64,000 nucleotides of DNA from Petrimonas mucosa (GTDB taxonomy: Bacteria; Bacteroidota; Bacteroidia; Bacteroidales; Dysgonomonadaceae). The stretch lies in NCBI RefSeq assembly GCF_900095795.1, contig NZ_LT608328.1, positions 3,279,001 through 3,343,000 of the forward strand. Reading direction: 5' to 3'. Below, in pieces: positions 1 to 64,000 of the stretch (the first letter of the stretch is position 1; the number at the start of each line of letters is the position of its first letter). The notes below the pieces were generated by a model. The model was not told where the DNA came from, ran no database searches, and was given only the letters and a program-made list of their open reading frames with translations. The position numbers and the translations under genes are program-made.

Positions 1-535
1 GGCTTGGCCAGTGACAGACAAACAGGTCGAGCGTATCTCCGGTGACGGTTTTTCCGGCCACATGGAGAATGTTGCGCGTGGGACGGAGACGCTTGTCGCT
101 GAAGAGCACCTCATGTTCGTTTTTTTCCAGCAGTCTGAACTGATGCCGCTGATAGAGCAGCGCCACATCCACGCCTCGCTCGTCGGGAGAACTGGTGATC
201 ACATACTCATACCCTTGCGCCCGAAGCGGCGACCGCCGGGTGAGATCGAACAGCACGCTGTCGTTCTCAACCTCGCAGAGTCCCACCAGCGCCGGAGAGT
301 ACATGCCACCAACGGCCGTGATTACCCGGGTAATATTTCTCAGTTTTTCCCAATACCTCCACGGCTTCCATTTCATGGTCCCCTCCGGAAGGAACTCATC
401 ATCATCTTTCAGTGGATCATCGACGGTATCGAACAGGTTCTCCACATTGTAGAAGAGAATGCGAAAACCCGTGTCTGCAATGGAAAATGAGATGGCGACC
501 AGCAGAAGAGAGCAGGTCAGGAGAAACTTTTTCAT
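1..535 (-). CDS. Endonuclease/exonuclease/phosphatase family protein, secreted (partial, cut by window edge)
   Basis: Reading the minus strand from the ATG at 533-535 gives an open frame that leaves the window at position 1, so only about 178 N-terminal residues are seen. It begins with a signal peptide (MKKFLLTCSLLLVAISFSIA). Motifs typical of the EEP (DNase I-like) superfamily follow: FYNVENLFD near residue 30, LVGLCEVEND near residue 85 carrying the metal-binding Glu, and DLFVCHWP at the cut edge, where the catalytic HxP motif lies. Family knowledge suggests a metal-dependent phosphodiesterase or nuclease acting outside the cytoplasm; the substrate cannot be inferred. An AGGAGAG ribosome-binding site precedes the start. 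It lies 24 nt downstream of pepD on the same strand and is probably co-transcribed. Confidence 0.8.
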   Translation of the reverse strand, partial: MKKFLLTCSLLLVAISFSIADTGFRILFYNVENLFDTVDDPLKDDDEFLPEGTMKWKPWRYWEKLRNITRVITAVGGMYSPALVGLCEVENDSVLFDLTRRSPLRAQGYEYVITSSPDERGVDVALLYQRHQFRLLEKNEHEVLFSDKRLRPTRNILHVAGKTVTGDTLDLFVCHWPS

Positions 536-559
536 AAAGACAACTCTCCTTGCTCCAAT

Positions 560-2029
560 TTATTCCGTCTCCGCCGAAGATACATTCTCCAGAATCCGTA
601 CCAGGTAATTCCAGAATTTACCCACGGATGGAATGTTCATCCGTTCATCGGGCGAATGGACGTCAGTCATATCGGGGCCGATGGAGATCATGTCCAGTTG
701 AGGATATTTCTCAAGGAAGAGGCCACATTCCAGGCCGGCATGGATCGCCTTCACCTTTGCCTCCTTGTTGTAAAGGTTCTTATATTCATCTCTTGCCAGT
801 TTCAGGATATGGGAGTCGGTATTGGGCTGCCATCCCGGATAACCCTCATTGTGCACCACCTTCGCTTCGGCCAGTTCGAAGACGGCACGGACTCTATTGG
901 CAATATCCTCCTTGCGCGACTCAACCGAACTGCGCTGACTGGTGCCGATCTCGATAATATTGTTGTCCAGCATCTTGATAGACGCCAGGTTGGTTGAGGT
1001 CTCCACCAGCCCTTCGATATCGGCGCTCATGCTGATTACGCCGTGCGGGCAGGCATAAAGCGACTGTATCAGCCTTCTGGCAACACCCCGCTTGATGATT
1101 TTCGACGGCATCGACACCGACTCGAGCAATATCTCCAGACCGGGATCACTCTTTTTATACTCGTTCTGCACATTGGCAAGAAAAATATTGAGTTTTACCC
1201 GGATATCCTCCTTGTATTTCTCTTTAACCCCTACAACAGCATATGCCTCCCGGGCAATAGCGTTGTGTAGGTTTCCTCCACCAATCTCAGAGAGCACCAT
1301 CCCGTACTTCTTGTTCATGATTCCGTACAGGAACCGGGTAAGGATTTTGTTGGCGTTCCCGAGGCCCTTGTCAATATCGCTGCCCGAATGGCCTCCCCGA
1401 AGTCCCTTCACCTGAACCTTAAACCAGAAATAGTCCTCGGGGGCACTCTTCTCCTTGTACCGGAAATAGGCCTTTGTCCCTATCCCGCCGGCACATCCGA
1501 TATAGATCTCTCCCTCCTCCTCCGTATCCAAGTTCAGCAAAATGTTTCCGGTAATAAAGCCGGGTTCGAGCGAACTGGCGCCGGTCAGTCCCGTCTCTTC
1601 ATCCACGGTAAAGAGAGCCTCAATCTTCCCGTGGGCAATGTCGGTCGATGCCAGCACCGCCAACTGAGCTGCAATGCCGATACCGTTATCCGCCCCGAGG
1701 GTGGTTCCGTTTGCTTTTACCCAATCGCCATCGATGATGGTTTCAATCGGATCGTTGTCGAAATCGTGCGTCACATCGCTGTTCTTCTCGCACACCATAT
1801 CGACGTGCGACTGCAGAACCACGGTCGGCGATCCCTCTTTGCCTGGCGTTGCCGGTTTCGTAATCACCACATTGCCGACAGCATCTTTTCTGGCTTCCAG
1901 GTTATGCTCCCTTGCGAAGTCGAGCAGATAGGCGATAATCCTCTCCTCTTTCTTCGATGGACGGGGAATCTGTGTAATGTCGTGGAAATAATGCCAAACA
2001 ATTTTGGGTTCAAGGTCTTTGATATTCAT
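560..2029 (-). CDS. pepD: Aminoacyl-histidine dipeptidase (cytosol non-specific dipeptidase), M20 family
   Basis: The 489-residue protein matches the length and layout of PepD, a cytosolic M20C metallopeptidase that hydrolyses Xaa-His and other dipeptides. Visible zinc-site motifs are SHVDMVCEKN near residue 95, LGADNGIGIA near 130 (bridging Asp) and DEETGLTGA near 163 (catalytic Glu followed by a metal Glu). A later HAGLECG near 430 and a HSPDERM segment near the C terminus carry further metal and substrate ligands. The M20 lid or dimerisation domain lies between about 220 and 390. There is no signal peptide, so cytoplasmic peptide recycling is expected. The long AT-rich upstream gap (2030-2320) separates it from a divergent gene. 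Confidence 0.93.
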   Translation of the reverse strand: MNIKDLEPKIVWHYFHDITQIPRPSKKEERIIAYLLDFAREHNLEARKDAVGNVVITKPATPGKEGSPTVVLQSHVDMVCEKNSDVTHDFDNDPIETIIDGDWVKANGTTLGADNGIGIAAQLAVLASTDIAHGKIEALFTVDEETGLTGASSLEPGFITGNILLNLDTEEEGEIYIGCAGGIGTKAYFRYKEKSAPEDYFWFKVQVKGLRGGHSGSDIDKGLGNANKILTRFLYGIMNKKYGMVLSEIGGGNLHNAIAREAYAVVGVKEKYKEDIRVKLNIFLANVQNEYKKSDPGLEILLESVSMPSKIIKRGVARRLIQSLYACPHGVISMSADIEGLVETSTNLASIKMLDNNIIEIGTSQRSSVESRKEDIANRVRAVFELAEAKVVHNEGYPGWQPNTDSHILKLARDEYKNLYNKEAKVKAIHAGLECGLFLEKYPQLDMISIGPDMTDVHSPDERMNIPSVGKFWNYLVRILENVSSAETE

Positions 2030-2260
2030 AAAATCAGTTTAATTTAGATTCCGCATGCAGAGCCAGTTGCCTCGCAACAACAGCCTACCATGACGGAGAT
2101 TCGGCCGCAGGTTCGACAGCAATCCGAAAAGATGCGGAAATCGGGTTAATATCATGTAATCTATAATTAACATTCAAACTCCATTCTTGTTTAGATTATT
2201 ATTGGAAAAAGGGTGCGAAAATTGCAAAAAAGAGAAATTTTTTGCATCTTTAATCCCAAT

Positions 2261-2294
2261 TTTGAATTTTAATTGGCTATTTAAACTATCTTTG
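2261..2294 (+). promoter_or_regulatory. Bacteroidetes-type promoter for the 2321-3205 pair
   Basis: TTTG at 2261-2264 and TATCTTTG at 2287-2294 are separated by 22 nt, close to the Bacteroidetes -33/-7 consensus. They sit about 27 nt upstream of the ATG at 2321. No other such pair was seen in the 290-nt divergent gap. Confidence 0.6.
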
Positions 2295-2320
2295 CGCCAC
2301 AAAATTAATCAAGGATTAAA

Positions 2321-2539
2321 ATGATAACAACGCTACTGCTCGGTATTGCTGTCCTGTTCATGGCCATTCTGTTGATGGGTATAAAGGTCTTCTTTACGAA
2401 GAACGGCGAGTTTCCCAACACGCACATCGGCGGAAGCAAGGCTATGAGGGAAAGGGGAATCAGCTGTGCCACATCTCAAGACAGAGAAGCATCAAACAGA
2501 GTAAATCTGATTGACCAAATAATAAAAGAGAAAGTCTAA
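2321..2539 (+). CDS. Small conserved membrane protein (72 aa)
   Basis: The protein has one N-terminal hydrophobic helix (about residues 3-25). A short basic or polar tail follows with the segment GEFPNTHIGGSKAMRERGI and then a cysteine. I recognise this as a small membrane or secreted protein type that recurs in Bacteroidales next to OmpH-like genes, but no function is known to me. A good promoter precedes it, and the next gene starts 18 nt after its stop, so the two are likely one operon. Its small size and the conserved-looking tail suggest a regulatory or assembly partner in the envelope; that is inference only. Confidence 0.7.
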   Translation: MITTLLLGIAVLFMAILLMGIKVFFTKNGEFPNTHIGGSKAMRERGISCATSQDREASNRVNLIDQIIKEKV

Positions 2540-2557
2540 CACACAATTTATTAAAAA

Positions 2558-3205
2558 ATGAAGAATAATAATGCCTATATCTTTGGGGCAATTTTAGCCG
2601 TTGCAATCCTGATTTTATACATCTTGCATTTTACTTCCACACCGGGTAAAAACGGTGTAAAAAAAGGTAACTTCATCACGATGATGAACGACTCTTCCAT
2701 CACGCTTCCCGTAGCCTATGTCAATGTCGACTCTCTCCTGATGAACTATAACTTTGCAAAAGACTTGAACGAAGCACTGATGAGAACCGAAGAGAGTTCA
2801 CGCGCCAGCCTGACCCAGAAAGAGCGTCAACTGAATGCAGCCGCCCAGGAGTTTCAACGCAAGTTGCAGAACAATGCCTTCCTGAGTCAGGAGAGGGCAG
2901 AACAGGAGCAGCAGCGTATCCTGAGGATGCAGCAGGAATACCAGCAGATGGCAGAGAGATTGAGCCAGGAGTTTGCACTGGAGCAACAGAAACTCAACAT
3001 GGAGCTGGCCGATACGGTAAAGGTCCGTCTAGTCGAGTTCAACAAGGATAAGGGATACCAGATCATCTACAGCAATACGGGTGCCGACAATATCCTTTTT
3101 GCCGACGAGAAATATGACATCACCAAGGAGGTGACCGAGTTCCTGAACAAGAAATATGGTCCGGCAACCTCTGTAAACAATCCCGACAGCAGCAACAAGA
3201 AGTAA
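2558..3205 (+). CDS. OmpH/Skp-like periplasmic chaperone
   Basis: The 215-residue protein has an N-terminal membrane segment (about residues 8-27). PVAYVNVDSLLMNYNFAKDL follows near residue 50, the usual start of the OmpH/Skp domain. Residues 80-150 form a long Gln/Glu-rich coiled coil, and a beta-rich closing segment (GYQIIYSNTGADNILFADEK) resembles the Skp body. Skp-family trimers hold unfolded outer-membrane proteins in the periplasm. Here the first helix looks like an uncleaved anchor rather than a classical signal peptide. It is the second gene of a two-gene unit and is followed by a strong terminator at 3231-3265. Confidence 0.85.
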   Translation: MKNNNAYIFGAILAVAILILYILHFTSTPGKNGVKKGNFITMMNDSSITLPVAYVNVDSLLMNYNFAKDLNEALMRTEESSRASLTQKERQLNAAAQEFQRKLQNNAFLSQERAEQEQQRILRMQQEYQQMAERLSQEFALEQQKLNMELADTVKVRLVEFNKDKGYQIIYSNTGADNILFADEKYDITKEVTEFLNKKYGPATSVNNPDSSNKK

Positions 3206-3230
3206 GATCAGATATGGTCACTCGATACCG

Positions 3231-3265
3231 ATAAGGTTCTTTGCAAGAAGAACCTTATTTTTTTT
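3231..3265 (+). terminator. Intrinsic terminator after the OmpH-like gene
   Basis: ATAAGGTTCTT (3231-3241) pairs perfectly with AAGAACCTTAT (3248-3258) around a 6-nt loop. A run of T residues to 3265 follows. Confidence 0.9.
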
Positions 3266-3330
3266 CAATTCCGGTCCGGCAACCATTCCCTCCTTTTAGC
3301 AGGCAAGAGTAATTTTTCTATATTTGCAGC

Positions 3331-4518
3331 ATGAAACAGTGGCAAGCCTATCTGGAAAGACAGAAGCCCGAATACCTGCAAACCAGATTCCCCCGGGATA
3401 TCAGTGCCGGCATGGTGGTAGTGATTCCCTGTTACAACGAACAGGATGAGCTGATCACCCTGCAAAGCCTCTGCGACTGTACGTTGCCGGATGAAGGGGT
3501 AATCGTGGCTGTAATCATCAACTCCAGCGTGGTATCGCCGCACGAGGCTCTCCTCCGGAACCGGACAACCTTCAACGAGATCACTTCGTTTGCATCTAAA
3601 AACAACCGAGATTCCCTCCGGTTCTTTCCGCTAATTTTCGAGAACCTCCCGCGAAAGCATGCCGGAGTGGGGCTGGCCCGTAAAATCGGGATGGATCTGG
3701 CGATTCAACATTTCCTCGACACGGGCAACCGCGACGGTGTCATCATCTCCCTGGATGCCGACTGTACCGTCTCGCCAAACTTTCTCACCGGCATATCGGC
3801 TGCCTACAGGCAAACCGTAAAGCTTTGCTGTACGGTACAGAACTTCTTTCACCGGGTGGAGAACAACGACGAAAAACTGGAAATGGCAATCCGGCAATAT
3901 GAACAACACATCCGCTACTTCAGCCGGATGCTCAGGTTCATCGGATTCCCCTACCCTTACCACACCATCGGTTCGGCATTTTCAGTTGCAGCCGATGCAT
4001 ACGTTCGTGTCGGAGGGATGGGAAGGCAACAGGGCGGCGAGGACTTCTACTTCCTGCAGAAAGTTTTTGCATTTGGCAAGGTCAAAGAGCTGGAGCAGCT
4101 CCATGTCTACCCGATGGCCCGATTTTCCGACAGGATCCCGTTCGGCACGGGGCCTGCACTGCAGAAGATTGCCGACGAACCCGACGGAGAGATGAAGAGC
4201 TACCATTTCGACGCTTTCCTTGCGCTGAAAGAGCTTTTCGATCTACGGCACGCCTTCTTTAAACAGGATGGTTCTGTTATCCGGGAGAAGATAGGGCAGC
4301 TCCACCCTGCGATCGTCGAGTTTACAAGAAGATACGATGTAGTTCAGGAGATCGAGGAGTGTAACCGCAACAGCGCCACCCTACCCGCATTTGAAAAACG
4401 GTTCTTCCACCACTTCAACGCTTTCAAGATCATCAAGTACCTCAATTTTGTCCACCCTGCCTTCTTCCAGCCCGGAACATTATCCCTGCAAGTGGAGAAA
4501 TCGATCGGTTCATTTTGA
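3331..4518 (+). CDS. Family 2 glycosyltransferase
   Basis: The 395-residue protein opens its catalytic domain with VVVIPCYNEQDEL at about residue 30, the GT-A nucleotide-binding strand. ISLDADCTVSPN near residue 140 contains the DxD metal site. GGEDFYFLQKV near 235 is in the position of the acceptor-side ED motif of GT2 enzymes. No membrane helix is evident, so a soluble or peripheral enzyme is expected. The sugar donor and product cannot be told from sequence. It stands alone between two short intergenic regions with no other polysaccharide genes beside it, which differs from the dedicated locus at 49-59 kb. Confidence 0.85.
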   Translation: MKQWQAYLERQKPEYLQTRFPRDISAGMVVVIPCYNEQDELITLQSLCDCTLPDEGVIVAVIINSSVVSPHEALLRNRTTFNEITSFASKNNRDSLRFFPLIFENLPRKHAGVGLARKIGMDLAIQHFLDTGNRDGVIISLDADCTVSPNFLTGISAAYRQTVKLCCTVQNFFHRVENNDEKLEMAIRQYEQHIRYFSRMLRFIGFPYPYHTIGSAFSVAADAYVRVGGMGRQQGGEDFYFLQKVFAFGKVKELEQLHVYPMARFSDRIPFGTGPALQKIADEPDGEMKSYHFDAFLALKELFDLRHAFFKQDGSVIREKIGQLHPAIVEFTRRYDVVQEIEECNRNSATLPAFEKRFFHHFNAFKIIKYLNFVHPAFFQPGTLSLQVEKSIGSF

Positions 4519-4586
4519 GAATTGGCTCTTTTTTAATAACTTTGCACCTGGTTTAACAAAGGTTATCATAAAATAGAGATACCGTT

Positions 4587-5198
4587 ATGCTTGGATTCAA
4601 TACTGTAGAGATAGTCAGTGCTTTTCTGGTTCTGTTTGCCATTATCGACGCAACGGGATCTGTCCCCATTTTTTTGAACCTGAGGAGCCAGAACAAGATC
4701 ATCGAGCCGTTCAAGGCCTCGCTCTACTCCATTGTAATCCTGATCCTCTTCCTCTTTATCGGGGAGGCGATCCTGAAGCTTTTCCAGGTAGACCTCTCCT
4801 CATTTGCTATCGCCGGAGCCTTGGTGATCCTGATCATCTCCATCGAGATGATCTTCGGCGTGGAGATATTCAAGATCGACGACAGCTCTTCCGGAAACGG
4901 TTCGGCGACCCTTGTCCCGGTGGTTTTCCCGCTGATTACCGGTCCGGGAACCTTCACCACGCTCCTGGCAATGCGTGCCGAGTACAATACGGTCAACATC
5001 ATCATTGCCGTATTTCTGAACATTGCGGTGGTCTATCTGGTCTTGCGCTATCTCGACGGTGTGAAAAAATTGATGGGGGTAGGCGGTGTCTTTATCCTAC
5101 GTAAATTTTTCGGGGTAATCCTTCTGGCCATCGCCGTTCGACTTATCACCTCCAACCTTAGCGCGCTGATAGAATCGATCCAGTCACAGGCATTGTAA
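4587..5198 (+). CDS. MarC family integral membrane protein
   Basis: The 203-residue protein is almost entirely hydrophobic, with about six transmembrane helices. It shows the family pattern of an N-terminal DATGSVPIFL segment (after helix 1) and a central PLITGPGTFTTLL, the repeated P-x-x-x-G-P elements of UPF0056/MarC proteins. MarC was once linked to multiple antibiotic resistance, but that link was withdrawn for the E. coli protein, so the substrate is unknown. The coding density and length fit an intact gene. No neighbour suggests a role. Confidence 0.88.
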   Translation: MLGFNTVEIVSAFLVLFAIIDATGSVPIFLNLRSQNKIIEPFKASLYSIVILILFLFIGEAILKLFQVDLSSFAIAGALVILIISIEMIFGVEIFKIDDSSSGNGSATLVPVVFPLITGPGTFTTLLAMRAEYNTVNIIIAVFLNIAVVYLVLRYLDGVKKLMGVGGVFILRKFFGVILLAIAVRLITSNLSALIESIQSQAL

Positions 5199-5268
5199 CG
5201 CTACATTTATTGTATAGTTATAAGCAATATTTAACGTCGCAACCCCGGCCGGATAAACAAAAAAATCC

Positions 5269-5276
5269 TATATTTG
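5269..5276 (+). promoter_or_regulatory. Probable -7 box of the enolase promoter
   Basis: TATATTTG, followed by CGTG, matches the Bacteroidetes -7 element. It would give a leader of roughly 140 nt before the enolase ATG at 5422. No convincing -33 element is visible. Confidence 0.4.
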
Positions 5277-5313
5277 CGTGCCGGTTTCAGAACCGCTCTC
5301 CCGTTGATAATAG

Positions 5314-6705
<1,392 letters not shown>

Positions 6706-6725
6706 ACAGAGCCGCAAGTCAATTA

Positions 6726-6758
6726 AAGGGTGTGCCGGAAAACCGGCACATCCTTTTT
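6726..6758 (+). terminator. Intrinsic terminator after enolase
   Basis: TGTGCCGG (6731-6738) and CCGGCACA (6743-6750) pair around AAAA. The stem extends outward with AAGG/TCCTT, and CTTTTTCTTT follows. Confidence 0.85.
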
Positions 6759-6772
6759 CTTTATTGGTCCGA

Positions 6773-6855
6773 CCCGAACCGAAGATTATCCTGCAACCGC
6801 GACTGGAGGTGTTGCTGGAGCTTCACGCCGAAGTTCAGCCCGAACCGAAGATTAT
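6773..6855 (+). repeat. 17-bp direct repeat in the eno-transglycosylase gap
   Basis: CCCGAACCGAAGATTAT occurs at 6773-6789 and again, identically, at 6839-6855, a 66-bp period. The repeat lies between the enolase terminator and the next gene. No function is evident. Confidence 0.75.
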
Positions 6856-6933
6856 TCTGTGATGAGTTGGCGCATTTCTATTATATGTTGTATATTTGAC
6901 ATGAATAACAGTTAAAAGGAACTATCACGAACA

Positions 6934-7905
6934 ATGAAACGAAACAGCATATACATCTTTTCAATTATTGCCACCGCAGCCGTTATCGCATCTATAAACC
7001 TATCAAACAGCGATTTAGAGAAGGCGGAGAGTGAACGGCCACAGGTACTCTCGATGACGGCATCGGTAGAGATACCCGAAGAGATGACTTTTGCCGGCGA
7101 GAAGATTCACTTCGACAGGTACGATCTCCGCGAGCGGATGGACCGTGAACTGAACAGTTTTACCTACTTCCACTCCACCACCATGCTCCTCTTCAAACGG
7201 GCAAACCGCATCTTCCCGATAATCGAACCGATCCTGAAACAGGAAGGGGTGCCCGACGACCTGAAATATCTGGCAGTGATTGAAAGCAGCCTCGATCCGC
7301 GCGCAGTCTCCCCGGCCCGCGCCACCGGACTGTGGCAGCTTCTCTCGGGGACGGCACAGGAGCTTGGACTGGAGGTCTCATCCGAGGTGGATGAACGCTA
7401 CCATATCAGCAAATCGACCGTAGCCGCCTGCCGGTTCCTCAAGGATGCATACCGCAGATACGGCTCGTGGAGTGCCGCCGTCATGTCATACAACGGAGGG
7501 AAGGCCAGGATCACCAGCGAACTGAGTAAACAGCAGGCCGAAGAGGCCCTCGACCTTTGGCTTGTAGAGGAGACAAGCCGATACTACTTCCGTATGATGG
7601 CCATCAAGAGCTTGTTTGAAAATCCTTCGAAATACGGATTTATCCTTCGCGGCGACCAGCTCTACAAACCGATGGAATTCAAGGAGGTTAACGTATCAAC
7701 AGCCATCCCCAACCTGGCCTCTTTTGCCAGGGAGAACGGGATTACCTATGCCCAGCTGAAGGATTTCAACTCGTGGCTCCGCGACACCAAGCTCACCAAC
7801 AAACTGGGCAAAACTTACACCATTCTCATCCCTACCCGGGAGAGCCTCTACTACAAAAAAGGCGAGAAGATTAAAATTCACGACAAACGGTGGGTAACTG
7901 AATGA
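6934..7905 (+). CDS. Lytic transglycosylase (SLT domain, MltD-like)
   Basis: The 323-residue exported protein has an N-terminal membrane or signal helix (about residues 5-24). Its SLT domain (about 95-230) contains LAVIESSLDPRAVSPARATG, with the catalytic Glu in IESSLDP, then GLWQL and a later SYNGGKARI that fits the active-site cleft of family 1 lytic transglycosylases. These enzymes cleave the MurNAc-GlcNAc bond of peptidoglycan to form 1,6-anhydroMurNAc. The C-terminal part (about 245-320) lacks an obvious complete LysM copy but has a LysM-like closing segment (KLGKTYTILIPTRESLYYKK). Its stop overlaps the uvrA ATG at 7902, so translation may be coupled. Confidence 0.88.
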   Translation: MKRNSIYIFSIIATAAVIASINLSNSDLEKAESERPQVLSMTASVEIPEEMTFAGEKIHFDRYDLRERMDRELNSFTYFHSTTMLLFKRANRIFPIIEPILKQEGVPDDLKYLAVIESSLDPRAVSPARATGLWQLLSGTAQELGLEVSSEVDERYHISKSTVAACRFLKDAYRRYGSWSAAVMSYNGGKARITSELSKQQAEEALDLWLVEETSRYYFRMMAIKSLFENPSKYGFILRGDQLYKPMEFKEVNVSTAIPNLASFARENGITYAQLKDFNSWLRDTKLTNKLGKTYTILIPTRESLYYKKGEKIKIHDKRWVTE

Positions 7906-10751
7906 TCCATTTGAACAAGATGACTCCTGAAACAGAACAGATTGAAGTGTACGGTGCTCGCGTGCACAACCTCAAGAATATCGACGTAACCATCCCGCGC
8001 GATTCGCTCACGGTGATAACCGGATTGAGTGGAAGCGGCAAATCCTCCCTAGCCTTCGACACCATCTTTGCCGAAGGACAGCGGCGTTATATCGAAACTT
8101 TTTCCGCCTATGCCCGCGGATTCTTGAGCAAAATGGAGCGTCCGGACGTCGACAAGATCACCGGGCTGAGCCCCGTCATCTCCATCGAACAGAAGACTAC
8201 CAACCGGAATCCGCGCTCAACGGTGGGCACTACCACCGAAATCTACGATTTTCTGCGTCTGCTATTTGCCCGTGCCGGGGAGGCCTACTCCTACATCACG
8301 GGCGAGAAGATGGTGAAATACAACGAGGAACAGATACTGGAACTGATCCTGACCCGGTATCTCGGCAAAAAGATATATATTCTCGCTCCGGTTGTCCGGA
8401 ACAGGAAAGGGCACTACAAGGAGCTGTTCGAGCAGATCCGGAAGAAAGGATTCATCACTGTCCGTGTAGACGGGGAGCTCCGGGAGATCCTGCCCGGAAT
8501 GAAACTCGACAGGTACAAGAACCACAGCATCGAGGTACTGGTGGATAAACTGATCGTATCCAACAAGTTTGAAGACAAGCTCAAGTCGAGCGTCAGGACT
8601 GCGATGAAGCAGGGATCCGGATTGATCCTCATCCAGGATGCCGATTCGGGAGAGGTGCGCCACTACAGTCGCGAACTGATGTGTCCTACCACCGGACTCT
8701 CCTACCACGAACCTGCTCCCCACAACTTCTCGTTCAATTCACCGCTGGGAGCCTGTCCCAGGTGCAAAGGAATCGGAACCGTCGACTCGATCGATATCGA
8801 AAAGATCATTCCCGATCCCTCCATCAGCATAGCCAAAGGCGGGATCGTACCCCTGGGAAAGGAGAAGAGCAACCTCTTCTTCTGGCAGGTTGCCGCCATT
8901 TGCGAGAAGTATGGAGTAACATTACAGACGCCCATCCGGGATATACCGGAGGAAGCGATCAACGAGATCATCTACGGTACCGACGAACGGCTGAAAATCA
9001 AAAACGAGTCGCTGGGAAATTCCAACTACATGGTAAGCTACGAAGGAATTGCCAAGTATATCGACATGCAACAGGACGACGATGCGTCGGCTTCGGCTCA
9101 GAAATGGGCAGGGCAGTTCATCTCCACGTCGGTCTGTCCCGAGTGTAACGGACAACGGCTCAACAAGGAAGCACTCCACTTCAAAATAAATGGCAAGAAC
9201 ATTGCCGAACTGTCACAGATGGATATCCAGCAGCTTTACGACTGGATTCTTTCCGTGGGTGACCATATCTCGGAAAAACAACGGCTCATCGCCGAGGAGA
9301 TCAATAAAGAGATCCTCTCGCGCCTCCGTTTTCTTCTCGATGTCGGCCTGGGATATCTCTCCCTCTCGCGTGCATCGGCCACGCTCTCCGGCGGTGAGAG
9401 CCAGCGTATCCGGCTGGCCACACAGATCGGCTCGCAACTGGTAAACGTATTGTATATCCTGGATGAGCCCAGTATTGGCCTGCATCAACGGGATAACCAC
9501 CGGCTGATCGACTCGTTGAAAAAACTGCGCGACTCGGGCAATTCGGTGGTGGTGGTGGAGCACGACAAGGATATGATGCTTGCCTCTGACTATGTGGTAG
9601 ACATGGGTCCGTTTGCCGGACAACGGGGCGGCGAAGTGGTGTTCGAGGGCACACCCGAGGAGATGCTCAGAAAGAACACCCTCACCTCCAACTACCTGAA
9701 TGGAAAGATTGCGATAACGATTCCCCAAGTGCGGCGCAAGGGCAGTGGCAAAAAGTTGGTGCTGGAGGGTGCAACAGGCAATAACCTGAAAGGGGTTACC
9801 GTAGCTTTTCCGCTGGGCACCCTTATCTGCGTCACGGGCGTATCGGGAAGCGGAAAATCGACGCTGATCAACGAAACACTGCAACCGATCCTGAGCCAGA
9901 AGTTCTACCGCTCACTCAAGGATCCGATGCCCTACAGAAAGATAACCGGCATTGAGCATGTCGACAAGGTGGTGAGTGTAGACCAGTCGCCCATCGGCAG
10001 GAGTCCCCGTTCCAATCCGGCCACCTATACCGGTGTCTTTAGCGATATCCGCAACCTCTTTGCCGGCATGCCGGAGGCCAAGATCCGCGGCTACAAGCCG
10101 GGACGCTTCTCCTTTAACGTCAGGGGGGGACGCTGCGAAACTTGTGGCGGCAACGGATACAAGACACTGGAGATGAATTTTCTCCCCGACGTGATGGTCC
10201 CCTGTGAAGAGTGTCACGGGAAAAGGTACAACCGCGAAACCCTGGAAGTGCGGTTCAAGGGAAAATCGATCGCCGACGTGCTCAACATGTCGATCAACGA
10301 AGCGGTCGACTTCTTCGAGAATGTCCCCGCCATCTTGCATAAGATCAAGGTATTGCAGGAGGTCGGCCTGGGTTATATCAAACTGGGGCAATCCTCCACC
10401 ACCCTCTCGGGCGGTGAGAGTCAACGGGTAAAGCTGGCCTCCGAGCTGGCCCGGATCGATACCGGCAATACCGTTTATGTACTCGATGAACCCACCACCG
10501 GGCTCCATTTCGAAGATATCCGGATCCTGCTGGGGGTACTCAACAAACTGGTAGATAAGGGCAATACGGTGATCGTGATCGAGCACAACCTCGATATCAT
10601 CAAATGTGCCGACTACATCATCGACCTCGGACCCGAAGGTGGAGAGAAGGGGGGCAACGTGCTTGCCACGGGAACTCCCGAAGAGATCGTCAAAAACAGG
10701 GAGAGCCACACGGCAAGATACCTGAAGGAAGAACTCGACATCAGCCGGTAA
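7902..10751 (+). CDS. uvrA: Excinuclease ABC subunit A
   Basis: UvrA is the damage-sensing ATPase dimer of nucleotide excision repair. The 949-residue protein carries two ABC ATPase modules: Walker A GLSGSGKSS (near residue 45) and GVSGSGKST (near 647), signature LSGGESQRIRLA and LSGGESQRVKLA, and Walker B VLYILDEPSIGLH and VYVLDEPTTGLH. The second zinc module is intact (CETCGGNGYK...CEECHG). The first reads CPTTG...CPRC, so one Cys of the first pair is Thr; I recall this also in other Bacteroidales UvrA. The first ATG overlaps the previous stop; the in-frame ATG at 7920 (MTPETEQIEVYG) is an equally plausible start. Confidence 0.96.
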   Translation: MIHLNKMTPETEQIEVYGARVHNLKNIDVTIPRDSLTVITGLSGSGKSSLAFDTIFAEGQRRYIETFSAYARGFLSKMERPDVDKITGLSPVISIEQKTTNRNPRSTVGTTTEIYDFLRLLFARAGEAYSYITGEKMVKYNEEQILELILTRYLGKKIYILAPVVRNRKGHYKELFEQIRKKGFITVRVDGELREILPGMKLDRYKNHSIEVLVDKLIVSNKFEDKLKSSVRTAMKQGSGLILIQDADSGEVRHYSRELMCPTTGLSYHEPAPHNFSFNSPLGACPRCKGIGTVDSIDIEKIIPDPSISIAKGGIVPLGKEKSNLFFWQVAAICEKYGVTLQTPIRDIPEEAINEIIYGTDERLKIKNESLGNSNYMVSYEGIAKYIDMQQDDDASASAQKWAGQFISTSVCPECNGQRLNKEALHFKINGKNIAELSQMDIQQLYDWILSVGDHISEKQRLIAEEINKEILSRLRFLLDVGLGYLSLSRASATLSGGESQRIRLATQIGSQLVNVLYILDEPSIGLHQRDNHRLIDSLKKLRDSGNSVVVVEHDKDMMLASDYVVDMGPFAGQRGGEVVFEGTPEEMLRKNTLTSNYLNGKIAITIPQVRRKGSGKKLVLEGATGNNLKGVTVAFPLGTLICVTGVSGSGKSTLINETLQPILSQKFYRSLKDPMPYRKITGIEHVDKVVSVDQSPIGRSPRSNPATYTGVFSDIRNLFAGMPEAKIRGYKPGRFSFNVRGGRCETCGGNGYKTLEMNFLPDVMVPCEECHGKRYNRETLEVRFKGKSIADVLNMSINEAVDFFENVPAILHKIKVLQEVGLGYIKLGQSSTTLSGGESQRVKLASELARIDTGNTVYVLDEPTTGLHFEDIRILLGVLNKLVDKGNTVIVIEHNLDIIKCADYIIDLGPEGGEKGGNVLATGTPEEIVKNRESHTARYLKEELDISR

Positions 10752-10903
10752 AAGGGATGCATAAGCTTGTGAAGCTAAAATAAAAAGTTAAAAATCCCCT
10801 TTAACTGAACTTTTCACTTCAACCCTTGTTATAGTCCTGAAGAACAAAATTTAAGGCACGTAACCGGCACAGGGTTGCGTGATCCTGATCAATAAAATAG
10901 AAC

Positions 10904-11404
10904 ATGGCAAAAATCACATTTAAAGGCAATCCGGTAAATACCGGAGGTAATCTACCCGCTGTGGGTACAGAAGCACCAGATTTCGTGCTGGTAAAATCGG
11001 ATCTTTCGGAAGTGACATTATCCGGGTTGAAAGGCAAGCATGTCGTCCTGAACATCTTCCCAAGCATCGACACAGGTGTCTGTGCGGCCTCTGTACGCAG
11101 ATTCAACAAGGAAGCCAGCGCTTTAAACAATACAACCGTTCTCTGCATATCGGCAGACCTGCCGTTTGCCGCCGGCCGCTTCTGCGGTGCGGAGGGTCTG
11201 GAGAACGTGATTACACTTTCCACTTTCCGTGACAGCTCATTTGCCGACCAGTATGGCGTACTGATGACTGACGGACCGCTTCGCGGACTATTGGCCCGCG
11301 CAGTTGTGGTTGTAAACCCGGAAGGGAAGGTCGTATATACCGAACTGGTCCCTGAGATTGCACAGGAGCCGGATTATAATTCTGCAATCAACTCGATAGT
11401 GTAG
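10904..11404 (+). CDS. tpx: Thiol peroxidase (atypical 2-Cys peroxiredoxin)
   Basis: The 166-residue protein matches Tpx in length and motifs. [13 protein letters not shown] lies at the N terminus, the peroxidatic Cys in [10 protein letters not shown] near residue 60, and the resolving Cys in [13 protein letters not shown] near 93, the spacing expected for atypical 2-Cys Tpx. It reduces hydroperoxides using thioredoxin. The thioredoxin reductase gene at 14981 could supply the reducing power, but it is not in the same operon. The 150-nt upstream region has no clear promoter by eye. A hairpin terminator follows. Confidence 0.95.
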
Positions 11405-11435
11405 TTTGTTTCATGAAGATTGTGTTAACAAGGGA

Positions 11436-11472
11436 AGTCTGCGAAGTGATTCGCGGACTTTCGCATTTTTTA
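11436..11472 (+). terminator. Likely terminator after tpx
   Basis: AGTCTGCGAA (11436-11445) pairs with TTCGCGGACT (11450-11459; one G-U) around a GTGA loop. A T-run starts a few bases later (11466). Confidence 0.6.
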
Positions 11473-11547
11473 CATCAACATTCCCTGCCGTGGGGAGGGA
11501 TGAAAATTATAAAATTCACAACCCTTTATATCTAAGTTTCTTTTTAT

Positions 11548-11555
11548 TACTTTTG
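11548..11555 (+). promoter_or_regulatory. Probable -7 box for ftsK
   Basis: TACTTTTG fits the Bacteroidetes -7 element 80 nt upstream of the chosen ftsK start. The -33 element is not clear. Confidence 0.4.
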
Positions 11556-11627
11556 TAAGAAATTTACCGATACAAATTCCGTCTCTTCATCGGGTCGATA
11601 TCGGTGTGACCGATGGAAATTTTAGCT

Positions 11628-14138
11628 ATGGCAAAATCTACAAAACGAAAAAGAAAAAGAACAACAACATCCTCTGGAAGCAAGAGAATCCGTGCCATTA
11701 TCGCCTTTTTGAAGAACGAAAGGGTCCATTTCATCACAGGTATTCTGGTTGCCTTTCTGGGAATATTCACGCTACTCTCGATCATCTCCTTCTTTTTTAC
11801 CGGAGCGGCCGATCAAAGCAAGGTGCTCAACAGATCCTTCCTGGAACTGATACAGGACAAGCAGCTAGAGGTGGAGAACTGGGCCAGCACCGGTGGTGCC
11901 TTTCTATCAGAGATCCTGGTAAACAGATGGTTTGGCATATTCTCGATACTTATTCCCTTTTTTGTCATCTACTTGGGACTGAGAATGATGAAAGTCTCAT
12001 CATTCAGTTTTATCAAAGCCCTGCTCATTACCGCCTTCGGAATGATCTGCGGCTCGATTACCAGTGCCTTTATCCTCGGACATCTTTTCCCCAGAAGCCA
12101 CATCAACTGGGGGGGAGCGCACGGAAGCCAGATCGAACAGTTGCTCGAAAACAGCATTGGAGTGCCCGGAATGATTCTATTGGTCCTGCTCTTCATCCTT
12201 ATCGTCGTGATTCTTTTCCGGCAAAGCTCGATGCACAGGATCCAGGAGACCTTGATCAACAGCAAGCCCTCATTCAACGGAAGCAAGGGAGGTGATATTC
12301 CGGTTAAACCCTCTTATGCAGAGGAAGAGGAGAGAGAGGAGGAGAGAGAGGAAGAGGCGACTAAACCGGCATGGAGAAAGATCTTCCCAGCCAGTCGAAA
12401 AGTGAAGCAGGAGGAGCCCACCCTATCCGGCCTGGAGCCTCCCGTGCAATCCCCTTCGTTGAAACCGGTGGAGGCGCACGACAATTTCGAGGTCTTCGTT
12501 CCAAAAGACGAACTCCATGTGGCCGAAGAGAAGCCCGTGGAGAAAGTGGAAAAAACCATGCCCTCCGTTTCAAATGCAGCATTGGATGGCGATGCGGGCG
12601 GCGAACCGGGTGAAGATGTGGAGATATTGGAAGATTACGACCCGAAGAAAGATCTCTCCTCGTTTGAATTCCCCACCATGGAGCTGCTAAAGGTCTACAA
12701 TACCGGCAACCGGCAAGTAGACATGCGGGAACAGAACGAAAACAAGGACAAGATCATCCGTACCCTGCGCAACTACGGAATCGAGATCACCTCGATAAAA
12801 GCGACGGTCGGCCCCACGATCACACTCTATGAAATCGTACCGCAGGCCGGGGTGAGAATATCAAGAATCCGCAATCTGGAAGACGATATCGCCTTAAGCC
12901 TTTCGGCATTGGGAATCCGCATCATTGCTCCGATGCCCGGCAAGGGGACAATCGGCATAGAGGTTCCCAACAAGGATCCGCAGATCGTATCGATGCAGTC
13001 GGTCATCGCCTCGACCAAGTTTCAGGAGTGCGACTACGAACTGCCTGTAGCCCTCGGGAAGACCATCACCAACGAGGTGTTCATCTTCGACCTCACCAAG
13101 ATGCCCCACCTGCTGGTTGCCGGAGCAACCGGACAGGGCAAATCGGTAGGATTGAACGCAATCATCACCTCGCTGCTCTACAAAAAACATCCGGCCGAGA
13201 TGAAGATGGTGCTGATCGACCCCAAAATGGTGGAGTTCAACATCTATTCCACCATCGAGAAGCATTACCTGGCAAAGCTTCCCGATGAAGAGAAGGCGAT
13301 CATCACCGATGTAACCAAGGTTACCCAGACATTAAACTCGCTCACCAAGGAGATGGACGACCGCTACGAGTTGCTGATGCGAGCCCATGTCCGCACCATC
13401 AAGGAGTACAACGAGAAGTTCATCAAGCGTCGTCTCAACCCGAAAAACGGACACAGGTACCTTCCCTATATCGTGGTGGTGATCGACGAGTTCGGCGACC
13501 TCATCATGACTGCCGGCAAGGAGATCGAGATGCCCATTGCACGCATCGCACAAAAGGCGCGCGCCGTGGGCATGCATATGGTGATTGCTACGCAACGTCC
13601 CACCACCAACATCATCACCGGAACCATCAAGGCAAACTTCCCGGCCAGGATGGCTTTCCGCGTCACCTCACAGATCGACTCAAGGACAATTCTCGATGCC
13701 ACCGGTGCCAACCAGCTGATCGGAAGGGGCGACATGCTCTTCTCGCAGGGAAGTAACCTGATCCGGATCCAGTGCGCCTTTGTCGACACTCCCGAGATCG
13801 AGGATATCTCCCAGTACATCGGCAAACAGCGCGGATATGAATCAGCGTTCGCCTTGCCGGAGGTTACCTCGGCCGAAGGTGAAGAGAAACCGGGCACCGT
13901 GGACCTGAACGATCGCGATCCGCTGTTCGATGAGGCGGCACGTCTTATCGTGATCCATCAGCAGGGATCCACCTCGCTGATTCAACGGAAATTCTCCATC
14001 GGCTACAACCGGGCTGGAAGGCTTATGGACCAACTGGAGTCGGCCGGCATCGTGGGGCCCACACAAGGGAGCAAACCTCGCGACGTATATATTTCTGACG
14101 AATATTCGCTGGAAAAACTGCTCGATTCCCTGAGGTGA
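11628..14138 (+). CDS. ftsK: DNA translocase FtsK/SpoIIIE
   Basis: FtsK pumps DNA through the closing septum and helps resolve chromosome dimers. I choose the ATG at 11628 (MAKSTKRKRK, 836 aa); an ATG 15 nt upstream is also in frame. The order is a basic N terminus, about four membrane helices (to about residue 195), and an acidic linker with a Glu/Arg run (EEEEREEEREEE). The alpha/beta motor follows with Walker A VAGATGQGKSVG (near residue 505) and Walker B VVVIDEFGDL, then MVIATQRPTT and a C-terminal gamma winged-helix (QRKFSIGYNRAGRLMDQLE). The gene looks complete. The next gene, a LolA-like protein, starts 70 nt downstream. Confidence 0.96.
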   Translation: MAKSTKRKRKRTTTSSGSKRIRAIIAFLKNERVHFITGILVAFLGIFTLLSIISFFFTGAADQSKVLNRSFLELIQDKQLEVENWASTGGAFLSEILVNRWFGIFSILIPFFVIYLGLRMMKVSSFSFIKALLITAFGMICGSITSAFILGHLFPRSHINWGGAHGSQIEQLLENSIGVPGMILLVLLFILIVVILFRQSSMHRIQETLINSKPSFNGSKGGDIPVKPSYAEEEEREEEREEEATKPAWRKIFPASRKVKQEEPTLSGLEPPVQSPSLKPVEAHDNFEVFVPKDELHVAEEKPVEKVEKTMPSVSNAALDGDAGGEPGEDVEILEDYDPKKDLSSFEFPTMELLKVYNTGNRQVDMREQNENKDKIIRTLRNYGIEITSIKATVGPTITLYEIVPQAGVRISRIRNLEDDIALSLSALGIRIIAPMPGKGTIGIEVPNKDPQIVSMQSVIASTKFQECDYELPVALGKTITNEVFIFDLTKMPHLLVAGATGQGKSVGLNAIITSLLYKKHPAEMKMVLIDPKMVEFNIYSTIEKHYLAKLPDEEKAIITDVTKVTQTLNSLTKEMDDRYELLMRAHVRTIKEYNEKFIKRRLNPKNGHRYLPYIVVVIDEFGDLIMTAGKEIEMPIARIAQKARAVGMHMVIATQRPTTNIITGTIKANFPARMAFRVTSQIDSRTILDATGANQLIGRGDMLFSQGSNLIRIQCAFVDTPEIEDISQYIGKQRGYESAFALPEVTSAEGEEKPGTVDLNDRDPLFDEAARLIVIHQQGSTSLIQRKFSIGYNRAGRLMDQLESAGIVGPTQGSKPRDVYISDEYSLEKLLDSLR

Positions 14139-14207
14139 AGCACCGAATAAACCCGCAACTCTTTTTGGAGTCTAACCCGTCAAACAAACCGGTTAAAAGA
14201 AAACTGC

Positions 14208-14852
14208 ATGAAAAAGATCATACTCACTTTCACCGCACTGCTGGCCCTCGCTCTCTTACAGGCCCAGACTGCTGCTGATGCGCGGACCGTTCTCGACAAG
14301 GCGTACAGTGCCTACGAAAACTCCAAGGGCATCAACATTCTCTTCACCATCACCACAACCGGGCAGGACGGAACAAAATATCCGCCCCAGAAGGGGAGTG
14401 CACAGGTGAAAGGTAACAAGTTCAAGATCGAGACCTCCACCATCAACACCTGGTTCGACGGAAAGACACAGTGGGTACTGATGAAAGAGATGAACGAAGT
14501 GAACATCAGCTATCCCTCAAACGAAGAGCTGGCCACCATAAGTCCGCTGGCGTTGCTGAGCATGTACAAGACCGGCTTTACCCTCAACCCGCCGGTCTCG
14601 AAAACGGTAAACGGAAAGAGTGCCTTGGTGATCGAGATGGTACCAACCGGGAACAAGAGTGATTTCAAGAAGATTTCGGTGGCGATCGACGCAAGAGACA
14701 GCTCCGTGGTGCAGGTCGATATCACCCTGAAAGACGGGATGAGGAACAGGATCGATGTCAACAGTTACAATACCAACTTCAATTACAGTGATGCCGAGTT
14801 TCTCTTCAACATTGATCAACACAAGGGAGTTGAAATTGTAGACCTGAGATAA
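14208..14852 (+). CDS. LolA-like outer-membrane lipoprotein carrier protein
   Basis: The 214-residue protein begins with a clear signal peptide (MKKIILTFTALLALALLQAQ). One LolA/LolB-type half-barrel domain follows. Visible family-like features are the NTWFDGKTQWVLMKEMNEVN strand pair near residue 83 and the repeated short beta strands to the C terminus (EFLFNIDQHKGVEIVDLR). LolA carries lipoproteins across the periplasm from LolCDE to the outer membrane. Placement directly after ftsK is a common Bacteroidales arrangement as far as I recall. The call of LolA rather than another LolA-fold protein is from family resemblance. Confidence 0.8.
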   Translation: MKKIILTFTALLALALLQAQTAADARTVLDKAYSAYENSKGINILFTITTTGQDGTKYPPQKGSAQVKGNKFKIETSTINTWFDGKTQWVLMKEMNEVNISYPSNEELATISPLALLSMYKTGFTLNPPVSKTVNGKSALVIEMVPTGNKSDFKKISVAIDARDSSVVQVDITLKDGMRNRIDVNSYNTNFNYSDAEFLFNIDQHKGVEIVDLR

Positions 14853-14934
14853 GGGAAGAGGGGGTACAGGCATATGTTCCATTTACCTCAAATAGAAATT
14901 TACTATATCGATTTCATGTATAGTGGAATAGTCG

Positions 14935-14942
14935 TACCTTTG
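14935..14942 (+). promoter_or_regulatory. Probable -7 box for trxB
   Basis: TACCTTTG lies 39 nt upstream of the trxB ATG. No strong -33 element was found. Confidence 0.4.
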
Positions 14943-14980
14943 ATTCATAAATAAATAAACACCACATTATAATATAGGTT

Positions 14981-15922
14981 ATGAGAAAAAAAGTAAGATG
15001 CCTGATTATCGGATCCGGTCCTGCAGGGTACACCGCTGCAATCTATGCCTCGCGTGCCAACCTCGAACCCGTTCTGTTTGAAGGGTTGCAGCCGGGTGGA
15101 CAGCTGACGACCACCACCGAAGTGGAAAATTTTCCCGGATATCCCGAGGGGGTTACCGGTCCCGAACTGATGGAAGACCTGAAAAAGCAGGCTCAACGCT
15201 ACGGAACCGAGATCTATCCTGGAAGAGCCACCGCTGTCGATTTTTCTGTTCGTCCCCTGAAAGTAACGATCGACAACGAGCATCTGATCGAAGCCGATAC
15301 GGTGATCATCTCTACCGGAGCTACCGCAAAGTATCTGGGACTTCCCGACGAGACCAAATATGCGGGACAAGGGGTCTCGGCATGCGCAACCTGCGATGGG
15401 TTCTTCTACCGCAAGAAAACTGTTGCCGTGGTAGGTGGAGGAGATACTGCCTGCGAAGAGGCAACCTACCTGGCAGGTCTGGCCAGCAAGGTCTATATGA
15501 TCGTACGCAAACCCTACCTGCGCGCCTCGCAGATTATGCAGGAACGGGTAATGAACAATCCGAAAATTGAGATCCTCTTCGAACACAATGCCGTTGGACT
15601 CTTCGGCGAGAATGGTGTAGAGGGCGTACATCTGGTAAAACGGATGGGACAACCCGACGAAGAGAGGTACGATCTCGCTATCGACGGTTTCTTCCTGGCC
15701 ATCGGCCATACCCCCAATACCGAGATATTCAAGGATTATCTCGAACTCGATGAAACGGGATACATCAAAATAGCCAATCCTTCATCAAGGACCAACGTCG
15801 AAGGTGTTTTCGCCGCCGGTGACGTTGCCGATCCCCATTATCGCCAGGCCATTACAGCTGCAGGCATGGGATGTCGCGCCGCCATCGATGCCGAAAGGTA
15901 TCTGTCGGAAAAAGGATTGTAA
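14981..15922 (+). CDS. trxB: Thioredoxin reductase (NADPH)
   Basis: The 313-residue flavoprotein reduces thioredoxin with NADPH. It has the FAD-binding GSGPAGYTAAIYASRANL near residue 10 and the redox-active CATC in SACATCDGFFY near 135. The NADPH-binding VVGGGDTACEEA is near 150, and the closing FAD motif GVFAAGDVADPHYRQ near 275. All catalytic elements are intact and the length is typical. It is transcribed alone, with a probable promoter upstream and a strong terminator after it. It likely serves the thiol peroxidase encoded 4 kb upstream (inference). Confidence 0.96.
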   Translation: MRKKVRCLIIGSGPAGYTAAIYASRANLEPVLFEGLQPGGQLTTTTEVENFPGYPEGVTGPELMEDLKKQAQRYGTEIYPGRATAVDFSVRPLKVTIDNEHLIEADTVIISTGATAKYLGLPDETKYAGQGVSACATCDGFFYRKKTVAVVGGGDTACEEATYLAGLASKVYMIVRKPYLRASQIMQERVMNNPKIEILFEHNAVGLFGENGVEGVHLVKRMGQPDEERYDLAIDGFFLAIGHTPNTEIFKDYLELDETGYIKIANPSSRTNVEGVFAAGDVADPHYRQAITAAGMGCRAAIDAERYLSEKGL

Positions 15923-15988
15923 TTCAGCCTATCCTGAAAGAACCACCTCTCCAGTATTTAAATTTTTTAATTTCAATGGGAGTATTTT

Positions 15989-16022
15989 AAATAGTTGTTT
16001 GGAAACAAGCAACTATTTTTTT
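15989..16022 (+). terminator. Intrinsic terminator after trxB
   Basis: AAATAGTTG (15989-15997) pairs with CAACTATTT (16010-16018). The stem extends by three more pairs inward (one G-U) around GGAAAC, and a T-run follows. Confidence 0.85.
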
Positions 16023-16033
16023 ATATATTTTTA

Positions 16034-16063
16034 TTGATAATATAATAGAAAAGCATATCTTTG
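16034..16063 (+). promoter_or_regulatory. Bacteroidetes-type promoter of the susC-like gene
   Basis: TTG at 16034-16036, a 19-nt spacer and TATCTTTG at 16056-16063 match the consensus. The transcript would have a leader of about 145 nt before the ATG at 16217. Confidence 0.65.
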
Positions 16064-16070
16064 CAGGCAT

Positions 16071-16166
16071 TTTGAAACATCCAAGTTTCATTTTTAACAC
16101 TTAATATTAAATTTTACGCAATTAAGTAATGTTAAACGAACATAAAGGCAGTTTGGATGTTTCAAA
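16071..16166 (+). repeat. Long-range inverted repeat in the susC leader
   Basis: TTTGAAACATCCAA (16071-16084) is the exact reverse complement of TTGGATGTTTCAAA (16153-16166). The 68-nt spacer is AT-rich. Both arms lie within the predicted 5' untranslated region, so the RNA could fold into a 14-bp stem ending about 50 nt before the ATG. Confidence 0.8.
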
Positions 16167-16216
16167 TGTAAATTATTTTTTAAATAGTTTATTAAATCAA
16201 TTTAAAATTAGAGGGA

Positions 16217-19200
16217 ATGAAAAGTAAGAATCTTTTTTCAATGAAGGGCTTTTTTATACTCTTATTGAGTTTATGCGCCTTTTCTATTTCTGCTCAGACT
16301 ACCGTGACCGTGAGCGGTACGGTGACTGACGACACGGGACTCGAAGTGATCGGAGCCACAGTCATTGTGGTGGGCAACGCCACTCACGGTACTGTAACAG
16401 ATTTTGAAGGAAAATACACGCTGAGCAATGTTCCTGCCAACGGATCGTTGCAGATCAGTTATGTGGGAATGGTTACTCAAGTCATACCGGTCAATGGCCG
16501 CACAACCATCGATGTAGTACTCGCCGCCGACACCGAAATGCTCGACGAGGTGGTAGTTACCGCACTGGGTATCAAGAGAGACAAGAAAGCGCTCGGTTAT
16601 GCCATCCAGGAAGTAAAAGGGGATGAGATCATCGCTGCCCGTGAAGTCAACGTAGCAAATGCACTTTCCGGAAAAGTATCCGGTTTGCAGGTCATCCGTT
16701 CCGGTAACGGCCCCGGTGGTTCTTCGAAAATTGTAATCCGAGGTAATAATTCGGTAACAAATCTCAATCAGCCCTTGATCGTGGTCGACGGTGTCCCGAT
16801 GGACAACTTCACCGGTGCAAAAAATAACGACTACTGGAATCCAAGTGCCGACATGGGAAATGGATTATCCGACATCAACCCCGAGGATATCGAAAGCATG
16901 TCAGTCTTGAAGGGTGCTTCTGCTGCTGCCCTCTATGGTTCACGCGCAGGTAACGGGGTAATCCTTATTACCACAAAAGCCGGTCGCAAGAATGACGGAT
17001 TGGGCATAACTGTCTCCTCATCAATTTCTGCCGAGACAATCTTCATGAATCCGGAACTGCAAAGCACGTACGGACAGGGAACAAATGGAGCTTACGACCC
17101 ATTATCCTCAAGCAGCTGGGGACCTCAAATTACCGGTCAGGAATATACAAAATGGAACGGCCAGAGTGCCAATATGAAGGCGTACGACAACCTGAACGCC
17201 TACTTCGACAAGCCGGGCATCAACCTTACAGACAACATTGCATTTTCTCAACAGTACAACAATGTTTCCGTATACACCTCGCTGGGCCGTACAGACGATT
17301 GGAGCAAGATACCCGGTGCCGACCTGAGCAGGACAAACTTGACAACGCGCGCCACCACGAAATTTGGTGCCGACGACAGGTGGAGTACCGATGCAAAAGT
17401 ACAGTACATCAAGACAAACGCTCAAAACCGTCCTGTTGGAGGAAGAAACTCATCCAACCCCTTCTTTACCATGTATGCCTTCCCCCGTTCGCTGGATATC
17501 CGCGATTTCAGCAATCCGGTGGATGATGCCGGCAAAATGGTCTGGTATCAAAGAACCAGTCCGCAGATTAACCCCTACTGGTTAAGCAAGTACAGACTCA
17601 GCAACGATGTCAGGGAGCGTTTCCTGATGTCTGGTTCACTCAAATATCAGTTTACCGACTGGTTGTCCGGTGAAATCAGAGGTGGAACGGACACATACTT
17701 CACCGAATACGACAACAAGACGTATGGTGGCAGTCCCCTGACCGAAACCGGACGTTATAGCTTTGGCCAGGATAAGTTCTTCGAGAACAACTTTACCACA
17801 CTGTTTACAGCCCAGAAGGACAATCTCTTTGGAAACTGGGGATTGGGCGGTTCATTGGGAGGAAACCTGATGCACCGGAAGAAAACCGGCATTAGCGGTG
17901 GTCCCGATGAACTTCTGGTTCGTGATCTTTTCACATTTGGAAATGCAAAGAACAATATCAATGCCGAGAGGGAATACAGCGAGAAGAAAATCAACTCGCT
18001 CTTCGGAACAGTACAGTTGAACTATGGAGGTTATTTCTTCATCGACGGCACCTTCCGTAACGACTGGTCATCGACCCTGCACCCCGATAACCGCTCGTTC
18101 TTCTATCCGTCGATCAGCTCATCGCTTGTGATCAGCGATATGGTCAACAGCCAAGGCAATGGAATGCCAGACTGGTTTACATACGCAAAAGTTCGTGCTT
18201 CGTTTGCACAAGTGGGTAACGACCTCGATCCCTATCAGCTTTACAACACCTACTCGATTGGGAAAGACCCTGAAAACAATGCAACTGCAGGTACCAACAA
18301 CACGCTCTATGATCCCAGCGTAAAGAGCGAATTGATCTCCTCTTGGGAAGCCGGGACCGAACTTCGTTTCTTCAACAACCGGTTAGCTCTTGACTTTGCC
18401 TGGTACAAATCAAACGCACTCCGTCAGTTATTGAACCTGCCTATGGACCCGCTGAGCGGATACAGCTCACGCAAGATCAATGCCGGAAATATCCAGAATC
18501 AGGGTATCGAGTTGATGATCAATGCACGCCCTGTTGAAACCAAAGATTTTGCATGGAACATCCAGGCCAACATCTCAACAAACAAGAATACCATCGTAGA
18601 GTTGACCGACGATGTTAAACTCTACTCCTTGGGAGGTTATGACAACCTGCAGGTATATGCAACCGCTGGAGGTAACTACGGCGAAATCTACGGTTCCAAG
18701 TTCAGACGTGTAACCGACAAGGAGAGCCCCTATTACGGTAAACTGATTGTTGACAGCAATGGTCTTCCCAATGGTACTGCCGAAAAGGAGAAAGTTGGAG
18801 ATCAGCAGGCAGACATGCTGGTTGGTGTAACAAACACGCTGCAGTACAAAGGATTCTCATTCAGCTTCCTGATTGACTCCCGCATTGGCGGTGAAATCTT
18901 CTCGGGAACCAATTTCTACTTGCAAAGTGCCGGTACGGCAGCCATAACCGCTCCGGGTGGAAAACGCGATGAGTTTGTCGTTGACGGTGTTTATCTCGAT
19001 GCCAACAATCAATATCAGGTAAATACAATCAAAGTGACACAGCAGGAGTATTGGAACAGGGTTACAGGCGATACGGGCAACCTGGGTATCACGGAAGCAA
19101 ATATCTACAATGCGACCAATATCCGTGTACGAAACGTGCAGCTGAATTACGACTTTGCCCGCGCTACTTTGAAGAATACTCCGTTTACACGCTTAAGAAT

Positions 19201-19357
19201 GGGGGTTTCCGTAAATAACGCATTGATGCTCAAGAGTCACCTGAACGGTGTGGATCCCGAATCGGTATTCGCTATTGGAACAAATGCTGTAGGATTTGAG
19301 AACACCGCTCCGCCTACCTCACGCACTTACCTGTTTAACGTTACTTTCGGTTTCTAA
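16217..19357 (+). CDS. SusC/RagA-family TonB-linked outer-membrane transporter
   Basis: The 1046-residue protein has a signal peptide ending FSISAQ (about residue 29). A carboxypeptidase-D-like beta-sandwich follows (about 30-110, VSGTVTDDTG...GTVTDFEGKYTL). DEVVVTALGIKRDKKALGY is the SusC-type linker to the plug domain. The plug follows (VNVANALSGKVSGLQV; VLKGASAAALYGSRAGNGVI), then a long beta-barrel ending in an aromatic strand (TYLFNVTFGF). SusC-type barrels import oligosaccharides, peptides or other large nutrients together with a surface SusD lipoprotein. The partner is the next gene. No glycoside hydrolase, peptidase or sigma/anti-sigma pair is adjacent, so the substrate is unknown. 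Confidence 0.95.
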   Translation: MKSKNLFSMKGFFILLLSLCAFSISAQTTVTVSGTVTDDTGLEVIGATVIVVGNATHGTVTDFEGKYTLSNVPANGSLQISYVGMVTQVIPVNGRTTIDVVLAADTEMLDEVVVTALGIKRDKKALGYAIQEVKGDEIIAAREVNVANALSGKVSGLQVIRSGNGPGGSSKIVIRGNNSVTNLNQPLIVVDGVPMDNFTGAKNNDYWNPSADMGNGLSDINPEDIESMSVLKGASAAALYGSRAGNGVILITTKAGRKNDGLGITVSSSISAETIFMNPELQSTYGQGTNGAYDPLSSSSWGPQITGQEYTKWNGQSANMKAYDNLNAYFDKPGINLTDNIAFSQQYNNVSVYTSLGRTDDWSKIPGADLSRTNLTTRATTKFGADDRWSTDAKVQYIKTNAQNRPVGGRNSSNPFFTMYAFPRSLDIRDFSNPVDDAGKMVWYQRTSPQINPYWLSKYRLSNDVRERFLMSGSLKYQFTDWLSGEIRGGTDTYFTEYDNKTYGGSPLTETGRYSFGQDKFFENNFTTLFTAQKDNLFGNWGLGGSLGGNLMHRKKTGISGGPDELLVRDLFTFGNAKNNINAEREYSEKKINSLFGTVQLNYGGYFFIDGTFRNDWSSTLHPDNRSFFYPSISSSLVISDMVNSQGNGMPDWFTYAKVRASFAQVGNDLDPYQLYNTYSIGKDPENNATAGTNNTLYDPSVKSELISSWEAGTELRFFNNRLALDFAWYKSNALRQLLNLPMDPLSGYSSRKINAGNIQNQGIELMINARPVETKDFAWNIQANISTNKNTIVELTDDVKLYSLGGYDNLQVYATAGGNYGEIYGSKFRRVTDKESPYYGKLIVDSNGLPNGTAEKEKVGDQQADMLVGVTNTLQYKGFSFSFLIDSRIGGEIFSGTNFYLQSAGTAAITAPGGKRDEFVVDGVYLDANNQYQVNTIKVTQQEYWNRVTGDTGNLGITEANIYNATNIRVRNVQLNYDFARATLKNTPFTRLRMGVSVNNALMLKSHLNGVDPESVFAIGTNAVGFENTAPPTSRTYLFNVTFGF

Positions 19358-19378
19358 TAATTTAACAAAAGATTAAAA

Positions 19379-21295
19379 ATGAAAAAGAACAATATATTAT
19401 TGGCATTTCTGGCAGTTATCCTGTTTTTTGGAGCCTGTTCCGACTTCGAAGAGATAAATAAAGACCCAAATGCTGCCAACGAGGATGATATCAAGGTGCA
19501 ATATATAATCAACAAGGCCATAACCGATGCGCAACAAGATCCGCATATCGCAGAACGTGCTTTTGTATTATATTGGAGACGTGCCGGAAGACAGGACCGT
19601 TCGAGCGGTATCAATCTTGGGACATACAACAACGACTGGAGTTCTGACTACTACAGCTACGTTTCGGGCTGGATGAAATCTGCAACGCAAGCAGTAGATC
19701 TGGCGGATAAACAGCTTGAGAAAGATAACTTTGCCGTGGAATACGATCGTCAAATGACCAAAAACCTCAAAGAGGTGGCCAGAATCTGGCGAGTTTATCT
19801 GATGAGCGAGTTTGCCGACAATTTTGGGCCGCTTCCCATCGAGGCATTCAAAGGGAAAAACCCCGAGTTCGCCAGCGTCAAGGATGTATATTACTTCATG
19901 CTCGACGAACTGAAGGATGCAACTCAGAACATTGATCCCTCGCTACAGGTTCAGGATATCGACAAGAAATTCGACCGTGCATATCAGTTCGACTTTACGA
20001 AATGGACCAAGTATGCCAACTCGATGCGTATGCGCCTTGCCATGCGTCTATCTGAGGTTGATCCCGAAAAGGCAAAATCAGAGTTTGAGGATGCCGCCAA
20101 GGGCTCTCTGATTTTAACTGAAAACGACATGTTTGCAGTTCAGGAACGCGACGGCTGGGATCCATTGGCCGGTGTCATGTCCCGACCATGGAATGCGTTA
20201 CTGATGAGCAACACCCTGAACAATCTCATGATCAATCTGGGTGGTGTCAAGTCGGAAGATATGCTGGACGCTTCCTACGCTGCCCATATCAAACCGGAAG
20301 GATATATGGGTATCCGACTCCAGAACCAGTTCTCCACATACACCAACGATCCTTCAATCGGCTTCTTCTTCGATGGACTTCACAATACCATCGACCCCAG
20401 AGCCTATAAGCTCTATGCCATCCCGGGTGATTTCAGCAGCCCCGATGCGGCATTTACATCCGAAGACGACCTGGGATCGCTTGAAGTCTCCGTCTTTGCC
20501 GACAAGGAGCAGACCCAGGAGATTGGCAAATTCAACATGGCCTTCACCTGGAACACGATGCCCGGAGGCAGCTGGGGCGACAAGAGTGCAATGAACCAGA
20601 TGATCTCATCCCTCTACAATCCGATACTGGTGAAGAAATACAGGAACCATTCACAGAAACGTGTCTTCTTTGCCGCATGGGAGACCTACTTCCTGTTGGC
20701 AGAAGCATCACTGAGGGGATGGAGTACTCCAATTGCGGCAAAACAGGCATACGAAAATGGTATCAAGGCCAGTCTGGAATATCATGGCGTTGGAGAGTAC
20801 TTTGACACCTATATCGCATCAACAGACTACAACCGTGTTGGAACATCGGTTAATTGGGACCATACGGCCGAACCTCCTACAACCGTCGAGGTAGACATAA
20901 TCGATGGCTATACCAAACAGCCTGCAAAGTATGCATACAAGTTCCCCACGGCAAGCCAGACATCCTACCAGAAGGCACTGAACGATCAGCTTACAAAGGT
21001 GATCACCCAGAAGTTCATTGCTCAAAATCCGTGGTTGCCGCTCGAGACATGGAGCGACTATCGCCGCCTGGGACTTCCGTTCTTTGAAAATATGGTTGTG
21101 GAGAATCCGTTGACAGACCTGCCGGCCTTGACAAGAGCCAATGCCAGCACAACCCAGCAACCCAATTTCTTCCCGCAACGGTTGAAATATCCTGCTTCGC
21201 TTGAGAACAGCAACCCTGATGGATATCGACAGGCTGTCGAACTGCTTGGCGGAAGCGATGCAGTGTTGACTCCGCTTTGGTGGGCAAAACATTGA
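19379..21295 (+). CDS. SusD/RagB-like surface lipoprotein (SusD-like_2 type)
   Basis: The 638-residue lipoprotein has a lipobox (ILFFGACSDF; Cys near residue 20). The downstream EEINKDPNAANEDDIK is characteristic of SusD-like_2 starts. The body has alternating helices with the RMRLAMRLSEVDPEKAKSEF segment of the TPR-like scaffold (near residue 220) and a late FAAWETYFLLAEASLRGW segment (near 430). The protein caps the SusC barrel and binds substrate at the cell surface. It starts 21 nt after the susC stop, so the pair is one operon, closed by the terminator at 21340. It is longer than many SusD proteins but within the SusD-like_2 range. Confidence 0.92.
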   Translation: MKKNNILLAFLAVILFFGACSDFEEINKDPNAANEDDIKVQYIINKAITDAQQDPHIAERAFVLYWRRAGRQDRSSGINLGTYNNDWSSDYYSYVSGWMKSATQAVDLADKQLEKDNFAVEYDRQMTKNLKEVARIWRVYLMSEFADNFGPLPIEAFKGKNPEFASVKDVYYFMLDELKDATQNIDPSLQVQDIDKKFDRAYQFDFTKWTKYANSMRMRLAMRLSEVDPEKAKSEFEDAAKGSLILTENDMFAVQERDGWDPLAGVMSRPWNALLMSNTLNNLMINLGGVKSEDMLDASYAAHIKPEGYMGIRLQNQFSTYTNDPSIGFFFDGLHNTIDPRAYKLYAIPGDFSSPDAAFTSEDDLGSLEVSVFADKEQTQEIGKFNMAFTWNTMPGGSWGDKSAMNQMISSLYNPILVKKYRNHSQKRVFFAAWETYFLLAEASLRGWSTPIAAKQAYENGIKASLEYHGVGEYFDTYIASTDYNRVGTSVNWDHTAEPPTTVEVDIIDGYTKQPAKYAYKFPTASQTSYQKALNDQLTKVITQKFIAQNPWLPLETWSDYRRLGLPFFENMVVENPLTDLPALTRANASTTQQPNFFPQRLKYPASLENSNPDGYRQAVELLGGSDAVLTPLWWAKH

Positions 21296-21339
21296 TAAGA
21301 TCAGCATCTCGTCAAAAGAGGCAGTTACATAAATAATTG

Positions 21340-21376
21340 AAGAGGGTGACCCACATTTGTGAATCACCCTCTTTCC
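21340..21376 (+). terminator. Intrinsic terminator after the susCD pair
   Basis: AGAGGGTGA (21341-21349) pairs perfectly with TCACCCTCT (21364-21372) and is followed by TT. Confidence 0.75.
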
Positions 21377-21499
21377 ATTCAGGTACGCGACTGAAACGAG
21401 ATCGAGGTATCCTATCTACTCATTGAGGATTTCGAAATGGGCCCCGATCCGTTTAACGTTTATTTATTTATTTTTTTCTTTAATCTCGTGATAAAGTAG

Positions 21500-21507
21500 T
21501 AATTTTG
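21500..21507 (+). promoter_or_regulatory. Probable -7 box for mdh
   Basis: TAATTTTG lies 38 nt before the mdh ATG in an AT-rich region. The -33 element is unclear. Confidence 0.35.
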
Positions 21508-21544
21508 AATCCCGAAAGAGTATCAACTTTTAAATATATTGATT

Positions 21545-22543
21545 ATGAGCTTTTTAACAAATGAAAAATTGACCATCGTTGGCGCTGCCGGCATGATTGG
21601 TTCTAACATGGCGCAAACTGCGGCAATGATGCGTTTAACCCCGAACATCTGCCTGTACGACCCCTTTGCACTGGGCCTCGAAGGTGTTTACGAAGAGATG
21701 CGTCACTGTGGGTTTGAAGGTGTGGATTTCACATTCACTACCGATATCCGTGAAGCATTTACCGGTGCAAAGTATATGATTTCATCCGGCGGTGCTCCAC
21801 GTAAAGAGGGCATGACCCGTGAAGATTTGTTGAAAGGCAATGCGGAGATTGCAGCACAACTGGGTAAAGATATCAAGACATACTGTCCCGATCTGAAACA
21901 CCTCACCATCATTTTCAATCCTGCCGACATTACCGGGCTGGTAGCACTTATCCACTCAGGGTTGAAACCGGGTTGCGTAACCACGCTGGCCGGCCTCGAC
22001 AGCACCCGTCTCCAGAGCGAACTGGCAAAACACTTTGGCGTAAAGCAGAGCCAGGTTACCAACACCCGCACCTATGGAGGACACGGCGAACAGATGGCAG
22101 TATTTGCCTCCACGGCAAAAGTTGACGGAAAACCGTTAACCGACCTTATCGGCACACCCGCGCTCACCAACGAAGATTGGGATGCCTTGAAACAGCGGGT
22201 TACCAAAGGTGGAGCCAATATCATCAAACTGCGTGGCCGCTCGTCGTTCCAAAGCCCCTCTTATGTATCGGTTGAAATGATCCGTGCAGCCATGGGTGGA
22301 GCTTCGTTCAACTGGCCTTCGGGTTGCTACGTGAACACACCCGAATTCCCGAACATCATGATGGCGATGGAAACCGACATCACCACAGAGGGTGTAGTCA
22401 TCAAGGAGACCAAGGGAACTGAAAGCGAAATGGCAGCCTTGAAAGAGAGCTATCAGCACCTGGCAAAATTGCGCGACGAGGTAATCGCCATGGGAATCAT
22501 CCCGCCGGTAGATCAATGGAAATCGGTCAATCCGAATCTCTAA
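21545..22543 (+). CDS. mdh: Malate dehydrogenase (NAD)
   Basis: The start is the ATG at 21545 (MSFLTNEKLTIVGAAGMIGS); the TTG two codons earlier is not needed. The 332-residue protein has the Rossmann motif GAAGMIGSNM, the catalytic-loop region SSGGAPRKEGMTREDLLKGN with the substrate-binding Arg residues, and IFNPADITG. NTRTYGGHGEQMAVF contains the catalytic His. It matches the Bacteroidales-type Mdh, which is somewhat longer than the E. coli enzyme. It interconverts malate and oxaloacetate, in anaerobic Bacteroidales usually in the reductive succinate branch. It ends at a bidirectional terminator facing the pyrophosphatase gene. Confidence 0.95.
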   Translation: MSFLTNEKLTIVGAAGMIGSNMAQTAAMMRLTPNICLYDPFALGLEGVYEEMRHCGFEGVDFTFTTDIREAFTGAKYMISSGGAPRKEGMTREDLLKGNAEIAAQLGKDIKTYCPDLKHLTIIFNPADITGLVALIHSGLKPGCVTTLAGLDSTRLQSELAKHFGVKQSQVTNTRTYGGHGEQMAVFASTAKVDGKPLTDLIGTPALTNEDWDALKQRVTKGGANIIKLRGRSSFQSPSYVSVEMIRAAMGGASFNWPSGCYVNTPEFPNIMMAMETDITTEGVVIKETKGTESEMAALKESYQHLAKLRDEVIAMGIIPPVDQWKSVNPNL

Positions 22544-22555
22544 ATAGAAGACCTC

Positions 22556-22591
22556 AAAAAAAATTCCGGGATATCTTCCCGGAATTTTTTT
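22556..22591. terminator. Bidirectional terminator between mdh and hppA
   Basis: AAATTCCGGGA (22561-22571) pairs with TCCCGGAATTT (22577-22587) around TATCT. It has A residues on the left and T residues on the right, so it serves both convergent genes. Confidence 0.92.
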
Positions 22592-22606
22592 ACCCTTTCC
22601 CCTCGG

Positions 22607-24811
22607 TTAGAGCAGGCTCCAGGCCACTGTCAAGCCGGCCATTACGATCGAGACCATACTCATCAGCTTGATCAGGATGTTAAGCGACGGTCCAGACGTA
22701 TCCTTGAACGGGTCACCCACCGTATCGCCCACAACGGTAGCTTTGTGTACATCACTTCCTTTTCCGCCCAAATTGCCCTCTTCGATATATTTCTTGGCAT
22801 TGTCCCAGGCACCGCCAGAATTGGCCATAAAGACGGCCAGTACGAAACCGGAGCCCAACCCGCCGACCAAGAGCCCCATAACACCAGGTACGCCAAGCAC
22901 GACACCGGTAACAATCGGAATGATAATAGCCAGCAGTGAAGGCAACAGCATCTCACGCTGCGCACCTTTGGTAGATATGGCAACGCATCTGGCGTAATCG
23001 GGCTTTCCGTTACCATCCAATATGCCTGCAATCTCACGGAACTGGCGACGCACCTCCTCCACCATCTTCTGGGCTGCCCGGCCTACAGCATTCATGGTAA
23101 GACCGCAGAACAGAAATGCCATCATCGAACCGATAAAGACGCCAACCAGAACCTTCGGGTTCATCAGCGTCACCTGATAGTAGTTCATGAAATCGGCGAA
23201 ACCGGCTTTCCCGATCTCAACCGCTCCCCTGCCGTCGGCAAATTCAAGTACCGTCTGACCCAGTCTCAACATGCCGATCTTGATCTCCTCGATGTAGGAT
23301 GCCAACAACGCCAGTGCTGTCAATGCCGCAGAACCGATGGCAAAACCTTTACCGGTAGCCGCTGTCGTATTTCCAAGGGCATCCAGGGCGTCGGTCCGTT
23401 TACGAACCTCTTTCCCCAGGCCACACATCTCGGCATTTCCGCCGGCATTGTCGGCAATCGGCCCATAGGCATCGGTAGCCAATGTTATTCCAAGGGTTGA
23501 AAGCATCCCCACAGCCGCAATCCCAATACCGTAAAGTCCCATGCTCAGGTTCTCGCCCGACATCATCTGGCGCACATCGAACCCGGTAGCACACAGATAG
23601 GAGAAAAGGATGGCCAACGCAATGGTAACCACAGGAATAAAGGTAGATATCATCCCTGCACCCATACCCGAGATAATAACGGTGGCGGGACCGGTCTTCC
23701 CGCTCTCGGCAATCCGTCGGGTCGGCCTGTAGGAGTGAGAAGTGAAGTACTCGGTACCCTGACCGATAACGATGCCGGCCAGCAATCCTGAAATTACGGA
23801 GAATGACAATCCCATCCAATTCTCAAAGCCGAGCAGGTAGAATATGACGAAAGTGAGTACCGCAATCAGTATGGCACTTACGTTGACGCCACGGTTCAGT
23901 GCCGACATCAGTCTCTTCATGTCGGCATTCTCGCTCGTACGTACCAGAAAGATGCCGAGAATCGAAAGAAAGACACCGATTGCGGCGATGATCATGGGAG
24001 CAAAAACAGCTTTAGCCTGCATGGCCGGATTCAACACAAAGGCCGAGGCTCCCAATGCGGCCGTTGCTAGGATAGAGCCGCAATAAGATTCGTAGAGGTC
24101 GGCCCCCATTCCGGCAACATCACCCACATTGTCGCCCACGTTGTCGGCAATGGTAGCCGGGTTCCGCGGATCATCCTCCGGAATGCCCGCTTCCACTTTT
24201 CCCACCAGGTCGGCACCCACGTCTGCCGCCTTGGTGTAGATTCCACCCCCGACACGTGCAAACAACGCCTGAGTGGAAGCTCCCATACCGAAAGTAAGCA
24301 TGGTAGTGGTAATCATCACAAGCTTGTGACCCGGTTCCGCGCTCTCTACAAACCGGTCCAGTATCAGATACCACAACGATATATCCAACAGAGCCAGCCC
24401 AACCACTACCAGCCCCATAACAGCTCCCGAACGGAAAGCAACCTGCAACCCCTTGTTAAGCGACTCCTTGGCGGCATTGGCCGTACGTGCCGACGCATAG
24501 GTGGCTGTCTTCATACCGAAAAAGCCTGCCAATGCGGAGAAGAAACCTCCGGTCAGGAATGCAAAGGGCACCCAGTTGTTCTGCAACCCAAAATAGGCCA
24601 TTACAGAAAAAAAAGCGGCTAAAATTACAAAGACGAGAGCAACAACCTTGTATTGCTGCTTCAGATAAGACATGGCACCTTCACGTACATATTTCGCGAT
24701 GGTCTTCATCTGCTCCGTACCTTCACTCTCCTTCATCATTTTCTTGAAGAAGTAGTAGGCAAATCCCAAAGCAAACAGCGATGCAACAGGAACTAGATAA
24801 AAATAATTCAT
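22607..24811 (-). CDS. hppA: Membrane-bound, K+-dependent-type pyrophosphatase
   Basis: The 734-residue protein has about 16 hydrophobic helices. It shows the membrane pyrophosphatase signature ([20 protein letters not shown]), the acidic metal-PPi loop ([20 protein letters not shown]) and the C-terminal [19 protein letters not shown]. The segment [14 protein letters not shown] has Ala where K+-independent enzymes carry Lys, so it should be K+-dependent. Such enzymes couple PPi hydrolysis to H+ and/or Na+ export; ion choice is not decided here. It energises the membrane from biosynthetic PPi, useful in a fermenting anaerobe. It is transcribed alone, divergently from the ROK gene. Confidence 0.95.
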
Positions 24812-24972
24812 TGGTAATTAAATGTTTATTTGTATGTCAATTTTATGATATTAAAACTCCAGTAAAGTTATAAAATATACCCGAAATATCATTTATAACG
24901 CCTCTTTATTATAATTTTTAAAAGAATGCTGCTTTTTTGTCTAGTCAAGACCCTTAAATTTTTAATTTTTAG

Positions 24973-24980
24973 TATCTTTG
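24973..24980 (+). promoter_or_regulatory. Probable -7 box for the ROK gene
   Basis: TATCTTTG followed by C matches the -7 consensus and is 103 nt before the ROK ATG in the divergent gap. No -33 element sits at proper spacing. Confidence 0.45.
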
Positions 24981-25083
24981 CTTTACTTATTATACAGATT
25001 AAGTAATCAATCAAAAAGTAGCTTGTGTTTTTAATAACCTTCACACTGGGGAACAACAAGATTTTAACTAAACAAGAGATGAG

Positions 25084-27614
<2,531 letters not shown>

Positions 27615-27660
27615 CCACAGAAAAGCGGGTTGAATTCCGTCAACACAACAAGAAACCAAA

Positions 27661-27701
27661 AAGAGCGTGCGATCAGACAGATTTGCACGCTCCTCTTTTC
27701 A
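27661..27701 (+). terminator. Terminator between metY and the minus-strand lipoprotein gene
   Basis: GAGCGTGC (27663-27670) pairs with GCACGCTC (27685-27692) around a 14-nt loop. CTCTTTTC follows on the plus side and AAAAA precedes on the other side, so it may serve both convergent genes. Confidence 0.8.
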
Positions 27702-27717
27702 ATTGGTCAATAAGAGG

Positions 27718-28272
27718 TCAATCGATTACTTTCTTCACCACATTGGGATCTTTCACCAACGCCCTGAGCTCCTGTTCTAGATCTACACGGCTCACCTCCA
27801 TGTCTTCCAGCTCCAACCGTTGCCAAATCTCCTCAACCCACTGATTCTGGTTATTACCGAACTCGTCAACCGCCTGGAACCACTTCAGGTACATGAACCT
27901 GGGGCCAGACAGCCTTAGAATCAATGGATTGTCTTTCCCAATCTGCGATCTGTTGAAAGAATGGTCAATCTCTTCGATGTAAAGGGAATCTCCAACCAGC
28001 CTGTATTTCCCGTCAACAGTGATCATAGCTCCCTCATCTGTTGTCATGAAATTTACAAACCTGCCGTCATCGACAATCAACTTGAACATTCCGTGAGGCA
28101 CCTTCTTGTACCCTCCCTCGTTGCTGTTGTGGATGGCCTTCACCTCCCACAACCCAAACAGACGCTTTGCCGTTTCACTTTTCAATCCTCTTTGCGCTGT
28201 TCCACATCCGGCCAGTAATGCAATCACGCAAACAAATAGAGTACAGAGATGTATCGTTTTCATGATCACCAT
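27718..28272 (-). CDS. DUF4488-like lipoprotein
   Basis: The 184-residue protein has a lipoprotein signal (FVCVIALLAGCGTAQ; lipidated Cys near residue 23). A lipocalin-like small beta domain follows (about 40-155). It starts FGLWEVKAIHNSNEGG, contains VDGKYRLVGDSLYIEEIDHS and ends FMYLKWFQ...EEIWQRLE. I associate this with the DUF4488 family, often found as exported Bacteroidetes proteins of unknown role. The in-frame ATG three codons downstream (MKTIHL) is the more natural signal-peptide start. It is followed on the same strand (upstream in coordinates) by the metY terminator region. Function unknown. Confidence 0.7.
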   Translation of the reverse strand: MVIMKTIHLCTLFVCVIALLAGCGTAQRGLKSETAKRLFGLWEVKAIHNSNEGGYKKVPHGMFKLIVDDGRFVNFMTTDEGAMITVDGKYRLVGDSLYIEEIDHSFNRSQIGKDNPLILRLSGPRFMYLKWFQAVDEFGNNQNQWVEEIWQRLELEDMEVSRVDLEQELRALVKDPNVVKKVID

Positions 28273-28344
28273 ATTTTTATGGGATTAACCCCATACAAAT
28301 ATATGATCATTTTCACCGATTTATACCCAATCGGGCATATTTTT

Positions 28345-30510
28345 TTACCGGATATCCATCTCCTCGATCAGATGCGTGGCCCCCGCATACTTGTCGATAA
28401 TGAAGAGGACGTAACGGATATCCACGATAATGCTTCGCTGGTAATCGGGCAGGTACTGGATATCGCCACCTACACCCTCCCAGTTCCGGTCGAAATTGAT
28501 GCCGACCAGCTCACCCCTGGCATTCATGACCGGACTGCCCGAGTTGCCTCCGGTGGTATGGGTGGAGGCGAGAAAGGCCACCGGCAGGTTGCCGTCGGGT
28601 AAAGCATAACGCCCATAATCCCTGTCATTATACAACTGTTTCAGTTTTTCCGGCACAACAAACTCCCAGTTGAGTGGATCCTCCTTCTCCATGACTCCCT
28701 CTATCGTCGTTTGCGGCAGATAGTAGACGGCATCGCGGGGAGAGTATCCCTTCACCTGTCCATAGGCCAGCCTCAAGGTAAGGTTGGCATCGGGCGCATA
28801 GGCAGTTGCGCCGTCCATCTCGAGTATCCCCTCCAGGTATGTGCGACGGGCAAGCTGGCAGGCACGGTTAAATGCTCCCTGCCGGGCAATCAGCGCGGCC
28901 TCCTCGGCCCTGACCGACCTGGCAAAGTTAAACATCGGGTCGCTAACGAGCGCCTCGGCCGAAGGTGCGGCAAGAAACCCCTCCAGGTTGGCTTCACTTC
29001 CAAAAATTGAATTCTCGAAGATCGAATCCACAAACCTGTCCACATCGCCGCCAAACTTATCGTGCAGAACAGAAAAGACCGAAGGTTGCTTCTCACGTGG
29101 AATCAACCGCACATATTCCGCAATCATCGCCTTGGCCACCCTCCTGTCCACCGCCGCGCTGTAGTTTTTATTGGCAAAGTTCCGATAGTCACGGGCCAGC
29201 AATCCGGCAAACTTCCCGGCATTCGCCTCATCCTTTTTCTGCAGCGCAACGATCAGCGAGTCGGCATTCGCCACCGGCACCGACGCAAACTCAATAGCCC
29301 GGACAATACCTTCGTTCAGCATCCGCTCCCTGTAACGAAGATCGCTTCGCATCTCCACAATATGGCGGATAGTGTCGAGCGCCGAAAGATAGTGTAGCCT
29401 ATTCTTTCTCCTTGCCCACTCGGCAAGCCTCTCCTGCTGCACCTTTTTCACCTCCACAAAATTGTGCTTGTCGATCGCCCAGTTCGAGCCGATCGCACTC
29501 TTATAGGCGTTGGTCGATCCGGAGTATTTCGATGCGTACTGGATCTTCACCTGCGGATCGGCCAACATCTCTTTCAGAAGGGTCTCCTGGCGAACCTGCC
29601 GCATATTGATACGCACCTTATTGTCGATATCGCGCCGCTCGGCAACCTCCCACGATGTGGAGAACTTCTGGGTCGACCCGGGAAAACCGAGGATCATTAC
29701 AAAATCGTTCGCCTTCACACCTTGTGTCGAAACGGTAAGCCAACGTTTCGGTTTCAGCGGGACATTATCCGGTGAATATGGCGCGGGATTCCCCTCCTTG
29801 TCTGCATAGATGCGGAATAGGGTAAAGTCGCCCGTATGGCGCGGCCACATCCAGTTGTCGGTATCGGCACCGAACTTTCCGATCGAACTGGGGGGCGCAC
29901 CCACCAGACGGACGTCGGCATAGATCTTCTTGATAAACATGAAATATTGGTTCCCCTCAAAGAAGGGTTTGATCTCCACATCGGTTCCGGCATTCTCCTC
30001 CAGGAAGGCACTCCCCACCCTCTCCACCGCAATCCTTTTCAGGTAAGCGGGCGAAAGGTAGAGCACCCCGTCTTTATCGAGCGACCTGTCCCGATCGAGA
30101 CACCGCTTCACATAGTCGGTCACATCCACCACCTTGTCGATAAAGGTGACCGTCAGTCCCGGATTGGGCAGCTCCTCGGCCTGCGACCTGGCCCAGAAAC
30201 CATCCTCCAGGTAATTGTGCTCCAGCGTACTGTGGCTCTGGATCGTTCCGTAACCGCAATGGTGGTTGGTCAGCACCAGCCCCCGGGAGGAGATCACCTC
30301 GCCCGTACATCCGCTGCCGAACTGGACAACCGCATCCTTTATCGATGCCCCGTCGGGATTGTAAATGTCGTAATCTTTCAGTTCCAATCCCAGTCTCTTC
30401 ATCTCGGGATATTTCTGTTGCTTCAACAGGTGCAGCATCCACATCCCCTCATCCGCGAAAAGCGTGAGGGTAGAGAGGAACAGCAGCAGTAGCATGAACG
30501 ATCTTCTCAT
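28345..30510 (-). CDS. S46 dipeptidyl-peptidase, DPP11-like (Asp/Glu-specific)
   Basis: The 721-residue protein has a signal peptide (MRRSFMLLLLFLSTLTLFAD). Its serine-protease triad fits the S46 family: His in LVLTNHHCGYG (near 85), Asp in GADTDNWMWPRHTGD (near 225) and Ser in TGGNSGSPV (near 655). An Arg occurs 18 residues after that Ser (NFDRNWEGVGGD). In P. gingivalis DPP11, Ser655 and Arg673 have this spacing, and the Arg selects acidic P1 residues, so I predict Asp/Glu specificity. Such enzymes release dipeptides from extracellular oligopeptides in the periplasm for amino-acid fermentation. The typical C-terminal segment YAGATHLIEEMDIR is present. Confidence 0.9.
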   Translation of the reverse strand: MRRSFMLLLLFLSTLTLFADEGMWMLHLLKQQKYPEMKRLGLELKDYDIYNPDGASIKDAVVQFGSGCTGEVISSRGLVLTNHHCGYGTIQSHSTLEHNYLEDGFWARSQAEELPNPGLTVTFIDKVVDVTDYVKRCLDRDRSLDKDGVLYLSPAYLKRIAVERVGSAFLEENAGTDVEIKPFFEGNQYFMFIKKIYADVRLVGAPPSSIGKFGADTDNWMWPRHTGDFTLFRIYADKEGNPAPYSPDNVPLKPKRWLTVSTQGVKANDFVMILGFPGSTQKFSTSWEVAERRDIDNKVRINMRQVRQETLLKEMLADPQVKIQYASKYSGSTNAYKSAIGSNWAIDKHNFVEVKKVQQERLAEWARRKNRLHYLSALDTIRHIVEMRSDLRYRERMLNEGIVRAIEFASVPVANADSLIVALQKKDEANAGKFAGLLARDYRNFANKNYSAAVDRRVAKAMIAEYVRLIPREKQPSVFSVLHDKFGGDVDRFVDSIFENSIFGSEANLEGFLAAPSAEALVSDPMFNFARSVRAEEAALIARQGAFNRACQLARRTYLEGILEMDGATAYAPDANLTLRLAYGQVKGYSPRDAVYYLPQTTIEGVMEKEDPLNWEFVVPEKLKQLYNDRDYGRYALPDGNLPVAFLASTHTTGGNSGSPVMNARGELVGINFDRNWEGVGGDIQYLPDYQRSIIVDIRYVLFIIDKYAGATHLIEEMDIR

Positions 30511-30621
30511 CTTCAGTATCTTTGTTTGATTGTGTAAATTCTCAGTAATAACTCTCTCCTGTTTCGGAAGGTGAAGATAATGATTTCTCTATTAACGGTC
30601 AATTTAAAAGAGATATTTGAT

Positions 30622-30629
30622 TAATTTTG
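30622..30629 (+). promoter_or_regulatory. Probable -7 box for glnN
   Basis: TAATTTTG followed by C lies 66 nt upstream of the glnN ATG, in the gap divergent to the S46 gene. Confidence 0.35.
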
Positions 30630-30694
30630 CATCGTGTTTCCAACCGAACAACAAGGTTATTGAGACAGAGCACACCTAAAAAACCATCAATCAT

Positions 30695-32890
30695 ATGTCA
30701 ACACTCAGGTTCAAAGCGGTAGAGGAAGCTTCAAAAAGAGTTCCCGTAGAAATTTCAGTTCCCGACAAGTTCCCGTCGGAATATTTCGGCAAATATGTGT
30801 TCAACCGGACACAGATGTCAAAATATCTCTCCAAGGAGACGATGAATACCGTTCTCCGGGCCATCGATCAAGGAGTAACGTTGCAACGGGAAATTGCCGA
30901 TCACGTCGCTGCCGGCATGAAGATGTGGGCGATGGAGATGGGAGCCACCCACTATACGCACTGGTTCCAGCCCCTCACTGAAGGTACTGCTGAGAAGCAC
31001 GACTCATTCATCGATTATCTGAACGCTCCAGGCGGAGATATCATCGAGCGGTTCTCCGGAAAACTGCTTGCTCAACAGGAGCCCGACGCCTCAAGTTTTC
31101 CCAGCGGCGGCATCAGAAACACCTTCGAGGCCCGCGGCTATACAGCCTGGGACCCGTCCTCACCGGCCTTCATCATCGAAGACACCCTCTGTATTCCCAC
31201 CGTCTTTATCTCCTACACGGGCGAAGCGCTCGACTACAAGACCCCGCTGCTGAAATCGCTTTCGGCAGTGGACAAAGCAGCGGTGGAGGTTTGCAAGCTG
31301 TTCGATCCCAACGTGAAAAAGGTCTACTCCTACCTGGGTTGGGAACAGGAGTACTTCCTGGTGGACCAGGCCCTCTACGCGGCCCGTCCCGACCTGAACC
31401 TGACCGACCGGACACTGATGGGACACGAAAGTGCCAAAAACCAGCAGCTGGAGGACCACTATTTTGGTTCGATCCCGCCCCGGGTAGCTGCATTCATGAG
31501 GGAGGTGGAGTTTGAAGCCTATAAATATGGCATTCCGTTGAAGACCCGTCACAATGAAGTAGCACCCAACCAGTTCGAGCTTGCCCCCATCTACGGCGAG
31601 ACCAACCTGGCAGTCGACCAGAACCTGCTGATCATGTCGCTGATGCACAAAATCGCAGCCAAACATCACTTCAAGTTGCTGCTGCACGAAAAACCATTCG
31701 CCGGCATCAACGGATCGGGCAAGCACAACAACTGGTCGCTGGGAACCGATACGGGCGTTGGGCTCTTCACTCCCGGCAAGAGTGCCAACGAGAACCTCCG
31801 GTTCGTAACCTTCCTTGTCAATACGCTCATGGCGGTATACAAACACAACGCACTGCTCAAGGCCTCCATCATGTCTGCACAGAATGCACATCGTCTCGGT
31901 GCCAACGAGGCTCCTCCGGCAATCATCTCCGTTTTTCTCGGTTCACAGATATCAGCCGTGCTCGACAAGATCGAGGAGAGTTCCGATGACAACGATATCA
32001 CGATGGAAGATCTTCGCAAGATGAAGCTGGGTATCTCCCATATCCCCGAGGTTCTGATCGACAATACCGACCGTAACCGCACCTCTCCCTTCGCATTCAC
32101 CGGAAACCGGTTCGAATTCCGCGCCGTAGGCTCGTCGGCCAACTGCTCACCAGCCATGAATGCGCTCAATGCAGCAGTGGCCAGCCAGCTGATCGAATTC
32201 AAGAATGAGATCGACCGGAAGATGAAGGAGGGCATGAAAAAAGAGCAGGCCATCTTCGACACCTTACGCCTCTACATCAAAGAGAGCAAACCCATCCGGT
32301 TCGACGGCAACGGTTACAGCGAAGCGTGGAAAGAGGAAGCTAAAAGGCGGGGACTCGATTGCGAGACAAGCGTACCGTTGATCTACGATGCATACGTCAG
32401 CGAACAGAGCATCAAGATGTTCGAGGGCATCGGCGTGCTAAACGAGCGCGAACTTCACGCCCGGAACGAGGTAAAATGGGAAACCTACACCAAGAAGATC
32501 CAGATTGAGGCCAGGGTATTGGGCGACTTGAGTATGAACCATATCATTCCTGTGGCTACACAATATCAGTCGTTGTTACTCGACAACCTCTACAAGATGC
32601 GCATGGTTTTCGACAAGGAGAAGGCCGACCGGCTCTCACGTGAAGATGCGGCGCTGATCGAGGAGATCGCCACCCATATCTCCGCCATAAAGACCAATGT
32701 CGACGATATGGTAGAGGCACGGAAACGGGCAAACAAGATCGAGGATGCACGATCCAAAGCCATAGCCTACCACGATACCGTCGAGCCCTTCCTCTCCGTT
32801 ATCCGCTACCATATCGACAAACTGGAACTGATTGTAGACAATCAGATGTGGCCTTTACCCAAATATAGGGAGTTGCTGTTTATCAGCTGA
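30695..32890 (+). CDS. glnN: Glutamine synthetase type III
   Basis: The 731-residue length is diagnostic of GSIII, which is far larger than GSI or GSII. Conserved segments include THYTHWFQPLTEGTAEKHDS near residue 93, FPSGGIRNTFEARGYTAWD near 133 and SYLGWEQEYFLVD near 210. KTRHNEVAPNQFELAPIYGE is near 280, SGKHNNWSLGTDTGVGLF near 345 and RNRTSPFAFTGNRFEFRAVG near 465. The enzyme condenses ammonium with glutamate using ATP. Control by nitrogen status is expected, but no operator is evident. It ends 2 nt from the stop of the convergent manC, with no terminator between them. Confidence 0.96.
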   Translation: MSTLRFKAVEEASKRVPVEISVPDKFPSEYFGKYVFNRTQMSKYLSKETMNTVLRAIDQGVTLQREIADHVAAGMKMWAMEMGATHYTHWFQPLTEGTAEKHDSFIDYLNAPGGDIIERFSGKLLAQQEPDASSFPSGGIRNTFEARGYTAWDPSSPAFIIEDTLCIPTVFISYTGEALDYKTPLLKSLSAVDKAAVEVCKLFDPNVKKVYSYLGWEQEYFLVDQALYAARPDLNLTDRTLMGHESAKNQQLEDHYFGSIPPRVAAFMREVEFEAYKYGIPLKTRHNEVAPNQFELAPIYGETNLAVDQNLLIMSLMHKIAAKHHFKLLLHEKPFAGINGSGKHNNWSLGTDTGVGLFTPGKSANENLRFVTFLVNTLMAVYKHNALLKASIMSAQNAHRLGANEAPPAIISVFLGSQISAVLDKIEESSDDNDITMEDLRKMKLGISHIPEVLIDNTDRNRTSPFAFTGNRFEFRAVGSSANCSPAMNALNAAVASQLIEFKNEIDRKMKEGMKKEQAIFDTLRLYIKESKPIRFDGNGYSEAWKEEAKRRGLDCETSVPLIYDAYVSEQSIKMFEGIGVLNERELHARNEVKWETYTKKIQIEARVLGDLSMNHIIPVATQYQSLLLDNLYKMRMVFDKEKADRLSREDAALIEEIATHISAIKTNVDDMVEARKRANKIEDARSKAIAYHDTVEPFLSVIRYHIDKLELIVDNQMWPLPKYRELLFIS

Positions 32891-32892
32891 TA

Positions 32893-33972
32893 CTAGACAT
32901 ACTCATCCCCGAAACGGAATTTTACGTCGGTCACAAAATGTTTAATGCGTTGCTCTTCTTCTTTCTTGCAGATGAGCAACGCTTTTTCAGATTCTGCAAC
33001 AATATAGCCTTCAAGGCCCTGTATCACCACCAGCTTATCGTCGCTCATCGCCACCACGTTGTCGTTACTCTCAACGTATAAGGTCTTGCAATGCAAGCTG
33101 GCATTGTTGTTTTCATCTTTCGGGGTGATCTCGTGCAGTGATCCCCAGGTACCCAGGTCGGACCATCCGAAGTCCGATCCGATAACATAGACGTTATCGG
33201 CTTTCTCCATAATACCGTAATCGATGGAGATGCTTGAACAGAACGGGAAGGCCTGATCGATAAACTCCTTCTCGCGAGGGGTATTGAAGAACTCCCTGCC
33301 CTCGTTGAACTTGTTCACGATATCGGGCAGATGGATCTTGAACGCCTCCAGTATCGCCTTCACATTCCAGAGAAAGATTCCCGAGTTCCAGACAAACTCG
33401 CCGCTTTCGTAGAAAACACGGGCCAGCTCCAGGTTGGGTTTCTCCGTAAATGTCTTCACTTTACGGATACCATCCACCTCCTCGTTGCTCTCCTGGATGT
33501 AGCCATAACCGGTCTCCGGTCGGTTCGGCTTGATGCCCAGTGTCAACAGAACCGGATGCTTCTCCACAAAATCCAGTCCACGCTCAATCTCAGAAAGGAA
33601 TAGATCCTCCTTCAGGATAAGATGGTCGGAAGGAGCCACAACAATGTTGGCCTCCGGGTTGATTGCCTGAATATGAAAGAGGGAGTAGGCGATAGCCGGT
33701 GCGGTATTCCTTCTCAAAGGCTCAAGCAGCACCTGCTCTTTCGACAACTCGGGCAGCTGCTTAAGAGTCAGCTCGGCATACGCATCGTTGGTCACAACAA
33801 AGATATTCTCAACGGGGATAATCTTCTTGAACCTGTCGTACGTGCTCTGGAGGAGCGAACGCCCTGTACCAAAAAAGTCGAGAAACTGCTTGGGCCTGTC
33901 TTCCTTGCTAAAAGGCCAGAACCGGCTGCCGATCCCGCCTCCCATGATAACACAGTAGTTGTTGTTCTTCAT
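32893..33972 (-). CDS. manC: Mannose-1-phosphate guanylyltransferase
   Basis: The 359-residue protein makes GDP-mannose from mannose 1-phosphate and GTP. It has the nucleotidyltransferase signature CVIMGGGIGSRFWPFSKEDRPKQFLD at the N terminus (shown here over residues 7-32), VAPSDHLI near 115, and FTEKPNLELA with the GDP-mannose pyrophosphorylase Lys. It also has the IDYGIMEKADNVYV and GWSDLGTWGSL segments near residues 250-275. It lacks the C-terminal isomerase domain found in bifunctional ManC/AlgA, so it is the short form. GDP-mannose could feed the polysaccharide genes at 49-59 kb (inference). Confidence 0.93.
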   Translation of the reverse strand: MKNNNYCVIMGGGIGSRFWPFSKEDRPKQFLDFFGTGRSLLQSTYDRFKKIIPVENIFVVTNDAYAELTLKQLPELSKEQVLLEPLRRNTAPAIAYSLFHIQAINPEANIVVAPSDHLILKEDLFLSEIERGLDFVEKHPVLLTLGIKPNRPETGYGYIQESNEEVDGIRKVKTFTEKPNLELARVFYESGEFVWNSGIFLWNVKAILEAFKIHLPDIVNKFNEGREFFNTPREKEFIDQAFPFCSSISIDYGIMEKADNVYVIGSDFGWSDLGTWGSLHEITPKDENNNASLHCKTLYVESNDNVVAMSDDKLVVIQGLEGYIVAESEKALLICKKEEEQRIKHFVTDVKFRFGDEYV

Positions 33973-34128
33973 AACAAAATCTTAGCGTATAAAATGATAT
34001 TCCTCTTTAGGGTAATATTTGTTCAATCCGTATAACGCTTTCCAATGGCTGATTGTTTTAACAATTACACAATAAATTTCAACAGCCTGAAACTTGTCAA
34101 TATTTAAAAAATTAATGGAACAAACCGT

Positions 34129-34158
34129 TTTGATTTCTGATTTTTTTATGTACTTTTG
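34129..34158 (+). promoter_or_regulatory. Promoter of tRNA-Leu
   Basis: TTTG at 34129-34132, an 18-nt spacer and TACTTTTG at 34151-34158 form a near-consensus Bacteroidetes promoter. It lies 21 nt upstream of the mature tRNA start. Confidence 0.7.
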
Positions 34159-34179
34159 CATTCGCGTTTTCCACAATAT

Positions 34180-34263
34180 GCCCAGATGGCGGAATTGGTA
34201 GACGCGCTGGTCTCAAACACCAGTGGATTCACTTCCATGCCGGTTCGATCCCGGCTCTGGGTA
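34180..34263 (+). tRNA. tRNA-Leu (anticodon CAA)
   Basis: An 84-nt class II tRNA can be folded by hand. The acceptor stem is GCCCAGA/TCTGGGT (first pair G-U), and the D-arm contains GGAATTGGTAGAC. The anticodon stem is CTGGT/ACCAG with loop CTCAAAC, giving CAA. A long variable arm precedes the T-arm GCCGGTTCGATCCCGGC. The CCA end is not encoded. The anticodon reads UUG. It sits at the boundary between core genes and the IS-rich accessory region. Confidence 0.95.
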
Positions 34264-34281
34264 CGGTTTAAACTTCGTAAT

Positions 34282-34316
34282 CACCCTATAATCAATCGGT
34301 TATGGGGTGTTTATTT
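34282..34316 (+). terminator. Terminator after tRNA-Leu
   Basis: CACCCTATAA (34282-34291) pairs with TTATGGGGTG (34300-34309; one G-U) and is followed by TTTATTTTT. Confidence 0.85.
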
Positions 34317-34999
34317 TTCAAAAGTATCAAAATAGTAACGTTAGGCAACCGATGTTATTGTTTGCAGGTGAAAATGTATCTGTAATTCATAACCGTTACA
34401 TCATCAGAAAAAAACATCATCCTTGGGGTAGTAATAAATTGACTATTCTGCTCCCGCCAGCATCAGGGGGGGGGGGATGTTAAATACCCCTCTCGCTTAT
34501 TTTCAGCCCCTCTGTGGCATTTATATGGCTCTCCGCATATCTACCTACCCAAAATAATTATCGTGCCTTAAATCGCCTTAAAATGCATCGTTTTCCCCGA
34601 TGGATAATTTTGTCCCGCCAGGAGCCTTAAGTTATAAGCATGATTTAAGAACACATTCAGATTAACACCACACCAACTACCATCCAGCCATGAACAACGC
34701 CTGAAATGCCTCCGTACGGCCGTCAGGCAGTCAATATTCATACGGTCGCATCTCATCATTCGAGAGAAAACTCATGTATTTTTTACGGGGAAAAAGCGCT
34801 GTACATTTGCCATCAATAAAAGGGTATGGGATTAATTAACAGCAATCAAGACAGTTAGGAATTAACTGCCGTGCACAATATATTTTTTCTATCTACATAT
34901 AGATATTATTTATATCTAATAGGGTGATTATTGATGAAAGTGATGGGTTTTTAATTTTCGGTCGGCTCTCAGTTGCAAGTGTTGTGCCTGCAAATAGCT
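34317..34999. other. Gene-poor stretch downstream of tRNA-Leu
   Basis: No convincing full gene is seen in about 680 nt. It contains an uninterrupted run of 11 G residues (34466-34476). It also holds a 63-codon minus-strand frame (34568-34759) ending VFLNHAYNLRLLAGQ, which reads like a worn remnant of an unidentified protein. A possible plus-strand -7 box TACATTTG (34802-34809) is followed by a small hairpin CAGTTA-GGAAT-TAACTG near 34852. None of these is strong enough to call separately. Confidence 0.5.
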
Positions 35000-35002
35000 T
35001 TT

Positions 35003-35035
35003 TTGAAAAAAGGGGGATGGAATTACCCACCCCCC
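35003..35035 (-). terminator. Minus-strand terminator of the small-ORF cluster
   Basis: On the minus strand a 9-bp stem (arms at 35027-35035 and 35012-35020, one G-U pair) encloses a 6-nt loop and is followed by TTTTTTC. On the plus strand the same stem would have an A-C mismatch and no T-run, so it is specific for minus-strand transcripts. Confidence 0.8.
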
Positions 35036-35083
35036 GAACAAACAGAAATAAAAAAGAAAAGAGTGAACGAACCGTTTGACGGG

Positions 35084-35155
35084 CTATTCTATCGTTATAT
35101 TCTCGGTCTTTAAATTTATGCCATACTCATCAAACAATACTTCTTTCTTTTTCAT
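35084..35155 (-). CDS. Putative 23-aa peptide, last ORF of small-ORF cluster
   Basis: The ATG at 35155 is preceded by a good ribosome-binding site (AAAGGAG, 5-6 nt spacing). It opens a 23-codon frame, MKKKEVLFDEYGINLKTENI plus three residues, ended by TAG. It lies 18 nt after the stop of the 74-aa ORF and upstream of a dedicated minus-strand terminator, so it is placed like the last gene of an operon. I do not recognise the peptide. It has no membrane segment and no cysteine. It could be an intact micro-protein or the start of a gene shortened by an early stop. Confidence 0.45.
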   Translation of the reverse strand: MKKKEVLFDEYGINLKTENITIE

Positions 35156-35173
35156 TTTCTCCTTTTTTAAAAA

Positions 35174-35398
35174 TTACTTACTTAACTCCAAATCGTTCAG
35201 CAACGCTCTGAACCTGTCATCAACAGGCTTCTTTTCGCCTTTGGTTGGTTGCCCTTGTATCTCGGCATTCAAATCCAGCTCCGCTCTCAAGGCAGCAAAC
35301 AACGGCTTCTCTTCCCTTTTTTCTTCGAGTTTTTTTTCTAACTCGTCCAATCTACTCATCAATCTCTCTGCCCACACGGGTGCTTTTTCTTCTTCCAT
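35174..35398 (-). CDS. Small coiled-coil protein of unknown function (74 aa)
   Basis: The frame MEEEKAPVWAERLMSRLDEL starts after an AT-rich Bacteroidales-type leader. It continues with a charged helix (LEKKLEEKREEKP) and a Pro/Lys-rich middle (QGQPTKGEKKP), and ends in DDRFRALLNDLELSK. The composition (heptad-like Leu/Glu/Lys in residues 10-35) predicts a short coiled coil. It belongs to a tight minus-strand row with the 23-aa ORF after it and a 56-codon open frame before it. I do not recognise the family. The context, directly beside a tRNA and truncated by IS elements, suggests mobile-element cargo. Confidence 0.55.
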   Translation of the reverse strand: MEEEKAPVWAERLMSRLDELEKKLEEKREEKPLFAALRAELDLNAEIQGQPTKGEKKPVDDRFRALLNDLELSK

Positions 35399-35409
35399 AA
35401 TTAAATCAA

Positions 35410-35580
35410 TTAAAAATTATTATTCTCTTTTTCGTTCTCCCACATACGAATTTTTTCTTCCGTTTGTTCAAGTTCACACATAAATAGGTGAAATTGATAA
35501 TCCGTAAATTCATCATCCCAGTCATCGTCTATCGTTTTGGGTATTGCCGAAGGCGGGGAAAAAGAAGCACTAAGTTTCAA
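35410..35580 (-). pseudogene. Truncated or frameshifted small ORF (56 codons, no good start)
   Basis: The minus strand is open from 35580 to the TAA at 35410-35412. It reads KLSASFSPPSAIPKTIDDDW, then DDEFTDYQFHLFMCELEQTE and EKIRMWENEKENNNF. The second half looks like a real acidic, helical protein end. There is no ATG before the internal Met of MCELEQ, and an in-frame stop lies just upstream (35581-35583). A 9-codon ATG frame in a different register (35577-35606) precedes it. It is therefore probably the 3' part of a gene that lost its 5' end when the neighbouring IS region was rearranged. Confidence 0.4.
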
Positions 35581-35635
35581 TTAAGCACCGCAGTAAGCAA
35601 AACCATTTTTTTATTTGCTAATTTACATTTTTTAA

Positions 35636-36095
35636 CAGTATCAACCGACTAAAATCAAAATCAATCGGTCCTTATTTTTAAACACCTGACAAGTAAACCA
35701 TTAAAGCTCCTGTCTTTCATTTCCAAAAAGTGCTCCCCCCCCCTCAAAACAGTGATAATTGGGCGGCCGTGGGACTTTTATTGCGACTTTTCAGTCGTCT
35801 GGGATAAGTGCGCCTGCCTTCGGTCACCACCCACGTCAAATCTAGATGGCTTATCAAATGCATCCTCAACAACGCGGCTATGGTTGAAAACGCCTTTTCG
35901 CTTTCCGACTTCGTCTGAATCACCTGTAAAAGCAAATACGCGATCAGGGTACACCATACTTGGGTCTTTATCCCGTTTTCAGTGTCGGAATAAAAATAGG
36001 TGAGTTGGAAGTTTTGCTTCAATTTTTTGAATCCCGTTTCGATAGACCACCTATTTTTATAAATCAAGGCAACTTCCTCGTCTGTTATTTCCCAA
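35636..36095 (-). mobile_element. Truncated IS4-type element (same type as 42244-43737)
   Basis: The segment begins with the terminal inverted repeat CAGTATCAACCGACTAAAA. It reproduces the transposase-3' end of the complete copy at 42244-43737 with a few base changes. It stops abruptly at TTTCCCAA (36088-36095), where the IS1595 element begins. Only the last third of the element remains. Confidence 0.9.
35744..36095 (-). pseudogene. C-terminal fragment of IS4-type transposase
   Basis: The frame encodes the last roughly 115 residues of the same transposase as at 42344-43630, including the catalytic Glu region NRWSIETGFKKLKQNF and the C terminus SRNKSPTAAQLSLF. The protein matches the intact copy over this stretch. 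The N-terminal two thirds, with the first two catalytic Asp residues, are missing because the IS1595 element replaces them. It cannot be an active transposase. The fragment shows that an IS4-type copy was present here before IS1595 arrived. Confidence 0.9.
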
Positions 36096-37180
36096 AATGA
36101 TTATCCGCAGTTATTCCTAAAGAATTTAACGGGAAAAAGTTATAAATAAGTTTCAAAAACACTTGCACAATTCACTGATATTCATTATATTTACATCGCT
36201 AACGATATAAAGATTCAAACTATGAATATCCTGGATTTTGCTATAAATTACCCCGATGAGGAATCCTGTCGGAAAAAATTCAAAGAACAAAGAGACCAAA
36301 TGGGAGTAACCTGTCGTCATTGTAATTGTAAAGAACATTATTGGCTGGAAAACAAGCAGGCCTATGAATGCAAGCGTTGTCGCGCACGCCAAACCTTGCG
36401 TTCAGGCACCGTCATGCAGCACTCCAACCTGCCTTACCGTTACTGGTTCGTGGCCATGCACCTGCTCACGGCGACCAAGGGCTCCTTTTCCGCGGCGGAG
36501 CTGCAGCGCCAGCTGGGGCACAAGCGTTACCAGCCCATATGGGAAATGGTCAATAAACTGCGTGACGTGATGGGCAAACGCGATGATGAGTACACCCTCG
36601 AGGGAGCCATCGAGTTGGACGACGCCTTCTTTTCCACCGAAATATCCCTTGAAGAGAGGGACAAACCGTTGAAGCGCGGCCGCGGGAGCCAAAAAAAGAC
36701 CAAAGTGCTGGTAATGGCTGAAAGCAAAACGGTTGAAAACCCCAAGCCGGGTAAGAAACCCAAGAAGGTTAGATACCTGAAAATGAAAGTGATCAGTGAC
36801 TTGAAGTCCGGTACAATTACAAGGAATGTCAAAGAGCACGTTGAAAGCACGGCGGATCTGACCACCGATGACTCAACATCTTACACTAAATTGAAAGAGC
36901 ATGTTCATTCACATACGGCATCTGTTATTCCACACCAGGATCTTTCCAAGGTGCTGCCCTGGGTGCATACCGCGATCAGCAATGCCAAACGACAGCTCCT
37001 GGGCGTGTATTACAAGATAAAACCAGAATACTTGCAATATTACCTCAACCAGTTCTGTTATAAATTCAACAGGCGTTACTTCGGGGAAAACCAGTTTGAA
37101 AGACTGTTGATAGCCGCTGTAACGTATGCTCCTGATTTCAAGTCAAGAATTTACAATAGGAACTATTGCGGATAATCATT
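36096..37180 (+). mobile_element. IS1595-family insertion sequence, copy 1
   Basis: The 1085-bp element is bounded by AATGATTATCCGCA and its reverse complement TGCGGATAATCATT. The 8-bp flanks (TTTCCCAA and TATATAAT) do not match, so the neighbourhood was rearranged after insertion. TTG (36163-36165), a 20-nt spacer and TATATTTA (36186-36193) form its promoter. GATATTCAT (36177-36185) is the exact reverse complement of ATGAATATC (36222-36230), which contains the transposase start codon. Confidence 0.9.
36222..37175 (+). CDS. IS1595-family (ISXO2-like) transposase, copy 1
   Basis: The 317-residue protein has an N-terminal zinc ribbon (CRHCNCKEHY...CKRCRARQ, residues 31-61) followed by the TVMQHSNLPYRYWF segment typical of ISXO2/IS1595 transposases. 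The DDE/N-type catalytic core follows, with Asp in IELDDAFFS (near 132), Asp in LTTDDSTSY (near 223) and a late N/K-rich segment. The frame is complete. The protein sequence is identical to copy 2 at 46631, although the DNA differs at seven synonymous positions. Translation from external transcripts may be hindered by the start-codon inverted repeat. Confidence 0.93.
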   Translation: MNILDFAINYPDEESCRKKFKEQRDQMGVTCRHCNCKEHYWLENKQAYECKRCRARQTLRSGTVMQHSNLPYRYWFVAMHLLTATKGSFSAAELQRQLGHKRYQPIWEMVNKLRDVMGKRDDEYTLEGAIELDDAFFSTEISLEERDKPLKRGRGSQKKTKVLVMAESKTVENPKPGKKPKKVRYLKMKVISDLKSGTITRNVKEHVESTADLTTDDSTSYTKLKEHVHSHTASVIPHQDLSKVLPWVHTAISNAKRQLLGVYYKIKPEYLQYYLNQFCYKFNRRYFGENQFERLLIAAVTYAPDFKSRIYNRNYCG

Positions 37181-37203
37181 TATATAATTATATAAGTATA
37201 TAA

Positions 37204-39302
37204 TTAACCCACATTGCAGCACGATTATAAATAGAAGTTAAACTTACCCTCTATTTACGTTAAATCCGCTTGTTTTACGTCTGTTTGCTGACCATAAATT
37301 TTTGTATCAGGCTGATATTCAATGTCGGTTTATTTTAAAACACGAATGTAGTCCCCCATTTGATGTTGAAAAAAACGTATCCCTTGATTACTTTTGCGTT
37401 GTATGTTTTTCAAGACAAGCATAAAGCAAAAGGATGGGGGCCATGAGTATACCCATTACCGGTTGTGTGAGAGCTACCGGGAAGGCCGCTTCATCCGTAA
37501 TCGCACGCTGCTCTCTTTGGGTGACCTGGAATCAGTTCTTCCACCTGAAAAGATTCCCTTTCTCTGTCAACGCATCAACCAGGTTTACTTCGAGGGCAAA
37601 ACATTCATCATCTCATCGCTTCGTGATGACAAGGTGGAAGCCCTGTGCACGAAATACGTGGGACTACTCCATGAAGCGCAAAAGATAGAAAAGGCAAAGA
37701 AGAAGGCGGCTGGTATCGAGCAAGTGTACATTGACAGGACAACGAACAGTGATATCCGGGAGGTTGGTGGCGAATGGCTTTGTCTTCAAGCTTGCCGCCA
37801 ATTGCTCCTGCCGGAGTATTTAGAGACTTTCGGCTGGGAGAAACAAGATATCGCCCTTGCTTTAACCCAGATCATCGCCCGGGCTGTTTACCCCGCATCG
37901 GAGTATAAAACCAGCCGTTGGTTGAAGGAGAACTCGGCGCTTTGTGAACTGACCGGGGTTGATCCTTCGGCCATCACCAAAGATAAGCTTTACCAGATGG
38001 CTCACCGGCTTTATGGTGAGAAGGATGGCTTGGAACGTCATTTTTCTAACCGCACGAACGATCTTTTTTCCTTGGATGACAAGATTATCATCTATGATTT
38101 AACAAATACCTATTTTGAGGGAACCATGCGAGAGAGTCGGATAGCTAAGTTCGGGCGCAGCAAGGAAAAGCGTAACGATACCAGACTGGTGGTGCTGGCT
38201 GTGGTGGTCAACCCGGAAGGTTTCCTGAAGGAGTCACAAATCTTTGAAGGCAACATGACTGATCCTGAAAGCCTGCAATATATTCTTGACAAGATGAAAT
38301 CCCATAGGGGGAGATCCGATAAAAAGCAGGTGGTGGTCATGGATGCCGGCATCGCCACGAATGATAACCTGAAGATATTGAAAGAGGAATCCTTCGACTA
38401 CATCTGTGTCTCACGGGGTAAACTCAAAGAATACCGTGCAACAAGCCTTTCCCCTGTGGAAATACGGGATAAATCCAACCAGCTCATCGAGATCAGTCAG
38501 GTAGAAGTGGATGGCGAAAGTGACAGCTTCTACAAGGTGAAGAGCTATAGCAAGGGTCTCAAGGAAGCGTCCATGGAAAACCGTTTCACGCGGGCCTTTG
38601 AATGTGGACTGAGCCAGGCAGCCGAAGCCCTGAAAAAGAAAGGAGGCACCAAAAAGCTTGAAAAGGTGTGGGAACGCATCGGCCGGCTAAAGGAAAAATA
38701 CCCTTCGGTACACCGCCTGTATCAGATCCATGTGGAGCCCGACGAAAGGGGGATTCATGCCACATCCATATCCTGGGAGAGAATCGAGGCAAAGAGCGAA
38801 TCAAGACATGGGGAATACTTCTTGCGTACTTCCCTGTCGGTACATGGAGAGGAGATCACCTGGCTGATTTACAACACTATAAGAGAAGTAGAGTCGACGT
38901 TTCGTTGCCTGAAGACTGATCTGAACCTGCGTCCCGTGTTTCATAAAACGGATGAGGCGACAATGGCTCATCTTCACCTCGGGCTGTTGGCCTACCAGCT
39001 GGTAAGCACGATCCGTTTCAAACTGAAACAATTTGGGATTACCCATGAGTGGAGAGAGATTGTCCGGATCATGAACACGCAGAAAATGGTGACAACGCAC
39101 ATGGTAAATACCGATGAAGAGTGTGTGTCGATTAGAAAATGTTCACTCCCTGAATCCAAAGTAAGAATCATATATAAGGTGTTGGGATACGATGAAAAAC
39201 CATTTATCAGGAAAAAATCTGTAGTCCCCCAATTGAACCTTGAAAAAAATATATACGCAGGGATACAGGGAATTAGCTCCGGTTAGCTGCAATGTGGGTT
39301 AA
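37204..39302 (+). mobile_element. IS1634-family insertion sequence, copy 1
   Basis: The 2099-bp element is bounded by the inverted repeats TTAACCCACATTGCAGC (37204-37220) and GCTGCAATGTGGGTTAA (39286-39302). No matching flanking duplication is visible (left flank TATATAA, right flank GTTCTGT). The right end abuts the 3' end of the broken beta-CASP gene. A second copy in opposite orientation starts at 60933. Confidence 0.92.
37403..39286 (+). CDS. IS1634-family transposase, copy 1
   Basis: The start is the ATG at 37403 (MFFKTSIKQKDGGHEYTHYR), as in other transposases of this family; the TTG nine bases earlier is ignored. The protein has 627 residues. The DDE core includes IIYDLTNTYFEG (near 225), VVMDAGIATNDN (near 312) and the late Y-(2)-R-(3)-E-(6)-K-like segment IREVESTFRCLKTDLNLRPV (near 496). 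The -7 box TACTTTTG (37389-37396) and TTG at 37366-37368 (20-nt spacer) place the predicted transcription start at or near the ATG, so the message may be leaderless. It differs from copy 2 only within a short tract (38047-38195). Confidence 0.92.
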   Translation: MFFKTSIKQKDGGHEYTHYRLCESYREGRFIRNRTLLSLGDLESVLPPEKIPFLCQRINQVYFEGKTFIISSLRDDKVEALCTKYVGLLHEAQKIEKAKKKAAGIEQVYIDRTTNSDIREVGGEWLCLQACRQLLLPEYLETFGWEKQDIALALTQIIARAVYPASEYKTSRWLKENSALCELTGVDPSAITKDKLYQMAHRLYGEKDGLERHFSNRTNDLFSLDDKIIIYDLTNTYFEGTMRESRIAKFGRSKEKRNDTRLVVLAVVVNPEGFLKESQIFEGNMTDPESLQYILDKMKSHRGRSDKKQVVVMDAGIATNDNLKILKEESFDYICVSRGKLKEYRATSLSPVEIRDKSNQLIEISQVEVDGESDSFYKVKSYSKGLKEASMENRFTRAFECGLSQAAEALKKKGGTKKLEKVWERIGRLKEKYPSVHRLYQIHVEPDERGIHATSISWERIEAKSESRHGEYFLRTSLSVHGEEITWLIYNTIREVESTFRCLKTDLNLRPVFHKTDEATMAHLHLGLLAYQLVSTIRFKLKQFGITHEWREIVRIMNTQKMVTTHMVNTDEECVSIRKCSLPESKVRIIYKVLGYDEKPFIRKKSVVPQLNLEKNIYAGIQGISSG

Positions 39303-39324
39303 GTTCTGTAGTTGGGTCAGAGTT

Positions 39325-39441
39325 TTAGGATGCTCCATCCTTATGAATAACTATAACCTCTTTGGGATTGATAGTTTCTATTACTTTTTTTAGCGTAGAT
39401 TTGTCAGCATGACCGGACGTATGTATATCAATGACATTACA
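39325..39441 (-). pseudogene. 3' fragment of the beta-CASP/RNase J-like gene
   Basis: Reading the minus strand from the target duplication (39436-39441) gives VIDIHTSGHADKSTLKKVIE and then TINPKEVIVIHKDGAS before TAA at 39325. DIHTSGHA is the conserved C-terminal histidine motif of RNA-metabolising beta-CASP proteins, and INPKEVIVIH is the usual strand after it. It joins in frame to the fragment ending at 40811 when one ATTACA copy and the IS are removed. The piece has no start of its own and is separated from its message by the IS, so it is dead as it stands. Confidence 0.92.
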
Positions 39442-40810
39442 CAATAGTCCGTTAAAAATTTACTATATGAGTCATGCAGCAATGGCTGCAAACTCCACGA
39501 GTTCTTTAACAAGTTTATCATTTAATCTTCTGTTCGGTTTTATGCCAGACACGCAAATAAATCGCTCAAGCAGGTAGGCATTGTGTATCATTGTTTTACA
39601 TGATGCCATCGAAAAGGGGATGCCTTTCTCCTTTGCCAGCACCTTTGCCAGGTTTATTGAGGTAAGAGACGCATTAAAGTTGAACGATAGCTTTGCTACG
39701 TCCCTTGCCTGCGATTGCATCAGTCCTGTGAAGCCTTTGGCATCCCTGAAGCAAAACTCGATCTGAAAACGGGTGCGGTAAAATTCTATGACATCTTTTC
39801 CACTCATCTCAGGATTGGTAGAGAAGAACAGTTTTGGTTTTTTCCCATCTTTGAAATACCAGATGACAAGCCTGACCATCTGTTTAAGTGATTTGGAATA
39901 GGCTACCAAGGTGTAGAGATCACCGTTATCAATATTGATCTTTTGCACTCTGGTTGTATCCAGGTTGGCCATGTCAATCTTTCCGTCGTAGAGTTTAGGC
40001 CTGCCTTTCTTGCCTGTCGGTTTCTGCAGTGTTGGATAATAAAGTGCGGCGTCATCCCTGAAGCGGCTGACCAGATCAAACTTCATCTCTTGCAGACCCG
40101 TAACGAAGTTGTTCTTTGCGAAGTAGGCATCGGCAACCACGTGACGGCTTGCCCGATGGAGTTTCTCCCGCATCGATTTAATGACCAGCAGGTACCAGTC
40201 AATCAGGTTGGCATCACGACTCTCCAGGGTTTGACGGTCCGGAGTCTGAACGGCCTGTAGACTGATGCAATCCTTGTTGTCGACGTCTATAAGGCCCACT
40301 CCCAGGATTTCCAATCCTCTTTTCGCCTGACCGGCTGCACCCGACCAGAAGTAACCAATCCAAGGGGTATTCTTTCCTGATTTGGATATATAACTGGGAT
40401 CAATGGCAATTGCCTTGCGATCTCCGGTTAATACCCTATCAGACAAAGACAAGTTAAACTCCAGCCAATCAAAATCCTTCGAGAAGTTCTGGCGAAATCG
40501 CTGTTCACACGACTTGCCATATCTCCCCAATTGTAGGAAATTAATCCTGCCGGGAATGACCAGATACAAAATAAGCGTCTCCATAAGGAATGATTTGAAA
40601 CTTTTGTTTAACTTCGTAGTTAGTTCACCTAGAACATCACTACAGATACCTTTATATTGGTTAAGTATGCTGGTTCTATCCATCTTTATTAGGTTTTGAT
40701 TAGCTATAAAGATACTGATAATCAGCTACTTAACCATCTTTTTTATGTTAAACTATGTTATGTAAATCATTGAATTTTAATTGGTTAATTGAATATTTAC
40801 CGAAGTATTA
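39442..40810 (-). mobile_element. IS4-superfamily insertion sequence inside the beta-CASP gene
   Basis: The 1369-bp element has imperfect terminal repeats (CAATAGTCCGTTAAAAATT and, inverted, TAATACTTCGGTAAATATT). It is flanked by a perfect 6-bp duplication ATTACA (39436-39441 and 40811-40816). Removing the element and one duplication restores the beta-CASP reading frame. Confidence 0.92.
39472..40683 (-). CDS. DDE transposase of the inserted IS4-type element
   Basis: The 403-residue protein has an RNase H-like core with Asp in AIAIDPSYISKSG (near 94), Asp in HVVADAYFAKNNF (near 188) and Glu in FYRTRFQIEFCFRDAKGF (near 315), the Y-R-E-K pattern of IS4-like enzymes. The frame is intact, and its element still has both ends and a target duplication, so it may be active. 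The leader (40684-40810) contains a TATCTTTA -7-like box but, unlike the IS1595, IS1380 and IS256 elements here, no long start-codon inverted repeat. The family assignment below the IS4 superfamily is uncertain. Confidence 0.88.
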   Translation of the reverse strand: MDRTSILNQYKGICSDVLGELTTKLNKSFKSFLMETLILYLVIPGRINFLQLGRYGKSCEQRFRQNFSKDFDWLEFNLSLSDRVLTGDRKAIAIDPSYISKSGKNTPWIGYFWSGAAGQAKRGLEILGVGLIDVDNKDCISLQAVQTPDRQTLESRDANLIDWYLLVIKSMREKLHRASRHVVADAYFAKNNFVTGLQEMKFDLVSRFRDDAALYYPTLQKPTGKKGRPKLYDGKIDMANLDTTRVQKINIDNGDLYTLVAYSKSLKQMVRLVIWYFKDGKKPKLFFSTNPEMSGKDVIEFYRTRFQIEFCFRDAKGFTGLMQSQARDVAKLSFNFNASLTSINLAKVLAKEKGIPFSMASCKTMIHNAYLLERFICVSGIKPNRRLNDKLVKELVEFAAIAA

Positions 40811-41956
40811 ATTACAGAAAAGTTCACGAAAATTCTTATAACCAGGATTTGCAGCTACTTGTTCAGGAATAGTATAGTAACCCTCCCAAGACGAGTAAAC
40901 CAGAAGTGTCTCTTCAATGGGCAGCTCTTTGGTGAGTTCTTCAACACGAGATATTTGAGATGTCCCGGCAATAAGAACAAAACCTTTCTTTTTGATTCTC
41001 TCCAATCCATTAAACCGTAGCATACGGGGAGAGAAACTAAATAACCCATGAGATAGTTCCGATTCCCGCTCTGTGAAAAACTTCATAGTCGATGACATGA
41101 ATTTTGAGCATACATATAGTGTTTTCTTAGCTTCTAAAGCTGCATTTTTGATAGAAGCCAATCTTTCTATGTCTGTAGCTGAAGCCAATACAAAAACATA
41201 CTTGAATGATTTCATCACATTGGCCATCTTTTCCGACACTTTACATTCATGGATGCATTCATCATTTCGACTCAACATTGTACCTTCCGTGATAAGGGTA
41301 TCAATGTTTGTAGCATACTTCCTTAATGTTGGTATCAACCCTTTGCCCATATAACCATGTGCTCTATAGTCACCTGTATGCCAAATGCGTTTCCCATCAG
41401 CCTCAATGAGAAACATGTGTGAATCATAAATGGAATGGCAATTAAAGAAGGGAGTAATTGTGATATCTCCAATGGAAATAGAATATGGTTTCTTGCGAGG
41501 AGGGGTCCTACCCCATGAGTTCATCTTTGTAATTATCTTAATCTTTTTTTCTGCATTTGATTTTTGAACGATTACTTCCTCTATGTGTTCTTTTGTTGAA
41601 TTTGCATCATTCTGTAATTGTTCAAGACTAAGTTCAACTCCTTCTTTTAGTGTTCTATATTTTATAAGCAAAAGTTCCTTTGTACCATCACTCATATATT
41701 GTGGAACACAGGTAGGTATATATTCGAACAATCCTACATGATCTTCATGACCATGAGTATAGAACACTGCTTCATGCATTTTAGCATTAGTGGCAAAGAT
41801 GTTTTCCACCATTAACCTATCTTGTTCTGGTGTTGTAGGTTCACCATTGCCTGGTAAGTTCTGTCCAAAATCTATAAAGACTCGTGAAGTTGCAGTACTG
41901 ATTTCTGTTATGCAACCTCCTATTTGTTCTAATCCTCTATGTACCTTTATGTCCAT
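40811..41956 (-). pseudogene. Beta-CASP metallo-beta-lactamase (RNase J-like) protein, 5' part, interrupted by IS
   Basis: The first 382 residues carry the metallo-beta-lactamase motifs: FIDFGQN (Asp near 29), the metal box THGHEDH (His68, His70, Asp72, His73), NCHSIYDSH (third motif) and HTGDYR (Asp of motif 4). The beta-CASP part shows VLASATDIERL. The frame then runs into the IS after ELFCN. With the 36-residue 3' piece (39325-39435) the original protein had 418 residues and the full beta-CASP set, including HTSGHA. Members are 5'-3' exoribonucleases or endonucleases for RNA. Its ATG shares one base with the sigma-like stop (TAATG), so translation was coupled. Confidence 0.92.
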
Positions 41957-42243
41957 TATTCGAGATTATTTGATTTTTCAATTTCCTTTTCAATACTCTG
42001 TCTTACCCACCAAATAGCATAGGGGATGAATTTAAAACCGCGACTTTCATCAAAATTTTCAGCAGCTAACACCAAGCCTTTATTACCTGCTTCTATCAGT
42101 TCATCCATAGACAGATTATTGTTGGCGTACCTCTTGGCTACAGCAGTCACAAATCCAGTCACAAATCGTAGTCTGGATTGTGCAAGCTTTTCAATAGCAG
42201 TATTTCTTTCTTTTCCTCCTTGCTGAATAGACTTTATTATCTG
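41956..42243 (-). pseudogene. Sigma-70 region 2-only protein, 3' part
   Basis: This frame resumes after the IS4-type element and encodes residues 31-125. It contains GGKERNTAIEKLAQSRLRFV, the start of region 2, then YANNNLSMDELIEAGNKGLV, ENFDESRGFKFIPYAIWWVR and a stop after EIEKSNNLE. These are classical sigma-70 region 2.1-2.3 motifs, including the WWVRQSI stretch used in promoter melting. The protein ends at the border of region 2.4, so it has no region 3 or region 4. It cannot be an ordinary sigma factor; core-RNA-polymerase binding without -35 recognition is the natural inference. Confidence 0.92.
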
Positions 42244-43737
42244 TCAGTACTGACCGACTAAAAAATGAAGAAAATATAGGGACTTAACCGAAGTCTCGTC
42301 CCTAAGTTGTAAATTTGGATTGTCAAAAACTAAATTTCCAACCATGGGCAAAGTTAGCGAAAATAAATTTGTCGGTCAGCCGATCTTAAGACAAATAGTG
42401 AATATTCTCCCGAGGGAAAAGTTCGATGAGCTGGTAATAAGGCTCGGCAGTGATAAATATTACAAGGCGTTTTTTTCCTGGGATCAATTGATCGTGATGC
42501 TCTTTGGCATTTTTTCCCGTTGCGATTCGATGGGTGAAGTCTGTGACGGCATGCGTGCCTTGGGTGGCAAGTTGAATTACCTGGGCATGGAGAGTTCGCC
42601 TGCAAAAAGCACTGCCGGAGATGCATTGCGTGACAGGGACGAGGAGCTGTTCCGTCTGTTCTACTTTGCACTGATCGCCCATTTTTCCCCGCTTTTATCG
42701 GTCAGCCGCAAAAAAAAGTGCCGGAAGCAGGGTGTCAGTTTCGAGGAGTTCTATGCCTTTGATTCGAGTACGGTGACGCTGTTTTCCGACGTGATGAAAG
42801 GCGTGGGCCGGAACCCTAAAGGCGACGGGAAAAAGAAAGGCGGCCTGAAAGTCCACATGCTGACCGACGTCCATGCTGACACGCCGCGATTCGTGAAGAT
42901 AAGCGAGGCGAAAATGCACGACAAGAACTTCTTGCAATACCTGAATTTAAGTGAAGGCAGCATGGTGGTCTTCGACAAGGCATACAATTACTACCTGCAG
43001 TTCGCCAAATGGACGCGACAAGGCGTGAATTTCGTTTGTCGGCTGAAAGACAATGCAAGGTACGAGGTTCAGGAAGTCCTTCACGAGAAGAAGCTGGAAA
43101 AAGGGGAACATGCCGTTTACAAGGTGAAACATATCCACGTTCAATATATCGAGAAGGTCGAGACGGGGACCGAAGGCAAGAAAAAAAGGAAGAAAGTCAG
43201 ACAGACGAGGACATTATGCCTTCGTTTAGTTTGGTACAGGGATGAACAGGGGCGTAAATACAAGTTCATCACCAATAATTGGGAAATAACAGACGAGGAA
43301 GTTGCCTTGATTTATAAAAATAGGTGGTCTATCGAAACGGGATTCAAAAAATTGAAGCAAAACTTCCAACTCACCTATTTTTATTCCGACACTGAAAACG
43401 GGATAAAGACCCAAGTATGGTGTACCCTGATCGCGTATTTGCTTTTACAGGTGATTCAGACCAAGTCGGAAAGCGAAAAGGCGTTTTCAACCATAGCCGC
43501 GTTGTTGAGGATGCATTTGATAAGCCATCTGGATTTGACGTGGGTGGTGACCGAAGGCAGGCGCACTTATCCCAGACGACTGAAAAGTCGCAATAAAAGT
43601 CCCACGGCCGCCCAATTATCACTGTTTTGAGGGGGGGAGCACTTTTTGGGAATGAAAGACAGGAGCTGTAATGGTTTACTTGTCAGGTATTTAAAAATAA
43701 GAACCGATTGATTTTGATTTTAGTCGGTTGATACTGA
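42244..43737 (+). mobile_element. IS4-type insertion sequence inside the sigma-like gene (complete)
   Basis: The 1494-bp element has the terminal repeats TCAGTACTGACCGACTAAAA and, inverted, TCAGTATCAACCGACTAAAA. It is flanked by a perfect 7-bp duplication TTATCTG (42237-42243 and 43738-43744). Removing it with one duplication restores the sigma-like reading frame. A truncated copy lies at 35636-36095. Confidence 0.95.
42344..43630 (+). CDS. IS4-family transposase
   Basis: I choose the ATG at 42344 (MGKVSENKFVGQPILRQIVN, 428 aa); a TTG eight codons upstream is also open. The catalytic residues are Asp in YAFDSSTVTLFSD (near 145), Asp in MVVFDKAYNYY (near 208) and Glu in YKNRWSIETGFKKLKQNF (near 325), the IS4 Y-R-E-K arrangement. 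A DUF4372-like N-terminal domain (about 10-80) precedes the core. The element has both inverted repeats and a target duplication, so it probably moved recently. The -7 box TAAATTTG (42310-42317) precedes the start. Confidence 0.93.
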   Translation: MGKVSENKFVGQPILRQIVNILPREKFDELVIRLGSDKYYKAFFSWDQLIVMLFGIFSRCDSMGEVCDGMRALGGKLNYLGMESSPAKSTAGDALRDRDEELFRLFYFALIAHFSPLLSVSRKKKCRKQGVSFEEFYAFDSSTVTLFSDVMKGVGRNPKGDGKKKGGLKVHMLTDVHADTPRFVKISEAKMHDKNFLQYLNLSEGSMVVFDKAYNYYLQFAKWTRQGVNFVCRLKDNARYEVQEVLHEKKLEKGEHAVYKVKHIHVQYIEKVETGTEGKKKRKKVRQTRTLCLRLVWYRDEQGRKYKFITNNWEITDEEVALIYKNRWSIETGFKKLKQNFQLTYFYSDTENGIKTQVWCTLIAYLLLQVIQTKSESEKAFSTIAALLRMHLISHLDLTWVVTEGRRTYPRRLKSRNKSPTAAQLSLF

Positions 43738-43744
43738 TTATCTG

Positions 43745-43834
43745 TAATTCCTCCTCAATAGAATAGCGAGCCACTGTATCTACTTCTTGTTCTTTTACTC
43801 CATTCATTTTGATAATCATTGCTTTCTTTTCCAT
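43745..43834 (-). pseudogene. Sigma-70 region 2-only protein, 5' part
   Basis: The ATG at 43834 opens MEKKAMIIKMNGVKEQEVDT and VARYSIEEEL (30 codons). The frame then enters the IS4-type element. It continues in frame at 42243 with QIIKSIQQGGKERN. SIEEELQIIKSIQQGG is the usual region 1.2 entry of sigma-70 proteins. The joined gene has 125 residues and overlaps the beta-CASP start. No strong promoter is seen directly upstream, which fits an operon led by the nuclease-like gene at 45613-46440. Confidence 0.9.
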
Positions 43835-43878
43835 ATATACGTTCTTTAAAATATTACTCTATACCTTAAAAATCTCAT

Positions 43879-44001
43879 TTAAAATTCCCAACTCAAGTTA
43901 ATAGTTTTCAAAGCGGAATTTCTCTTTTTTTTCGAGAGATACCGTTTTATTTTCTTTTCATCTTCACTGTTTCTTGCACGTTTAACGTGTTGATTTACTT
44001 T
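43879..44001 (-). other. 40-codon open frame between IS1380 element and sigma-like gene
   Basis: The frame reads KVNQHVKRARNSEDEKKIKR and then YLSKKKRNSALKTINLSWEF before TAA. It has no start codon and begins right after a TAA near the end of the IS1380-family element. The very basic composition could be the 3' end of a gene broken by that IS, or chance. I list it because it fills the 283-nt gap between the IS1380 transposase and the sigma-like start. Confidence 0.25.
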
Positions 44002-44117
44002 TTATGGTGGCGTTTTTATATGTATTAACATTACCACTCTTCCAAGGCATGGCAATTCCTTGTCATAAACCCTTTTACGACACGAAAGATGGCGATGGAC
44101 GATTAAGTGAAAATCCG

Positions 44118-45446
44118 TCATCCGGTCATCGTTGTCGTTATTCGCTGCTCAAAATCACGCCACCCCGCTTTTCGGTAATACTCCTTTGGCATTTTTACCG
44201 TGACCTGCCTGCCGGATTTCACCACTTTTCCCGGCACTCGGATAAACCATTCTCGGAAGGTAGAGTGCTCTTGACGCCAAACCCAAAAGTCGCCCCGGTA
44301 TCGCATGAGCACCGATAAACTGTAGGCAAATGACGAAAGTTGCCAAAGAATATCGTTTACCCAAAAATCATGCGTGATGGTTTTTCCCGCACAAAGCGAG
44401 TTTTTGGTTTGCTCGATCCAATTCTCACTCTCTGATCGGGATCCATAAAGGGTATGGAGCTGCAAGGCATCCAATCCTTTCAGGTTCGAGCAATAGCAAA
44501 AGTACTCATACTCGGGTACAAATTGTTTTTCGCCAAAATAATCGACTTCAACCATTTGCTTTATGATGCGCACGGCATAAAACATGCGGGGATTCCTCCA
44601 ACCGCTACATTGATGTGTAAACTGACAGGTCGCCGTCCGTGGGCCAATCGGCTGCCAAGTCTGCCCGGCAAGTAAATCTTTCAGGTTTTTCAGCTTTACT
44701 TTCACCAAATATTCATGTTTACCGTCTTCTAACAAATTAAATAATCCACCATTGAAAAAACCGCTGTCGGCCCTGAAAAACACCTTCTCCACCTTTTGGG
44801 GAAGAGCGGCCAAGGTTTCTTTGACAAACTCACAAACTCCGTTTGAGGTGTAAGCTGAACCCGGGCGGAGCCATGAATTGACAAGCAGTTTCATCTCCGT
44901 GACAAAACATAAGATGGGGTGATAGCTTTTCGAACCCTTCTTATGCGAGTTATAACCCACCTCAGCCCCTTGTTGGTTGCCGTAAACGGTAAATGTGCTT
45001 GAGTCGCAATCAAGTGTCAAGCGGCTTAAACCGCAACGGGAAACTTGCATGCCTGTAAAACCCAACAACAGCTCGTGAAGCGAACGGGCGCCCCTTTCAC
45101 CCAAACCTGTCAAATGGCGGCGTATGGTGTCCTCGTCAATGTTCTTGGGTAACTTCAACAAGCGGGCAACCAAGGCGTCAAAGGTGAAGTTTTCAATCCG
45201 CTTCAAACGGTGAACACCGCACAACGATGCCAACAGGATACTTGAGAGTATTTGGGCTGTGCTGAAACGGCTTGCATTGTGGCGGATGGTTGGAAAAAGA
45301 TGTTCCAGCTTGCCATAAATACCGCAATGGTTGATAAAATCAGAGGTTACGCTTAACCCTGAATATGATGTTAATTGTTCTGAACTGAACTTTTTCTTTA
45401 CTGAACAGGCAGTAAATGAGATTTTTTTACTATTTTTGTCTTGCAT
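44118..45446 (-). CDS. IS1380-family transposase
   Basis: The 442-residue protein shows the IS1380 pattern. The N-terminal part contains FINHCGIYGKLEHLFPTIRH and SSILLASLCGVHRL. First Asp is in RLTLDCDSSTFTVYGNQQGA (near 165), second Asp in KVFFRADSGFFNGGLF (near 240), and Glu in SESENWIEQTKNSL (near 358). The frame is intact. The start codon lies inside the 3' arm of a 15-bp inverted repeat. The protein is clearly different from the second IS1380-family transposase at 59449, so two separate elements of the family are present. Confidence 0.92.
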   Translation of the reverse strand: MQDKNSKKISFTACSVKKKFSSEQLTSYSGLSVTSDFINHCGIYGKLEHLFPTIRHNASRFSTAQILSSILLASLCGVHRLKRIENFTFDALVARLLKLPKNIDEDTIRRHLTGLGERGARSLHELLLGFTGMQVSRCGLSRLTLDCDSSTFTVYGNQQGAEVGYNSHKKGSKSYHPILCFVTEMKLLVNSWLRPGSAYTSNGVCEFVKETLAALPQKVEKVFFRADSGFFNGGLFNLLEDGKHEYLVKVKLKNLKDLLAGQTWQPIGPRTATCQFTHQCSGWRNPRMFYAVRIIKQMVEVDYFGEKQFVPEYEYFCYCSNLKGLDALQLHTLYGSRSESENWIEQTKNSLCAGKTITHDFWVNDILWQLSSFAYSLSVLMRYRGDFWVWRQEHSTFREWFIRVPGKVVKSGRQVTVKMPKEYYRKAGWRDFEQRITTTMTG

Positions 45447-45511
45447 GTGTCGGGTGAATGTTTGTTTTTGTATAACACTTTAAAGATAAATACTTTACCT
45501 GACATATGCAA
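45441..45511 (-). promoter_or_regulatory. Promoter and start-codon-sequestering inverted repeat of the IS1380 transposase
   Basis: ACCTGACATATGCAA (45497-45511) pairs with TTGCATGTGTCGGGT (45441-45455) over 15 bp with two G-U pairs. The ATG (45444-45446) lies within the downstream arm. On the minus strand TTG (45511-45509), a 20-nt spacer and TATCTTTA (45488-45481) form a promoter. A transcript starting there lacks the upstream arm and leaves the ATG free, while read-through RNA would contain both arms. Confidence 0.75.
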
Positions 45512-45612
45512 CTTTTATTTGAGACTTTTAGGTATACTATTATACGAAAAGAAAAGAAAAGAAAAAAATAGAGTAAATCGCCACAGGGTATGCAAAAACT
45601 TTGCACACAGCG

Positions 45613-46440
45613 CTAAAAATCTGATTTTATAGAAAACTTGACATCCTCCTTAAGTAGAATTTCTCGCAATCTTCGACGGTGTTCATCTCTACCTTTTGTA
45701 TTCTTTTCCCAGCTATCGAATATCAATAATTCGGGAATAGGATTGATACATACTGGTCGAGACTCAGGAACAGGTAATTCTAATGATTTCTTTATGTCAT
45801 ATAACTTCTGATAGTATTCAAGAAGTTGAGAAGAGTATTTTTCAATAAACTGCTTGTATCTATTCATCTGATATACGACCTCTGGAGTTGCATCAGTTTC
45901 ATGAAGCATTCTGTTATCTCTCATTCGCTTTAGCTCAACAAATGTGATCATACCGTCAGAGCATTTTACTAAATCCATCCTATTGTTTGTTTCTCCATCA
46001 ATATATGCAAACTCTGAATCAAGATGATACAGGCGAGATTGTACTATTAATGTTCCTTGGATGTACTTTTCCGACCATTTTTCTTTGGGAACTACACCAT
46101 CGACACTGCTTTTTTGAGAATAATGAGTTTTTATTCTATCTAACACATCATCCAAACAAGAGTCAATAAAATCACTACACTCAATATACAAGCTACTCTT
46201 TGAAGGAGCAGGAAGCCCCAAGTATTTATGATGCGTAAAGACTTGCAGTTTCTTATGTTTGCTACAGTAGTGTATTCGGGCAATGCTTCCACCTTCAAAG
46301 TAAACATTCACCTGATTATCTTTTCTCACTTCTATGTATAATGAAGAGTCTTCCTTAAATTGTTTCCACCAATGTGGATTATTATTTAGTTCATGGAAAA
46401 TTCTTGCATCTGGTTTTAATGTATCAAATGTTACTGCCAT
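45613..46440 (-). CDS. PD-(D/E)XK nuclease-like protein (Cas4/RecB-type motifs)
   Basis: The 275-residue protein is not a family I can name. Residues 154-172 read NRMDLVKCSDGMITFVELK, giving Asp156 and Glu169-Leu-Lys171, the PD-(D/E)XK metal site. Gln191 and Tyr195 (VVYQMNRYKQFIE) form the QxxxY motif seen after the active site in RecB and Cas4 nucleases. The N-terminal 110 residues form a separate beta-rich domain (SLYIEVRKDNQVNVYFEGG). It is the first recognisable gene of the minus-strand operon leading to the sigma-like and beta-CASP genes. Its C terminus (KFSIKSDF) is close to the IS1380 element, so the last few residues may be altered. Confidence 0.75.
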   Translation of the reverse strand: MAVTFDTLKPDARIFHELNNNPHWWKQFKEDSSLYIEVRKDNQVNVYFEGGSIARIHYCSKHKKLQVFTHHKYLGLPAPSKSSLYIECSDFIDSCLDDVLDRIKTHYSQKSSVDGVVPKEKWSEKYIQGTLIVQSRLYHLDSEFAYIDGETNNRMDLVKCSDGMITFVELKRMRDNRMLHETDATPEVVYQMNRYKQFIEKYSSQLLEYYQKLYDIKKSLELPVPESRPVCINPIPELLIFDSWEKNTKGRDEHRRRLREILLKEDVKFSIKSDF

Positions 46441-46504
46441 AAATTCATTTCATTTATTCAACAAGTCTATAAAATCATTCTGATCTGATTTAATAAATTT
46501 GAAA

Positions 46505-47589
46505 AATGATTATCCGCAGTTATTCCTAAAGAATTTAACGGGAAAAAGTTATAAATAAGTTTCAAAAATACTTGCACAATTCACTGATATTCATTATATT
46601 TACATCGCTAGCGATATAAAGATTCAAGCTATGAATATCCTGGATTTTGCTATAAATTACCCCGATGAGGAATCCTGTCGGAAAAAATTCAAAGAACAAA
46701 GAGACCAAATGGGAGTAACCTGTCGTCATTGTAATTGTAAAGAACATTATTGGCTGGAAAACAAGCAGGCCTATGAATGCAAGCGTTGTCGCGCACGCCA
46801 AACCTTGCGTTCAGGCACCGTCATGCAGCACTCCAACCTGCCCTACCGTTACTGGTTCGTGGCCATGCACCTGCTCACGGCGACCAAGGGCTCCTTTTCC
46901 GCTGCGGAGCTGCAGCGCCAGCTGGGGCACAAGCGTTACCAGCCCATATGGGAAATGGTCAATAAACTGCGTGACGTGATGGGCAAACGCGACGACGAGT
47001 ACACCCTTGAGGGAGCCATCGAGTTGGACGACGCCTTCTTTTCCACCGAAATATCCCTTGAAGAGAGGGACAAACCGTTGAAGCGCGGCCGCGGGAGCCA
47101 AAAAAAGACCAAAGTGCTGGTAATGGCTGAAAGCAAAACCGTTGAAAACCCCAAGCCGGGTAAGAAACCCAAGAAGGTTAGATACCTGAAAATGAAAGTG
47201 ATCAGTGACTTGAAGTCCGGTACAATTACAAGGAATGTCAAAGAGCACGTTGAAAGCACGGCGGATCTGACCACCGATGACTCAACATCTTACACTAAAT
47301 TGAAAGAGCATGTTCATTCACATACGGCATCTGTTATTCCACACCAGGATCTTTCCAAGGTGCTGCCCTGGGTGCATACCGCGATCAGCAATGCCAAACG
47401 ACAGCTCCTGGGCGTGTATTACAAGATAAAACCAGAATACTTGCAATACTACCTCAACCAGTTCTGTTATAAATTCAACAGGCGTTACTTCGGGGAAAAC
47501 CAGTTTGAAAGACTGTTGATAGCCGCTGTAACGTATGCTCCTGATTTCAAGTCAAGAATTTACAATAGGAACTATTGCGGATAATCATT
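46505..47589 (+). mobile_element. IS1595-family insertion sequence, copy 2
   Basis: The 1085-bp element has the same ends as copy 1 (AATGATTATCCGCA and TGCGGATAATCATT). Its 8-bp flanks (ATTTGAAA and TTAAATTA) match neither each other nor those of copy 1. It keeps the start-codon inverted repeat (GATATTCAT upstream, ATGAATATC at 46631-46639) and the promoter between -33 and -7. Confidence 0.9.
46631..47584 (+). CDS. IS1595-family (ISXO2-like) transposase, copy 2
   Basis: The 317-residue protein is identical in sequence to copy 1, with the same zinc ribbon and DDE-type core. Comparison by eye finds seven base differences in the coding region (for example CCT/CCC, GCG/GCT, GAT/GAC twice, CTC/CTT, ACG/ACC, TAT/TAC), and all are synonymous. 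The copies have therefore been diverging while their protein was conserved. The element lies upstream of the nuclease-like gene's start and may have displaced that operon's promoter. Confidence 0.93.
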   Translation: MNILDFAINYPDEESCRKKFKEQRDQMGVTCRHCNCKEHYWLENKQAYECKRCRARQTLRSGTVMQHSNLPYRYWFVAMHLLTATKGSFSAAELQRQLGHKRYQPIWEMVNKLRDVMGKRDDEYTLEGAIELDDAFFSTEISLEERDKPLKRGRGSQKKTKVLVMAESKTVENPKPGKKPKKVRYLKMKVISDLKSGTITRNVKEHVESTADLTTDDSTSYTKLKEHVHSHTASVIPHQDLSKVLPWVHTAISNAKRQLLGVYYKIKPEYLQYYLNQFCYKFNRRYFGENQFERLLIAAVTYAPDFKSRIYNRNYCG

Positions 47590-47710
47590 TTAAATTAAAA
47601 TGGTATACTTTTGGATTGAAATACTGGTATACTTTTGGGGTGAAATAAACAGATGGTTCTAGATATATTTTCTCGTATTTTAAGTTTCGCCAAAATCTTT
47701 CAATAAATAT
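47590..47710 (-). pseudogene. Remnant of an IS3-type transposase
   Basis: The minus strand encodes IFIERFWRNLKYEKIYLEPS, which matches the late part of the rve catalytic domain of IS3-type (IS150 group) OrfB transposases around the catalytic Glu (typically ERFWRSLKYE). It continues as VYFTPKVYQYFNPKVYHFNL. The fragment starts exactly where the next IS4-type element ends (about 47710) and stops at the IS1595 end (47589), so both neighbours cut it. Only about 38 residues remain. Confidence 0.75.
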
Positions 47711-49121
47711 CACTGTTGTCCGATAAAACTTTTTTCTGAAGAAGTACGAGGGCAAATCTGAGTTTGCCCATCGTACTAATAATTGTAGCTTTGTATTTAG
47801 CACAAAACAAGACTACAATGAACAAAAGTACTTATTTTTTCGGACAATCGGTTTTCTCCACAGCTCATATCTATGATAGATTCAGGAATCATCGCTCGAA
47901 ACAGCAAACGCCACAAGGCTGATCATTACGTGAAACGTTTCATGGCCAAGGATCACCTCATAAGCATGTTATTTTGTGTTTTCGCCAAATGCTCCTCCCT
48001 GCGAGAGGTGGCGGGCGCAATGCTCGGTCTTTCAGGCAAGACCAGGCATTTCCAACTCGGCCACATACCCTACAGGAGCACATTGTCGGACGCCAACAAG
48101 CGCCGGAGTGTTGATTTCTTCTCGGGCGTGTATCACGATTTGCTCCGCGAGTATCAACACGTGATCTCGGACACCCGGTTCAAGGCCGTGTTGAACAAGC
48201 AGGTCGAGATCTTCGACAGCACGGTCATCAGCTTGTTTCAGGACATCCTGAAGTGCGTCGGCAGAACACCCTCTAACGGTAAACGCAAAGGGGGGATCAA
48301 GGTGCACACCGTCATCAATGTGGACGAGCCCGTTCCCAAGATGGTATGGTTCACGTCCGCCGCCACGCACGACCACGCGCTGTTGAAGAAACTCAGCCCC
48401 GACGACAACACCATTTACGTCTTCGACAAGGGATACAACGACTACAAGGCCTTCAAGCTGTTCGGTAAGAAGGGAGCCGGCTTCGTCACCCGCATCAAGG
48501 ACGACGCCGTTTACAAGGTGGAACAAGAGCTTCACGTTGAAGAATGCATTCATAGCGGCGTGCTGGAGGACACCATCATAGAGGTGACCGTCAAGGAGGG
48601 CGATGGGCAGGGCAAGCTGATGTTGCGCAAGGTGGTGTTCTACGACAGGGTGTTGAAACGCAAGTTCGAGTTCCTCACCAACCTGTTCGACCTTCGTCCC
48701 GACATGATAGCCGCCCTTTACAAGATCAGATGGCAAATTGAGCTGCTGTTCAGGCAGTTGAAAGGGAACTTCCCCTTGAAGTACTTCCTCGGGGACAACG
48801 AGAACGCGATAAAGATACAGATATATTGCGCCTTGATCGTGAACCTCTTGCTCACGGTTGTTCAAAAGCGGTTGAAACGGCCCTGGGCATTCTCAAACCT
48901 GGTATCATTTTGCAGGATACACCTGTTCAATTACCTGCACCTGATGAGATTTTTAGAAAATCCTGAACGAGACTGGCAACGGGATGACAAGAATTTAGAG
49001 ATGCTCACCCTTTTCAGGGGGGCTTACTTTTGAGAATAATAGAAAACTAAAAAAACATGTCTGATAATATGATGGTTGGAAGTCAAGCAAAATTAAAACC
49101 AGTTTTTATCGGACGGCAATG
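47711..49121 (+). mobile_element. IS4-type insertion sequence with frameshifted transposase
   Basis: Imperfect terminal repeats are visible: CACTGTTGTCCGATAAAACT on the left and, inverted, CATTGCCGTCCGATAAAAAC on the right. No target duplication was found. Just inside the left end a hairpin (47743-47756 with 47763-47777, one bulged A) precedes the promoter TTTG (47763-47766), 19 nt, TAGCTTTG (47786-47793). Confidence 0.75.
47818..49033 (+). pseudogene. IS4-family transposase with a +1 frameshift near codon 15
   Basis: The natural start is the ATG at 47818 (MNKSTYFFGQSVFS), as in related Bacteroidales transposases. That frame hits a stop about 35 codons on. Removing one base near 47860 (TCTCCACAGC to TCTCCCAGC) joins it to the long frame QLISMIDSGIIARNSKRHKA and onward to 49033. 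The core has Asp in VEIFDSTVISLFQD, Asp in YVFDKGYNDY and Glu in YKIRWQIELLFRQLKGNF. The long frame from 47873 lacks the N terminus. It is either an inactive copy, a programmed frameshift or a sequencing error. Confidence 0.8.
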
Positions 49122-49166
49122 ATTATTTGCTTAGATTTGTAGACCAATCAACATATTTTATTTTTG

Positions 49167-50120
49167 ATGAAAAGAATTTTGGTTACCGGTGGGGCCGGGT
49201 TTATTGGTTCACATGTATGCGCTCGATTGGTGAACGAAGGGCACCATGTAATTTGCCTTGATAACTTCCTCACGGGATGTAAAGGAAACATCGCTCATTT
49301 AATGGATGGTCCGCGTTTCGAACTCGTGGAACATGACATTGTACATCCCTACCCGATTGGCCCCGTTGATGAAATATATCACTTGGCTTGCCCTGCATCG
49401 CCCGTGCATTACCAACGAGACCCGATTAAAACCATGAAGATATCGGTGCTGGGCACGTTGAACGTGCTGGGGATGGCTAAAAAACACGATGCTAAGATCT
49501 TGCTGGCCTCGACCAGCGAGATATACGGGGACCCGCTGGTACACCCACAACCCGAGTCGTACTGGGGAAACGTTAACCCGATCGGGATACGTTCGTGCTA
49601 CGACGAGGGTAAACGTTGCGCCGAAACTCTTTTCATGGATTATCACCGACAAGAGAAAGTGCGGGTTAAAATTGTTCGGATATTTAACACGTATGGCCCC
49701 GGTATGCTGTCTCATGACGGGCGGGTTATCTCTAATTTTATCCTTCAAGCGCTGGAAGACAAAGATATCACCATACATGGAGATGGAAGTCAAACGCGTA
49801 GTTTCCAGTATATCGACGACTTGGTAGAGGCACTGGTAAAGACGATGAACACGGGCGATGATTTTTTGGGCCCTGTCAATATTGGAAACCCAACGGAGTT
49901 TACGATCAAAGAGTTGGCAGAGCTTGTCGTGGAATATACCGGTTCTCGCTCCAAGTTGATTTACCTGCCGTTACCTGAAGATGACCCCAAGCAACGCCGC
50001 CCGGACATTTCCCTTGCCCGGGAAAAATTAAACTGGGAACCCACCATTAACCTAAAAAAGGGGTTATCCCGGATGATCGCGCATTTTAAAGAAAAAGAAT
50101 ATACCCACGAATTGAAATAA
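49167..50120 (+). CDS. UDP-glucuronate decarboxylase (UDP-xylose synthase)
   Basis: The start is the ATG at 49167 ([20 protein letters not shown]); the TTG one codon earlier is not needed. The 317-residue SDR enzyme has the NAD motif [27 protein letters not shown] (a UXS hallmark), STSEIYGDP, and a catalytic YxxxK in [12 protein letters not shown]. It also has [11 protein letters not shown] and a [14 protein letters not shown] segment. It converts UDP-glucuronate to UDP-xylose, a precursor for extracellular polysaccharide. It begins 45 bp after the IS4-type element, so any original promoter may be lost or replaced. The next gene starts 6 nt after its stop. Confidence 0.93.
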
Positions 50121-50125
50121 TAAGC

Positions 50126-51280
50126 ATGATAAAAGATTTTTCGGGATATAAAATACTGGTCGTGGATGATATCCCGGCCAACGTTTTGTTGTTGAAAATG
50201 ATGCTCGAACAAAGCGGGTTCGGGGTTCTCACCGCGCAAGGCGCAGAAGAAGCATTCTCCCGTCTCGAGGAGGAGCAGGTCGACCTGATCTTGATGGATG
50301 TCTTGATGCCGGGTGTTGATGGCTTTGAACTGGCGAAACAGTTAAAAGAGCATTCCGATTACCAAGAAATACCGATTATTTTCTTGACCGCGTTAAACAC
50401 CTCCACCGATGTTATCAAGGGATTCCAGCTGGGTGGGGATGATTTCATATCTAAGCCTTTCAACAAAGAAGAGCTCCTCGTGAGGATACGCTATCAATTG
50501 AACATGCTCGAAGCTAAAAGAACCATTAAACGCCAAACAGCAGAGCTCGAAAAAACCATTGCCGGTCGTGACGCGCTTTATTCGGTCATCGCGCACGACC
50601 TGCGGGTTCCCATGTCTTCGATGAAGATGATTCTTAACGCACTTGCTATCAAAGCGAAAGAACAACACGGAAATGAGGCAGAGCTGGTGGATATGTTGCA
50701 TAGCGCCAACGAGATATCGGAACACCTATTCGTTCTGCTCGACAACCTGTTGAAGTGGACAAGCAGCCAATTGGGACGGCTAAAAGCGGTGCCTCAAAGC
50801 ATTAACCTCCCCGAACTGGTTGAAGGCATCGTGGAGGTTTCCTCGATTATCGCCGCGACAAAAGACATACAACTCAATTTTTACCCCTCTTCGATGACTG
50901 GCATGGAGGTATTCGTTGATATCGATATGATCAAGACCTCCATCCGGAACCTGATCAGCAATGCGATCAAGTTTAGCTACAGGGGGAAAGAAGTTGATGT
51001 AGTAGTCAAATTAAAAGATGGTAAAGCCATCCTCGAAGTCATTGATCACGGTTGCGGGATAAGCCAAGAGAATCAAGCCAAGCTGATGAATTTATCCAGC
51101 CATTACACGACGTTCGGCACGGAGAATGAATCGGGATCTGGATTGGGACTGCTGTTAGTGAGCGAGTTTCTGAAACTTAATAACGGGCGTGTATTCTTCA
51201 CATCGAAAGAGGGAGAAGGCTCTACTTTTGGTTTTGCTCTTCCCGTGCAGGATTTTTCCGCGAACGAGTCACCGGTATAA
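50126..51280 (+). CDS. Response regulator-histidine kinase hybrid
   Basis: The 384-residue cytoplasmic protein has an N-terminal receiver domain (residues 8-125; phospho-acceptor Asp in VDLILMDVLMPGVDG, Lys in ISKPFNKEE). A HisKA domain follows (His in SVIAHDLRVPMSSMK near 158), then an HATPase (N-box NLISNAIKFSYRG, G1 DHGCGIS, G2 SGSGLGLLLVSEFL). It has no membrane segment. The receiver-first order suggests it takes a phosphate from or senses another kinase, possibly the PAS kinase encoded at 52306-54162 (inference). Its last 59 nt overlap the 3' end of the convergent EEP gene. Close coupling to UXS suggests control of polysaccharide synthesis. Confidence 0.92.
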   Translation: MIKDFSGYKILVVDDIPANVLLLKMMLEQSGFGVLTAQGAEEAFSRLEEEQVDLILMDVLMPGVDGFELAKQLKEHSDYQEIPIIFLTALNTSTDVIKGFQLGGDDFISKPFNKEELLVRIRYQLNMLEAKRTIKRQTAELEKTIAGRDALYSVIAHDLRVPMSSMKMILNALAIKAKEQHGNEAELVDMLHSANEISEHLFVLLDNLLKWTSSQLGRLKAVPQSINLPELVEGIVEVSSIIAATKDIQLNFYPSSMTGMEVFVDIDMIKTSIRNLISNAIKFSYRGKEVDVVVKLKDGKAILEVIDHGCGISQENQAKLMNLSSHYTTFGTENESGSGLGLLLVSEFLKLNNGRVFFTSKEGEGSTFGFALPVQDFSANESPV

Positions 51281-52337
51281 CGTCCAACTTCACAATTACC
51301 GGCTTGTGATCACTATGCTCCAGTTCCGGGGAAGCATAATGTACTGCCCTGATACCCTCCCGGGAGTAGAGGAGGTAATCGATCCGGAATAGTTTCCGAA
51401 GGTACCGGTAGGTGTATCCATACCCTTTCCCTGCGGAGCGGAAGCTATCTCCCCTATCCCCTCTTATTCTTTTGTAGGCGTAGGAAGCAGGCGTGTCGTT
51501 GAAATCCCCGCACACGATAACGGGGTGAGGGCTTTCATCTATCTGGTCGCGAAGCAGGTTGGCTTGATTAGCTCTTATCACGCTATTCTCATCCATCATG
51601 TCTTTTAAACGAATCAGCCGCGATGCCGTGGCATCCATATTGTCCAAAGGATTGATCCTGTTTTGGTTCAGGTTTGTAGTCTGCAAATGGGCATTGAATA
51701 CCCGTACCACTTGCCCGTCGATATCGAGGTCCGCCCATAGGGCCCTCGTGCTGTTTTCATCCGGGAAACGTATCTCGCCCGATTGCAAGATGGGGTACCT
51801 GCTAAACAGGGCTACATGCATACCGTCCGGGGACGACGAGGTAACCTTGTAATAGGGAAAGAGCCTGAAAATTTTCGTGATGGCCTTCAATGCCGCCCCG
51901 TTGGCCACGGGAAATTCCTGAAAACAGAGAATATCCACTTTCTTTTCCTCCATGAAGCGTGCAATTTCTGGCCCCGTCACCTGCAGCCCCCCTCTTCCCC
52001 CTCGCTGGATGTTATAGGTGGCCACGTTCAACTCGTTCATCGGTGGCTCCACCTCCTTTACAGGCCATTGGATGGTCCCGGCAAGGTAAGGTATATTGAG
52101 TAGGATGCCAAGCATGGGAAAGAGGAACCACCCCTTCCTCCTGACCATCCAGTATAGCATCAACACCAAGTTTATCACCAACAGCAGAGGCAAGAACAGC
52201 CCCATCCATTGCAGCCCCGCGTGTTGGGCGGGATGAACATGTCCGGCGAACGCGCCCCCGGCAGCCAGAAGTGCCGGGATAATAGTGATTACCCCCGATA
52301 GCGTATCAAAGAGATGTAAAAGCACCCGTTTTCCCAT
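51222..52337 (-). CDS. Membrane-anchored endonuclease/exonuclease/phosphatase family protein
   Basis: The 371-residue protein has three N-terminal membrane helices (about residues 12-32, 43-65, 70-88) and a C-terminal EEP domain. Motifs are ELNVATYNIQRGG, DILCFQEFPV (metal Glu), VFNAHLQTTNL (HxQ/P motif), VIVCGDFNDTPASYAYK (GDFN) and LEHSDHKPVIVKL (catalytic His). This is a common Bacteroidetes arrangement of unknown substrate. Its start overlaps the end of the PAS kinase gene by 32 nt on the same strand, so the two are likely co-translated. Its 3' end overlaps the plus-strand hybrid kinase. Confidence 0.9.
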   Translation of the reverse strand: MGKRVLLHLFDTLSGVITIIPALLAAGGAFAGHVHPAQHAGLQWMGLFLPLLLVINLVLMLYWMVRRKGWFLFPMLGILLNIPYLAGTIQWPVKEVEPPMNELNVATYNIQRGGRGGLQVTGPEIARFMEEKKVDILCFQEFPVANGAALKAITKIFRLFPYYKVTSSSPDGMHVALFSRYPILQSGEIRFPDENSTRALWADLDIDGQVVRVFNAHLQTTNLNQNRINPLDNMDATASRLIRLKDMMDENSVIRANQANLLRDQIDESPHPVIVCGDFNDTPASYAYKRIRGDRGDSFRSAGKGYGYTYRYLRKLFRIDYLLYSREGIRAVHYASPELEHSDHKPVIVKLDVIPVTRSRKNPAREEQNQK

Positions 52338-54162
52338 ATCTTTCCTCTATTTCCCTCGCGTCTTCCAAAGGTATCCTGAACGAGAAAACCGATCCCACGC
52401 CCACCTCCGACGTCACCGAGATATCCCCACCCATCCGTTCCACGATTGACTTGCAGATAGACAAGCCTAAACCCGAACCGGGTATAAAGTGGTCGACTCT
52501 CTCGAAACGATCAAAAATCACCGTTAACTTGTCGGGCGAGATCCCGATACCGGTATCCTCCACGGAGAACTCCACGAAACCAGGTATTGCCCGGTAACCC
52601 AAGGTAACCGAGCCCTGCTTCGTGAACTTGAGGGCATTGTCGATCAAGTTTGAAATCACTTGCATCAGCCGGTTTTTATCCGTCCACATATAAAAATCCT
52701 CATCCGGTAACTCGAGACGAAGCGGGACGAATGTTGTGTTAAACTGGTAGTTCACCATGACTTCGCGACACAGGCCGTTGAGCTCTTTGTTGGAGTAGCT
52801 AAGCTCGAATATTCCCGCCTCGATTTTTGAAAGGTCGAGCACTTCATCAATCAGCATCAGCAAGCGTTTATTGCTGGATTCAATGATGCTGAGGTACTGG
52901 TCGCGCTCTTCCCTCTTCTCGATACCGGCCATGATGGTCGAGAAGCCCACGATGGAATTTAACGGTGTCCTTATCTCGTGGCTCATGTTGGATATAAATG
53001 CCGATTTTAGCCGGTCTGACTCTTCTGCCTTCTCTTTCGCTTTCTTCAATTCGATTTCATGCCGTGACCGTTCCGACACGTCGCGGCACAGGTGCCATAT
53101 CAGGTCTTCGTCGTACTCGTTGCGGAAAACAAAAGCAGAGCAGTCGTAACTGATTATTTCCGGCCTGGGGTTGGGGGCGTTCCAGATATACTGCAACGCG
53201 TTATCGTTATCCCGCAACTCCCGGGTAAAATTATCCCATGCCTCTTTGTTCTCGAACTTTTCAAGTACTTCATAGGCTTTGTATGCCATGATATCGGTTC
53301 CTATCGCGATATGGCACTTTTTCCTACAAAACCGGTTAGCAAAGATAATGGTGCCGTCCATCTTGGTCGCGAAGATGCTATCATTGGAGTTATCGAGCGC
53401 CAACGACAACATTTTCAGCCTATCCCACCCCGAGATGATATCATCAATATTTTGGGTATACCCCTCGACGATGGCCTCTCCATTTTTCCCGCGAAGGACA
53501 TCGATAACTTTGAGTTTCACGTAATACACCTTGTCCTTTACAATCCGGTATTCAAGCGTATCCTCCCCTGTTGTCCGCTCAAGCACATCCACCAGTTTTT
53601 GCCGGTCCGCGGGATAGACATGTTCCAGGTATTCTGCAAGCAGTACGATCTCTTCGGTTTCGACACCCCAAACCACCCCCACGTATCCCGTGTAGCTTAT
53701 CATCTTGGTTACCGTGTTATAGCTCCAATACCCTATTTTTGCTTGCCTCCCGGTCTCTGTCAAGCGTTTGTTAGCCTTCTCCAACCTTCGCTTCATCTGG
53801 CTTCTTATGGTAATGTCGCGGTATTGGCAGAGGAGGTGCTCGTCGTCATATTTATGAGCAATAAGCTTGAAGAAATACATTCTGCCGGGGGCAGGCAGAT
53901 TATAGTTGGCGTTGGAAACCTCCCCTTTTTTCGCTACTTGTTCCAACGCGGGTTTCAATTCTTGGACGGTCTCTTCGGGGAAAAAAGTAAAAATATTCTT
54001 CCCGAGCAGCGTGTACTGGTCGTTCACGTACGGGTTATTTTCCGTTTTCACGATCATGTCCACGCACGTTCCGTCATTTTTCAAAAACAGCAGCGTGTCG
54101 CAGGTCATATTCAATAAGCGGGCAGAATGCTTTTCATCGTGTAAAACACCTTTTGTTTCCAT
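52306..54162 (-). CDS. PAS-domain sensor histidine kinase
   Basis: The 618-residue protein has no membrane helix. It shows about three PAS-like repeats (DTLLFLKNDGTCVDMIVKTE near residue 23; a central PAS near 150-245; LDNSNDSIFATKMDGTIIFA near 260). HisKA follows, with the phospho-His in FISNMSHEIRTPLNSIVGF (near 395), and an HATPase with N-box VISNLIDNALKFT, VEDTGIGISPDKL and GSGLGLSICKSIVERMGGDI. No receiver follows, so it needs a separate partner; the receiver of the 50126 gene is a candidate. A 437-nt gap with repeats lies upstream. Confidence 0.92.
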   Translation of the reverse strand: METKGVLHDEKHSARLLNMTCDTLLFLKNDGTCVDMIVKTENNPYVNDQYTLLGKNIFTFFPEETVQELKPALEQVAKKGEVSNANYNLPAPGRMYFFKLIAHKYDDEHLLCQYRDITIRSQMKRRLEKANKRLTETGRQAKIGYWSYNTVTKMISYTGYVGVVWGVETEEIVLLAEYLEHVYPADRQKLVDVLERTTGEDTLEYRIVKDKVYYVKLKVIDVLRGKNGEAIVEGYTQNIDDIISGWDRLKMLSLALDNSNDSIFATKMDGTIIFANRFCRKKCHIAIGTDIMAYKAYEVLEKFENKEAWDNFTRELRDNDNALQYIWNAPNPRPEIISYDCSAFVFRNEYDEDLIWHLCRDVSERSRHEIELKKAKEKAEESDRLKSAFISNMSHEIRTPLNSIVGFSTIMAGIEKREERDQYLSIIESSNKRLLMLIDEVLDLSKIEAGIFELSYSNKELNGLCREVMVNYQFNTTFVPLRLELPDEDFYMWTDKNRLMQVISNLIDNALKFTKQGSVTLGYRAIPGFVEFSVEDTGIGISPDKLTVIFDRFERVDHFIPGSGLGLSICKSIVERMGGDISVTSEVGVGSVFSFRIPLEDAREIEERYGKTGAFTSL

Positions 54163-54599
54163 GTGGGTTTCTTATTAAACTTCGTGAAACCAAAGGTAGC
54201 GAATAAATCCAAACAAGTTAATCTTAATCCTCGCGAGTGACTTCGATTTAACAAATAACAACACTCCTCCATCCTTCCTCTCTCTTCCCTTCATCCCTCC
54301 TTCATATTGTTGGCTTCTCCTTCCTTTATCCTCGTCTTATTCTTATCTTGTTCTATTAGGAAAGAGAAATAAAAGAGCAAGGTAAGAGTGAGGTAAGAGT
54401 GAGGTAAGAGTGAAAAAAGACTCAGGTAAGAGTGAAAAAAGAGCAAGCACCAGCGAAGTAAGGGCGAAGTAAGTAACAAATACTAATTGAAAAGGGGAGA
54501 AACAAATTGAAAATATAGCTAACAGCACCTTCAATTAGTTAATACGGGATATATCCTGAATATCGGGTATTACCAAATATCGCGACAGTGAAACGCGAC
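54163..54599. other. Repeat-containing gap between the PAS kinase and the GT2 gene
   Basis: No supported gene lies here. The two overlapping minus-strand frames (54291-54534) are Leu/Ser/Phe-rich because they read through an AG-rich repeat, and they lack codon structure. The gap includes the 11-bp repeats listed separately and an AT-rich stretch upstream of the PAS kinase start. Confidence 0.6.
54381..54435 (+). repeat. Phased 11-bp direct repeats
   Basis: GGTAAGAGTGA occurs at 54381-54391, 54392-54402 and 54403-54413 in perfect tandem. It occurs once more at 54425-54435 after an 11-bp insert (AAAAAGACTCA), so the register of 11 bp is kept. Looser copies (GAAGTAAGGGC) follow to about 54475. 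The unit is about one helical turn. Confidence 0.9.
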
Positions 54600-55784
54600 T
54601 CATGCTCTTTTCGCTTTTTCCCAAGCAGCGTTTCCCTTGAAGTTTCTCAGGTAAATCATTCCTTTGAACACGTTGAGGTTCATGAACAAGAAATAGTAGG
54701 GAATAAACGTGATCTTATTTTTAAGGGCATGATGAGCCAGGTACCACCCGGTACATGCCGTCAGGTAAAAGAGCCCTTGTCCCGCGGCGAGCAGCTGGTA
54801 CAGCCACACGGGTTCAGCCGGGAAGGCCAGTAAAAGAACATTTAGCGGGACCAACAAGAAGAGCGCGACGGGGGTAATGGTCCATCTTAATACCCGGTGA
54901 GAAATATACTGGAAGCTAAGGCACCCATGACGAAAGATGTTCAGCAGGGGGCGCAACCTCCCGATTGCCTGTACCCCCCCCGCGGCAATCCGTACCTTTC
55001 TTTTTTGCTCCTCCTTCATGTTCAACGACCCTGTCTCCATGGCGTACGCGTCTTTGCAATAAGCAATCCGGTATCCCCTCGACGCGATACGCAACGACAC
55101 GATAAAATCATCCAGCAAGGTATCGTCCGGCATCTCCTCGAACAGGCTCGCACGTATGGCAAAGAGTTCGCCGGCGGCTCCCACGGCCGAATAGAGGCGG
55201 GAATCCAGGTCTTTAAGCGTCGACTCGTAGCGCCAGTAAGCCCCTTCTCCTCCTGACGAGGCGGTATCTTTCTCTTTTACCGCGATCCGTTTTTCCCCGG
55301 CCACGCACCCGGTTTCGGGATTGGCAAATTCCCTCACGATCTCTTTCACCGCCTCCTTGTTAATGAAAGTATTGGCATCGGTAAAGACAGCGATGGACGT
55401 TGTCACGAACGGCATCCCCCGGTTAATCGCGGCTGTTTTCCCTCTCCGTTCGGGCTGGAACAACACGTTGACGCCCGGGTAAGCCGCCAGTTTCTCGTTT
55501 GTTTTATCCGTGGAACCGTCTGTCACCCACACGATCTTTAGCTTATCTTTCGGGTAATCGAGCGACAAGCTGTTTTCCATCTTCTCGTCCACCACCTCCT
55601 CTTCGTTGTATGCCGTGATAAAGAGGGTCACCTCCGGCAAGGTTTCCGGCAGTTCAAGTACTCTCCGCGGGGAAAACAGTTCCTTCACCTTAACCGCGAC
55701 CCACAGGACTATCCCGTACCCGATATAGGTATAGAATACCAGAAAAAGACAAATCCAGAAGAGTATTGAAATGGTGTTGTACAT
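54600..55784 (-). CDS. Membrane GT2 glycosyltransferase (processive type)
   Basis: The 394-residue protein has an N-terminal helix (about residues 7-30) and a GT-A domain: EVTLFITAYNEEEVV near 50, IVWVTDGSTDKTNE, QPERRGKTAAINRGMPF, and the DxD-like VFTDANTFI near 135. DDTLLDDFIVSLRI is near 220 and a QKRKVRIAAGGVQAI segment near 262, in the place of the Q/RxxRW motif. Two to three C-terminal helices follow (about 300-385). This layout resembles cellulose- or hyaluronan-synthase-like enzymes that polymerise or extrude polysaccharide. It forms a minus-strand row with the next three genes. Confidence 0.9.
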   Translation of the reverse strand: MYNTISILFWICLFLVFYTYIGYGIVLWVAVKVKELFSPRRVLELPETLPEVTLFITAYNEEEVVDEKMENSLSLDYPKDKLKIVWVTDGSTDKTNEKLAAYPGVNVLFQPERRGKTAAINRGMPFVTTSIAVFTDANTFINKEAVKEIVREFANPETGCVAGEKRIAVKEKDTASSGGEGAYWRYESTLKDLDSRLYSAVGAAGELFAIRASLFEEMPDDTLLDDFIVSLRIASRGYRIAYCKDAYAMETGSLNMKEEQKRKVRIAAGGVQAIGRLRPLLNIFRHGCLSFQYISHRVLRWTITPVALFLLVPLNVLLLAFPAEPVWLYQLLAAGQGLFYLTACTGWYLAHHALKNKITFIPYYFLFMNLNVFKGMIYLRNFKGNAAWEKAKRA

Positions 55785-55801
55785 CTTGTCGTTATTTTCC
55801 G

Positions 55802-56659
55802 CTATCCTTTTTTAATTAAATTCGACTCCTCGTCCTTGGGTGGCTCGGTCTGTTTGGTAAAAAGGAATTTAAAATTTCTCACTGCTCGCGCAACCCTCAC
55901 TTTAAAGCTGTTGAATAATGAACCATCGGCATCCAACGTATTGCTGGCTGTTACCGCACGAGCTTTCCGGGACGTGATTAATCTTATTTCCCCATATCTC
56001 TTGAGACCTAATGCCATCGAGCCATCTTCTCCCCTGATTAGTTCCACGCGATAGCCCACCTTTCTGCCATATTCTGCCACGTAGGCAAAAACCATTCCAC
56101 GCACTCCTCTTTCCGGGCGTCTTATATATATCGCGCGAATATAGAGGTCCCTTGCAAACTCGTACAATTTAAGCCCCCATTTGGAGTGGTTAGCATCCGG
56201 GATAAAACTCCAAAACGCGGATACCCCAACAATTCCCGGCTTCTCCAACTGTTCGATCATTGTTTCCAAGTAAGCGGGAGGATACATCGTGTCCGAGTCA
56301 ATACAGATATAATATTTTCCTTTGGCGTTATAGAGACCACGTTGACGAGCGTATCCACAACTTTTTTTCTCTTCAAAATAGGGCGTTATGCCTACTGCTT
56401 TAAAAACTTCCTCTGTTTTATCACTTGAATTGTTATTTACCCCGATAATTTCAACCGGGTATCTGCATACCATATCACTTAACGACCACAGGCAGCTTAA
56501 TAAGCGAGTCTCCTCGTTATGAGCGATTACTACCACGGAAGCCAACGGTTCATCGCTTTTCATCCAGTTCAACTTGTCCCTTATTTCCTCCACGGTCTCA
56601 CGAGGAACAGAAGAGAACGGCTTTTCAAAAATCGACAAATATTTCGCGTACCAGTTCAT
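55802..56659 (-). CDS. Family 2 glycosyltransferase
   Basis: The 285-residue protein has a GT-A core starting LASVVVIAHNEETRLLSCLW near residue 40, then IIGVNNNSSDKTEEVFKAVG. The DxD site is CIDSDTMYPPAYLETM near 117, and RVELIRGEDGSMALGLKRYG near 208 includes the ED acceptor motif. It has no strong membrane segment. Its start precedes the membrane GT2 stop-to-start gap by only 17 nt, so it is in the same operon. A role in adding sugars to the repeat unit of an extracellular polysaccharide is likely; donor and linkage are unknown. Confidence 0.9.
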   Translation of the reverse strand: MNWYAKYLSIFEKPFSSVPRETVEEIRDKLNWMKSDEPLASVVVIAHNEETRLLSCLWSLSDMVCRYPVEIIGVNNNSSDKTEEVFKAVGITPYFEEKKSCGYARQRGLYNAKGKYYICIDSDTMYPPAYLETMIEQLEKPGIVGVSAFWSFIPDANHSKWGLKLYEFARDLYIRAIYIRRPERGVRGMVFAYVAEYGRKVGYRVELIRGEDGSMALGLKRYGEIRLITSRKARAVTASNTLDADGSLFNSFKVRVARAVRNFKFLFTKQTEPPKDEESNLIKKG

Positions 56660-56670
56660 AATTAAGTCTA

Positions 56671-58122
56671 CTACTTGTAACCCGGGATTTTCTTGCCAAG
56701 CTCTTCTTTAACGGGGGAATCTTTCAGTTTTTTCACAAAATAGACAGCATCTCTCTTGTTCGACTCGGTGGGCGACTCAAGATACTTGTCCACGAAGTGC
56801 TCCGCATGTTCAACGAGAAATTTACGGCAATCGATGTTCAACATAATACCCTCTTCATAGGGAGCGTAGGAAAGACCCGTGACGGAACTTCCCGACGAGA
56901 TTTCGCTTATCTCCTCATAGTTGATTCCCGTGAGGTTTAGTGTTATGGAAGGATAATAGAAGTATTGTTCCGACGGCAACGACACCCGTAGTTTCACCGT
57001 TTTTCCATTAACTTCCTTATCAATGGAAGCATTCACCCTGTAATAGTTGTATTCATAATACTCTTCCAAGGAAGGGAACCACACGGAATCATCGCCATCT
57101 TTGCCGTACTCGTTGTTCAGCCAATGCAAGAGCTCGACAAATGTCATGCCCGTACTGTGCATTCCAACATGAATAGCCTCCCGTTCTTCTTTCTCTTTTT
57201 TCAGTTCATTCTCTATATGGGCAGGGATATCAAAAACACTATTATAAAACGTTCGTTGCAATATCGTTTTACTCAAGTCGGTTTCAACGCTGTACGGATA
57301 ATGGCGCTCTACCGGCAGGCCTCCTGCTTTCGTGTTCTGCGCGGTCATGACCTGTATCGGATCATACTCCTTTCCGGCCTCTAAATAGATATGGTTACCA
57401 TTTGGCTCCGCGAGCACTTTTGCTCCCCTGCCGGATAATTGATCGAGGATAATCGCTTGTGCAATTTTAAAATGTTTCACGAGGGAGTCTTTCTGGTTTA
57501 CCGCGTTGGTGTTCACGTCGTGAAAAGCAATGCCCGTATCGTAAGCCAACATTTCGGACAAGTTATTCCACGTTAATTGAGCATCTTCCTGCCTGAAAAC
57601 GGAGAAATCGGGCTTTAAGTACATGGATATTCCGTTGTCCGGTGTTTCTTCTGCATAAAGAGTGGTCGTGAATGCAAATCGAACCTCATTCCCCGCGCCA
57701 TCGGTACTGCCCAATGTTTTATTCAATGAAAAAGCATCGGGAGGCAGGTATTCCGCGGCAAGTTGTTCGGTGTGGTAATAATAGTTTCTCGACAGCGGCT
57801 TTCCATTGATTGCCGCCCAGGTGGTGCTGTAAGCTGAATGCCGGTGATCATCCTGCGTGAGCATGAATAGCCAGGATTTGTTGAACTTTAGTACAGGTAT
57901 TTCAATTACCACGCTTTCCGCGTTTATTTCAGAATTAGTTTTAATAGTAATTTCAGCTACCATATTACTCCCCTCGTTTGCATAAGGATAAAGATAGTTG
58001 ACATACTCTGTTCCCACACCATCCCCCTCGTTAGGCTCGTATAGGTCCTTTTCTATACATGAGATACACAGACAATATAGGAATAAAGAGCAAATAGAAA
58101 GTTTTTTATACCAATGTGTCAT
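56671..58122 (-). CDS. Secreted lipoprotein of the polysaccharide locus, possibly deacetylase-like
   Basis: The 483-residue protein has a lipobox-like signal (SLFLYCLCISCIEKD; Cys near 22). The segment SWLFMLTQDDHRHSAYSTTW near residue 83 recalls the FTFDDG metal motif of NodB-type polysaccharide deacetylases, and MHSTGMTFVELLHWL near 320 could supply later motifs. I cannot trace a full set of catalytic motifs, so this is only a guess. The rest is beta-rich with a charged helix (ELKKEKEEREAIH). Position among three glycosyltransferases suggests it modifies or binds the polymer at the surface. Function otherwise unknown. Confidence 0.6.
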   Translation of the reverse strand: MTHWYKKLSICSLFLYCLCISCIEKDLYEPNEGDGVGTEYVNYLYPYANEGSNMVAEITIKTNSEINAESVVIEIPVLKFNKSWLFMLTQDDHRHSAYSTTWAAINGKPLSRNYYYHTEQLAAEYLPPDAFSLNKTLGSTDGAGNEVRFAFTTTLYAEETPDNGISMYLKPDFSVFRQEDAQLTWNNLSEMLAYDTGIAFHDVNTNAVNQKDSLVKHFKIAQAIILDQLSGRGAKVLAEPNGNHIYLEAGKEYDPIQVMTAQNTKAGGLPVERHYPYSVETDLSKTILQRTFYNSVFDIPAHIENELKKEKEEREAIHVGMHSTGMTFVELLHWLNNEYGKDGDDSVWFPSLEEYYEYNYYRVNASIDKEVNGKTVKLRVSLPSEQYFYYPSITLNLTGINYEEISEISSGSSVTGLSYAPYEEGIMLNIDCRKFLVEHAEHFVDKYLESPTESNKRDAVYFVKKLKDSPVKEELGKKIPGYK

Positions 58123-58135
58123 GTTCTTTGATTTA

Positions 58136-59305
58136 TTAAGGGTTCATTTCTCTATCATTTAACAATTTATTGAATAGATCATCCCATTTTGTCATAATTA
58201 CCTCTTTGCTGAATCTTCTCACGTTTACCCGTGCGTTACCCCCCATTTGTTTTCTCAATTCCTCATTTTCTATCAGATAGGTAATTTTATCAGCAAGCAT
58301 TTGAATGTTCCCATTTTCCACGAGTAATCCATCAATCCCATCGGTGATAATATCCCGTGGACCAGTGGGACAAGCAAATGAAACGGGAGGAACACCGCAT
58401 GCCATCGCTTCTACCAGTACCATGCCAAACCCCTCGTACCGAGAACTAAACGCGAAGATAGAACTTTCCGTGTATTTTTGATCGATACGGGCGCACGGGG
58501 GGTGCAAAAAACAACTACCTTGTAAATTCAATGACTCCACTTGCCTTTGTAATGAACTTCTATCTCCTTCGCCATAAATATCCAATTTCCAATCTTCATG
58601 TTCTTTCTGAACAATATCCCATGCTTGTATCAACAAGTCAAACCCTTTCTGGTAGGTATATCGTCCAACCGCGATCACCTTCTTGTTATTTCCTGTACTT
58701 ACTTCCGACGGGTAGAAGGGGAGTGGGTTATGAATAACTTCCATCTTAGATTCCTCTATCTCTTTCCATTTCGCTTTATCTTCATACGTCAAAACCACGA
58801 AGCAGCCTAATTGCTTGATTTTTGATATGAATTGATTCATCCATAATTTCTGAAGTATTCTTTTGGCGTAACCAGGTATTCGCTCGTGTTGAAAGCCCCT
58901 GTAATTATTACGATTAACATGAATTTCTCCCACCTTAATACTGCCATCCTTGATAGAGTTAATGAAGTTTATCTCTCTCCGCAACGTGGATATCGTTATA
59001 TCGGGTTTTATTTTTTTCAAGCAACCGGATAGCCTTTTTTTAAAGAGTCGTTGCTTGTAAATATACAAGGTCAGTTTTTCATGGAAAGGTTTTCCATGTA
59101 GTTGGTCATAATCGATATTTAAATTTATAATGCTAATTTTCGGTGATAGTTCATAAAACGGTTTTTGACCTTTCCCGTCAGTGATTATAATATAAACTTC
59201 ATACCCGAGCTGTTCAGCAAGATAATTGGCCTTAAACGAGATTACTCGCTCCATTCCACCTGCCCAGTACAATGATGGCATGCAATATGCAATCTTGATT
59301 TTCAT
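58136..59305 (-). CDS. Family 4 glycosyltransferase (GT-B)
   Basis: The 389-residue protein has the GT-B fold layout. The N-terminal acceptor domain starts AYCMPSLYWAGGMERVISFK, with the G-G-x-E-R loop of GT4 enzymes. The C-terminal nucleotide-sugar domain has VIAVGRYTYQKGFDLLIQAW (near 210) and LDIYGEGDRSSLQRQVESLN. The E-x7-E region is FAFSSRYEGFGMVLVEAMAC (near 285). It is the first gene of the minus-strand glycosyltransferase row, ending 13 nt before the lipoprotein ATG. The IS1380-family element begins just upstream of its start and may supply or remove its promoter. Confidence 0.92.
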   Translation of the reverse strand: MKIKIAYCMPSLYWAGGMERVISFKANYLAEQLGYEVYIIITDGKGQKPFYELSPKISIINLNIDYDQLHGKPFHEKLTLYIYKQRLFKKRLSGCLKKIKPDITISTLRREINFINSIKDGSIKVGEIHVNRNNYRGFQHERIPGYAKRILQKLWMNQFISKIKQLGCFVVLTYEDKAKWKEIEESKMEVIHNPLPFYPSEVSTGNNKKVIAVGRYTYQKGFDLLIQAWDIVQKEHEDWKLDIYGEGDRSSLQRQVESLNLQGSCFLHPPCARIDQKYTESSIFAFSSRYEGFGMVLVEAMACGVPPVSFACPTGPRDIITDGIDGLLVENGNIQMLADKITYLIENEELRKQMGGNARVNVRRFSKEVIMTKWDDLFNKLLNDREMNP

Positions 59306-59382
59306 CTGATTAAAATTAGTTAGCTTGCTTCACACGATAAAACGTTTTAGACCCGAAAAATTCATGATAAAGCTATGAATAA

Positions 59383-59445
59383 TGGGTGTAAAGTGCTATC
59401 TTTGAAATGATTAAAAGCAAGGATTAACACTTTAACTTACACCCA
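59383..59445 (+). promoter_or_regulatory. Promoter and start-proximal inverted repeat of the second IS1380-family transposase
   Basis: TGGGTGTAA (59383-59391) pairs with TTACACCCA (59437-59445), and AGTG with CACT (59428-59431) across a bulge. The -7 box TATCTTTG (59397-59404) lies just after the upstream arm, and the downstream arm ends 3 nt before the ATG at 59449, over the ribosome-binding region. Only read-through RNA would carry both arms. Confidence 0.7.
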
Positions 59446-59448
59446 TAT

Positions 59449-60747
59449 ATGAGCCATAAAGATACAGCATTTTATAGAGGAAACAAATTAGTTAGCTTTG
59501 ATTTTTCAGCAGAAAAGATTAGTAGTGATGGTTCAGTATTGCTCCTTGAAAAACTTGAACGCAAACACAAATTAATCAATTACTTCAGCAATATAATACC
59601 AGACATGCGTGATTCTTCTCGCATTACACACAGTGTAAGCAAGTTGCTAAAGCAGAGAGTTTATGGAATAATGTTAGGATATGAAGATGCCAATGATGTG
59701 AAATATTTAAAGAATGACCCTTTGCTTCAAGATATTTTGGAAGGTGATTTGGCATCCCAGCCTACCATTTCACGTTTCGAAAATACAATGGATAAACATG
59801 CAATTTTTAAGTTGTGCTATGCATGGGTAGACCAATACGTAAGAACACTGAAAAATCGGAAAAGTATTATTATCGATATTGATGCAACCGATGATCCTAC
59901 TCATGGCAACCAGCAACTCTCTATGTTCAATGGTTATTATGGGCAATTTATGTATAATGAGTTGTTCTTTCACGATGGTGGAACAGGACAGATTATCCTT
60001 CCTGTTCTGCGTCCTGGCAACAGCCATTCTAATAAATGGTATGTGTCTATATTAAAGCGTATCCTGATTAAAATAAAAAATGCATACCCTGATATTGAAA
60101 TCACTATTCGTGCCGATAGTGGTTTTAGTGGTCCATCATTCTATAAACTAGCTGATTTTTACAACCTAGAATACACTGTAGGTCAAGCCAGTAATGAGGT
60201 GCTAAAAAGAGAGGTTCTCAGTGTTGCACAGGAGGTTCTTAGAGAGTATGTTTCTAAAGGAATTAAGCATCAACAATTTATCAGCTTTGAGTATCAAGCC
60301 CAAACATGGGATAAACCTCAAAAATGCTACTCGAAAATAGAGAGCACTGGCAAAGGTTTGAACGTGAGACATTTTATAAGCAATATAGATGAAGAAGATG
60401 CCCGTTCGTTATATTTTAATTTTTATGTAAAACGAGGAGATACCAGTGAGAATAGGATTAAAGAAGTTAAGAACATGTGTTATTCCGACAGGTTATCAAA
60501 CCATGCCTTCTGGGCCAACTTTATGAGATTAATCTTGAGTAGCATGGCTTATGAAATGTTCCTTTTATTGAAACAGGCAATAAAACAAACAAAATATGAA
60601 GAAGCTAAGAGATGGCAGGTAAACACTATACGAGTTGCATTGCTAAAAGTAGGTGCAACAATAAAGAAAACTAAAAGGCGTATTTACTATCGCTTTTCAA
60701 GAGCTTTCCCACACCAAGATTTATTGAGACAGCTGATTCTACAGTAA
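59449..60747 (+). CDS. IS1380-family transposase (second type)
   Basis: The 432-residue protein has the IS1380 N terminus (VSFDFSAEKISSDGSVLLLE; MLGYEDANDVKYLKNDPLLQ). Its DDE residues are Asp in IIIDIDATDDPTHGNQQL (near 146), Asp in ITIRADSGFSGPSFYK (near 223) and Glu in GDTSENRIKEVKNMCYSDRL (near 340), the pattern for DDE_Tnp_1-type IS1380 elements. The frame is intact. It is AT-richer than the flanking glycosyltransferase genes. It lies between the GT4 gene and the inverted IS1634 copy. Confidence 0.92.
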   Translation: MSHKDTAFYRGNKLVSFDFSAEKISSDGSVLLLEKLERKHKLINYFSNIIPDMRDSSRITHSVSKLLKQRVYGIMLGYEDANDVKYLKNDPLLQDILEGDLASQPTISRFENTMDKHAIFKLCYAWVDQYVRTLKNRKSIIIDIDATDDPTHGNQQLSMFNGYYGQFMYNELFFHDGGTGQIILPVLRPGNSHSNKWYVSILKRILIKIKNAYPDIEITIRADSGFSGPSFYKLADFYNLEYTVGQASNEVLKREVLSVAQEVLREYVSKGIKHQQFISFEYQAQTWDKPQKCYSKIESTGKGLNVRHFISNIDEEDARSLYFNFYVKRGDTSENRIKEVKNMCYSDRLSNHAFWANFMRLILSSMAYEMFLLLKQAIKQTKYEEAKRWQVNTIRVALLKVGATIKKTKRRIYYRFSRAFPHQDLLRQLILQ

Positions 60748-60998
60748 GTACCTAGAAGATATATATCAAAACTAAAGTTTGAAGGGAGAGTTATGCTTTG
60801 ACGTGAGAAAAACTAGTTTTTAAGCAATACAAAGAAAAGTTTTGCGCTTTATTTTCGGATAATATGCCCAAAGTAACTCATGATTCAGAAAATTATTGGA
60901 AGAAAACCAATATCATATGAAACTTTGATCATTTAACCCACATTGCAGCTAACCGGAGGATACTGTTCCAAAAAGTGTGTCTGTACCTGTAAAAAAAG

Positions 60999-61067
60999 AA
61001 CATAGTCTAAAAACTTTATTAGTTTTGCAAATAACCATAACAAACAATAAAATTCAAAGACTATGTT
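60999..61067 (+). promoter_or_regulatory. Promoter region and start-codon inverted repeat of the IS256-family transposase
   Basis: AACATAGTCT (60999-61008) is the exact reverse complement of AGACTATGTT (61058-61067), which contains the ATG (61063-61065). The -7 box TAGTTTTG (61020-61027) lies between the arms, so the native transcript should lack the upstream arm. Confidence 0.7.
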
Positions 61068-62223
61068 ACTATCAAAGGAACAGCTTTCTTCCGTAATGGC
61101 CAAACATTCAGAGCGCGAAAACGGGTTACACGATTTAATGGAAATCATGCTTGAGAGTATGATGCTGGCAGAGCGTCGCGAGTTTTTAGACCAGTCAAAA
61201 GGTAACAAAGGGAATGGTTACCGTCAGGGTCGCAGTTTCGGGCATGGCCGTGTTCTGGAATTCAGGATTCCACGTGACCGTTACGGCAACTTCCATCCAA
61301 AGATTCTTGCATTGTTGCGTGACCAGGAACTGGAGTGCGAACGTTTGGCCGGCAGCCTTTATTGCAGGGGTTTGACCCAGGGGCAGGTCGGCGAGATCTT
61401 CGGTGAGATTTACGGTGAGCATTACAGCAAAGCCAGCATTTCGCGCATGATTGACTACTTGCGCTCCGATGTGCAGGAGTGGCTGAACCGTCCGTTGGAG
61501 GGTTATTACCCGATTGTATTGGTGGATGCCATCCATATCAAGATCCACCGTAAACGTTCAGTAGCCACTGAGGCTTTCTATGTGGTCCTGGGGGTGAAAG
61601 AGGACAAGAAGCGTGAGGTGCTGGGTATTTACAACCGCCCCACGGAGAGTGCCGCGGGCTGGGAAGATATCTTCCGGGATGTCCAAAGTCGTGGGGCAGG
61701 TCATATAGGACTGCTGGTAAGCGACGGGCTGACAGGCCTGGACTCGGCCCTGTCGGTCGTTTATCCGAAGACCCTGCTGCAGCGGTGCGTCACCCATTTG
61801 AAGCGCAACATGCTCTCCAAAGTGCGCCATGGTGACAAAATGGAGCTGGCGGAGGATTTACGCGAAGTGTTCCGTACGGGCCAGAAAGACTACACCAAGT
61901 GCGAAGCCTGGCAAAACTGGACGGCACTTTGCCAAAAATGGGGAAAGGATTACAGGAGCATCAAAAGGATGGGGGAGGATATTTCCTACAAATATTACTT
62001 CACCTATCTGCAATTCCACCCCCGTATCCAGTCAATGGTCTACACCACAAATTGGATAGAGCGGCTTAACAAGGACTTCCGGCGCGTATTGAAGATGCGA
62101 GGGGCAATGCCCAATGAGGAGTCGGTACTGGTACTCATCGGTAAAGTGGCGATGGACAAGGATGCTTATAACAGGGAATTACCCGGTATTGACAGGGACA
62201 AGACGTTGTTCCCCGGTGAGTGA
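61063..62223 (+). CDS. IS256-family transposase (Mutator-like)
   Basis: The 386-residue protein has the IS256 pattern: GYRQGRSFGHGRVLEFRIPR near 45 and GLTQGQVGEIFGEIYGEHYS near 104. The catalytic core has Asp in YPIVLVDAIHIKIH (near 153), Asp in GLLVSDGLTGLDSAL (near 222) and Glu in TTNWIERLNKDFRRVLKMRG (near 330), with the C/D(2)H motif in LLQRCVTHLKRNM. The frame and both ends of the element are intact, so it may be active. Downstream, between the stop and the right end, lies an unusual 107-nt imperfect hairpin. Confidence 0.95.
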   Translation: MLLSKEQLSSVMAKHSERENGLHDLMEIMLESMMLAERREFLDQSKGNKGNGYRQGRSFGHGRVLEFRIPRDRYGNFHPKILALLRDQELECERLAGSLYCRGLTQGQVGEIFGEIYGEHYSKASISRMIDYLRSDVQEWLNRPLEGYYPIVLVDAIHIKIHRKRSVATEAFYVVLGVKEDKKREVLGIYNRPTESAAGWEDIFRDVQSRGAGHIGLLVSDGLTGLDSALSVVYPKTLLQRCVTHLKRNMLSKVRHGDKMELAEDLREVFRTGQKDYTKCEAWQNWTALCQKWGKDYRSIKRMGEDISYKYYFTYLQFHPRIQSMVYTTNWIERLNKDFRRVLKMRGAMPNEESVLVLIGKVAMDKDAYNRELPGIDRDKTLFPGE

Positions 62224-62240
62224 AGGTATTTCCCGCCAAC

Positions 62241-62347
62241 CCATGACAAAGGTCCTTAATTCCTCTTACTTGCACAAGGACAAGCAAGTTGCATGCTGCG
62301 CATGTAATCCTTGTGCAAGTATCGGAATTAAAAAATACATGTCATGG
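62241..62347 (+). repeat. Large imperfect hairpin in the 3' region of the IS256-family element
   Basis: Three nested complementary blocks occur in register: CCATGACA (62241-62248) with TGTCATGG (62340-62347), TTAATTCC (62256-62263) with GGAATTAA (62324-62331), and ACTTGCACAAGG (62268-62279) with CCTTGTGCAAGT (62309-62320). The apical 29 nt contain GCATGCTGCGCATG. The structure is not followed by a T-run, so it is not a plain terminator. Confidence 0.85.
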
Positions 62348-62427
62348 ATTAGGTGAAATTAAAAAAAAGAAATAAATTTGTTATAAGACTGATAAAGCAA
62401 TAGACTAGAGACACACTAAATGTAACA

Positions 62428-64000
62428 CTACCAACCGGAGCTAATTCCCTGTATCCCTGCGTATATATTTTTTTCAAGGTTCAATTGGGGGACTACAGAT
62501 TTTTTCCTGATAAATGGTTTTTCATCGTATCCCAACACCTTATATATGATTCTTACTTTGGATTCAGGGAGTGAACATTTTCTAATCGACACACACTCTT
62601 CATCGGTATTTACCATGTGCGTTGTCACCATTTTCTGCGTGTTCATGATCCGGACAATCTCTCTCCACTCATGGGTAATCCCAAATTGTTTCAGTTTGAA
62701 ACGGATCGTGCTTACCAGCTGGTAGGCCAACAGCCCGAGGTGAAGATGAGCCATTGTCGCCTCATCCGTTTTATGAAACACGGGACGCAGGTTCAGATCA
62801 GTCTTCAGGCAACGAAACGTCGACTCTACTTCTCTTATAGTGTTGTAAATCAGCCAGGTGATCTCCTCTCCATGTACCGACAGGGAAGTACGCAAGAAGT
62901 ATTCCCCATGTCTTGATTCGCTCTTTGCCTCGATTCTCTCCCAGGATATGGATGTGGCATGAATCCCCCTTTCGTCGGGCTCCACATGGATCTGATACAG
63001 GCGGTGTACCGAAGGGTATTTTTCCTTTAGCCGGCCGATGCGTTCCCACACCTTTTCAAGCTTTTTGGTGCCTCCTTTCTTTTTCAGGGCTTCGGCTGCC
63101 TGGCTCAGTCCACATTCAAAGGCCCGCGTGAAACGGTTTTCCATGGACGCTTCCTTGAGACCCTTGCTATAGCTCTTCACCTTGTAGAAGCTGTCACTTT
63201 CGCCATCCACTTCTACCTGACTGATCTCGATGAGCTGGTTGGATTTATCCCGTATTTCCACAGGGGAAAGGCTTGTTGCACGGTATTCTTTGAGTTTACC
63301 CCGTGAGACACAGATGTAGTCGAAGGATTCCTCTTTCAATATCTTCAGGTTATCATTCGTGGCGATGCCGGCATCCATGACCACCACCTGCTTTTTATCG
63401 GATCTCCCCCTATGGGATTTCATCTTGTCAAGAATATATTGCAGGCTTTCAGGATCAGTCATGTTGCCTTCAAAGATTTGTGACTCCTTCAGGAAACCTT
63501 CCGGGTTGACCACCACAGCCAACACCACCTGTCTGGCATCGTTACGCTTTTCCTTGCTGCGCCCGAACTTCGCTATCCGGCTCTCTCGCATAGCTCCCTC
63601 GAAGTAGGTATTTGTCAAATCATAGATAATGATCTTGTCATCCAAGGAAAAAAGATCGTTCGTACGGTTGGAAAAATGACGTTCCAAGCCATCCTTCTCA
63701 CCATAAAGCCGGTGAGCCATCTGGTAAAGCTTATCTTTGGTGATGGCCGAAGGATCAACCCCGGTCAGTTCACAAAGCGCCGAGTTCTCCTTCAACCAAC
63801 GGCTGGTTTTATACTCCGATGCGGGGTAAACAGCCCGGGCGATGATCTGGGTTAAAGCAAGGGCGATATCTTGTTTCTCCCAGCCGAAAGTCTCTAAATA
63901 CTCCGGCAGGAGCAATTGGCGGCAAGCTTGAAGACAAAGCCATTCGCCACCAACCTCCCGGATATCACTGTTCGTTGTCCTGTCAATGTACACTTGCTCG
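62428..64000 (-). CDS. IS1634-family transposase, copy 2 (5' end outside window)
   Basis: The frame continues past the window edge; the visible part corresponds to copy 1 from about residue 106 onward. The C terminus reads GIQGISSGW instead of GIQGISSG because the IS256-family element inserted at the stop codon. The element's end supplies one Trp codon and a new TAG. The protein otherwise equals copy 1 except for T-to-A, T-to-A and L-to-Q changes in a short region (plus-strand 63520-63595). The enzyme is probably still functional, but its element is split from its right end. Confidence 0.9.
   Translation of the reverse strand, partial: EQVYIDRTTNSDIREVGGEWLCLQACRQLLLPEYLETFGWEKQDIALALTQIIARAVYPASEYKTSRWLKENSALCELTGVDPSAITKDKLYQMAHRLYGEKDGLERHFSNRTNDLFSLDDKIIIYDLTNTYFEGAMRESRIAKFGRSKEKRNDARQVVLAVVVNPEGFLKESQIFEGNMTDPESLQYILDKMKSHRGRSDKKQVVVMDAGIATNDNLKILKEESFDYICVSRGKLKEYRATSLSPVEIRDKSNQLIEISQVEVDGESDSFYKVKSYSKGLKEASMENRFTRAFECGLSQAAEALKKKGGTKKLEKVWERIGRLKEKYPSVHRLYQIHVEPDERGIHATSISWERIEAKSESRHGEYFLRTSLSVHGEEITWLIYNTIREVESTFRCLKTDLNLRPVFHKTDEATMAHLHLGLLAYQLVSTIRFKLKQFGITHEWREIVRIMNTQKMVTTHMVNTDEECVSIRKCSLPESKVRIIYKVLGYDEKPFIRKKSVVPQLNLEKNIYAGIQGISSGW

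What the first reader, a model, noticed from the sequence alone, without database searches (positions are those of the whole stretch)
39325..46440. IS-dismantled operon: Cas4/RecB-like nuclease, sigma region 2-only protein and beta-CASP RNase
Seen: removing the insertions at their exact duplications (ATTACA and TTATCTG) restores two minus-strand genes in frame. One is a 125-aa sigma-70 region 1.2-2.3 protein lacking regions 3 and 4. Its stop overlaps (TAATG) the start of a 418-aa beta-CASP protein with HxHxDH and the C-terminal HTSGHA motif. Upstream on the same strand is a 275-aa protein with a D-(12)-ExK site and a QxxxY motif. Inference: the set forms a nucleic-acid processing or phage-defence system in which the sigma-like piece recruits the RNase to RNA polymerase. 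I know of no described system with this composition. Repeated IS hits suggest its loss was tolerated or selected.
Basis: partly seen in the sequence, partly recalled or inferred. Interest (0 to 1): 0.85.

Follow-up and report, generated by a model that had tools for sequence, protein, structure and literature searches.

The report
Nuclease cassette carrying host-protein mimics
The broken genes are one copy of a mobile, defence-like nuclease cassette of gut bacteria whose relatives also carry cut-down look-alikes of the cell's own transcription and DNA-replication proteins, which may serve as bait for attacking viruses.

Summary
The trio stands uninterrupted in two other genomes, 91-93% identical in NUC and BC while host DnaE is 60-63%: it moves horizontally. 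SIG is under purifying selection. BC usually pairs with a PD-(D/E)XK-type protein (70 of 89 loci). A WYL regulator and a PDC-S10-like phosphoesterase are frequent. New: of 80 BC loci, 20 carry DnaE-like proteins by a DnaE profile (28 with a derived profile), mostly truncated and without the intact palm motif; 10 carry sigma-like proteins, 9 truncated. A search from a DnaE piece alone hit 3 of 393 genomes, all beside WYL; two have a region-2-only sigma but no comparable BC, so SIG hardly works only by tethering BC to RNA polymerase. Best reading: a WYL-controlled nuclease defence cassette with host-protein mimics, perhaps bait. Composition is shown; defence and bait are inferred. The window's copy is broken.

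The parts
45613..46440 (-). NUC: 275-aa PD-(D/E)XK nuclease-like protein, intact
   Evidence: invariant E143, D156, E169-x-K171, Q191xxxY195; AlphaFold pLDDT 89.9, pTM 0.87; first three Foldseek rows Card1 and Cdn1, but no row with E<0.001
43738..43834 (-). SIG, 5' part (start codon 43832-43834), upstream of the insertion
41956..42243 (-). SIG, 3' part carrying sigma-70 region 2; stop shares one base with BC start
   Evidence: RpoD HMM E 7e-27
42244..43737 (+). Insertion sequence inside SIG (436-aa transposase-like ORF), TTATCTG duplications at 42237 and 43738
40811..41956 (-). BC, 5' part (holds HxHxDH)
39325..39441 (-). BC, 3' part (holds HTSGHA and the last conserved His; stop at 39325-39327, after the same residues as in L078)
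39442..40810 (-). Insertion sequence inside BC (403-aa transposase-like ORF), ATTACA duplications at 39436 and 40811
43864..45532 (-).

Best explanation
The locus is a broken copy of a horizontally moving, defence-like cassette. In relatives it is often found with a WYL regulator and holds one or two exchangeable PD-(D/E)XK nuclease-like proteins, a beta-CASP metallo-enzyme closely linked to one of them, often a calcineurin-like phosphoesterase, and in some a truncated mimic of host RpoD and/or of DnaE/PolC. Proposed mechanism: WYL keeps it quiet; on infection the PD-(D/E)XK protein cuts nucleic acid and BC (with the phosphoesterase) degrades or trims the ends, harming phage or killing the cell. 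SIG, which keeps region 2 but should not start transcription, and the DnaE pieces act as bait for phage proteins that seize host sigma or the replicase; their capture gives the signal. Shown by sequence: composition, linkage, mobility, selection. Inferred: defence, enzyme activities, the order of events, and bait.
For: Uninterrupted trio in L078 and L079. HGT: NUC and BC 91-93% aa identical, host DnaE 60-63% in its long pieces. Selection on SIG: omega 0.22-0.35 (NG86), p 0.0004-0.007; region-2-only L207/L208 omega 0.14, p 4e-8. Partner family within 3 ORFs of BC in 70 of 89 loci, immediately upstream in 56, of which 54 have a gap of 20 bp or less or overlap; L145 has a D-ELK-QxxxY-bearing part fused to BC. 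WYL near BC (5 ORFs upstream to 4 downstream) in 28 of 95 loci, phosphoesterase in 27 of 95; one phosphoesterase tested hits PDC-S10 at 8e-69. WYL is near in 10 of 10 sigma-bearing loci. DnaE-like ORFs in 20 of 80 loci by the DnaE HMM, 28 of 80 with the P170 HMM added; sigma-like in 10 of 80. Eight HMMs gave 0 hits in 20 control stretches, 288 ORFs. 0 of 16 aligned pieces keep PDIDIDF, yet omega is 0.09-0.26 in the 4 DnaE pairs where it could be computed. Reverse search: 3 of 3 DnaE-piece hits lie next to WYL.
Against: No phage assay exists. PADLOC has no hit for BC, a DUF2290 hit at E 0.01 for NUC, and none for the two DnaE pieces tested. 0 of 15 BC loci of the window's relatives carry sigma- or DnaE-like ORFs and 51 of 80 named loci carry neither, so the mimics are optional; the window itself has no DnaE piece. 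The link of sigma with DnaE pieces is strong only with the P170 HMM (9 of 10 sigma loci, Fisher p 2e-4); with the DnaE HMM alone it is 5 of 10, p 0.11; neither corrects for kinship. Mimics share nucleic-acid-binding folds, so they may sense nucleic acid instead. Compact sigmas also occur away from such loci in the same genomes. Partner families were seeded from some of the loci in which they were counted. Fold matches of NUC and of partner P297 are below significance, and P297's list holds many crotonase-fold rows.
Confidence: 0.4

Rival explanations
1. Tether: SIG binds the RNA polymerase clamp and brings the nuclease to phage transcription; the DnaE pieces would do the same at replication forks.
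For: SIG keeps the fold core and the aromatic KFxxYAxWW stretch of region 2.3; a sigma-like gene touches BC in the window, L078, L079 and L091.
Against: Region-2-only sigma occurs with no BC beside it and none of comparable score in the genome. Several residues of the region 2.2 patch differ from RpoD in the minis (its role in core binding is recalled). The DnaE pieces other than L133, L152 and the host gene lack the PHP end and all lack most of the C-terminal end, which hold the epsilon, clamp and tau contacts (recalled).
Confidence: 0.15
2. Poison: the truncated sigma and DnaE are dominant-negative inhibitors that stop host transcription and replication in an abortive response, with the nucleases as further effectors.
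For: They derive from essential host proteins and should not work themselves; WYL control suggests that something must be kept silent.
Against: Altered region 2.2 patch; the mimics are optional (51 of 80 loci have neither, though some contigs are short).
Confidence: 0.15
3. Regulator: the sigma-like proteins control the cassette's own promoter together with WYL; the DnaE piece is separate cargo.
For: WYL is near in 10 of 10 sigma-bearing loci, and L081, L082, L084, L085, L091 and L138 keep region 4.
Against: Region-2-only forms have no region 4 (window, L078, L079, L095, L207, L208), yet those tested are under selection.
Confidence: 0.12
4. Not defence: a DNA- or RNA-processing kit of a mobile element (repair, maintenance, competition between elements).
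For: Patchy and mobile; relatives of BC lie on plasmids (14 records at 22-34% identity).
Against: WYL regulator and PDC-S10 match. I did not test the loci for recombinase or transfer genes.
Confidence: 0.18
5. The sigma and DnaE pieces are debris of partial gene duplications at insertion hot spots.
For: In L091 the cassette lies directly beside host dnaE; L093 carries a full-length second rpoD, 76% identical to the query RpoD.
Against: Omega below 1 in every pair where it could be computed, with open frames; the same pieces recur in loci of several families.
Confidence: 0.05

Closest known systems
Beta-CASP ribonucleases (RNase J, aCPSF1; PDB 2az4 EF2904)
   Same: MBL core with HxHxDH, RMMBL domain, HTSGHA; best solved relatives by sequence RNase J1 (3zq4, E 1e-8) and EF2904 (2az4, E 4e-8)
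   Different: 418 aa, shorter than the RNase J chains listed; the RNase J subfamily model gives 54.6 bits where 400 are needed
Cas14, the beta-CASP effector of type VII CRISPR (PMC10910872, passages read)
   Same: a beta-CASP nuclease recruited as an immune effector
   Different: there with Cas5/Cas7 and a Cas10-like C-terminal domain; here next to a PD-(D/E)XK-type protein (Cas genes were not searched for)
PD-(D/E)XK nucleases of immunity (Card1/Can2/Cdn1, Shedu, McrC, Cas4)
   Same: D-x12-ExK and QxxxY; Card1 and Cdn1 are the first three Foldseek rows and the others lie in the first 50
   Different: no match with E<0.001; no invariant cysteines as in Cas4
MZA system with sigma-like MzaA (PMC9523054, passages read)
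   Same: a sigma-factor-like protein in a defence operon; SIG hits MzaA region 2 (E 1e-15)
   Different: the MzaA models are about 700 positions long; NUC and BC hit no MZA model
WYL regulators of defence loci, BrxR/CapW type (PMC9122601, PMC9122588; listing and start of abstract only)
   Same: WYL+WCX regulator near the operon in relatives
   Different: no WYL ORF in the window
Nuclease-protease pairs (PMC12799240, listing and start of abstract only)
   Same: a nuclease repeatedly paired with a second enzyme
   Different: partner there is a trypsin-like protease; here a PD-(D/E)XK-type protein
Inactive domains as decoys in BREX-related proteins (PMC12839542, passages read)
   Same: the proposal that an inactive copy intercepts phage inhibitors
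   Different: inactive nuclease domains inside a defence protein, not pieces of host sigma or polymerase

Membership tests
Beta-CASP nuclease | MBL motif HxHxDH and downstream metal ligands | tested here: met
   H68, H70, H174, D196, H391, H413 invariant, D72 and H73 nearly invariant, in 15 aligned sequences
Beta-CASP nuclease | RMMBL / HTSGHA motif | tested here: met
   PF07521 32 bits over cut-off 21.6; HTSGHA in the joined frame
RNase J | scores above the RNase J family cut-off | tested here: not met
   TIGR00649 54.6 bits against cut-off 400
PD-(D/E)XK nuclease | D-x(n)-(D/E)xK active site in an alpha-beta-beta-beta-alpha core | tested here: met
   motif invariant; model elements H124-134, E139-148, E151-161, E164-172, H187-201
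PD-(D/E)XK nuclease | significant sequence or fold match | tested here: inconclusive
   Pfam HSDR_N E 0.029 below cut-off; Foldseek best E 7e-3
Cas4 | cysteines of the Fe-S cluster | tested here: not met
   no invariant cysteine in 11 aligned sequences
Sigma-70 factor | region 2 | tested here: met
   PF04542 E 7e-13
Sigma-70 factor | region 4 (-35 recognition) | tested here: not met
   frame ends after region 2 in window, L078, L079, L095, L207, L208; kept in L081, L082, L084, L085, L091, L138
MZA system | mzaABCDE gene set | tested here: inconclusive
   only region 2 of MzaA matched by SIG; NUC and BC hit no MZA model; other window ORFs not scanned
Type VII CRISPR | Cas5, Cas7 and CRISPR array beside Cas14 | not tested
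   no Cas search or array search was made over the loci
DnaE / PolC polymerase (the mimics) | palm and/or finger domain | tested here: met
   PF07733 and/or PF17657 above cut-off in 5 of 5 tested pieces
DnaE / PolC polymerase (the mimics) | intact palm motif PDIDIDF | tested here: not met
   0 of 16 aligned pieces keep it; in 4 the stretch is not aligned; L133, L152 and L153 keep PDIDLNF; that these Asp residues are catalytic is recalled
Known defence system of PADLOC-DB | model hit for the core genes | tested here: not met
   BC none, NUC only DUF2290 at E 0.01; one member each of partner families P297 and P325 none; WYL and PDC-S10 yes

The most novel reading that the evidence does not exclude
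A bacterial guard-and-decoy immune system: selection-kept, non-working pieces of the primary sigma factor and the replicative polymerase are carried as bait next to exchangeable PD-(D/E)XK nucleases and, often, a beta-CASP enzyme, so that a phage's takeover of the host machine is itself the trigger, much like integrated decoys of plant immune receptors.
Probability: 0.3. Interest if true: 0.93.

Novelty: categorically new. Interest (0 to 1): 0.8.

Why it matters
If the mimics are bait, bacteria would use decoys of their own transcription and replication proteins to detect takeover by a phage, an idea best known from plants (recalled), and the mimics would point to phage proteins that target sigma and DNA polymerase III. 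Even without that, a PD-(D/E)XK-type / beta-CASP pair that stays together in Bacteroidales and Clostridia, fused in one genome, is a testable two-enzyme module that PADLOC did not recognise, and it suggests a setting for EF2904-type proteins of known structure.

Tried and rejected
Debris of gene decay: rejected for SIG in general (omega under 1), though the window's own copy is broken. Truncation of BC at its 3' end by the neighbouring insertion sequence: rejected, L078 ends at the same residues. Counting partners by a bare D-ExK motif: dropped, because the pattern is in 264 of 582 ORFs; 12 of 89 loci had a partner by that motif only and are not counted, and 7 of 89 had none by either way (one of them the fusion L145). 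The script flagged two fusions; the other frame long enough for it, L104, has its extra part at the C-terminal end and is not counted.

DnaE count: L091_0, the host dnaE, was dropped. 28 of 80 rests on two HMMs; 20 of 80 reach E<0.001 with the DnaE HMM itself and 8 only with the P170 HMM. L133 (709 aa) and L152 (1154 aa) are long. L093's sigma is full length, so 9 of 10 are truncated. The P170-DnaE comparison used 17 members, including some that match DnaE directly.

Viral contigs gave no BC relative (17 stretches, 0 confirmed; 7 further scans not used). Phage records: 2 Enterococcus records for BC at 21% identity; 65 records for SIG, 26 over at least 80% of it, all under 60% identity, not examined for region-2-only forms. 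The RNA-family and tRNA tools and the E. coli collection were not used. Profile comparison of NUC with partner family P297 was not significant (prob 7.2), so these two are joined only by active-site pattern and weak fold matches. The possible DnaB-like piece in L149 got only a weak KaiC-type hit (E 0.025) and is left out.

None of the listings showed a system of this composition; the library holds open-licence PMC papers only, so other papers may describe parts of it.
Full report
1. The observation. On the minus strand stand NUC (45613-46440, 275 aa, intact), SIG (41956-43834) and BC (39325-41956). Joining at TTATCTG and ATTACA restores frames of 125 and 418 aa. The joins are not chance: against L078 the restored BC aligns over 418 codons at 93% amino-acid identity and SIG over 121 codons at 88%, and the homologous DNA blocks begin and end within a few bases of the insertion borders. 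A third insertion sequence, 43864-45532, bounded by TATA, separates NUC from SIG; in L078 that gap is 101 bp (coordinates). BC's stop follows the same residues as in L078. As it stands BC is cut before HTSGHA and SIG is cut upstream of region 2, so the system is broken here; at E<=1e-10 the only BC in this genome is this one, in two pieces.

2. Uninterrupted relatives. L078 (Bacteroidaceae MAG) and L079 (Muribaculaceae MAG) carry NUC-SIG-BC uninterrupted; SIG and BC share one base in both. NUC and BC are 91-93% identical to the window's, while the DnaE of these two genomes is 60-63% identical to that of the window's genome in its long pieces (a 59-residue end piece 71%): horizontal transfer. 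L078 and L079 share WYL, NUC, SIG and BC but have different genes between WYL and NUC (237 and 283 aa), which shows an exchangeable slot; L081 and L082 differ likewise. Among the window's relatives BC was found in 15 of 199 genomes and NUC in 6 of 199, the window's own included.

3. Selection. Between window, L078 and L079 omega is 0.13-0.15 for NUC and BC and 0.22-0.35 for SIG (NG86); a simple test of omega<1 gives p 0.0004-0.007 for SIG. With YN00 SIG gives 0.28-0.58, so constraint on SIG is weaker than on its neighbours. Two further region-2-only genes, 106 aa, in L207 and L208 give omega 0.14 against each other, and 0.18-0.19 against L078/L079 (51-56% identical; dS about 2, near saturation).

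4. The BC partner. Of 95 BC loci (15 from the window's relatives, 80 from named genomes) 89 have 900 bp or more upstream. A member of the partner families lies within three ORFs on the same strand in 70 of 89, directly upstream in 56 of 89, and 54 of these 56 have a gap of 20 bp or less or overlap (26 by exactly 4 nt). The families were seeded from some of these loci. NUC and the P325 group are one superfamily (hhalign 98.9%); P297 is separate by sequence, but has an invariant D...ELK, and its model shows weak matches to McrC, VC1899 and BspD6I2 among many crotonase-fold rows. NUC's model is confident; Card1, Cdn1, Can2, Shedu, McrC, Cas4 and a Hachiman structure are among its first 50 Foldseek rows, beside unrelated proteins, none under E 0.001. 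In L145 a part with D...ELK...QAIAY is fused ahead of BC in one 714-aa frame; Pfam names only the BC part.

5. Other members. WYL (PF13280 plus WCX in the member tested) lies between five ORFs upstream and four downstream of BC in 28 of 95 loci, a calcineurin-like phosphoesterase in 27 of 95; the member tested matches PADLOC PDC-S10 at 8e-69. I take PDC to mean a candidate defence gene (recalled). WYL is near in 10 of 10 sigma-bearing loci. No WYL, phosphoesterase or DnaE piece is left in the window.

6. Mimics. HMMs of RpoD and DnaE from relatives' genomes were run on the ORFs called in the loci. Sigma-like: 10 of 80 named-genome loci. L093's is a full-length second RpoD (the genome has another); L138, L084, L085, L081, L082 and L091 keep regions 2 and 4; L078, L079 and L095 keep region 2 only. 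The tree puts {window, L078, L079, L081, L082, L091}, {L084, L085} and {L095, L138} apart, with a long-branch warning, so truncation to region 2 alone may have happened at least twice. DnaE-like (E<0.001, host dnaE of L091 dropped): 20 of 80 by the DnaE HMM, 28 of 80 when the P170 HMM is added; both kinds in 9 loci, or 5 by the DnaE HMM alone. The association of the two kinds has Fisher p 2e-4 on the first count and 0.11 on the second. 0 of the 15 relatives' loci have either. The P170 family matches the DnaE palm at 99.4% probability and L116's member passes the PF07733 cut-off. None of 16 aligned pieces keeps PDIDIDF, yet omega is 0.09-0.26 in the four DnaE pairs where it could be computed and 0.16-0.19 in two sigma pairs; in three DnaE pairs dS was saturated and in one (L081/L082) the copies were too alike. 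Controls: in 20 stretches of 14 kb from five relatives' genomes, 288 ORFs, none of eight HMMs had a hit.

7. A test from the other side. P170 alone (A7), searched in 393 genomes of the order, hit 3 at E<=1e-18. All three lie beside WYL; one continues with a NUC-type protein and BC, two with a further ORF and a region-2-only sigma but no BC, and those two genomes have only 39-40-bit partial matches to BC against 409 bits in the third. In L207 the contig ends about 360 bp after the sigma gene; in L208 the P170 piece is cut by the contig start. So mimics and WYL can stand together without BC.

8. Reading. Directly shown: composition, gene order, horizontal transfer, constraint. From family knowledge: BC is probably a nuclease, NUC a PD-(D/E)XK nuclease, WYL a regulator. 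Inferred: defence and bait. I prefer bait to tether because the pieces copy two different machines, keep a core fold but lose ends used to join the machine (recalled), and because SIG exists without BC. I prefer it to poison or regulator only weakly. No experiment bears on any of these.

9. Novelty. PADLOC has no hit for BC, P297, P325 and the two DnaE pieces tested, and only DUF2290 at E 0.01 for NUC; ten paper searches showed no such system, in an open-licence library. Passages were read of PMC11090510, PMC13142454, PMC9523054, PMC10910872 and PMC12839542; the rest were seen as listings and starts of abstracts. PMC12839542 suggests inactive nuclease domains as decoys within BREX-related proteins, the nearest idea met. 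I rate the composition as new in kind; if subscription papers describe the nuclease pair, the mimics would remain the new part.

Noticed in passing
L145:5014-7158: Marinilabiliaceae MAG: PD-(D/E)XK-like part and beta-CASP enzyme fused in one 714-aa frame.
   Followed up: partly
L104:5841-8210: BC frame runs on into a part resembling ADP-ribosylglycohydrolase (by eye); in the close relative L103 the next gene is separate and overlaps BC.
   Followed up: no
L193 (L091's genome): The cassette lies directly beside the host dnaE gene, with a P170-type piece between dnaE and WYL.
   Followed up: partly
L194, L195, L196: Further compact sigma-like ORFs (229-249 aa) in two Prevotellaceae genomes, not next to BC or WYL.
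   Followed up: partly
L131:4254-4772 and relatives (P173, 7 of 95 loci): A 156-177-aa family near BC; the member tested has no PHROG or PADLOC match and only a weak Pfam one (DUF6047, E 0.079). Role unknown.
   Followed up: partly
L149:4187-4696: 170-aa protein with a weak KaiC-type ATPase match near BC, perhaps a mimic of the replicative helicase.
   Followed up: no
window 42140-42185: 12-bp tandem duplication in SIG (GFVT), absent from L078 and L079.
   Followed up: yes
PDB 2az4 (EF2904): A solved beta-CASP structure named only 'hypothetical protein EF2904' is among the closest solved relatives of BC.
   Followed up: no
phage records: 65 phage records match SIG (under 60% identity), 26 over at least 80% of it; whether any is region-2-only was not looked at.
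   Followed up: no
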